Origin: Desulfovibrio sp.
GTDB taxonomy: Bacteria > Desulfobacterota > Desulfovibrionia > Desulfovibrionales > Desulfovibrionaceae
DNA: 32,437 nucleotides
Reading direction: 5' to 3'
Assembly: GCA_031291035.1 (NCBI GenBank)
Contig: JAISLI010000019.1
Location: forward strand, 1-32,437
Under the pieces are notes generated by a model. The model ran no database searches, had not been told where the DNA came from, and saw only the letters and a program-made list of their open reading frames with translations. Below, piece after piece: positions 1 to 32,437 of the stretch. Position 1 is the first letter of the stretch. Every line of letters starts with the position of its first letter. The position numbers and the translations under genes are program-made.

Positions 1-113
1 TCGGCCTGGACTTCGGCAACGGGGACGTCTCCTTCGGCCTGAACTACAACCTCATGTTTTCGGAACACACCACGGGCCACGGGGTCTTCGGCACCTTCCG
101 CTACGAGTTCTGA
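1..113 (+). CDS. Autotransporter beta-barrel domain protein, C-terminal fragment (5' part outside window)
   Basis: The reading frame is open from base 3 and ends at TGA 111-113. It encodes about 36 residues rich in alternating Gly/aromatic/polar residues and finishes in Tyr-Glu-Phe. A terminal Phe after an amphipathic strand is the known recognition signature of outer membrane beta-barrels. The same peptide, with one Thr/Ala change, ends the much longer minus-strand fragment at 32066-32437, which reads clearly as an autotransporter barrel. I therefore infer that this is the last strands of an autotransporter translocator domain. The passenger domain and start lie outside the window, so the cargo is unknown. 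Confidence 0.75.
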   Translation, partial: GLDFGNGDVSFGLNYNLMFSEHTTGHGVFGTFRYEF

Positions 114-117
114 AACC
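1..117 (+). repeat. Left arm of a 117-bp inverted repeat (partner 32062-32178)
   Basis: Bases 1-117 match the reverse complement of 32062-32178 with only two differences that I can see, at positions 5 (C versus T) and 69 (A versus G). Similarity stops 4 bases after the stop codon (TGAAACC is shared, then the sequences diverge). The repeat is the 3' end of two autotransporter genes pointing towards each other. The left arm is cut by the window edge, so the true repeat may be longer. Confidence 0.9.
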
Positions 118-187
118 GTCCGGGGCCGGGATGCCGGTCCATGCGCCCGCGACATTTGAAGAGCGGCAATTTTGCAACAGTCAAATT

Positions 188-234
188 CTTGAGCCGGGAG
201 CGGGCGGGCCAGGCCCGCCCGCTCCCGGCTCAAG
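188..234. terminator. Perfect 23-bp stem palindrome, probable terminator of the left autotransporter gene
   Basis: Bases 188-210 are the exact reverse complement of 212-234, with one central base (211). The arms are almost wholly G/C (core GAGCCGGGAGCGGGCGGGCC). The element lies 75 bases after the autotransporter stop and well before the ftsH promoter, so transcription termination is the simplest role. No T-run follows directly on the plus strand; an AT-rich stretch with a T-run begins about 15-30 bases later. It could also be a cruciform or REP-like element. Confidence 0.55.
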
Positions 235-282
235 GTGTTGTTCGCAATATTTATACTTATATTTTTTCGGCCGGCGACAGTC

Positions 283-324
283 GGCTCCCTCCGCCGACCG
301 ACTCCAGCCCGGCGGACAGGAGCC
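283..324. other. Second nested GC-rich stem-loop between autotransporter and ftsH
   Basis: An outer pairing GGCTCC (283-288) with GGAGCC (319-324) encloses an inner pairing CCGCC (290-294) with GGCGG (311-315). A competing hairpin GTCGGC (280-285) with GCCGAC (293-298) overlaps it. The element lies upstream of the TTGACA promoter, so it is not in the ftsH leader if that promoter is used. Apart from the two hairpins and the promoter I see nothing in the 114-461 gap. Confidence 0.45.
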
Positions 325-386
325 GGGTGGATTGCCCCTTCCTGTTATCATGGTATGTTATGAAATAGCTTTCTTTTCCGGCGCAT

Positions 387-416
387 TTGACACCAAGGCC
401 GGACAACGGCTATGCT
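387..416 (+). promoter_or_regulatory. Sigma70-type promoter of the ftsH-folP-cdaA-ybbR-glmM operon
   Basis: TTGACA (387-392) is a perfect -35 box, followed by an 18-base spacer and TATGCT (411-416) as a -10 box (four of six consensus bases). A start near 423 would give a leader of about 40 bases before the TTG start codon of ftsH at 462. This assignment also argues against translation starting at the in-frame TTG that overlaps the -35 box. Confidence 0.65.
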
Positions 417-461
417 CGCCAAGAAAATTTTCGGGGGGAAATTCCCTTTCTGGAGGACGTG

Positions 462-2408
462 TTGAACCAGTTCAGCCGCAATTTGATGCTCTGGGCAATC
501 ATCGTCTTGGCGATGGTCATGCTCTTCAATACCTTTGAGCAAACGCAAGGCCCCACGCAGCGGGTTCCCTATACGGATTTTTTGACCAGACTCAACGAGG
601 GGCAGTTGTTGTCCGTAACCATGCAGGGGCCCAACCTGACGGGCAGAACTTCCGACGGCCGGAGCGTCCAGACCTATGCGCCGCAGGATCCCGGCCTCGT
701 CGCCCGCCTTATTGAAAAAAAAGTCGAAATCAAGGTCGAACCGCCGGAAGAGCAGCCTTGGTATATGACGCTGCTGGTTTCCTGGTTCCCCATGTTGCTG
801 CTCATCGGCGTGTGGGTTTTTTTTATGCGCCAGATGCAGGGGGGCGGAGGCAGAGCCATGAGTTTCGGACGTTCCAGGGCGCGCATGCTCAACCAGGAAA
901 GCGCGCGCGTTACCTTTGACGATGTGGCCGGTGTGGACGAAGCCAAGGATGAACTTACCGAGGTTGTTGAATTTCTCTCCAATCCGAAAAAATTTACCCG
1001 CCTCGGGGGACGCATCCCCAAAGGCGTGTTGCTGGTCGGGCCTCCCGGCACCGGCAAAACGCTTCTGGCCCGCGCCGTGGCCGGTGAGGCGGGCGTCCCT
1101 TTTTTTTCCATTTCCGGTTCCGACTTTGTGGAAATGTTTGTCGGCGTCGGCGCCTCAAGAGTGCGGGATCTTTTTGTGCAGGGCAAAAAAAACGCGCCCT
1201 GCCTGATTTTTATCGACGAAATTGACGCTGTGGGGCGTCAGCGGGGCGCTGGTCTGGGCGGCGGGCATGACGAGCGCGAGCAGACGCTGAATCAGTTGCT
1301 TGTCGAAATGGACGGCTTCGAGAGCAATGAGGGGGTTATCCTGATAGCCGCGACCAACCGTCCGGACGTGCTTGACCCCGCCCTTTTGCGTCCAGGCCGT
1401 TTTGACAGGCAGGTGGTTGTCCCCACGCCGGATTTGCGCGGCCGCAAGCGCATTCTGGAAGTGCATACCAAACGCACGCCACTGAATGAAGACGTGGATC
1501 TGGACGTTCTGGCCCGCGGCACACCCGGCTTTTCCGGCGCGGACCTGGAAAACCTCGTCAACGAAGCCGCCTTGCAGGCCGCCAAGCTCAATCAGGAAAA
1601 ACTCGGCATGGGCGACTTTGAGTACGCCAAGGACAAGGTGCTCATGGGGCGCGAGCGGCGCAGCCTGATTCTGTCGGATGAGGAAAAGCGCATCACGGCC
1701 TACCACGAGGCCGGGCACGCCCTGGCGGCAAAACTTTTACCGGGTTCCGATCCCGTGCACAAGGTCACCATAATCCCGCGCGGCCGCGCGCTGGGCGTTA
1801 CAATGCAACTGCCCGAGGAAGACAGGCACGGCTATTCGCGGACTTACCTGCGCAACAACCTTGTGGTGCTGCTTGGCGGACGAGTGGCCGAGGAACTGAT
1901 TTTCGACGATATCACCACGGGCGCTTCCAACGATATTGAGCGCGTCACCCGCATGGCGCGCAAAATGGTATGTGAATGGGGCATGAGCGACGCCATCGGA
2001 ACTCTTGCCATCGGCGAAACCGGCGAGGAGGTCTTCATCGGCCGTGAATGGATACAAAACAAAAATTACAGCGAGGATACAGCCCGGCTGGTGGATGGCG
2101 AGGTCAAGCGCATTGTGGAGGAAGCCCACAGCCGTTGCCGCGAACTTTTGCAAAGCCACAGCGAGGTGTTGCACCGTATCGCGAAAGCCCTGCTTGAGCG
2201 GGAAACCATCAACAGTGAAGAACTCGGCAAGATTATGAACGATGAGGAACTGCCGCCGCTTGACACAAACGGCAACAAACCTGTTGAGGGCGGTGGAGAT
2301 GCCGGAGAAAATCCCGACGGTCAGGATGGCGAGGCTCAGGATTTTGCGCTGGAACCGGATTCCGCCGATAAAAAGCAAGCCCGGACCGACAAAGACACCA
2401 ATGCCTGA
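462..2408 (+). CDS. ftsH: ATP-dependent zinc metalloprotease FtsH
   Basis: This membrane-anchored AAA+ protease extracts and degrades misfolded membrane proteins and short-lived regulators. The protein is 648 residues, the usual family length. Two membrane helices (about residues 9-22 and 101-122) flank a short periplasmic part. The AAA+ module has Walker A GPPGTGKT (193-200) and Walker B FIDEID (250-255), followed by the Arg-rich second region of homology. The zinc site HEAGH is at 415-419. I chose the TTG start at 462 because TGGAGG (451-456) lies five bases upstream and the resulting N-terminus, MNQFSRN, is typical of Desulfovibrio FtsH. The frame stays open upstream but overlaps the promoter. 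The Asp/Glu/Lys-rich tail after about residue 600 is ordinary for the family. It is the first gene of a five-gene operon and overlaps folP by 8 bases. Confidence 0.97.
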
Positions 2409-3285
2409 TCCGGCCGCGCGAAATCCCGTGTGGCGCGTATCCGGCGGGCGTATTCCCGCTCCGTCCGCGCCTTTCGGCGTCATGGGCATTGTCAACCTGA
2501 CGCCCGACTCTTTTTATGACGGCGGACGCCATGCCTCAACAGGGGCAGGACTGGCTCGGGCGTTGCGCCTTTACGGCGACGGCGCCGATATTGTCGATTT
2601 TGGCGCCGAGACCACAAAACCGGGTTCCGGGGCTCTCTCCCCGGAGGAAGAGCAGGCGCGTCTTCTGCCGGCGCTCCGCGCCGCGCGCGAGGCGGCCCCG
2701 GACATGACCGTTTCCGTGGATACGTATCACGCGGAAACCGCGGCGGCCGCCCTTGATCTTGGCGCGGCCGTCATCAACGACGTTTCGGCCTGTTCCTTTG
2801 ACCCCGGTCTCACGGATGTGCTTGTTCAGCACAAGCCGGGATATGTGCTCATGCACCACAAGGGCCGGCCGAAGACCATGCAGGACAGGCCCCGGTATGA
2901 TGACGTCCGCCGCGAGGTCGCGTTTTTTTTTGAACGGGAGATGGCGCGTCTTGTCAGGGCCGGCCTTCCCGAGGACCGCATCGCCCTTGACCCCGGTATC
3001 GGATTCGGCAAAACCTGCGCGCACAATGTGGAACTTCTGGCTCACTCCGGAGATTGGCTTTCCTTCGGCAGGCCGGTGCTTCTGGGCATCTCCATGAAAT
3101 CCCTGTTCGGCGATCTGCTTGGCCTGCCGGCGGCTGACCGCGGCATTGCCACCCAGGTCGCGACGGCCCTGCTCTGGAGCGGCGGCATCTTCTGGCATCG
3201 TGTGCACGATGTGGCCGCGACGCGTCGAAGCCTTGCCCTTGCCGCCGCGCTGCGGCCCAAACAGTGCGGGAGCGCGGATGTTTGA
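2401..3285 (+). CDS. folP: Dihydropteroate synthase
   Basis: FolP condenses 6-hydroxymethyl-7,8-dihydropterin pyrophosphate with p-aminobenzoate to dihydropteroate in folate synthesis; it is the sulfonamide target. The 294-residue protein shows the first family motif MGIVNLTPDSF (28-38), the second loop around DFGAETTKPG (66-75), and later DPGIGFGKT and the C-terminal RVHDV motif. Loop 2 reads ETTKPG where ESTRPG is more usual, a conservative Ser-to-Thr and Arg-to-Lys change. The ATG at 2401 lies inside the end of ftsH (8-base overlap), which implies translational coupling. The frame extends further upstream inside ftsH but has no better start. It overlaps cdaA by 8 bases in the same way. Confidence 0.95.
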   Translation: MPDPAARNPVWRVSGGRIPAPSAPFGVMGIVNLTPDSFYDGGRHASTGAGLARALRLYGDGADIVDFGAETTKPGSGALSPEEEQARLLPALRAAREAAPDMTVSVDTYHAETAAAALDLGAAVINDVSACSFDPGLTDVLVQHKPGYVLMHHKGRPKTMQDRPRYDDVRREVAFFFEREMARLVRAGLPEDRIALDPGIGFGKTCAHNVELLAHSGDWLSFGRPVLLGISMKSLFGDLLGLPAADRGIATQVATALLWSGGIFWHRVHDVAATRRSLALAAALRPKQCGSADV

Positions 3286-4012
3286 GGGGTTCCCCGTAAC
3301 CTGGAGGGATTTGCTGGACATAGCGTTCGTGAGCGCGCTGTTGTATCAGCTTATCCAGCTTTTGCGCGGCACGCGCGCGCTGGCCGTGCTGACCGGCCTC
3401 GGGATTCTGACGGTACTCTACTACATGTCCATGCATCTGGGTCTGAATACGTTGTTCTGGCTGCTGCAGCATATTTTCAGTTCCCTGTTCATTGTCATAG
3501 TAATTCTGTTTCAGTCCGACATCCGGCAGGCTCTCGGGGAAATCGGGGCGCGCAGAATATTCAGCCGGAACAGGCTCAAACAGAGCGGCATAGAAGAAGT
3601 CGTCATGGCCTGCCAGGAAATGGCAAGACTTCGTGTCGGCGCGCTGATTGTCATCGAGCGCGGCATGCGCCTCGGAGACATGGTGGCGCGCGAAGGCGTG
3701 CGAATCGACGCGCTGCTCTCGCGGCGTCTGCTCATGAATATTTTTCATCCCAAGGCGCCCCTGCACGACGGCGCGGTCATCATCAGCGCCGGGCGCATCA
3801 TGGCCGCCGCCTGCATCCTGCCTTTGGCCACGGCGAACGGGCAGAGCTTCGGCACGCGCCATCGCGCGGCCATGGGCATTACCGGCGAGAGCGACGCCGT
3901 GGCAATTGTTGTTTCAGAAGAGCGCGGAGAAATGACCCTGGCCCTTCGGGGCGTTTTGACGCTTGTTCCGGATGCCGCGCGTCTAAGGCAGGATCTCCAT
4001 GAAATTTTCTAG
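3278..4012 (+). CDS. cdaA: Diadenylate cyclase CdaA (c-di-AMP synthase, DAC domain)
   Basis: CdaA makes cyclic di-AMP from two ATP at the inner membrane. The 244-residue protein has three N-terminal membrane helices (roughly residues 13-30, 33-51 and 57-79) followed by the DAC domain. Its two hallmark motifs are intact: DGA at 164-166 (in LHDGAVII) and RHR at 194-196 (in GTRHRAAMGI). It is therefore expected to be active. The ATG at 3278 overlaps the folP stop by 8 bases. The next genes are ybbR and glmM, the same cdaA-cdaR-glmM order known from Firmicutes, where YbbR/CdaR and GlmM bind and modulate the cyclase. c-di-AMP usually controls potassium and osmolyte balance and cell-wall homeostasis; the targets here are not in the window. 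Confidence 0.95.
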   Translation: MFEGFPVTWRDLLDIAFVSALLYQLIQLLRGTRALAVLTGLGILTVLYYMSMHLGLNTLFWLLQHIFSSLFIVIVILFQSDIRQALGEIGARRIFSRNRLKQSGIEEVVMACQEMARLRVGALIVIERGMRLGDMVAREGVRIDALLSRRLLMNIFHPKAPLHDGAVIISAGRIMAAACILPLATANGQSFGTRHRAAMGITGESDAVAIVVSEERGEMTLALRGVLTLVPDAARLRQDLHEIF

Positions 4013-4949
4013 GCGCGGCCGTATCGCCTCCAACCTGTTTTCACTTGTTGTGGCCGTCCTTGCCTCAATCAGTGTATGGTACATGGTGAGCGTGCGTGAA
4101 CGGCGCGAAGCCCAGATGGACATCATTGTGGATTACTTCGGCATTCCGGCGGATCTTGTCGTCACCGACGGACTGGTGAACAAGGTCACTGTGCGCCTTC
4201 GCGGGCCGGAAACCTTGTTGCGCACGTTTACCCGGCAACGCCTGGTGAGGGCCGTGAATCTTTCCAATATCCGCAAAGGGGCCACAACCGTGCCGCTAAC
4301 CTCCGAAACGCTGTGGCAGACTGTGCAGTCCTTTGAAGTTGTGGATATTCAGCCTTCACGCATTGTCGTCCAGGCGGACAGGCTTGTCGAACGCAACGTC
4401 CCCTTGCGTTATGTCCTGGATTCCCCCCTGCGGAGCGATTCCCTGACAGTGGGCGAGGTGGGCATGGACCCTTCCACGGTCGTGCTGCGCGGTCCCGAGA
4501 AAATCGTCGCCGGCATTTCCAGCCTGCCGGTGACCATAACGCTTGATCCCAGGGCGGCGGGATCCCGGGTGAAGGAAAGCATTACCCTGGATACTCCCGA
4601 TTTTGTCACTGCCGTGCCTTCGGCCGTGCAGGTGCAATATGCCATCACCAGCGGCAGGACTACGCTTTCCCGCCGGTGCAGGATCGCTCTTGTCACGGGA
4701 AACAGCCGACTTTACGAGGTAAGCCCGGCGGAAGTTACCGTGTTTGTGGAAGTTCCGGAAGCATTGAGCAAAAATTCGAAATATCTCAATCAACTGGAAG
4801 TAAGCGCGGTTCCCCCTCAGCTTGCTCCCGGCCAAAAAGCCAAAACGGACCTGCGTCTTCGCCTGCCCGAAGGCATGACGGTTCTGACGCCGCCGGATGC
4901 CGTGACCGTCACGCGAAAGGGCGATGCCAAAACGCCGGTTGCGAATTGA
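3999..4949 (+). CDS. ybbR: YbbR/CdaR-like regulator of diadenylate cyclase
   Basis: The 316-residue protein has an N-terminal signal anchor (about residues 12-32, containing a VVAVLASISVWYMV hydrophobic core) followed by repeated all-beta YbbR domains predicted to be outside the inner membrane. Repeated segments such as VRLRGPE and VVLRGPE mark the starts of successive YbbR units. In Firmicutes the equivalent protein, CdaR, binds CdaA and modulates its activity. Its place directly after cdaA, with a 14-base overlap, supports that role here. There is no enzymatic motif. The ATG at 3999 has a modest AGGAT upstream sequence. Confidence 0.88.
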   Translation: MKFSRRGRIASNLFSLVVAVLASISVWYMVSVRERREAQMDIIVDYFGIPADLVVTDGLVNKVTVRLRGPETLLRTFTRQRLVRAVNLSNIRKGATTVPLTSETLWQTVQSFEVVDIQPSRIVVQADRLVERNVPLRYVLDSPLRSDSLTVGEVGMDPSTVVLRGPEKIVAGISSLPVTITLDPRAAGSRVKESITLDTPDFVTAVPSAVQVQYAITSGRTTLSRRCRIALVTGNSRLYEVSPAEVTVFVEVPEALSKNSKYLNQLEVSAVPPQLAPGQKAKTDLRLRLPEGMTVLTPPDAVTVTRKGDAKTPVAN

Positions 4950-4967
4950 CATATTCAAGGAGAACAC

Positions 4968-6320
4968 ATGTCTGAACGTTTTTTCGGTACGGACGGTCTG
5001 CGCGGCGCGGTGAACGTCTATCCCATGACCGTGGATGTGGCCCTGCGCCTGGGCATAGCGGCCGGGGTACGCTTCAGGCGCGGAACGCACTTGCATAAGG
5101 TCGTGATCGGCAAGGATACGCGGCTTTCCGGCTATATGTTCGAGTCCGCGCTGACGGCGGGGCTATGCGCCGCCGGTATGCACGTCATCATGACAGGCCC
5201 CTTGCCCACGCCCGCCATTTCTTTTCTCACGCGCAGCATGCGGGCTGACCTCGGGGTGGTGATTTCCGCCTCGCACAATCCTTTTTATGACAACGGCATC
5301 AAGTTTTTCGACGCCGACGGTTACAAGCTGCCGGATCAGATCGAAAATGAAATTTCCGGGATGGTGCTTGACGCGGACATGGCATGGCCCTATCCCGACA
5401 CGCGGCGTATAGGGCGGGCCACAAAAATAGAGGATGCCGGCGGCCGTTATATTGTCTATACCAAAAGCTCCTTCCCCGCGCATCTTACCCTTGCCGGCCT
5501 GCGTATTGTTGTGGACTGCGCCAACGGCGCGGCCTACAAGGTCGCGCCCCTGGCCCTGGAGGAGCTTGGGGCCGAGGTGATACGCGTCGGCACGAGTCCC
5601 AGCGGGCTCAACATCAACGAACATTGCGGCTCGCTGCATCCCGAAGTGACGGCGGCCAAAGTGCGCGAGGTGCGCGCCGATGTGGGCCTGGCCCTGGACG
5701 GCGACGCTGACAGGCTGATAGTGGCGGATGAAAACGGCGCCATTCTGGACGGCGATCAGTTGATGGCCATGTGCGCGCAGTCCATGATGGAACGCGGCGA
5801 GTTGCCGGGCAATCTGCTGGTGGCCACAGTCATGAGCAACATGGCCCTGGAGATTTTCATGACCGCTCGCGGAGGACGGCTTTTGCGCACATGTGTCGGA
5901 GATCGCCATGTGGTCGAGGCCATGCGGCGGAAGGACGCCATGCTCGGCGGCGAGCAGTCCGGCCATCTTGTTTTCAGGCGCTACAGCACAACGGGCGACG
6001 GGATTTTGGCCGCGTTGCAGATTCTGCGCATTATGCGCGAGAAGGAAAAGCCGCTTTCCGAACTCGCCGGTCTTTTGACGCTCTTTCCGCAAAAACTTGT
6101 AAACGTGCGCGTGGAAAAACGTCTGCCCTTTGAGGAACGCCCGGCCATCGGAAAGGCCGTGGCGCGGATCGAAGAGGCTCTCGCCGGACGCGGCAGAGTG
6201 CTTTTGCGCTATTCCGGCACGGAAGCCTTGTGCCGCATCATGGTGGAAGGGGAAGACGAGGACAAAGTCAGGACGTATGCCGCTGAACTGGCCGAGGTTG
6301 TGGCCGGAGAATTGCAGTGA
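4968..6320 (+). CDS. glmM: Phosphoglucosamine mutase
   Basis: GlmM interconverts glucosamine-6-phosphate and glucosamine-1-phosphate for UDP-GlcNAc, the precursor of peptidoglycan and lipopolysaccharide. The 450-residue protein is full length. The phosphoserine loop ISASHNP places the catalytic serine at residue 102. The metal loop is DGDADR (244-249), and the C-terminal phosphate-binding loop is RYSGTE. AAGGAG lies just before ATG 4968, and the gap from ybbR is 18 bases. It ends the cda-type operon. In other bacteria GlmM binds CdaA and inhibits it, so the operon may form one regulatory unit. Confidence 0.97.
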
Positions 6321-6377
6321 GACATCTGTTTCTTGCCCCGAAAATCCAGCGTGAGATATAGAGATATAACTCGCCGG

Positions 6378-6453
6378 GGGATGGCTTGAATTGCTTTTTT
6401 CATTGATGTAACATAGGGATGGCTTGAATTGCTTTTTTCATTGATGTAACATA
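6378..6453 (+). repeat. Perfect tandem duplication of a 38-bp unit
   Basis: Copy 1 is 6378-6415 and copy 2 is 6416-6453; they are identical base for base. The unit starts GGGATGGCTTG and ends GATGTAACATA. It lies in the 230-base gap between glmM and the type I secretion operon. No third copy is visible. Perfect identity suggests a recent duplication or ongoing copy-number change. Confidence 0.97.
6386..6452 (+). promoter_or_regulatory. Putative duplicated promoter of the type I secretion operon
   Basis: Each 38-bp repeat contains TTGAAT, a 17-base spacer and TAACAT. The positions are 6386-6391/6409-6414 in copy 1 and 6424-6429/6447-6452 in copy 2. Both hexamers match the sigma70 consensus at four of six positions with ideal spacing. 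The second copy would start transcription near 6460, about 90 bases before the ABC transporter start. The spacer holds a run of six T. The promoter role is inferred from spacing and position only. Confidence 0.45.
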
Positions 6454-6550
6454 CGGTGCAGTCGTGTATTTGCGGCAACACCCGAAGCCGCTCCGTATGC
6501 CGGCGGCTGCGTGTTTTGCGTAAGAGTTACATACCACTTCTGGAAGTTAC

Positions 6551-8854
6551 ATGGAAAGAATCAGTCCGACGCCTTCCAATGGTACTCTTTCTGAAGCGCC
6601 CCAAGGGGAAAAATCTCCCGTCCCCGGCGACACTGCCGCGCCGGTCTCTTCCCCTCCGGCTGAAGCGGGCAAGTCCACAGGGCCTTTGCGGCCTTCAGAT
6701 GTGGACTTCATGCCCGGCCTTTTGCGAAGTCTGGCTGTTTTGCTGCGCTTGCGCGGCAAGATTGTTTCGCCGCAGTTTCTTATGGCGAGCCTCACCGGCA
6801 GCAATATCACACCCCAGGCATGTCTGCGGGCAGCGCGAAAAGCGGGACTGTCCGGCCGGATTGTTTACAAGCCCGTCCTGGAGGACATCCCTGCGCCGGT
6901 TCTGCCCTGCATTTTGCTGCTCACCAGGGATCGCTGCTGCGTGCTCACTGCCGTCAGAGGGAATTCGGCGGAAGTCATTTTTCCGGAAACAAACGAAACG
7001 GCACAGGTCGTGCCTCTTGAAACCATCAAGGCCGATTATTCCGGCTATGCGCTCTTTGCCTCCGTACAGGCGGCTCCCGACGAGCGCGCGGAAAAACTCG
7101 TGCTCTCCAAAGGAAAGCGCTGGTTTTGGGATGTACTGCGTTATTATGCTCCCATTTATCGGCATGTGGCCCTGGCCAGTGTGGTGATCAACCTGATTGC
7201 CGTAGCCAGCCCTCTTTTTACCATGAATGTTTATGACCGCATTGTGCCCAACGGGGTTGCCGCTCTTGATTCACTGTGGGTGCTGGCATCGGGCATATCC
7301 ATAATCTATCTGTTCAACTTTTTGCTTTCGTCGCTGCGCACTCATTTTGTTGACGTCGCGGGGCGCAACGCGGATATTGTGCTTTCAAGCACCCTCGTCG
7401 AAAAGGTGCTTTCCATGCGTCTTGACGCCAAGCCTGAATCCACCGGCGCGCTGGTCAACAATCTCCGCGAATTTGAACAACTGCGTGAATTTTTCAGCTC
7501 ATCCAGTTTGCTCGCATGCATCGACCTGCCTTTCCTGATTATTTTTCTTCTGCTCATAGTCTTTATCGGAGGACCGCTGGTATTTCTGCCAATCGCCGCC
7601 ATCCCCCTGCTTGTCGGAGTGGGGATATTTTTGCAGCATCGGTCCAAACAGTGCGCGGAGACGAGTTACAAGCAGAATATGCAAAAAAATGCCCTGCTTG
7701 TTGAAATTGTCGCCGGACTGGAAACATTGAAATCCTGCATGGCCGAAAGTCGTATGCAGCGCCTCTGGGAATCCGTGGTGGGCCTTTCGGCGAAGTCAAA
7801 CAGCGAGGCCCGCAAATACAACAACCTGGCCATCACGGCATCCATGCTGATTACGCAAATCGTCACCGTGGGCATGATTGTGTGGGGCGTATACCGCATC
7901 AACGACGGCGACATGACAATGGGCGCCCTTATCGGCGCCAATATCCTTGTCGGCCGGACCATGGCCCCGCTCCTGCAGATGGCTTCCCTGCTCACACGCA
8001 TACAAAATTCGCAAGTGACGCTGAAAGCGCTTGACATACTTATGGAATTGCCTTCAGAAAATCAGGTGGAGCGGAGCTGCATGGATTTTGGAATGCTGCG
8101 TCCGTCGTTTACTCTGGAAGGCGTTTCATTTGCCTATCCCGGCTCCGAGAGGCTGGCGCTTGACCGCGTTTCAGTACACATAGAACAGGGTGAGCGCGTC
8201 GGCGTGATCGGCCCCATGGGTTCCGGAAAAAGCACGCTCTCCCGGTTGCTGATAGGCCTTTACCAACCCAGGGAAGGAGCCGTCAAATTCGGCGATGTGG
8301 ATATTCGCCAGATACCCAGTTCGGATTTGCGCGGGCGCGTCGGTGTTCTGCCGCAGGATATTACCCTGTTTTACGGCAGCATCAGGGACAATATCGCCCT
8401 TGGAGATCCCACCATCAATGACCATCTGGTTCTGCGCGCCGCGGCGCTGGCCGGAGTTACCGATTTTTTGCGCAATAACCCTGCCGGTTTCGCCGCGCAG
8501 GTCGGCGAGCAGGGCAAGGCGCTTTCCGGAGGCCAGCGGCAGTCCGTGGCGTTGGCCCGCGCCCTGGTGCGTGATCCGGAGGCGCTGATTCTGGATGAAC
8601 CCACGAGCAATATGGATACCGATTCGGAACTCATGCTGCAAAAGCGTTTACAGACCATTATGGAAGGCAGAACCGTTGTGCTTGTCACCCACCGGCTTTC
8701 CATGCTGCGTATCGTGGAGCGCCTGATTGTCATGGAGAACGGACAAATCAAAATGGACGGGCCGCGTGACAAGGTTTTGCAACGCCTTCGCGAGCGTTCC
8801 AGACAAAGTATGGCCGCGGTGGGGGCCGCGGCCCCGAAACCCCCGGGAAATTGA
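6551..8854 (+). CDS. Type I secretion system permease/ATPase (LapB/RtxB-like ABC exporter)
   Basis: This inner-membrane ABC exporter powers one-step secretion of a large protein substrate through a HlyD-type adaptor and a TolC-type channel. The protein is 767 residues. A Pro/Ser-rich leader (1-45) is followed by a C39-peptidase-like domain (about 48-175) without a recognisable catalytic Cys/His pair, so it is probably a docking rather than a cleaving domain. A six-helix membrane domain (about 195-500) and an ATPase domain follow. The ATPase shows Walker A GPMGSGKST (554-562), signature LSGGQ (658-662), Walker B ending LDEP (681-684) and an H-loop THRLS. All ATPase motifs are intact. It opens an operon with the adaptor gene 3 bases downstream. 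The tolC-like gene at 15849-17279 is the likely third component. No secreted substrate gene is in the window. Confidence 0.93.
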   Translation: MERISPTPSNGTLSEAPQGEKSPVPGDTAAPVSSPPAEAGKSTGPLRPSDVDFMPGLLRSLAVLLRLRGKIVSPQFLMASLTGSNITPQACLRAARKAGLSGRIVYKPVLEDIPAPVLPCILLLTRDRCCVLTAVRGNSAEVIFPETNETAQVVPLETIKADYSGYALFASVQAAPDERAEKLVLSKGKRWFWDVLRYYAPIYRHVALASVVINLIAVASPLFTMNVYDRIVPNGVAALDSLWVLASGISIIYLFNFLLSSLRTHFVDVAGRNADIVLSSTLVEKVLSMRLDAKPESTGALVNNLREFEQLREFFSSSSLLACIDLPFLIIFLLLIVFIGGPLVFLPIAAIPLLVGVGIFLQHRSKQCAETSYKQNMQKNALLVEIVAGLETLKSCMAESRMQRLWESVVGLSAKSNSEARKYNNLAITASMLITQIVTVGMIVWGVYRINDGDMTMGALIGANILVGRTMAPLLQMASLLTRIQNSQVTLKALDILMELPSENQVERSCMDFGMLRPSFTLEGVSFAYPGSERLALDRVSVHIEQGERVGVIGPMGSGKSTLSRLLIGLYQPREGAVKFGDVDIRQIPSSDLRGRVGVLPQDITLFYGSIRDNIALGDPTINDHLVLRAAALAGVTDFLRNNPAGFAAQVGEQGKALSGGQRQSVALARALVRDPEALILDEPTSNMDTDSELMLQKRLQTIMEGRTVVLVTHRLSMLRIVERLIVMENGQIKMDGPRDKVLQRLRERSRQSMAAVGAAAPKPPGN

Positions 8855-8857
8855 TAT

Positions 8858-10717
8858 ATGGACCTGACTTCCAGAAAAAACCGGACTTCCGCCGTACTTG
8901 CTCCAGGCCAGGGAGCCATGCCGCTTTTCGAGCAGCGATCAGCCCGGAGTGACGCAAAAGGGCCCGATATCGCCAAAGACGACAATGAATTGCCCAGTAT
9001 GCCGGGTATGCCGGGGGACGGCATAAATCAATTTTTCGCGGCCATGCTGGACAAAAAGCGTAATCCCAATGACCCGGATGTGTCCGTCTCCCCGGAGCAA
9101 CCCGACCAGTTTGATATGCGTCCCCTCGGTGCGGCGTCTGACAAAGAAAAAAAAGAGGACGGCGGACCATGGCTTTTTTTGCGGGATATGATTTTTGGCG
9201 GCGGGCATGAGCAAAAGCCGGACAGAAATTTTTTGCAGTCTGTAAGAAGCGTCCTTGGCCATCGCAAGCAGGATCAGGCCGCGTCCGGCGGCAAGCCGGC
9301 GGGGCCGTCGGGCGCGGCCGGCATGTTCGCGGCCATGGATGCGCCGCTGCGTGGCCTTACGCCTGACGACGTTCAGTTTGCCGGCGAGGTGGACGCGGCC
9401 CTTGCGCGCCGTCCGCGCTTTGGCGTGCGCACTCTTTCCGTGACGGTGGCGGTGATGCTTTTGCTGCTGATCATCTGGGCGGCTTTCGCGGAGATTGATG
9501 AAGTTACCCACGCCGAAGGACAGGTGGTAGGCTCGCAACGCACACAGACCATACAAAACCTGGAAGGCGGCATTTTGCGCGCGGTGCTTGTGCGTGAAGG
9601 GCAGATTGTGGAGAAGGGCGATATCCTTGCCCAGCTTGACAATGAAATGGCGGAAAGTTCCTATCGTGACGCCACGAACAAGGCAATAGAAAACAGCCTT
9701 GCCACCATGCGTCTCGAAAGCGAACTCAAAAACCAGCGGCCGGTTTACCCCGCGGATTTGAAGGCATGGGCCGGTCGGCTTATCGGACAATCCGTGGACG
9801 AAAACACAGTAAACCGGGCTCGCCAGATTGTGGACGACCAGGAAAATGCCTGGGTATCGCGTCAGGAAAGACTTAATGCGGAACTTGATGTGCTGAAGGC
9901 CCAGTATGAACAGCGGCAGCATGACCTGGGAGAGCAGATCGCAAGGAAAAATCAGCTTGACCGCAGTCTGGCCATTTCCATTGAACAGCGCGATACGGCG
10001 TATTCACTTCTCCTGCGGAACAACTTCTCCCGCATGGAATATCTGGGTCTGCAGCAGAAGGTCGTGGAATTGCAGGGACAGATAGACATGCTTGCGGCAA
10101 GCATCCCCAAAGCCCAGGCGGCCGCGGACGAGTTTGTGCAACGTATCGCTTCCCGCAGGGCGGAGCAGAATACGGCCATTACCGATGAGATAAACAAACG
10201 CCGTCAGGAACTGAACTCCCTGCGCGAAACGCTTTCAGCGGGCGGTGACCGTGTTACGCGGACCGAATTGCGCACGCCCGTGCGCGGCACGGTAAAACAG
10301 ATATATATCAATACGGTTGGCGGCGTTGTGAAGCCCGGCGAACCCATTATGGACATTGTGCCCCTTGACAACACCCTGCTTGTGGAAGCCAGGGTATTGC
10401 CCAAGGATGTGGCCTTTTTGCGTCCCGGACAGGAGGTGATGGTTAAAATTTCCGCCTATGATTTTTCCATCTATGGCGGACTTGAAGGAAAACTTGAATC
10501 CATCAGCGCGGACACCATTGAAGACAAGAGGGGCAACTATCACTATCTGGTAAAAGTGCGCACGCAAAAAACATCCATCATCTACCACAACGAAGTGCTG
10601 CCCATCATCCCCGGCATGATGGTGACCACGGATATTATGATCGGCAAGAAGTCGGTGCTTGACTATTTACTCAAACCGATACTTAAAGCCAAGCAAAATG
10701 CCCTCAGGGAACGTTGA
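8858..10717 (+). CDS. HlyD-family type I secretion membrane fusion protein with long cytoplasmic extension
   Basis: This periplasmic adaptor links the ABC exporter to the outer membrane channel. The protein is 619 residues, against roughly 400-470 for many family members. The excess is an N-terminal cytoplasmic region of about 190 residues. It is rich in Pro, Gly, Asp and Lys, low in predicted structure, and ends in a segment resembling the usual start of the family. One membrane helix follows (193-212, with an LLLLIIW core). The periplasmic part has a split lipoyl/barrel-sandwich motif (around NLEGGI and later RTPVRG), a long alpha-helical hairpin and a C-terminal beta domain. It starts 3 bases after the exporter stop with a weak ribosome site, which suggests coupling. 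Its stop overlaps the upstream-most possible start of the next gene. Confidence 0.92.
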   Translation: MDLTSRKNRTSAVLAPGQGAMPLFEQRSARSDAKGPDIAKDDNELPSMPGMPGDGINQFFAAMLDKKRNPNDPDVSVSPEQPDQFDMRPLGAASDKEKKEDGGPWLFLRDMIFGGGHEQKPDRNFLQSVRSVLGHRKQDQAASGGKPAGPSGAAGMFAAMDAPLRGLTPDDVQFAGEVDAALARRPRFGVRTLSVTVAVMLLLLIIWAAFAEIDEVTHAEGQVVGSQRTQTIQNLEGGILRAVLVREGQIVEKGDILAQLDNEMAESSYRDATNKAIENSLATMRLESELKNQRPVYPADLKAWAGRLIGQSVDENTVNRARQIVDDQENAWVSRQERLNAELDVLKAQYEQRQHDLGEQIARKNQLDRSLAISIEQRDTAYSLLLRNNFSRMEYLGLQQKVVELQGQIDMLAASIPKAQAAADEFVQRIASRRAEQNTAITDEINKRRQELNSLRETLSAGGDRVTRTELRTPVRGTVKQIYINTVGGVVKPGEPIMDIVPLDNTLLVEARVLPKDVAFLRPGQEVMVKISAYDFSIYGGLEGKLESISADTIEDKRGNYHYLVKVRTQKTSIIYHNEVLPIIPGMMVTTDIMIGKKSVLDYLLKPILKAKQNALRER

Positions 10718-10734
10718 GCGGACCGCAAGGAAAC

Positions 10735-12885
10735 ATGATGGCACAAGATTCAACACATAAGCGACATTCCAGGCGCGGTCGCGTTGCTTTTGCGCTTCTC
10801 GCGCTGCTGGCCCTGGTGGGGGCAGGCGTTGTCACAGCGGCAAATTTTGTTCTGGACGCAAGCAGAGAGCGCATTTACAGAGAAACCGAACAGGGGTTGA
10901 AGTCCCGTGCCGCGAGTACTGTCGCAAATCTCACTGTATGGTCCGGACGCTTGAAGGGCCAGGTGGAAATGTTCACTTCTCTTGACATGTTGCGCCTTTT
11001 TGCCGCGGAGGTTGACAATGCGGGCATTTCCGCCGGGGAGTTGCGTCGTTTGACCACGGAACAGAGTGCGGATTTCCCGCTTCCTCCGGAAGAGGAGGCC
11101 CCCGACGGAGTTTCCGACGAACGCAGGCCGGGCGCGACAGAGCCCATTCTGTCGCGCTTGCCCGTGATACTCAGCCAGTTGAAGGACTTTGCGGCAAAAA
11201 ACGCCTGTCTGAATGTCTGTTTGTTGAACAGACAGATGGATGCCTACATCTCCCTTTCGGGCGCGACGGATTTGTCAAGGGAAGAGAAAGAGTTGCTGTC
11301 GCCTGTAATTGACAACAAAACGCCGGTGTTTTTGCCCGCGCGACTGCATGAGGGCGTTTTGCTGATGGATATGGTTTTCCCCATACGGGCGCCGTTGTAC
11401 TTTTCCCCCAGCGAGCATGTTGTTGCCGCTTTGCTTGTTACTTGCGATGTCGCGCAAGTACTCAGAAACGCCACCCGTCCCGGTGTGGAAAAGGGGATCT
11501 TCAATTCGTGCGTCATACAGGCGCGGGGCGAACACCCGCAGATAATTGCCGAAACGACCGGCGGACCACAGCTGATAACCCTGCCTCCAGACTGGCGCCT
11601 GGAGGCCGGCCGTGGTCTGCCTCTCAAATTGCGTAAAATGCCCGCCGCGTCAGGCAAGGAGTATCAGGCGTATTCCATCGCCTTGCCGGTTCCCGGTTTG
11701 ATCTGGTATGCGGCGGAAATGATGGACGCCGGCAAAATTGAAAAGGATTATGCCGATTTTCGCCGCAATGTGATTATTATCGGCGCCCTGTTGGTGTCTC
11801 TTGCCGCCATTGTTCTTGTAGCCCTCTGGTGGTGGGCTTTGGGGCGCCGCGAGCGCGCCATCGCCGATAAAATGCGTTATCTCTACCAAATAGTCAACCA
11901 GCAGAAGCAGATCATGGACGGCGTGAATTCCGCCCTTTCCGCCGGTATTATCCTCAATGACCTGAATGGCGTCATATATTACGCCAACCAGAGTTATGCG
12001 CAAATGACAGGGTTGAGCCAGACGGATTTGACCGGCCTTTCTTACAAAAACCTGAATGCGGATATGGCCAGAAGTCTTGTTACGCATACCCAGGCCGTAT
12101 ATCAATCAAAAAAAATGGCGAGTTTTACGGAAGTGCTGCCAATCAATGGAGCGGCACGGCATTTTCTTACTTCCTGCTCGCCTTTCTGCGGTGAAAACGG
12201 TGTAATTCTGGGCGTTGTCTCCGTCTATAACGACATCATGGATCTGGTTATGGCGCAACGGCGCGCGCAGCACATGATCACCCAGACTGTGGCCGTTTTT
12301 GTGCGCGCCATTGAGGCGGTGGACCCCTACCTGTGCGGGCAGTCTTCGTTCACCGCCAAACTGGCCGTCGCGCTGGCGCGTTATCTGGAGAAAAACGACG
12401 ATGCGACGCTGGCGACATTGCGCACGGCGGCGAGTCTTTCGCAGATTGGCATGATCCAGTTGCCGAGGGATTTGCTGAACAAATCCGAGAAACTGAATGA
12501 TGAAGAGCGCGCCCTGTTGAAAAAGCATGTGGAATACGCGCGCAAGGTTCTTGAAGGAATAGAATTCGGCATTCCCGTGCTGGAAACCATCGTTCAGATG
12601 TACGAACGTATAGACGGTTCGGGGTATCCCGCCGGCCTGAAGGACGAGCAAATATCCCTGAACGCGAAAATTCTTGCGGTGGCAAACACGTTTTGCGCCC
12701 TGATGCGGCCGCGCTCCTACCGTTCGGCCCTGGACGCGCAGCAGGCGATAAATGTATTCACCACAAAGCCTTACAAGTATGATTTAAAAGTAGTGCAGGC
12801 GCTTATCGAGTTTCTCAAGTCAGAACAGGGAGGGGTTTTCCTGAAGACGCTTCTTTCCGGCGAATTGACAGACTCGGAATCATAG
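10735..12885 (+). CDS. Membrane PAS sensor with degenerate HD-GYP domain
   Basis: The protein is 716 residues. Helix 1 (17-36) and helix 2 (345-369) flank a periplasmic sensor region of about 300 residues. A PAS domain (about 395-505) and an HD-GYP-like domain (about 520-690) follow. HD-GYP enzymes normally degrade c-di-GMP using conserved metal ligands. Here the GHS histidine is Gln536, the HD pair is Ser569-Gln570, the following IGK lysine is Met573, and the HHE motif reads Met622-Tyr623-Glu624. His598 and the DGSGYP motif (627-632) remain. It is therefore probably catalytically dead and acts by binding or signalling. Position in the type I secretion operon suggests control of export, by analogy with LapD. 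I chose ATG 10735 (ATG 10738 is equally possible) because AAGG at 10727-10730 precedes it. Confidence 0.85.
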   Translation: MMAQDSTHKRHSRRGRVAFALLALLALVGAGVVTAANFVLDASRERIYRETEQGLKSRAASTVANLTVWSGRLKGQVEMFTSLDMLRLFAAEVDNAGISAGELRRLTTEQSADFPLPPEEEAPDGVSDERRPGATEPILSRLPVILSQLKDFAAKNACLNVCLLNRQMDAYISLSGATDLSREEKELLSPVIDNKTPVFLPARLHEGVLLMDMVFPIRAPLYFSPSEHVVAALLVTCDVAQVLRNATRPGVEKGIFNSCVIQARGEHPQIIAETTGGPQLITLPPDWRLEAGRGLPLKLRKMPAASGKEYQAYSIALPVPGLIWYAAEMMDAGKIEKDYADFRRNVIIIGALLVSLAAIVLVALWWWALGRRERAIADKMRYLYQIVNQQKQIMDGVNSALSAGIILNDLNGVIYYANQSYAQMTGLSQTDLTGLSYKNLNADMARSLVTHTQAVYQSKKMASFTEVLPINGAARHFLTSCSPFCGENGVILGVVSVYNDIMDLVMAQRRAQHMITQTVAVFVRAIEAVDPYLCGQSSFTAKLAVALARYLEKNDDATLATLRTAASLSQIGMIQLPRDLLNKSEKLNDEERALLKKHVEYARKVLEGIEFGIPVLETIVQMYERIDGSGYPAGLKDEQISLNAKILAVANTFCALMRPRSYRSALDAQQAINVFTTKPYKYDLKVVQALIEFLKSEQGGVFLKTLLSGELTDSES

Positions 12886-12903
12886 CCTGTTTTTGGAGGA
12901 TAC

Positions 12904-14181
12904 ATGCGCATTCTTTTTCTGCACAAAACCTTTCCGGGATCGTTTCGGCTTTTGGTCCATGCCTTTGGCGTACAGCCCGAAAACACCATTCTTTTCCTTT
13001 CGGAAACCGGCCAGAAATCAGCGCGGACGAATGTCCGCCGCCTGCGTCTTGCGCCGCCGCTGAAGCACATAACGCGGGATTCGGTTGAGAATGATCTGGT
13101 TCAGCGATACAGACGCGCCGCCAGAGCGGGCAATGCCTTGCTGCTCCTGAGCAAGGACGGTTATGAACCTGATCTGATTTGCGCTTCATCTTCCATGCCC
13201 GGTTCCCTGTTTGTCCGGGACGTTTTTCCAAACGCTTTTTACGCGATAGAGGCGGACTGGTTTTATAGGCGTGGCCAACAGACCTTTTTCAACCATGATA
13301 TTACCCCCGCCGAATTCGCGCCCGCCAGAATACGCAATCTCTGGGAATATAACGCACTGGGAGACTGCGACTTCGCCTTTACTTCGTCAGTATGGCAAAA
13401 ATCGCACTACCCGGATTTTCTGGACAAAAAACTTCATGTAATCCATCACGGGATCAATACCGCCTTTTTTTCATCCGTCCCTGAATTCTTTGTTGACGAG
13501 ACAACGCATCTAAAGCTCGCAAATACCGCTGAAATTGTCAGTTTTTCCGGTCCGTACCAGGATCCGTCACGAGGTTTTTCCCAATTTTTGCAGGCTGTTC
13601 CCCAAATATTGAGCAAAAGGCCCAATTGCCATATTATCATGCTCTGGCCGGATCGTCGCAGCAAGCCGCGGCAGGGCGGGGAAACCATACGCCGGGAGGA
13701 AACGGAGAAATACCGCCAGTTGCTCGCGGACGTTCCCCTGTCCGACAAGGCGCGTTCGCGCTTACATCTGCTTGGCGTGCGTCCGATCAGCAAGTATCGT
13801 CAGATGCTGCGGGCTTCAACCGTTCACGTGTACCTGACGGCCCCCCATGCTTTGTCCACAGGCTTTCTGGAAGCCATGGCCTGCGGCGCTCTTGTGGTTG
13901 GTTCGGACACGGCCCCGGTAAAAGAAGTTCTGGAGCACGGCAAAAACGGTTTTTTGTGCGATTATGCGGAGCCCGGAGCCATTGCCGAAACTGTGGCAGG
14001 CGTGCTTAATCTGGCGCCGAAACTGACCTTCATACGTGAAGCGGCCAAGCAGATAGTGGCGCAGGAATACAATGCCGCGCTGCAGACGGAGCGTCTTGTT
14101 GCTCCTTTGCGCGAAGGCGTTTTAAAAAAAAGGCGGAACATTGCCCAGGCAAGGCGGCCGCCGCTTTTCAGATTTCACTGA
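12904..14181 (+). CDS. Glycosyltransferase family 4 protein
   Basis: The 425-residue protein has the two-domain GT-B layout of group 1 (GT4) glycosyltransferases. The N-terminal acceptor domain begins MRILFLHK. The C-terminal nucleotide-sugar domain contains HHGINT, the segment STGFLEAMACGALVVGS and a downstream VKEVLEHGKNGFLC, which together supply the family's E-x7-E-type donor site. No membrane segment is seen, so it acts in the cytoplasm. TGGAGG precedes ATG 12904, and the gap from the sensor gene is 18 bases, so it belongs to the type I secretion operon. It might glycosylate the secreted protein or act on surface polysaccharide; the sequence cannot decide. Its last 14 bases overlap the end of the convergent RNase J gene. 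Confidence 0.85.
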   Translation: MRILFLHKTFPGSFRLLVHAFGVQPENTILFLSETGQKSARTNVRRLRLAPPLKHITRDSVENDLVQRYRRAARAGNALLLLSKDGYEPDLICASSSMPGSLFVRDVFPNAFYAIEADWFYRRGQQTFFNHDITPAEFAPARIRNLWEYNALGDCDFAFTSSVWQKSHYPDFLDKKLHVIHHGINTAFFSSVPEFFVDETTHLKLANTAEIVSFSGPYQDPSRGFSQFLQAVPQILSKRPNCHIIMLWPDRRSKPRQGGETIRREETEKYRQLLADVPLSDKARSRLHLLGVRPISKYRQMLRASTVHVYLTAPHALSTGFLEAMACGALVVGSDTAPVKEVLEHGKNGFLCDYAEPGAIAETVAGVLNLAPKLTFIREAAKQIVAQEYNAALQTERLVAPLREGVLKKRRNIAQARRPPLFRFH

Positions 14182-15832
14182 TTATTGCGACAACCACAGG
14201 ATCGCGTTCCAAAACGCGCTTGAAGAATTTTCGCAATGTGGATCGAATGTTCTCGCGCAATCGTTGCGTGTTCCCGTATGCTGTCTCTATTTCATCCAAT
14301 ACCAGGCATTTCGCGTCTTCCAGAACGTAACTGTAACTGTAGTGTTGTTCGAAAATAAAGCCTTTGGAAGTGATTTCAGGTCCGTGGATTATATTGCCCG
14401 TGGCGGAATCCATCACCAGCACTACAATAACCATTCCCTCGCCGCCCAAAATACGCCGTTCCCTGAGTACGGCGACGCCGACATCTCCAACGCCTTTGCC
14501 GTCTACCAGAGTATGCTTGACCATCTTGCGCGCTTCGACCCGGAAGGATGTTCGCGTGAGAGTCAGCGGTCTGCCATCCTCCAGAATCACGATATTTTCC
14601 GGGGCGACACCGCAGGACTGGGCAAGACGGCCATGTTTCACAAGATGCTGGTATTCGCCGTGTACAGGTACGAAAATCCGGGGCCTGACGGCCAGAAGCA
14701 TATCGCGCAACTCCTCGCTGTGGGCGTGACCCGACGCGTGAACGGCGTCAATGTCTTCATAAATCACTTCCGCGCCGAGGCGGTACATTTCATTGACAAG
14801 ACGTGAAATCGCCCTGGCATTGCCCGGAATCATGCGTGAACTCATGACGACGGTGTCGCCCTGCCGTATGTCGAGTTGACGATGACCGCCCAGCACCATG
14901 CGGGAGAGGGAGGAGAGCGGCTCTCCCTGAGCTCCCGTGACAAGAAGCACGAGTTTGTGGTTCGGCAGATTCGGCGTCCCGTTGTTCGCATTGAAAAAAA
15001 CGGAAGGAAGATTCAGGAGTTTGAGTCCGCAGGCCGTCTCTATGTTGTTGGCCAGAGATTTGCCGCTTATCACCACGGTTCGTCCGTGTTCTTCCGCAAG
15101 ATCGAATACCTCCTGAATCCGCTGAATATGGCTGGAAAAAAGCGTGATTATGATGCGCCCGGCCGCTGTATCAAAAAGTCTGCCGAGCGATTTCTTGACT
15201 TCACGTTCCGTAAGCGACCGGCCGGGACGCATGACATTGGTCGAGTCGGAAAAGAGCAGACGGGCGCCCTCCGGGCCGGCGAAATTTTTGAAAATTTGTA
15301 CATCCGTGCCGGGGCCGCTTAACGGGTGGGGGTCAATTTTGAAGTCTCCGCTGTGTACAATCCGGCCTGCCGGGGTTTCCACGCCAAGCCCAAAGCCTTC
15401 GGGGATGGAGTGACAGACGGGCAGGAAGTGAAAATCCATATCCGCCAGATTCAGCACCGTATCGGCAGTAACCGGGCAGAGCGTCACCCAGCGCAGTATT
15501 TCGCGCTCGCGAAGTTTCTGCTCCACAAAGGCCAAAGTCAGGCCAGAACCGTAAATGCGGGTTCCTTTGTTAAGCTCCCGGACGAGCCAGGGAAGGGCGC
15601 CGATATGATCCTCATGACCATGCGTCAGCACGATGCCGGAAAGCTTGTCTTTTACGCGGCTGACGGCATCGAACGAAGGAATGACTACATCCACTCCAAG
15701 GTGCCCGTCGTCGGGGAACATCAGGCCGCAGTCCAGCATGACGGCGCCGTGGGCCGTTTCCCAAAGCTGGCAGTTGAGCCCTATTTCCCCAAGGCCGCCA
15801 AGAGGGATGATGGTGAGCTCCCGGGAATTCAT
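14168..15832 (-). CDS. rnj: Ribonuclease J
   Basis: RNase J is a metallo-beta-lactamase/beta-CASP nuclease with 5'-to-3' exonuclease and endonuclease activity in mRNA decay and rRNA processing. The protein is 554 residues, the usual length. The metal-binding motif HGHEDHIG lies at residues 71-78. The N-terminus IIPLGGLGEIG is typical. Other beta-CASP motifs follow (VHSGDFK, FSDSTN, VHASGHAH and a PVHGE motif). I chose ATG 15832; the open frame extends another 25 codons into the tolC-like gene but the resulting sequence is unlike the family. It starts 16 bases after the tolC-like stop, so the two are probably co-transcribed. It converges on the glycosyltransferase gene with a 14-base overlap and no obvious terminator. 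Confidence 0.96.
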   Translation of the reverse strand: MNSRELTIIPLGGLGEIGLNCQLWETAHGAVMLDCGLMFPDDGHLGVDVVIPSFDAVSRVKDKLSGIVLTHGHEDHIGALPWLVRELNKGTRIYGSGLTLAFVEQKLREREILRWVTLCPVTADTVLNLADMDFHFLPVCHSIPEGFGLGVETPAGRIVHSGDFKIDPHPLSGPGTDVQIFKNFAGPEGARLLFSDSTNVMRPGRSLTEREVKKSLGRLFDTAAGRIIITLFSSHIQRIQEVFDLAEEHGRTVVISGKSLANNIETACGLKLLNLPSVFFNANNGTPNLPNHKLVLLVTGAQGEPLSSLSRMVLGGHRQLDIRQGDTVVMSSRMIPGNARAISRLVNEMYRLGAEVIYEDIDAVHASGHAHSEELRDMLLAVRPRIFVPVHGEYQHLVKHGRLAQSCGVAPENIVILEDGRPLTLTRTSFRVEARKMVKHTLVDGKGVGDVGVAVLRERRILGGEGMVIVVLVMDSATGNIIHGPEITSKGFIFEQHYSYSYVLEDAKCLVLDEIETAYGNTQRLRENIRSTLRKFFKRVLERDPVVVAIISEI

Positions 15833-15848
15833 ACCGCGTGTTGCCGGG

Positions 15849-17279
15849 TTATTGCGCCTGCAAAAGATCGGCGTGAAATTCGCCCATGGCGACATATATC
15901 TGGGCAAGCGCCGTCAAATAGTCCGCCTTGGCGCCGGTAAGGGACGCCTGCGCGGTGGTGAGCTTTGTGGATGCGTCCAATACTTCAAAATTGGTGCCCA
16001 CTTGTTCCCTGTACCGGGCCAACGCCGCGTTAAAGGCTTCCGTCGCCTGTTCAACGCTTTTCTCCGCAAGGGCAATACGCTTTTCGGCTTCACGCACGGC
16101 AAGCAGTTTCGATTTGACGTCATAGCCAACGCCGAGTTTCAGGTTCTCCTCTTCATAGCGCATTTTTGTCACAAGCCAGCCGGCCTGCTTGTCGGCATAC
16201 CAGGTGGTTCCCCACTGAAACACATTCCAGACGGCCCGCGCGCCGATTTCCCAATTTGTGCCGCGTGACCCGCCTTCGCCGGCGCGTTGCAGCCCGGGGG
16301 TATTGCCGGTATTGGTGACGTTGTAGTAGGCCTCCACCTGCGGATAATAATCGCTTTGCGCGGCGAGTTGGTTTTTATCGGCGATTTCCACCGCCCTGGC
16401 CGCTATATAGAGGTCAGCCCGCTGGCGGTAAGCCGTTTCAAGACACATCTCCAGCGGACGTTTGAAGGGGATATAGGCCAATTTTCCCACATAGGCGGTT
16501 TTCGCCGTTGCCGGCAGTCCGAGCAGGGTGTTGAGCATGGCCAGACATGTGTCGCGGCTGTTTTCAGCTTGAACCAGCAGATTTTCCGCCTGGCTGACGT
16601 TGACTTCCGCCTGTAGGACATCAAGACGCGGCCGGAGGCCGACATCGTGGAAGGCCTTTGTTATGTTGAGCTGGTCGCGCAGTCTGGCAAGAGAATCGCG
16701 TTCGCTTATGACGTTTTCCTCGCGTCTCAGATAGTCCAGGAAGTAACGCTGCACCTGTTCCGTCATATCCAGTTCGGCCTTGCGCAAGGTGGCCTTGTCG
16801 CTGTCCGCCTGCAAGGCCGCTTTCCGGTAATCCGCCAGAAGTTTGAAGCCCTGGAAAACAGGCTGGGAAATCTCGACGCCGAAGTTGTACATACCCATTT
16901 CCGGGGGGCGCGTGGTGACAGGCGATGATTCCCGCTCTTGCCTCACGGCGGTATAGCTCATGCCGAGGCGGGGGCCGAAGGCTCCGCGGGCCGCCTTGCG
17001 TCCCTCTTCCGAAGAACGGCTTTGCGACTCCTGGGAACCGAGGGACGGATTGAATTTAAGGGCGCGGGATACGGCCTCGCCCATGGTAAAGGACCGGGGA
17101 AGCCCATGCCGTTCGTTTTGCGGATCCAGGGGCCGTCCGCCGCCATACAGCGGCGAGGGCGGCGATTTTTTTGAAGCCGCAAACGCCATGACGCGGGGTG
17201 AGAGCAGCCCGCAGGCGCAGTATAGCGCAATCAGGACGAGCGCCATCCGGGTACGCCGCAGAAAAATTTGTCTGGACAT
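15849..17279 (-). CDS. TolC-family outer membrane channel, probable partner of the type I secretion system
   Basis: TolC-type proteins form the trimeric outer membrane and periplasmic tunnel for type I secretion and efflux. The 476-residue protein has a signal peptide (about 1-33, core MALVLIALYCACGLL, ending VMAFA). Two structural repeats of long amphipathic helices and short strands follow, beginning MGEAVSRALKFNPSL and including the barrel strand NFGVEISQPVFQGFK. Length and architecture fit the TIGR01844-type subgroup that partners type I exporters. I chose ATG 17279 for the signal peptide; the long open frame upstream is non-homologous. A TATAAT on the minus strand (17331-17336) is a possible -10 box but lacks a good -35. 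Nearness to the exporter operon supports a shared machine, though it is on the other strand with RNase J. Confidence 0.9.
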   Translation of the reverse strand: MSRQIFLRRTRMALVLIALYCACGLLSPRVMAFAASKKSPPSPLYGGGRPLDPQNERHGLPRSFTMGEAVSRALKFNPSLGSQESQSRSSEEGRKAARGAFGPRLGMSYTAVRQERESSPVTTRPPEMGMYNFGVEISQPVFQGFKLLADYRKAALQADSDKATLRKAELDMTEQVQRYFLDYLRREENVISERDSLARLRDQLNITKAFHDVGLRPRLDVLQAEVNVSQAENLLVQAENSRDTCLAMLNTLLGLPATAKTAYVGKLAYIPFKRPLEMCLETAYRQRADLYIAARAVEIADKNQLAAQSDYYPQVEAYYNVTNTGNTPGLQRAGEGGSRGTNWEIGARAVWNVFQWGTTWYADKQAGWLVTKMRYEEENLKLGVGYDVKSKLLAVREAEKRIALAEKSVEQATEAFNAALARYREQVGTNFEVLDASTKLTTAQASLTGAKADYLTALAQIYVAMGEFHADLLQAQ

Positions 17280-17488
17280 ATCCAAGCATACCCCGCCGAG
17301 AGCGCAATGGCAAGCCGCGCTGCCAGCGGAATTATACCGGCCGTCCGCCTCGCGCGGGCCTTTTGTTGAATTGCCGTACATTGTGCCATGTCCGGTTCTT
17401 TTACGATATTTGGGGCCGCAATGCAAAAATTTCTCTCTGGGCTTTTCCCATACAAAAAACAATAAAATCATCACATTGTCGTGTAATG

Positions 17489-17517
17489 TTGCATAATGTC
17501 GCGGATTCTGCTTTAAT
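17489..17517 (+). promoter_or_regulatory. Putative sigma70 promoter for the methyltransferase-radA-clpS cluster
   Basis: TTGCAT (17489-17494), a 17-base spacer and TTTAAT (17512-17517) give a plausible promoter. Transcription would start near 17524, 20 bases before ATG 17544. It sits in the 264-base divergent gap with the tolC-like gene. The rest of that gap is AT-rich near 17455-17490 and otherwise shows no structure that I trust. Confidence 0.5.
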
Positions 17518-17543
17518 CCTGTCGCATGCTGGCGGGGTAGGGT

Positions 17544-18299
17544 ATGGTACGGAATGAAAGCCGCTGTCTGAGAGTGTCCGGCCGTCTGGGTTTGAAGGCG
17601 CGCGCGGATTTGTTGCAGAATTGTCTGGCGGCCTGGCCGCGCCGGGGCAAAAGACTTCTGGAAATAAATTGCGGCGAAGGCGTTTTTTTGCCTGTCCTCT
17701 GGGAGTGCGGCTTTGACGTGACCGCGACGGAACATGATCCCTGCCTGCGGCGCCGGGCTCTGGCCCACGTTGGTTTTCGGACGGAAATCATGGCATCGTC
17801 CGGCGAGTATCTGCCGTTTGAAGACGATTCCTTTGACTGGGTAATTCTGCACGCCGCGGCAAAAAATTGGCCGGCGTTTGAAAACAGCCTGACCGAGGCA
17901 TTGCGCGTGGCGACAGGCGGACTTGCCGTCGCCTTCTGGAATTCGGCTTCCCTGTCTTATACGTTGTACAGACTCGGCAACGGCAGATTTTGGCCCTGGC
18001 CCCGGTACAACTGTTTCAGAATATGGCGGAAGCTGAAGCAGCACGGCATGGGCAGTCTGACTTCGTTGAGCGCGCTGTCCGGTCCGGTTCGCATGTGGAA
18101 CAAAATTCGCGGCGGAGTTTTTCGCCAGGCGGTAACGCGCATCCTGCCGCTTGGCGCGTGGTGCATTATCCGCATGGACATCGCGCCGCCCGGTTTTGTG
18201 ACGCCTTTGCCTCTCCGGCTGCGCAACGCCCGGTTCGCATCTCCGGCGACCGTGCTGGAATGCCGTCGGGTCAATGATGATCCCAATAATAAAGAATAA
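17544..18299 (+). CDS. Class I SAM-dependent methyltransferase
   Basis: The 251-residue protein carries the SAM-binding fold. Motif I is around LLEINCGEGVF (38-48), and an acidic residue ends the second strand (TATEHD). The SGEYLPFEDDSFDWV segment corresponds to the motif common to methyltransferase family 11 proteins. The substrate cannot be read from the sequence. The C-terminal half is basic and aromatic and not obviously homologous to a named enzyme. GGGGTAGGG precedes ATG 17544. It begins a run of five closely spaced plus-strand genes that includes radA and clpS. A gene 17 bases downstream encodes an uncharacterised membrane protein. Confidence 0.8.
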   Translation: MVRNESRCLRVSGRLGLKARADLLQNCLAAWPRRGKRLLEINCGEGVFLPVLWECGFDVTATEHDPCLRRRALAHVGFRTEIMASSGEYLPFEDDSFDWVILHAAAKNWPAFENSLTEALRVATGGLAVAFWNSASLSYTLYRLGNGRFWPWPRYNCFRIWRKLKQHGMGSLTSLSALSGPVRMWNKIRGGVFRQAVTRILPLGAWCIIRMDIAPPGFVTPLPLRLRNARFASPATVLECRRVNDDPNNKE

Positions 18300-18316
18300 A
18301 TTGACTGGTAACAATT

Positions 18317-19447
18317 ATGGATAAAAAATCATCTGTTCCCAAGGAGAGGCAAGACTCCAAACTTTTAGGAGATACGGGAAAAAATTTTATTTTCGGTCTG
18401 CTGGCATATCTGCGCGGGCGTCTTGTGGCGCTGGCTTTTATATCGCTTTTTGTTGCGCTGCTTGTCTTCGGTGGTTATCTGGGATGGCGTTATTATCAAT
18501 ACCGCCAGTCGGATTTTTTTGCCTTCAACAGCTTTTCTTCGGCTTTGCGGCCTCCAAAGGCGGAACAACTGGCGAAGCATGTCGATTTCAATACGCTTTC
18601 GGAGCGCTTGGCTCAAGCAATCGCCCGCAAATATACGTTTTTCAAACAAGGGCCGGACCAGGTGCGGGATTTGAAACATATGATACAGACGCAGCTGTTG
18701 CAGCGGGTAATGGTCAAGGAGGAGCCCGCTACGGAAAAACAGGATGCGCAAAAACTTCTGCAGACGCCCCTTGCGGTATTGCCCGATGATTTTTTGACGC
18801 AGTTCTCGAAAAATCTTGTTGTCCGGACGGCGCGTGATGATGCCGGCGAGTCTGTCGTCACGCTCGGCACAAAGATTGAACACCCCATGCTGGACCGGAC
18901 TTTTTCGGTAGAGTTGCATACGGAGAACAACGACGGGAACTGGATAATCCGTGACATCGCCAATGCCGACGAGCTTGTGGGACAATTCCGCGAGGCGCAG
19001 TTGCAACGCATGGCGGCCCGCCGTGATGAGCTGGTTCACAAGAGGCAGGAAACATTAAAGCGCATGAACGGGATACTGCCTCTGCAATCTTGCTCCGCGG
19101 GGCCGGAAAGGCTCTCCGACGGCAGCACCCTTTTGTTGGTGGTAAATGTGCTCGGCAGAAATGTCGCGTCGCTGACTGTGAACAACACAAATATTGAGGT
19201 GATTTTCAGCTCCGAAGGCGGCGAGGAATTGTTGCGGCGGTATCTGAACAACACCCAGCCTGTCAAGCCGGGCGAGGAGTATGTCCGGCATTGGACGGTT
19301 GAATTTGACCTTCAGAATCCGCTTGCGCAACGCGTTGTGAGCGCCGGTCAAATTGTCTGTATGGCGGACTGGCGCAGCATGGGGCTGTCCAATGGGGAGG
19401 TTCTGCATGCCCCGGATCCCCCTGAACTGGTGGAAGACTTCAAATGA
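18317..19447 (+). CDS. Single-pass membrane protein of unknown function
   Basis: I do not recognise this 376-residue protein with confidence. A charged cytoplasmic N-terminus (1-35) is followed by one membrane helix (about 36-58). The segment after it (about 62-150) contains a VDFNTLSERLAQAI motif, which resembles the conserved VDFxxLRxxL-like core of DUF2939 proteins; that link is tentative. A second, beta-rich region (about 255-365) contains VVNVLGRNVASLTVNNT and a C-terminal Cys-Met-Ala-Asp-Trp motif, and looks like an extracytoplasmic binding domain. It lies between a methyltransferase and radA, and overlaps the radA start by 4 bases (ATGA), so it is translationally coupled to radA. Its role in the operon is unclear. 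Confidence 0.8.
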   Translation: MDKKSSVPKERQDSKLLGDTGKNFIFGLLAYLRGRLVALAFISLFVALLVFGGYLGWRYYQYRQSDFFAFNSFSSALRPPKAEQLAKHVDFNTLSERLAQAIARKYTFFKQGPDQVRDLKHMIQTQLLQRVMVKEEPATEKQDAQKLLQTPLAVLPDDFLTQFSKNLVVRTARDDAGESVVTLGTKIEHPMLDRTFSVELHTENNDGNWIIRDIANADELVGQFREAQLQRMAARRDELVHKRQETLKRMNGILPLQSCSAGPERLSDGSTLLLVVNVLGRNVASLTVNNTNIEVIFSSEGGEELLRRYLNNTQPVKPGEEYVRHWTVEFDLQNPLAQRVVSAGQIVCMADWRSMGLSNGEVLHAPDPPELVEDFK

Positions 19448-20772
19448 GCAAACCCCGTGAAGTCTACGTCTGCTCGGCATGCAAATCCAAAACGTTGCAA
19501 TGGCGCGGCCAATGCCCGCAATGTCACGCCTGGAACACTCTTGAAGCGGTGATGCCGCCCTCCGTCCTGAATGCGGGTCATTTTTCAGAGGTAAATCGTC
19601 CGGTATCGTTGCGGGACGTTCAAAATTCCGGTTTTAATCCCTATGCCAGCGGCCTGCCGGCTCTGGACAGGGCGCTCGGCAAAGGGCTTGTGCCCGGAGC
19701 CGCCGTACTTTTGGGGGGGGAACCGGGTATAGGCAAATCCACCCTCCTGATGCAGGTGGCGGGTTTCGTTGCCGGACAGGAAAAAACCGTGCTCTACGCG
19801 ACCGGCGAGGAATCTCTGCAGCAAATCAAAGCCAGGGCGGAACGTCTTGGAGCGCTTGCGCCCGGTCTGAAGGCCCTGGCCACCTCGCGTCTGGAAGACG
19901 TCCTGGCCGCGCTTGACGCGGAATCTCCGGCTCTGCTTGTGCTTGACTCCGTCCAGACGTTGGCGAGTCCGGCGGCCGACGGTCTTCCGGGGAACGTGAG
20001 CCAGGTGCGCGCCGTCGCGACGGCTCTGCTGGAATCCTGTCGCCGCGCCGCCACCACGCTGATATTGATCGGACATGTCACCAAGGACGGCGTTCTGGCA
20101 GGGCCGCGCCTTCTGGAACACGCGGTGGATACGGTTATCGCTCTGGAAGGCGACAGGCGGAACGCTTTTCGCCTGCTGCGCATATTGAAAAATCGTTTTG
20201 GCCCCAACGAGGAACTGCTTGTTTTTCGTATGAGCGCCGAGGGCATGCAGGTGGTGGACGACCCGTCCACATTTTTTCTGGAAGCGCGTGACCCGTCGCT
20301 GCCGGGCACCGCGGTCGTGATGGCGGTGGACGGCCGGCGCCCGCTGGCCGTGGAGGTGCAGGCTCTGGTCGCGCGCACGTTTTTGACCATTCCACGCCGC
20401 ACGGCGCTTGGTTTTGACGTCAACCGCCTGCATCTGTTATTGGCGGTGCTTGAAAAACATCTTAAACTCAACTTGGCGCAGGTGGACATTTACGCAAAAA
20501 TCGGCGGCGGCATCCGTTTACAGGAACCGGGCATGGATCTGGCTCTGGTGACGGCGGTTTTGTCTTCTTATTATGACGTCCCGTTGCCTGAAAAATGCGT
20601 CCTGTGGGGAGAAGTGGATCTGAATGGCCAGGTGCGGGCGGTAACGGCGCAGGATCTGCGTTTCGCGCAGGCGCGGAGGCTCGGTTATGGTCCCGTTGTG
20701 CACCCGGACGGATCCAAAGGAGGTGTCGCCACAGTGGCGGCCTTGCAACGCCTCCTTTTCAGCAGGACTTGA
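19444..20772 (+). CDS. radA: DNA repair protein RadA
   Basis: RadA (Sms) is a RecA-like ATPase and branch-migration factor in recombinational repair. The 442-residue protein has all family parts. A four-cysteine zinc finger occupies residues 10-27 (CSAC and CPQC). Walker A GGEPGIGKST spans 91-100. The RadA-specific KNRFG motif is at 249-253, and a C-terminal Lon-protease-like domain begins near residue 285. The ATG at 19444 overlaps the previous stop by 4 bases. The next gene starts directly after its stop. Confidence 0.97.
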   Translation: MSKPREVYVCSACKSKTLQWRGQCPQCHAWNTLEAVMPPSVLNAGHFSEVNRPVSLRDVQNSGFNPYASGLPALDRALGKGLVPGAAVLLGGEPGIGKSTLLMQVAGFVAGQEKTVLYATGEESLQQIKARAERLGALAPGLKALATSRLEDVLAALDAESPALLVLDSVQTLASPAADGLPGNVSQVRAVATALLESCRRAATTLILIGHVTKDGVLAGPRLLEHAVDTVIALEGDRRNAFRLLRILKNRFGPNEELLVFRMSAEGMQVVDDPSTFFLEARDPSLPGTAVVMAVDGRRPLAVEVQALVARTFLTIPRRTALGFDVNRLHLLLAVLEKHLKLNLAQVDIYAKIGGGIRLQEPGMDLALVTAVLSSYYDVPLPEKCVLWGEVDLNGQVRAVTAQDLRFAQARRLGYGPVVHPDGSKGGVATVAALQRLLFSRT

Positions 20773-21393
20773 ATGCGCGCAATGACCCTGGAAATTGAAC
20801 GCAAATATATAAATGTGGATTTCGATGCCCTGCGGCCGGCGCTGAAAGGGCACGGGGCGCGATGCGCCGGTGCGCATTTTGAACGCAATGTGCTTTTCGA
20901 TACCGCCGGGGAGCTTCTGCTTCTGGACAAACGTCTTTTGCGTCTGCGCACGCAGGAGTGGCCGGACAAAAAGAGGTATCTGCTTACGCTTAAATCGCCG
21001 CGGGAATCGCAAAATGGTTTTAAAGTCTGTGATGAACGGGAGGCAGAAGTCGCGGACGGCGTTTCCGTGAGTGCGATACTGGAGGGGCTGGGCTATGCGA
21101 TGACGGCGCGTTATGAGAAAATCCGTGAATGCTGGCGGCTCAATGCTGTGGAAGTGTGCCTGGATGTGCTGCCTTTTGTGACGGCTGTCGAATTGGAAGG
21201 TGACCCCGCCCGTCTCTCGCGGGTGGCGGCATTGCTGGGGCTTGACGAGCGTACGGCAAGCATAAAAAATTATCACGATCTGCATCAGGACTGGCGGCGG
21301 CGGCACAACATGCCGTTTGAGCGTTCTTTTGTTTTCAGCGGGGAACAGCGCCGTTTCTGGCGGAAAAAACTTGGTTTTGCGCGGGAAATTTGA
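20773..21393 (+). CDS. CYTH-domain protein (class IV adenylyl cyclase / triphosphatase family)
   Basis: The 206-residue protein begins with the CYTH signature EIERK (6-10), which binds the triphosphate of the substrate in a beta-tunnel. Alternating charged strands follow, including RLRTQE, LTLKSPRE and the acidic ELEGDP segment, which supply metal and phosphate ligands. Members may be CyaB-type adenylyl cyclases or thiamine/inorganic triphosphatases; the sequence alone does not separate these. The pattern of a C-terminal YHDL motif fits CyaB-like proteins. ATG 20773 immediately follows the radA stop, with AGGA five bases upstream. A second in-frame ATG at 20782 is possible. clpS starts one base after its stop. 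Confidence 0.85.
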   Translation: MRAMTLEIERKYINVDFDALRPALKGHGARCAGAHFERNVLFDTAGELLLLDKRLLRLRTQEWPDKKRYLLTLKSPRESQNGFKVCDEREAEVADGVSVSAILEGLGYAMTARYEKIRECWRLNAVEVCLDVLPFVTAVELEGDPARLSRVAALLGLDERTASIKNYHDLHQDWRRRHNMPFERSFVFSGEQRRFWRKKLGFAREI

Positions 21394-21394
21394 G

Positions 21395-21724
21395 ATGGGA
21401 CAGTATAAAGACGGAAACAACGGATACGGGCATGAGGAATCCGGCGGCCTGGTCGTTGAAAAAAAGCTCAAGGAGCCTGACAGATACGCTGTACTGCTGC
21501 ACAATGACGATTATACAAGCATGGATTTTGTCGTCGGCGTCATCTGTTCCGTGTTCCACAAGACGCATGAGCAGGCGGCGGCCATTATGGTGCGTGTTCA
21601 CAAACAGGGCATCGGCCAGTGCGGCATATTCACGCGCGAAATCGCGGAAACCAGGGTGCGCCAGGTGCGCCGCAAGGCGCAGGAAGCCGGTTTTCCGCTG
21701 AAATGCACTATGGAAAAGGTTTGA
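21395..21724 (+). CDS. clpS: ATP-dependent Clp protease adaptor ClpS
   Basis: ClpS delivers N-degron substrates to the ClpAP protease. The 109-residue protein shows a flexible N-terminus (1-25) and then the folded core. The core has the conserved LLHNDDYTSMDFVV segment, which forms part of the N-degron pocket, and the VHKQGIGQCGIFTREIAETRV block. I chose ATG 21395, one base after the CYTH gene stop. The frame is open further upstream but is not homologous. ClpA, its usual downstream partner, is not next; the gene is followed by a 207-base gap and convergent recN. Confidence 0.95.
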   Translation: MGQYKDGNNGYGHEESGGLVVEKKLKEPDRYAVLLHNDDYTSMDFVVGVICSVFHKTHEQAAAIMVRVHKQGIGQCGIFTREIAETRVRQVRRKAQEAGFPLKCTMEKV

Positions 21725-21931
21725 AAACAATCGCAGGCGGGAAAGCGCCACCAAATGACTTGATCAAAAATTCCTCGAAAGGCCTGACAAGGCATTCGTA
21801 TCAAATTCTGACGTGATGTCGGGTTGTTGAGGGCTATGCTCCCGCACGATGCTGACCAGTGTATCAAACAAAGAAAAGCAAAAAAGATTCCAGAATATGC
21901 GCGGGAAACTCGGCAGGGCGGTTCACTCATT
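21725..21931. other. Convergent intergenic region between clpS and recN
   Basis: These 207 bases separate the 3' ends of clpS and recN. I see only a small GGCG/CGCC hairpin near 21737-21752 and no strong terminator. No coding remnant of clpA or any other recognised gene is visible in translations of either strand. Confidence 0.5.
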
Positions 21932-23530
21932 TCATTCCTGCAAGCTCCGGGCAATGGCTTCTCCGTGCGCTCCTCCGCCGGCCATTCTGGACAGTTCGGC
22001 ACGGCGTTCGGTTGCGTTGAGTTGCACGCAGAGGGTATAGGTCAGGCGGTTACGCACTTCTTTGCTGATGAAAAAATGCTTTTCAGCGTGAACCGCCAGT
22101 TGGGGCCAGTGCGTTATAAGCAATATTTGATGCTTTCCAGCCAGTGATTTCAGTTTTTGCGCGAGATTGTTCAGGACAAGGCCGCCAACCCCCGCGTCAA
22201 CCTCATCAAAAATATAGGTAGTGCTTGCGGGAACATGGCGCATGCCCACCAGGGCCAGCAGAAATCGGGAAAGCTCGCCGCCCGATGCGATACGGTCCAG
22301 CGGTTGCGGCGGCTGGCCCGGATTTGGCGCCCAGAGAAAACGCACGGTTTCATCATGTACGCCGGGCTGAATCTCCTGCGGGACATATTCCGGAATCACA
22401 GCGAGTTCAGAGGAAAAACCGAGGGTATGGAGTTCCTCCTCAAGAAGTCTGACAAATTCCCGCGTAGCGTCGCGGCGCAACGGAACAAGCGCCTCAAGTG
22501 TTTTTTTGAGTTTTGCCGTGAGCGTTTTTTCTTCTTTGGACAGCCGCGAGAGGTCAAGAGCGCAGGCGTCCAGAAAGGACAGGTTTGCGGCGATTTCCTT
22601 CCGCAGGGCGAGAATTTCCGGAAAAGTTCTGCGCAGCTTGCGTTTCATCTGCGCCAAAGCAAAGAGGCGTTCCTCAATGCGCTCAATATCCGCTCCCTCC
22701 ACAAGACGCCGCGGCGGATGGCGCAGCTTGCTGGAAAGGGAGCCGATTTGCCGGCACAGTGCCGAGATTGCTTCGGCCGACTCCGTAAACGACGGGTCAC
22801 TGTCGCCACACTTGTTGAGAAGTTTTTCAAATTTTGCAAGCTGTTCCAGCAGTCCATGACCATTCTCGCCATGAAGCAGGGCAATCGCCTCGGCATAATT
22901 TTTTGATGCTTGCGCGGAATTGCGTATTGTTACGCGCAGTTCCTCCAGTCGTTCCTCTTCTCCTTCTTCAGGTGATACTTTATCTATTTCCGCTTGCTGC
23001 ATTTCCAGTAAATCCCGTCGCGCCGCCAGGTCAGCATATTTTTTCCGCAGGACTTCGCGTTCCGTTCTGTTCTTCGCGAGCGCGCGGCACAGCACGTCGC
23101 GTTCGGCCGGTAAAGGCGACCGCGCAATGGCCGCGTCTATCAGTCTGGCTTGAAAAGCAGGGCGGAGCAGCATTTGCTGCGCGTGCTGGCTGGTGTGCGT
23201 AATCAGATCGTCCCGCATTTCCCTGAGGGTGTCCCGGGATTTCAAACCGTCATTGACGTACAGTCTGCTGCGGCCAGTCCGGGCGGATATTTCACGCCTG
23301 ACCACAAGCTCCTCTTCATTCCGCAGAAACAAGGCCTCAACTTGCGCCCGATCCGCGCCGGCGCGCACCATTTCCGGCGAGAGCCTGTCGCCCAGAAGAA
23401 AGCCCAGCGCCTTGAGAATGAAACTTTTACCCGCCCCGGTTTCGCCGGTAAGCACATTCATGCCCGGGGAAAACTCCAGTTCCATATCTTCTATGAGGGC
23501 CAGGTTGCGAATACGCAGATAATCCAGCAT
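21932..23530 (-). CDS. recN: DNA repair protein RecN
   Basis: RecN is an SMC-like ATPase that tethers DNA ends in double-strand break repair. The 532-residue protein starts MLDYLRIRNLALIEDMELEF, the usual family opening. Walker A GETGAGKS is at 29-36. A long, charged coiled-coil region occupies roughly 150-370. The signature region IASGGELSR and Walker B YIFDEVDAGVGG lie near the C-terminus, followed by a THWPQLA switch segment. Length is slightly below the 550-560 typical of the family. It is 53 bases downstream of the permease gene on the same strand. It may be co-transcribed or have its own promoter; no clear SOS box is seen. Confidence 0.95.
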   Translation of the reverse strand: MLDYLRIRNLALIEDMELEFSPGMNVLTGETGAGKSFILKALGFLLGDRLSPEMVRAGADRAQVEALFLRNEEELVVRREISARTGRSRLYVNDGLKSRDTLREMRDDLITHTSQHAQQMLLRPAFQARLIDAAIARSPLPAERDVLCRALAKNRTEREVLRKKYADLAARRDLLEMQQAEIDKVSPEEGEEERLEELRVTIRNSAQASKNYAEAIALLHGENGHGLLEQLAKFEKLLNKCGDSDPSFTESAEAISALCRQIGSLSSKLRHPPRRLVEGADIERIEERLFALAQMKRKLRRTFPEILALRKEIAANLSFLDACALDLSRLSKEEKTLTAKLKKTLEALVPLRRDATREFVRLLEEELHTLGFSSELAVIPEYVPQEIQPGVHDETVRFLWAPNPGQPPQPLDRIASGGELSRFLLALVGMRHVPASTTYIFDEVDAGVGGLVLNNLAQKLKSLAGKHQILLITHWPQLAVHAEKHFFISKEVRNRLTYTLCVQLNATERRAELSRMAGGGAHGEAIARSLQE

Positions 23531-23583
23531 AGGTTTGGCGTGATTGTATGTGTTGTTGCAGGCGTTACAGTTAAAGCGTTACT

Positions 23584-24420
23584 TTATTGTTTTGTTCGCG
23601 GATCCAGTATCTCCCGCAGATATTCACCCAGCAGGTTGTAGCCGAGCACAGTCACCAGAATCGCCAGGCCGGGGTATACGGAAAGCCAGGGCGCTGTGCC
23701 GATGACCGCTTTTCCTTCCATGAGCATATTTCCCCAGCTGGCGGTGGGTGGTTGAACGCCGAGACCCAAAAAACTCAAGCCGGATTCCACCAAAATGGCG
23801 CCCGCCACGCCCAAGGTTGCAGTGATCAGCACAGGGGCGAGGGCATTAGGCAAAATATGCGAAAACAGGATGCGTCTTGACAGAAGACCGGCCAGTCTCG
23901 CCGCGGCCACAAATTCCCGTTCGCGCAGGCTCAGGGTTTCCGCGCGGACAAGGCGGGCTACCCCCATCCAGGAGGTCAGCCCTATGACAACCATGATGTT
24001 TGTCATATCCGGTTCCAAAAAGGCTATCACCGCGAGAATCAGAAAAAATGACGGGAAGCAGAGCATGATGTCGACGGCGCGCATGATGACTTCGTCAACC
24101 CATCCCCGGTAATAACCGCTTATCAGACCCAACGCGGTGCCGATGCCGACGGAAATGCCGACAGCCACAAAGCCGATCCACAAAGAAACACGTCCTCCGT
24201 ACAGCATGCGCGAGAATACATCTCGCCCGAGGCGATCCGTTCCCAGCCAGAACCGGGTGGACGGTGGTTCAAGAATATGATTCAGATGCAGGTCGAAAGG
24301 CGGGTAGGGCGCCAGGAGAGGCGCGCAGATGGCGGCCAGGGACATGACGAGCACAATGACCGCTCCCGGAATCAACATGACATGCCGGCCGGCAAAGCAT
24401 GGGGGCAGCGTAATGTTCAT
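23584..24420 (-). CDS. Peptide/nickel-type ABC transporter permease, OppC/DppC-like
   Basis: The 278-residue protein has about six membrane helices and the OppC-type start with an LLAPYPPFDL loop and WLGTDRLGRDVFSRMLYGGR. The cytoplasmic EAA loop that docks the ATPase is the region around REFVAAARLAGLLSRRILFSHILPN. This is the second permease of a peptide, nickel or oligosaccharide importer. Its ATG overlaps the TGA of the upstream permease by one base (TGATG). No substrate-binding protein or ATPase gene is adjacent, so substrate and partner subunits are unknown. Confidence 0.92.
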   Translation of the reverse strand: MNITLPPCFAGRHVMLIPGAVIVLVMSLAAICAPLLAPYPPFDLHLNHILEPPSTRFWLGTDRLGRDVFSRMLYGGRVSLWIGFVAVGISVGIGTALGLISGYYRGWVDEVIMRAVDIMLCFPSFFLILAVIAFLEPDMTNIMVVIGLTSWMGVARLVRAETLSLREREFVAAARLAGLLSRRILFSHILPNALAPVLITATLGVAGAILVESGLSFLGLGVQPPTASWGNMLMEGKAVIGTAPWLSVYPGLAILVTVLGYNLLGEYLREILDPRTKQ

Positions 24421-25448
24421 CAGACGCCGCCTTTGGACAAGCGGATACGCGGGTCAGCGAGTCCGTAGCAGACGTCCGCCAGCAGATTGCCGGCAAGGGT
24501 AAGCACAGCCCCAAGAACGAGATTGCCCATGATCAGCGTGTAGTCGCGCGCCATTACCGCCGCATAGAAAAGTTGTCCCAGGCCGGGCAAGGCAAAAATG
24601 GACTCTATAATCACGCTGCCGCCGATGAGACCCGGCACCGAGAGCCCGAGCAGGGTAATGACCGGCAGCAGGGCGTTGCGCAGGGCGTGATGCAGGATGA
24701 CGGCGTGTTGCGACAATCCTTTGGAACGCGCCGTCAGAATGTAATCCTGACGCAGCACTTCAAGCATACAGGCTCGCATGTAGCGCGACATGCCGGCGAG
24801 ACCGCCGACTGTATAAACGGTTACAGGCAACACAAGATGGTTTGCGAGGTCGGAGCATTTGTCCCAGAAGCCGAGTTCCGGAAAATTCAGAGAGGTCAGG
24901 CCCGATACCGGAAGCCAATGGTGTTCAATGCCGAAAAAGAGCATGAGCAGCAGGGCAAGCCAGAAGGACGGCATGGCAAAACCCAGGAAAACAAGAATCG
25001 TCACCAGACGGTCCAGCAGGGAGTTCTGTTTGCATGCCGTAATGATGCCCAGCGGTATCGCAATGACCAGAACGAGAACCAGCGAAATGAGGTTGACGCC
25101 GATGGTCAGCGGCAGGCGTTCGGCGATTTTCGTCAGCACAGGCCTTGCGTCCGCCGACATGGAATTGCCGAAGTCAAAGCGCAGCAAACGGACGACCCAG
25201 TCAAAATATTGCACGTGCAATGGACGGTCAAGGCCGTAAAGGATTTCCAGCTGCCGCCGCGCGGCTTCTCCCGCCAGGGGATTCAAGGTGGTTTCCGCGT
25301 CCGACGGAGCCCCCGGCGCGAGATGAATGACAAAAAAACTTATGCACGTGATGCCGAACAGCACCAGCAACATCCAGAATGTCTTTCTGAGGACTCTTAT
25401 GGCGATTCCGGCAAAGCGCCGGCGCGAAAAAACGGCAGTGCCCGGCAT
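24420..25448 (-). CDS. Peptide/nickel-type ABC transporter permease, OppB/DppB-like
   Basis: The protein is 342 residues with about six membrane helices. It has the OppB-type N-terminal helix ([21 protein letters not shown]), the segment [13 protein letters not shown] and [15 protein letters not shown], and an EAA-loop region with [14 protein letters not shown] and [13 protein letters not shown]. It pairs with the following permease to form the membrane channel of a peptide-type importer. I chose ATG 25448; a TTG at 25469 would add seven residues and overlap the upstream gene by 8 bases. Neither has a good ribosome site. The upstream neighbour is an rdgC-associated gene, an unusual position for a transporter subunit. 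Confidence 0.9.
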
Positions 25449-25461
25449 GTGTGCGGATTTG

Positions 25462-25989
25462 TCAGTCAAGACGGGTCAGCCAGCGTCCGATATGGGCCAC
25501 TTCATCCAGCCAGCCTGGAGAGAGGCGCAAGCGCAGAAAATGCGAGTAAAGTGAATCAAGCAAATCAACACAGACTTCAAGCAGATAAAATTTTTCCAGG
25601 AGAAGGGCGTCCGGGTCGTCATCCGGATCAATCGCATCAAGTTTTGGGGTTTTGACGGACACCAGAGAAAAATCTTCCGCCCTCAGGGTAAACCGGAACG
25701 CCAGATCTTCCTTTTCAAGGCGGATCTGGGCGCGGGCAACTTTTTTCCCCGTGCCCAGTCCGAATCTGGCTTCCCTTAAAGGGGAAAAGGCGCCTGTGAC
25801 GGAAGCCGTTTCCCTGGCGTCGCCTTCCCCCAGTTGGACAACAATGCGTTGCTCCATGAAGACGGAGAAAGCGACGCCGTTTTTGTCCGTAAACGCGCCG
25901 GGGGCGGTATCGCTTTGGTACCAGAGCCAGGTCAGAAATTCCTGACCAAGTATGACATCGGCCGATTCTATATGTGTCCGGGCATTCAT
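25462..25989 (-). CDS. RdgC-associated conserved hypothetical protein
   Basis: The 175-residue protein starts with MNARTH and contains the block [13 protein letters not shown] (12-24), alternating acidic and basic strands, and a C-terminal helical part rich in Leu. I recall this block from deltaproteobacterial proteins encoded next to, or fused with, RdgC-like proteins, but I cannot confirm it. It follows the rdgC-like gene by 13 bases on the same strand and in another frame. An ATG at 26046 would add 19 residues and overlap that gene. Two readings are open: a separate partner protein, or the C-terminal half of a larger RdgC split by a frameshift. Confidence 0.65.
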
Positions 25990-26002
25990 TTGAAGTATCG
26001 GT

Positions 26003-26629
26003 TTATTGTGAAATCGGGGCAAAGCATGCGGCTTCCAGATGATCAAGACAGGCCGGGCTGTCCCCGCCCAACACGCCGGAAGCCATATTATAGGGGGTCA
26101 GTTGTTCCAGATGAAGTTCAAAGGTTTTCAAAAATTCTTCAAGGAAAAGATCAATCATGCTTTCCCGGGTGGAGGCAAACCAGACTTCGTTTCTTTTCGT
26201 GAGCCATAACACGTTGAATTCGCCGGGAACGGGCAGGAAGCGACCGCGCAGGCGGGCAAGCACCTGTTCCCTGATTTCTTTTTTGCGCTCACGGGAAATG
26301 AAACTTTTATCCTGCCGGCGCAGGCGCTCATTTTCTTCAATAAAGGCAAGGCTCATATACTTTTTTACAACTCCCGCCGGAATGCGTCTTCTGTCCAGTC
26401 TCAGGGAAAAAACCACATAGTCGGCTTTCTGCGGGGGAATTTCGCTCCAGGCGGTATCAAGCATGTTGTCAAAGCTGACCCATCCGCAGGATGACATTTC
26501 CTGGGAGTCGTCAATATCCCGGAAAGCGTATTTACGCAATCTGTCCGGCAATTGCTGCCAGAGCGGCTGCGGAACCGGATCAAGAATACGGAAACGGGTG
26601 AAGCTTGACGTGCTGCCTGCAAATCCCAT
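26003..26629 (-). CDS. rdgC: RdgC-like recombination-associated protein
   Basis: RdgC is a DNA-binding protein that restrains RecA and affects recombination and replication restart. The 208-residue protein resembles the N-terminal two thirds of enterobacterial RdgC (303 residues). Shared features are GWVSF (49-53), a KADYVVFSLRLDRRRIPAGVV strand-helix, a basic helix near 104-125 (SRERKKEIREQ), a LRGRFLPVPGEFNVLW segment and a final helix with LLEEF-like character. The length fits the shorter deltaproteobacterial version. ATG 26629 has a strong GGAGG five bases upstream. It is the first gene of a minus-strand group leading to the permeases and recN. A promoter and a palindrome lie upstream. 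Confidence 0.72.
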   Translation of the reverse strand: MGFAGSTSSFTRFRILDPVPQPLWQQLPDRLRKYAFRDIDDSQEMSSCGWVSFDNMLDTAWSEIPPQKADYVVFSLRLDRRRIPAGVVKKYMSLAFIEENERLRRQDKSFISRERKKEIREQVLARLRGRFLPVPGEFNVLWLTKRNEVWFASTRESMIDLFLEEFLKTFELHLEQLTPYNMASGVLGGDSPACLDHLEAACFAPISQ

Positions 26630-26697
26630 GAGTTCCTCCGAAATACTGCATTCGGCACTGTAGTCCTGAATGGGTTGTTTGACAAGTTTTTTTGTCC

Positions 26698-26738
26698 CAT
26701 AATGATAATTATGTAAACTTTAATCCGGAAAGCCTCAA
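26698..26738 (-). promoter_or_regulatory. Putative rdgC promoter with overlapping palindromic operator
   Basis: On the minus strand TTGAGG (26738-26733), a 17-base spacer and TACATA (26715-26710) form a promoter candidate. A 16-base palindrome, CATAAT-GATA-ATTATG (26698-26713), overlaps the -10 and the predicted start site, a classic repressor position. The palindrome resembles a Fur box in part (NATAATGATAAT) but is not a full match. On the plus strand a perfect TTGACA occurs at 26747-26752 for the pseudouridine synthase, with only a poor -10 (CACTAT). Confidence 0.4.
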
Positions 26739-26784
26739 TATATAACTTGACACAACGCCACCCTTTCAACACTATGCCATTGAT

Positions 26785-27612
26785 ATGGATACAGAAAAAA
26801 AATCCGGCAGGCGTCTGAACAAGGCCGTGGCCGCGGCGGGATTCTGTTCCCGGCGCAAGGCGGATGCCCTGATTTTTGCCGGATGCGTGCGGGTTAATGG
26901 AGAACTTGAACAAAATCCCGGCCGCACTGTTTTCCCGGAGGATGCAGTGCGTGTTGACGGGCATGCGCCCCGCGGCCCGAAAAAATTTGTGTATGTGCTT
27001 CTGAACAAACCCGCGGGCGTTGTTTCCACAGTGCGCGATCCCCAGGGGCGCCGCACGGTCGTGGATTGCCTGCCCGAACATCTCAGAACCTGCGGGCTCT
27101 ACCCTGTCGGCCGGCTGGACTATTTCTCGGAAGGACTCCTGATGCTCACAAATGACGGCGACCTCACCTACCGTCTCACCCATCCCTCCTGGCACCAGAA
27201 AAAAAAATATGAAATTGTTGTCCGCGGTCCGGTTGACGCTGACGTGCTGCGGGCCATGCGTACGGGAATGACATTGTCCGAAGGCGACAAACTCCTGCCT
27301 GTCGCCGTGAAAGCGGCCACGGACAAAACGGGAAACACAATTCTCGCCCTGACGCTCCGCCAGGGGATAAATCGTCAGATACGCCGGATGTGCCGCGATC
27401 TGAATCTGACCATACTGCGCCTGAAGCGCGTTTCACAGGGCATTTTGACTCTGGGAGACCTGCCCCCGGGGCATGCGCGAATTTTGTCTCCCGGCGAGAT
27501 TGACAGACTTATGGACAGCTTCAGGAACGATATTCCGCGTTCAGACTCACATATTCGTGCCCGAGATCAGAAGCCAGAAACATGTATGCGCCCGGTCCGT
27601 CACCGAGGGTGA
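26785..27612 (+). CDS. RluB/RsuA-family 23S rRNA pseudouridine synthase
   Basis: The protein is 275 residues. An N-terminal S4 RNA-binding domain (about 8-60) is followed by the RsuA/RluB catalytic domain. The catalytic aspartate is Asp112 in VGRLDYFSEGLLMLTNDG (108-125). The segments LNKPAGVVST, KKYEIVV and GINRQIRRMC are family hallmarks. It should isomerise a uridine in rRNA, probably helix 80-90 of 23S as RluB does. The family core ends near GEIDRLM. The last ~30 residues are encoded opposite the 3' end of argJ (92-base overlap) and look non-conserved. Either the tail is real or the stop was lost by sequence drift. ATG 26785 has no clear ribosome site and may be nearly leaderless. Confidence 0.9.
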   Translation: MDTEKKSGRRLNKAVAAAGFCSRRKADALIFAGCVRVNGELEQNPGRTVFPEDAVRVDGHAPRGPKKFVYVLLNKPAGVVSTVRDPQGRRTVVDCLPEHLRTCGLYPVGRLDYFSEGLLMLTNDGDLTYRLTHPSWHQKKKYEIVVRGPVDADVLRAMRTGMTLSEGDKLLPVAVKAATDKTGNTILALTLRQGINRQIRRMCRDLNLTILRLKRVSQGILTLGDLPPGHARILSPGEIDRLMDSFRNDIPRSDSHIRARDQKPETCMRPVRHRG

Positions 27613-28711
27613 TGTCAACATGGATGTCCACGGCCTTGAGAAGCCGCGCCAAATCCTCCTCGCGGTCGTCGTTGACAGGCTGCCCACGGGAAAAACGCTC
27701 AATACCGCATAAAGCGAGGCTGACATCGACAGGCTTGAAGGCCGCTCCGCTGTAACCGACAGCCGTGACGATACGGCCCCAGTTTGCGTCGCCGCCATAT
27801 ATGGCGGTTTTGACAAGCTGGGAATGCCCGACGCTGCGCGCCGCCAGTTCGGCATCCGCATCGTTACGCGCCCCCTTCACCCTTATGTGAATGACCTTGC
27901 TCGCGCCTTCGCCGTCCTTGACCAGCATATAGGCCACGTCGCCCAAAATTTCCCCGAGCGCCTCCTCAAAGAGAACAATATCGGCCTCCGCGCCGACTGA
28001 AATGCCTGAAGCGCCGTTGGCAAGGCCAAGAATGGTGTCGTTGGTGGAAGTATCCCCGTCAACGCTGACCCTGTTGAATGTTTTATTGACGGCTCGTCTG
28101 AACATGGCCTGCCAGAGCCGTCGCTCCACAGCGGCATCGGTCAGAGCGACACAGAGCATGGTAGCCATGTCGGGGCAAATCATTCCGGCCCCCTTGGCCA
28201 TAACAGTCAGACGCACCTGGCCGGAACCCAGATCAAGATCGCGCGCGGCAAATTTGGGAAAGGCGTCCGTGGTCATGAAAGCGCGGGCAAAGCCTTCGGC
28301 ATCGCGGGCGCCGAGGCTGTTTACAAGTTCCGGCACGGCGGCCGCCCATCTGTCCATGGGCAATTGCCGGCCGATAACGCCGGTGGAAAGCGGCAGAATC
28401 TCCTCCGGCGCAAGGCCGGTCTTTTCCGCGACCATACGCTGCGTTGTCCGGCAATTATCAAGACCTTGCCCGCCGGTGCAGGCATTGGCCTGTCCGGCAT
28501 TGGCAAGGACAGCGCGCACCGGCTTGCCTTTACGCAATATTTCCCGGCAGACTTGCACCGGCGCCGCCCGGAAGGCGTTTTGCGTAAAAAGGCCGGCAAC
28601 AGCGCAAGGAAATTCGGACACGACAAGGCCCAGATCATCACGCCCGGCTTTTTTGAAATTCGCCGCCGCCGCTCCGGCCCTGAAACCTTTCGGCAGATCG
28701 CCGGCCGTCAC
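27521..28711 (-). CDS. argJ: Bifunctional ornithine acetyltransferase / N-acetylglutamate synthase
   Basis: ArgJ moves the acetyl group from N-acetylornithine to glutamate, the recycling step of arginine synthesis, and in many species also uses acetyl-CoA. The 396-residue protein contains the self-cleavage site in [11 protein letters not shown], with Thr184 as the new N-terminal nucleophile, and the oxyanion motif LSTGVIG. Other conserved blocks are VDGDTSTND and the C-terminal NAEYRS. It begins with GTG at 28711 within the fusA stop (GTGA overlap), which suggests translational coupling to fusA. That neighbour is unexpected for an arginine gene. Its 3' end overlaps the convergent pseudouridine synthase by 92 bases. 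Confidence 0.95.
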
Positions 28712-30786
28712 TGCCTGCTCTTTTGTATTTCATCGGCCAGGGCGGCCGGCACACGCTCATAATGGTCAAACTGCATGGTGAATGTGGCCCGGCCCTGCGT
28801 GCGGGAACGCAGATCAGTGGCATAGCCGAACATGGACGCCAGCGGCACCTGGACGCGTACGCTCTGCGTGCCGCTCACGCGGGATTCCATGCTCTGCACG
28901 CGACCGCGCCTGCCGTTCAAATCCCCCATCACATCCCCCAGATATTCTTCCGGCGTCACCACTTCCACATCCATAATCGGCTCCAGCAGTATCGGAGCGG
29001 CTTTTCGCATGGCGTCCTTGATTGCCATGGAGCCGGCAACATAAAAGGCCTGTTCTGAAGAATCCACCTCGTGGTAAGAGCCGAAAACCAGATTGACCTT
29101 GATGTCCACACAGGGAAATCCCGCCAGTACGCCGGACTTCATGGCATCCTGCATGCCCTTGTCAATGGCGGGAATATATTCCTTGGGAATCACGCCGCCG
29201 GTTATGGAATTGACAAACTCGTACCCGTTGCCGGAATTGGGTTCCGCCTCAATAACGCAGTGTCCGTATTGCCCCCGTCCGCCGGACTGTTTGACATGTT
29301 TTACATCAGATTTGGCGGACCTGGAAATGGTTTCGCGATAGGCGACTTGCGGTTTGCCGACATTGGCGTTGACGTTGAATTCCCGTGTGAGGCGATCCAC
29401 GATGATCTCCAGATGCAGCTCACCCATGCCGGCGATGAGGGTCTGATTTGTTTCCTCGTCGCCCTTGACGCGGAAGGAAGGATCTTCTTTGGCCAGCTTG
29501 TTCAGGGCCGCCGAAAGCGCATCCCTGTCCGCCTTTGTTTTGGGTTCAATGGCAACTTCAATGACCGGCTCCGGGATATTGAGGGATTCCAGCACAACGG
29601 GCCGTTTTTCATCGCACAGCGTGTCGCCGGTTGAAGCGTTTTTCAGACCGACCAAAGCCACAATGTCGCCCGCTCCGGCCCATTTTATGTCTTCGCGCTT
29701 GTTCGCGTGCATCTTGAGGATGCGGCCGATACGCTCCTTTCTTCCCGTGTTGGCGTTATAAACGCCGACGCCGGACTCAAGGCAGCCGGAATAAATGCGG
29801 AAAAATGAAAGATGGCCGATAAAGGGATCGGAGAACAACTTGAAGACCAGACCGGCCAGCGGCTCCCTGTCGTCACAATGACATTCGATGAGTTTTTCCT
29901 TATGCTCAAGGTCATGTCCGACCATGGAAGGAATATCCACAGGAGAAGGGAGGTAGTCCACCACCGCGTCCAGCAGCGGCTGGACACCCATGTTGCGGAA
30001 AGCCGAACCGCAGAGTACGGGAACTATGTTGCGCGCTATGGTGGCCTTGCGCACGCAGGCAATGATTTCCGCTTCCGTCAGGCTCTCCCCGTCGAGATAT
30101 TTTTCCAGCAGGGCTTCATCCTCTTCCGCCACTGATTCCAAAAGCTCATGGCGCTTTTCCCGCGCCAGTTCACGCATGTCGGCCGGGACATCTTCCACAA
30201 TAAACTCGGCCCCCTTGGTGCTTTTGTCAAAGCGCACGGCCTGCATGCGCACGAGATCCACCACCCCTTCAAATTTGTCCTCCGAACCGATGGGCAACTG
30301 CAACGACACGGCTTTCGCGCCGAGACGATCGTGGATCATCTCCAGACAACGGAAATAATTTGCGCCAATCCGATCCATTTTGTTGACAAAGCAAACACGC
30401 GGCACGTTGTAGCGATCCGCCTGACGCCACACGGTTTCCGACTGCGGCTCCACCCCGGCTACGGCGTCAAACACGCACACGGCGCCGTCCAGCACGCGCA
30501 GGGAGCGTTCCACTTCGATGGTGAAATCAACATGGCCGGGGGTATCAATAATATTGATACGACTGTCTTTCCAAAAACAGGTAGTGGCGGCGGAGGTTAT
30601 GGTTATGCCGCGTTCCTGCTCCTGCTCCATCCAGTCCATGGTGGCGGCGCCGTCATGCACTTCGCCGATTTTATGGGAAACGCCGGTGTAGAAAAGAATT
30701 CGCTCGGTAGTTGTGGTCTTGCCCGCGTCAATATGGGCCATAATGCCGATATTGCGCTGTTTGTCCAAAGGAACAGTGCGTGACAC
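28708..30786 (-). CDS. fusA: Elongation factor G
   Basis: EF-G is the translocation GTPase of the ribosome. The 692-residue protein is full length. It has the P-loop [13 protein letters not shown] (around 17-29), the switch I region [27 protein letters not shown], and domains II to V, ending in the domain V segment SMEMRSRVSGTQ-like region. It starts with GTG at 30786, with a perfect AGGAGG six bases upstream. A 14-bp perfect hairpin lies just upstream between rpsG and fusA. It is the third gene of the str operon; argJ rather than tuf or an S10 operon follows. Confidence 0.97.
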
Positions 30787-30807
30787 AGTATTCCTCCTGT
30801 GCTCTTC

Positions 30808-30839
30808 ACGACGCAGCCTCCTTGCGGAGGCTGCGTCGT
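30808..30839 (-). promoter_or_regulatory. Perfect 14-bp hairpin between rpsG and fusA
   Basis: Bases 30808-30821 and 30826-30839 are exact reverse complements with a 4-base loop. On the minus strand it follows the rpsG stop by about 20 bases and precedes the fusA AGGAGG by about 10. No T-run follows on that strand, so a full terminator is unlikely. It is better read as an mRNA processing, attenuation or stability element that sets EF-G output relative to S7. Confidence 0.6.
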
Positions 30840-30860
30840 CCGAATTTTATGTTTGTTTTT

Positions 30861-31331
30861 TTACCAGCGATAATGGGAAAACGCCTTGTTGGCCTCAGCC
30901 ATGCGGTGCGTGTCTTCCCGTTTCTTCACCGCGCCGCCGCGGGCATTGTAAGCGTCAAGAAGCTCCGCGGAGAGTTTGGCGATCATCCCCTTTTCTCCGC
31001 GCGCTCGCGCGAAATTGATAAGCCAGCGTATTGAAAGGGAGGTCTGACGCTCGGGACGGACTTCCATAGGTACCTGATAGGTGGCGCCGCCCACGCGACG
31101 CGCTTTGACTTCCATGTGCGGCTTGACGCTTTCAAGCGCCTTTTCAAAGGCGCGCATGGGATCTTCGCCGGTTTTTTCAGTGAGGTTTTCCAGGGAACTG
31201 TAAAAAATCTTTTCGGCAGCCCCCTTTTTGCCGCTATACATGAGCCGGTTCACAAACTTTGTCACCAGACGACTTGAATACAACGGATCAGGCAAAATTT
31301 CTCTTTTGGGAACAGAACCTTTACGGGGCAT
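30861..31331 (-). CDS. rpsG: 30S ribosomal protein S7
   Basis: S7 is a primary 16S rRNA binder that nucleates the 30S head and contacts tRNA in the E site. The 156-residue protein is the usual length and starts [12 protein letters not shown]. The core includes [28 protein letters not shown] and the C-terminal SHYRW. I chose ATG 31331, with GGAAGGAG upstream; the frame stays open for 20 more codons but the family starts here. In E. coli S7 represses its own operon by binding the rpsL-rpsG spacer; a stem-loop exists in that spacer here. Confidence 0.97.
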
Positions 31332-31372
31332 TTTTCTCTCCTTCCGGATATTTTTGCGGCGCCGCCGGCCCC

Positions 31373-31402
31373 GCATTGCCTCCATAGCCAAGGAGGCAGC
31401 GC
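31373..31402 (-). promoter_or_regulatory. Stem-loop in the rpsL-rpsG spacer, possible S7 autoregulatory site
   Basis: TGCCTCC (31377-31383) pairs with GGAGGCA (31392-31398) around an 8-base loop; further pairs beyond one mismatch extend the stem to 31373-31402. It lies in the 96-base rpsL-rpsG spacer, where E. coli S7 binds its mRNA. The role is inferred from position; the sequence does not resemble a known S7 site in detail. Confidence 0.4.
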
Positions 31403-31427
31403 ATGACGCACACCGCGTACAGAAGAA

Positions 31428-31799
31428 TTACTTCGGCCGTTTCGCGCCGTATTTGGAACGGCTCTTCCGGCGGTCGGCCACACCCGATGCGTCCAGTGTG
31501 CCGCGCACCACATGGTAGCGCACGCCGGGCAGGTCTTTCACGCGTCCGCCGCGAATAATGACCACAGAATGTTCCTGCAGATTATGACCTTCGCCGGGGA
31601 TATAGGCTGTCACCTCAATGCCGTTCGTCAGGCGTACACGGGCAACCTTGCGCAAGGCGGAATTCGGCTTTTTGGGCGTGGTTGTATAGACACGGGTGCA
31701 GACCCCCCGCCGCTGCGGACAAGCCTGCAGGGCCGGAGTTTTTTTACGTTTGCCGACGGCTTTCCGCTCAATACGGATAAGCTGACTGATGGTGGGCAT
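31428..31799 (-). CDS. rpsL: 30S ribosomal protein S12
   Basis: S12 sits at the decoding centre and sets translational accuracy. The 123-residue protein has the conserved [11 protein letters not shown] segment and the [11 protein letters not shown] loop. The streptomycin-resistance lysines (around positions 43 and 88) are unchanged, so this is a streptomycin-sensitive-type S12. I chose ATG 31799 with GGAGGAAGG directly upstream; the upstream open frame is not homologous and covers the promoter region. It is the first gene of the str operon. Confidence 0.98.
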
Positions 31800-31853
31800 T
31801 CCTTCCTCCGAAAATAAGACAACGCCAATGCCGACAGAAATACAGAAGAAGTA

Positions 31854-31882
31854 TCTGTATCCACCCTGGCGCGGTTTGTCAA
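31854..31882 (-). promoter_or_regulatory. Probable promoter of the str operon
   Basis: On the minus strand a perfect TTGACA (31882-31877) is followed by a 17-base spacer and TACAGA (31859-31854), a weak -10 box. A start near 31847 would give a leader of about 48 bases before rpsL. The operon must be strongly expressed, so the real -10 could differ by a base or two. Upstream, 31912-31918 and 31966-31972 form a GGAACCC/GGGTTCC inverted repeat of unknown meaning. Confidence 0.5.
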
Positions 31883-32020
31883 GCCTCACACGTTTTTTTT
31901 GTCAGGGCAACGGAACCCGGCGGCAGGCAAACGAAGATGACTGGTTGTAGACCTGTAGGGCAACTGGGTTCCCAGATTTTGCCTGTGCTTGCGCGAAGTA
32001 AATCCGCCTTGCGACAATCC

Positions 32021-32054
32021 AGCGGCAAGGATTTGCGGGCAAATCCCTGCCGCT
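32021..32054 (-). terminator. Hairpin after the right autotransporter gene, probable terminator
   Basis: Bases 32021-32035 pair with 32040-32054 around a 4-base loop, with one mismatch. The element begins 11 bases after the autotransporter stop on the minus strand. No T-run follows on the minus strand, while TTTT follows on the plus strand. It separates the autotransporter from the str operon promoter. Confidence 0.5.
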
Positions 32055-32061
32055 TTTCAAT

Positions 32062-32178
32062 GGTTTCAGAACTCGTAGCGGAAGGTGCCGAAGACCCCGT
32101 GGCCCGTGGCGTGTTCCGAAAACATGAGGTTGTAGTTCAGGCCGAAGGAGACGTCCCCGTTGCCGAAGTCCAGACCGA
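32062..32178 (-). repeat. Right arm of the 117-bp inverted repeat (partner 1-117)
   Basis: The reverse complement of this segment equals bases 1-117 except at two positions. Coordinates pair as left position i with right position 32179 minus i. Divergence begins after TGAAACC on both sides, so the repeat boundary 3' of the genes is sharp. The right gene continues upstream beyond the repeat, and the left gene is cut by the window edge. Confidence 0.9.
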
Positions 32179-32437
32179 TTCCGCCCGTATAGGAGACATA
32201 ATCCATGATCCGGCTTTCCAGCTCCGCCTTTGTGCCCGTGCCGGTGAAGCGCGCCGAGGATTTTGTCTCGATGTCCCCGGCGGCCGGGATTACGGCCAGG
32301 TCAAGGCCGGGGCTGAAGAACCAGCCGTTGCCCGTTTCAAGGTTTCTGGAGAAGCTCAGGCCGACGGGGAAGGTCCAGATGTTCCGGCTGAGGCTGTCCC
32401 CTTCCAGCACCGTGCCGCCGCCGGAGGTCACGTCATG
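32066..32437 (-). CDS. Autotransporter beta-barrel domain protein, C-terminal part (5' part outside window)
   Basis: The frame is open from the window edge to TGA at 32066-32068, giving 123 residues. The sequence alternates hydrophobic and polar residues in strand-sized pieces, such as NIWTFPVGLSFSRNL, FFSPGLDLAVIPAAGD and MDYVSYTGGIGLDFGN. It ends in Tyr-Glu-Phe, the outer membrane barrel assembly signature. This is the last third to half of an autotransporter translocator domain, which carries a passenger to the cell surface. The passenger lies outside the window. The last 36 residues differ from the fragment at 1-113 only by Ala for Thr. Confidence 0.85.
   Translation of the reverse strand, partial: HDVTSGGGTVLEGDSLSRNIWTFPVGLSFSRNLETGNGWFFSPGLDLAVIPAAGDIETKSSARFTGTGTKAELESRIMDYVSYTGGIGLDFGNGDVSFGLNYNLMFSEHATGHGVFGTFRYEF

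Follow-up and report, generated by a model that had tools for sequence, protein, structure and literature searches.

A DvhD-type degenerate HD-GYP receptor in a Desulfovibrio type I secretion operon, with the adhesin protease and a second receptor encoded elsewhere

In a 32,437-nucleotide stretch of Desulfovibrio sp. DNA (assembly GCA_031291035.1, contig JAISLI010000019.1, analyzed as a whole and hereafter called the window), a 716-aa open reading frame at 10735-12885 on the plus strand encodes a receptor that, by sequence, is homologous to DvhD over its full length, has lost the metal ligands of the HD-GYP phosphodiesterases, and conserves most residues of the c-di-GMP site. We consider it probable that this is a DvhD-type receptor and that two such receptors act on one LapG-type protease (DvhG) and one exporter, with high c-di-GMP retaining the adhesins. 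Specifically, the HD-GYP domain of the window receptor would bind c-di-GMP without cutting it, and binding would alter the stalk and transmembrane helices and so set the periplasmic dCache domain to restrain DvhG. Giant type I-secreted adhesins would then stay anchored at high c-di-GMP, whereas low c-di-GMP would free the cell through cleavage of these adhesins by DvhG at a PAAG site. In the clade of the window receptor, DvhG is no longer part of the exporter operon, and its gene mostly adjoins that of a second DvhD. That the window receptor binds c-di-GMP, acts on DvhG in trans, and shares DvhG with the other receptor is what we infer from these comparisons.

Karbelkar et al. are said to have reconstituted the DvhD/DvhG system. 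A dead HD-GYP receptor that controls an adhesin protease is already published: DvhD (DVU1020/BfsD) of D. vulgaris was reported to bind c-di-GMP without hydrolysis and to control the LapG-type protease DvhG (PMC13090378, PMC11784015), with a Kd of about 99 nM for c-di-GMP and with cleavage by DvhG between the alanines of an AAG-type adhesin motif (PMC13090378), and the unusual PAS/HD gene had been remarked as early as 2017 (PMC5646257). The part that appears new is the two-receptor, unlinked-protease arrangement. The main text of PMC13090378 makes no mention of paralogues, duplication, two copies, or heterodimers of DvhD, and we found no paper on paired DvhD receptors among work on DvhD/BfsD/DVU1020 or dead HD-GYP effectors, in a search that covered main texts, mostly of openly available papers. 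The published DvhD-DvhG module thus departs in places from a one-receptor, one-protease pairing: in much of the genus a pair of receptors goes with a single protease and a single exporter, encoded by genes that have become unlinked. These organisms include D. piger and metagenome-assembled genomes (MAGs) named D. desulfuricans, in which adhesin release may matter for colonization.

An earlier note on this DNA had suggested an independent solution to the problem solved by LapD in Pseudomonas. Of that suggestion, LapD-like working in a protein that is not LapD stands, but newness does not, as DvhD/BfsD had been published. Like LapD of Pseudomonas fluorescens, the window receptor is expected to signal inside-out through a dead c-di-GMP enzyme domain, with a LapG-type protease and the retention of adhesins under its control; LapD, however, is built as LapD/MoxY-HAMP-GGDEF-EAL, and a Pfam domain search of the window receptor returned no match to GGDEF or EAL.

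The window receptor, its operon, and its replaced metal ligands

On the plus strand the genes run in the order glmM, ABC, MFP, receptor, glycosyltransferase. The type I secretion ABC exporter of LssB/LapB type (6551-8854, +; TIGR03375, 864.2 bits against a cut-off of 693.1) is the sole TIGR03375 match above cut-off in its genome and is followed after 3 bp by a HlyD/LapC-type membrane fusion protein (MFP; 8858-10717, +; TIGR01843, 370.1 bits against a cut-off of 208.65) and, after a further 17 bp, by the receptor gene. A family 4 glycosyltransferase (12904-14181, +; Glyco_trans_4_3, E 3.2e-29) closes the co-directional run, in which gaps are 3-18 bp from the ABC gene to the glycosyltransferase; it also lies downstream of 17 of the 29 receptors of the window type, flank lengths being unequal. 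The earlier note's placement in a type I secretion operon is confirmed by the ABC and HlyD adaptor genes directly upstream on the same strand. Beyond it, the minus strand carries RNase J and then a TolC-family outer-membrane protein (15852-17144, -; OEP, E 4.4e-58; TIGR01844, 153 bits, under the cut-off of 225), a possible candidate partner of the window exporter. Promoter-like sites in 6250-14400 (7, against 4.6 with sd 2.3 in shuffles) and terminator-like sites in the same stretch (12, against 12.0) were both at chance level.

The layout of the receptor is TM-dCache-PAS-HD-GYP. An AlphaFold2 model built on a 26-row alignment (mean pLDDT 81, pTM 0.46) placed, in order, a TM helix/alpha1 at residues 8-81, the periplasmic domain, a second long TM helix, PAS, and HD-GYP. 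The periplasmic dCache-like domain (residues 84-331; 10984-11727, +) follows from the predicted helices and from a target-normalized TM-score of 0.81 to 9RC2, the PAS domain (about residues 385-501; 11887-12237, +) from Pfam PAS-fold families at about 400-501, among them PAS_4 (E 4.1e-11 at 400-501), and the degenerate HD-GYP domain (residues 502-705; 12238-12849, +) from HD_5 (E 6.1e-42 at 521-685) and a Foldseek match with 45% identity to 9RBZ. Among the seven matches of a phmmer search of PDB sequences, 9RC0 (DvhD PAS/HD-GYP; E 1.1e-61) and 9RBZ (DvhD HD-GYP with c-di-GMP; E 1.5e-48) lead, and 9RC2 (DvhD periplasmic dCache; E 2.3e-7) is the sole one to cover the periplasmic part, the remaining matches being HD-GYP proteins; Foldseek ranks 1-6 for the model are all entries of 9RC0, 9RBZ, and 9RC2. 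A periplasmic sensor and a PAS domain lie ahead of HD-GYP, as had been proposed, and the window receptor is, as judged by homology, a full-length DvhD/BfsD homologue with dCache, PAS, and degenerate HD-GYP. It shares with DvhD of D. (Nitratidesulfovibrio) vulgaris Hildenborough the domain order, SQ in place of HD, M in place of the first HH histidine, most c-di-GMP-site residues, and linkage to a LapB/LapC-type exporter. Unlike DvhD, it additionally lacks the GHS histidine and the IGK lysine, its operon has no DvhG between MFP and receptor, and its genome holds a second DvhD; identity to Nitratidesulfovibrio relatives (L064, L065) is 31-32%.

In an alignment with 5z7c, a catalytic HD-GYP protein, GHS is changed to GQS (Q536; 12340-12342, +), HDIGK to SQIGM (S569-Q570-I-G-M573; 12439-12453, +), and HH to MY (M622-Y623; 12598-12603, +), leaving the window receptor without the intact H/HD/H/HH/D ligand set of a catalytic HD-GYP phosphodiesterase. 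PmGH (4MDZ/4MCW), PA4781 (4R8Z), and V-cGAP3 (5Z7C) have the same HD-GYP fold, but in the window receptor their metal ligands are replaced. Retained are H598 and the DGSGYP motif (residues 627-632; 12613-12630, +), whose Y631 corresponds in the alignment to Y621 of DvhD, which contacts the c-di-GMP phosphate. Both the substitutions and these retained elements had been described in the earlier note, and the alignment bears them out. Across 29 window-type homologues, S569 is kept in 28/29, Q or H stands at 570 in 29/29, M573 in 29/29, M622 in 28/29, and H598 in 29/29. The substitutions are fixed in kind across the window type, a point the earlier note had left to be asked; intact ligands in close homologues, which it had named as refuting, were not seen, all 29 being degenerate.

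An active or partly active phosphodiesterase that uses other ligands is hardly conceivable to us. H598 and the GYP motif remain, and His stands at position 570 in 7/29 window-type receptors. However, DvhD, with SQ for HD and M-N for HH at the same places, was reported to hydrolyze nothing, whichever ion was tried (PMC13090378), and the window type is poorer still, as Gln replaces the GHS histidine in 25/29 and Met the IGK lysine in 29/29. What these comparisons favor, as had been proposed, is a converted HD-GYP enzyme with linkage to type I secretion, which very probably reads c-di-GMP.

To follow the binding site, we mapped the 12 c-di-GMP-site residues named for DvhD (PMC13090378) by alignment onto 109 receptors, comprising 29 of window type, 13 protease-linked paralogues (D38 type, after the second receptor gene of the window genome, on C38), and 67 canonical receptors; the set was made of 78 loci from the best 80 of 115 matches to a 26-row alignment query, together with loci of further genomes. 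DvhD Y523, L577, Y621, R650, Y652, R653, and P567 are identical in 29/29 window-type receptors (seven of the 12 tracked), K582 is Arg in 29/29, M646 is Leu in 27/29, and K520 is Val or Ile in 29/29. The DvhD mutants R650A, Y652A/R653A, and P567T, the last affecting a bridging residue, were reported to have a strongly impaired c-di-GMP response, and the double mutant M646A/K520E an impaired one (PMC13090378). The residues of the first three mutants are among those identical throughout the window type, whereas the changes at M646 and K520 count against the preferred reading. E668, K520, and R569 are not kept in the window type and are variable among canonical receptors as well.

That the window receptor reads a different nucleotide, 3'3'-cGAMP or c-di-AMP, we regard as very unlikely. 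The base-contacting E668 is Lys in the window receptor and varies across its clade, DvhD was reported to bind 3'3'-cGAMP with a Kd of about 0.5 uM (PMC13090378), and a c-di-AMP cyclase, CdaA, is encoded in the window (3119-4012). Yet position 668 varies in canonical receptors too; DvhD favors c-di-GMP about 5-fold over 3'3'-cGAMP and binds c-di-AMP too poorly for quantification (PMC13090378); and CdaA sits in a ftsH-folP-cdaA-ybbR-glmM run.

A protease encoded outside the exporter operon

The earlier note saw no LapG homologue in the window, and a genome-wide search agreed, finding none on the window contig. The same genome has two LapG homologues elsewhere, one immediately ahead of a second DvhD-type gene (C38:43784) and one alone (C1:47403). 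By alignment, the C38 homologue carries the C, H, and D positions taken as the triad of the family. The receptor beside it has the same domains as the window receptor, from which it differs in adjoining LapG and not the exporter and in having lost other c-di-GMP-site residues; the two share 29% identity over 697 alignment columns.

Candidate substrates are present as well. The LapA retention family NF033682 matched no adhesin in any of seven genomes (0/7), and RTX repeats (PF00353) pointed to giant proteins in relatives and to none in the window genome. Five giant RTX proteins from four relatives share an N-terminal domain of about 95 residues followed by PAAG, and an alignment of this retention domain (A2), made from these relatives' proteins, revealed two adhesins in the window genome, C34:14284 (a 3608-codon frame) and C10:21065 (822 codons), both with the retention domain and PAAG. 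One LssB-type exporter above cut-off was found in each of 10/10 genomes, that of the window genome (G000) being the window's own, and at E 1e-100 the window ABC had one match in each of 14/14 genomes. DvhG, a LapB-type exporter, and adhesins bearing both a retention domain and an AAG site, as in a Dvh/Bfs system, are thus all present in the window genome. Of 99 genomes of the family, 42 have LapG, 44 have DvhD-type matches, and 40 have the adhesin retention domain. This domain is found in 40/42 LapG genomes (not in G039 and G072) and in 0/57 without LapG, and DvhD in 41/42 LapG genomes (not in G072), with weaker matches in 3/57 without LapG (G041, G062, G097). The surveyed genomes are related, so these and the following counts are non-independent trials.

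Elsewhere the canonical gene order is ABC-MFP-DvhG-DvhD. Among the loci from the best 80 of 115 matches and those added, LapG stands just before the receptor in 64/64 testable canonical loci (62 scored automatically, plus L093 and L109, where open frames reach back into LapG; 3/67 have a short flank) and directly upstream in 13/13 D38-type rows. In contrast, it lies between MFP and receptor in 0/26 testable loci among the 29 of window type, where the MFP is directly upstream of the receptor in 28/28 testable loci. The conserved linkage with type I secretion that the earlier note had asked about is therefore present. Wider DNA stretches placed an exporter near the LapG/receptor pair in G085, G095, G005, and G010.

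This linkage, with the protease gone from the operon, is also what one might expect if the window receptor no longer touched DvhG and c-di-GMP controlled adhesin export through ABC/MFP, not release. Such a role is distinctly improbable in our judgment. Consistent with it, canonical S83 and R79 are mostly lost in the window type, position 86 (aromatic in 60/67 canonical receptors) is Leu in 27/29, and dCache identity between genomes is lower for the window type than for the protease-linked copy in 25/28 pairs; the drift at F86, S83, and R79 could mean that the DvhG contact has been lost. The proposed contact of DvhD with DvhG, from a model, is alpha1' (PMC13090378), which the helix at residues 84-96 of the AlphaFold2 model, after the helix at 8-81, appears to match by position. 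The changes at 86 and S83 lie at the start of this helix. Depending on the position, between 25 and 29 of the 29 window-type receptors retain D84, R87, L88, F89, A90, and E92, and conservation at D84, L88, F89, and E92 in particular argues against loss of contact. Further, the window-type clade is sister to a Bilophila receptor still beside LapG, so the ABC-MFP linkage of the window type is inherited, and no window-type receptor was found in the 14 LapG-negative genomes of the genus. No receptor of the DvhD or LapD kind is known to act on an exporter. Which dCache face holds DvhG could be approached by comparing the copies, through sites kept in the protease-linked receptors and drifting in the exporter-linked one.

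The genus-wide distribution fits the preferred reading, in which both receptors act on DvhG. Among 55 genus genomes, a clear window-type receptor (>300 bits) was present in 31 and LapG in 41, all 31/31 of the former having LapG. In each of these 31, DvhG lies outside the window-type operon with a second DvhD alongside, adjacency being established by coordinates in 25/31 and in inspected DNA in the other six, one of which is truncated where its contig ends. In 28/31, LapG sits over 500 kb from the window-type receptor or on a different contig, and in 3/31 (G111, G112, G137) it is within 10 kb and divergent, an arrangement also seen in D. piger ATCC 29098 (L061). One of the 31 window-type genes, that of G138, has an in-frame TAG. 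As DvhG is outside the operon and beside a second DvhD, two DvhD receptors on one protease and one exporter is the most likely arrangement.

Exceptions bound this pattern. Ten LapG-positive genus genomes had no receptor match above 300 bits. In G117, G118, G119, G120, G135, and G139, which have no clear window type, a D38-type receptor adjoins LapG; in G146, LapG is on a short contig with no receptor there. LapG and a D38-type receptor are apart in G101, G108, and G145, so their linkage is no fixed rule. G108 carries an additional receptor immediately after ABC-MFP that has diverged strongly, its dCache too much so for matching, and G120 has another diverged receptor with no gene context, indicating that the 300-bit threshold misses some exporter-linked receptors. 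Protease-linked DvhD without a clear window-type partner (e.g., G010, G117, G118, G135, and G139) indicates that not every DvhG requires the window receptor.

Origin and divergence of the two receptors

In a tree of 68 of the 109 receptors (8 window-type and 33 canonical rows left out for size), window-type receptors formed one clade (SH-aLRT 99) whose sister is a single sequence from Candidatus Bilophila faecipullorum, with LapG still in the operon; a 33-row receptor tree agreed on the window clade and Bilophila (100/99). The D38-type receptors formed a separate clade (support 100), and an AU test rejected a single clade of both types that excludes Bilophila (p 0.002, with long branches present). 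Trees of ABC, MFP, and LapG (26, 27, and 27 rows from 28 genomes) agree with a single set inherited in each genome, with several forks open and the LapG branch joining Bilophila at 88/79. Only the receptor is doubled. Because exporter and protease form two halves in the window genome, we considered reciprocal loss from two complete operons, and set it aside as not the simplest account, since the ABC, MFP, and LapG trees fit one inherited set.

A rather unlikely alternative is that labor is divided within one hetero-oligomer by complementary degeneration, the window receptor sensing c-di-GMP and the dCache of the D38 copy holding DvhG. Scored against HMMs of canonical receptors, the PAS and HD-GYP domains of the window type exceed those of the D38 copy in 14/14 genomes (for the HD-GYP of G001 by <1 bit) and the dCache of the D38 copy is the higher in 10/14. 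D38 copies keep R650 in 13/13 and Y652 in 12/13 but have Tyr at 523 in 6/13 and at 621, the GYP tyrosine, in 6/13 (each missing in 7/13), and none has His at 598 (0/13; missing in 13/13). Five D38 copies (G122, G125, G127, G128, and G129) have lost the PAS domain and the DGxGYP loop, whose sequence is altered, and carry N or T at Y652, while their window-type partners retain the window-type pattern, and the unmatchable dCache of the exporter-linked receptor in G108 points in the same direction. The HD-GYP residues needed for c-di-GMP could likewise be approached by comparison, through residues kept in the exporter-linked copy and lost stepwise in the other. If labor were so divided, in Desulfovibrio sensu stricto reading of the second messenger would fall to one chain and holding of the protease to the other.

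Several observations weaken strict complementary degeneration. The dCache ranking is reversed in 4/14 genomes, all among the five without PAS. Among close relatives (G000, G033, G056, and G094) the HD-GYP of the D38 copy is better conserved (69-93% identity against 60-83% for the window type), and of 28 genome pairs only 19 favor the window type for HD-GYP, with PAS even at 14 to 14. D38 copies without the GYP tyrosine also occur in genomes without the window type (G010, G135, and G139), and the counts in favor come from related, non-independent genomes.

A prediction of the C38 paralogue made without an alignment reached a mean pLDDT of 35.5, and that model was set aside. The window receptor has a homologue with 83% identity in the MAG at L041, and the D38 copies of G123, G138, and G124 are longer, with repeated matches mid-protein.

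Genes around the exporter and its receptor

The exporter genes of the window lie directly downstream of an ftsH-folP-cdaA-ybbR-glmM run, of which the CdaA-type diadenylate cyclase gene (3119-4012) is a member; no TolC-size gene is found ahead of the exporter in the window, and the TolC-family gene of the window sits on the opposite strand. A gene of TolC-like size (an ORF of 445-523 codons) precedes the exporter ABC gene in 11 of the 16 listed window-type loci (L042-L071), i.e., those with an exporter-linked DvhD receptor, and where similarity of this ORF to the TolC of the window was seen (L056, L058, L060, and L061), it was only 21-24%. The exporter gene of D. piger ATCC 29098 (L061:5981-8151) was matched as two abutting pieces in different frames, reflecting either a frameshift or a sequencing error.

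Downstream of the receptor, the window carries a family 4 glycosyltransferase gene (12904-14181, + strand), and 17 of the 29 window-type loci, with flanks of differing length, have such a gene behind the receptor. A relative (29-31%) occurs ~1.7 kb behind the receptor at four loci of Pelagibius and in a Kiloniellaceae MAG. Possibly, the receptor-adjacent enzyme glycosylates the adhesin.

Diverged and altered receptors

A strongly diverged receptor was located directly behind the ABC-MFP genes in genome G108 (contig C3, L244:5642-7700), with its match limited to the PAS/HD-GYP part. In five Desulfovibrio genomes (L221-L225), the protease-linked DvhD copy is without its DGxGYP loop, and its PAS domain has been lost entirely. 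The frames of three other protease-linked copies (L226, L227, and L228) extend to 954-1093 codons and their middle stretch gives repeated query matches, a sequence pattern that looks as if PAS units had been multiplied.

LapG genes apart from receptors and a putative giant adhesin

Besides its receptor-linked LapG, the genome of the window encodes another LapG-like protease (218 aa; contig C1, L009:7140-7796) that stands alone near an S-adenosylhomocysteine hydrolase gene. No receptor match was found near the LapG genes of four further loci (L240, L242, L247, and L249, from G101, G108, G145, and G146). Another genome of the family, G072, yielded two LapG matches of equal score (C1:876482 and 4188936), and searches of it for DvhD (E 1e-40) and for the retention domain returned none; perhaps LapG is put to a different use there. 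Finally, contig C1 of genome G033 holds one open frame of 7681 codons (~290750-313400) with the retention domain and RTX repeats.
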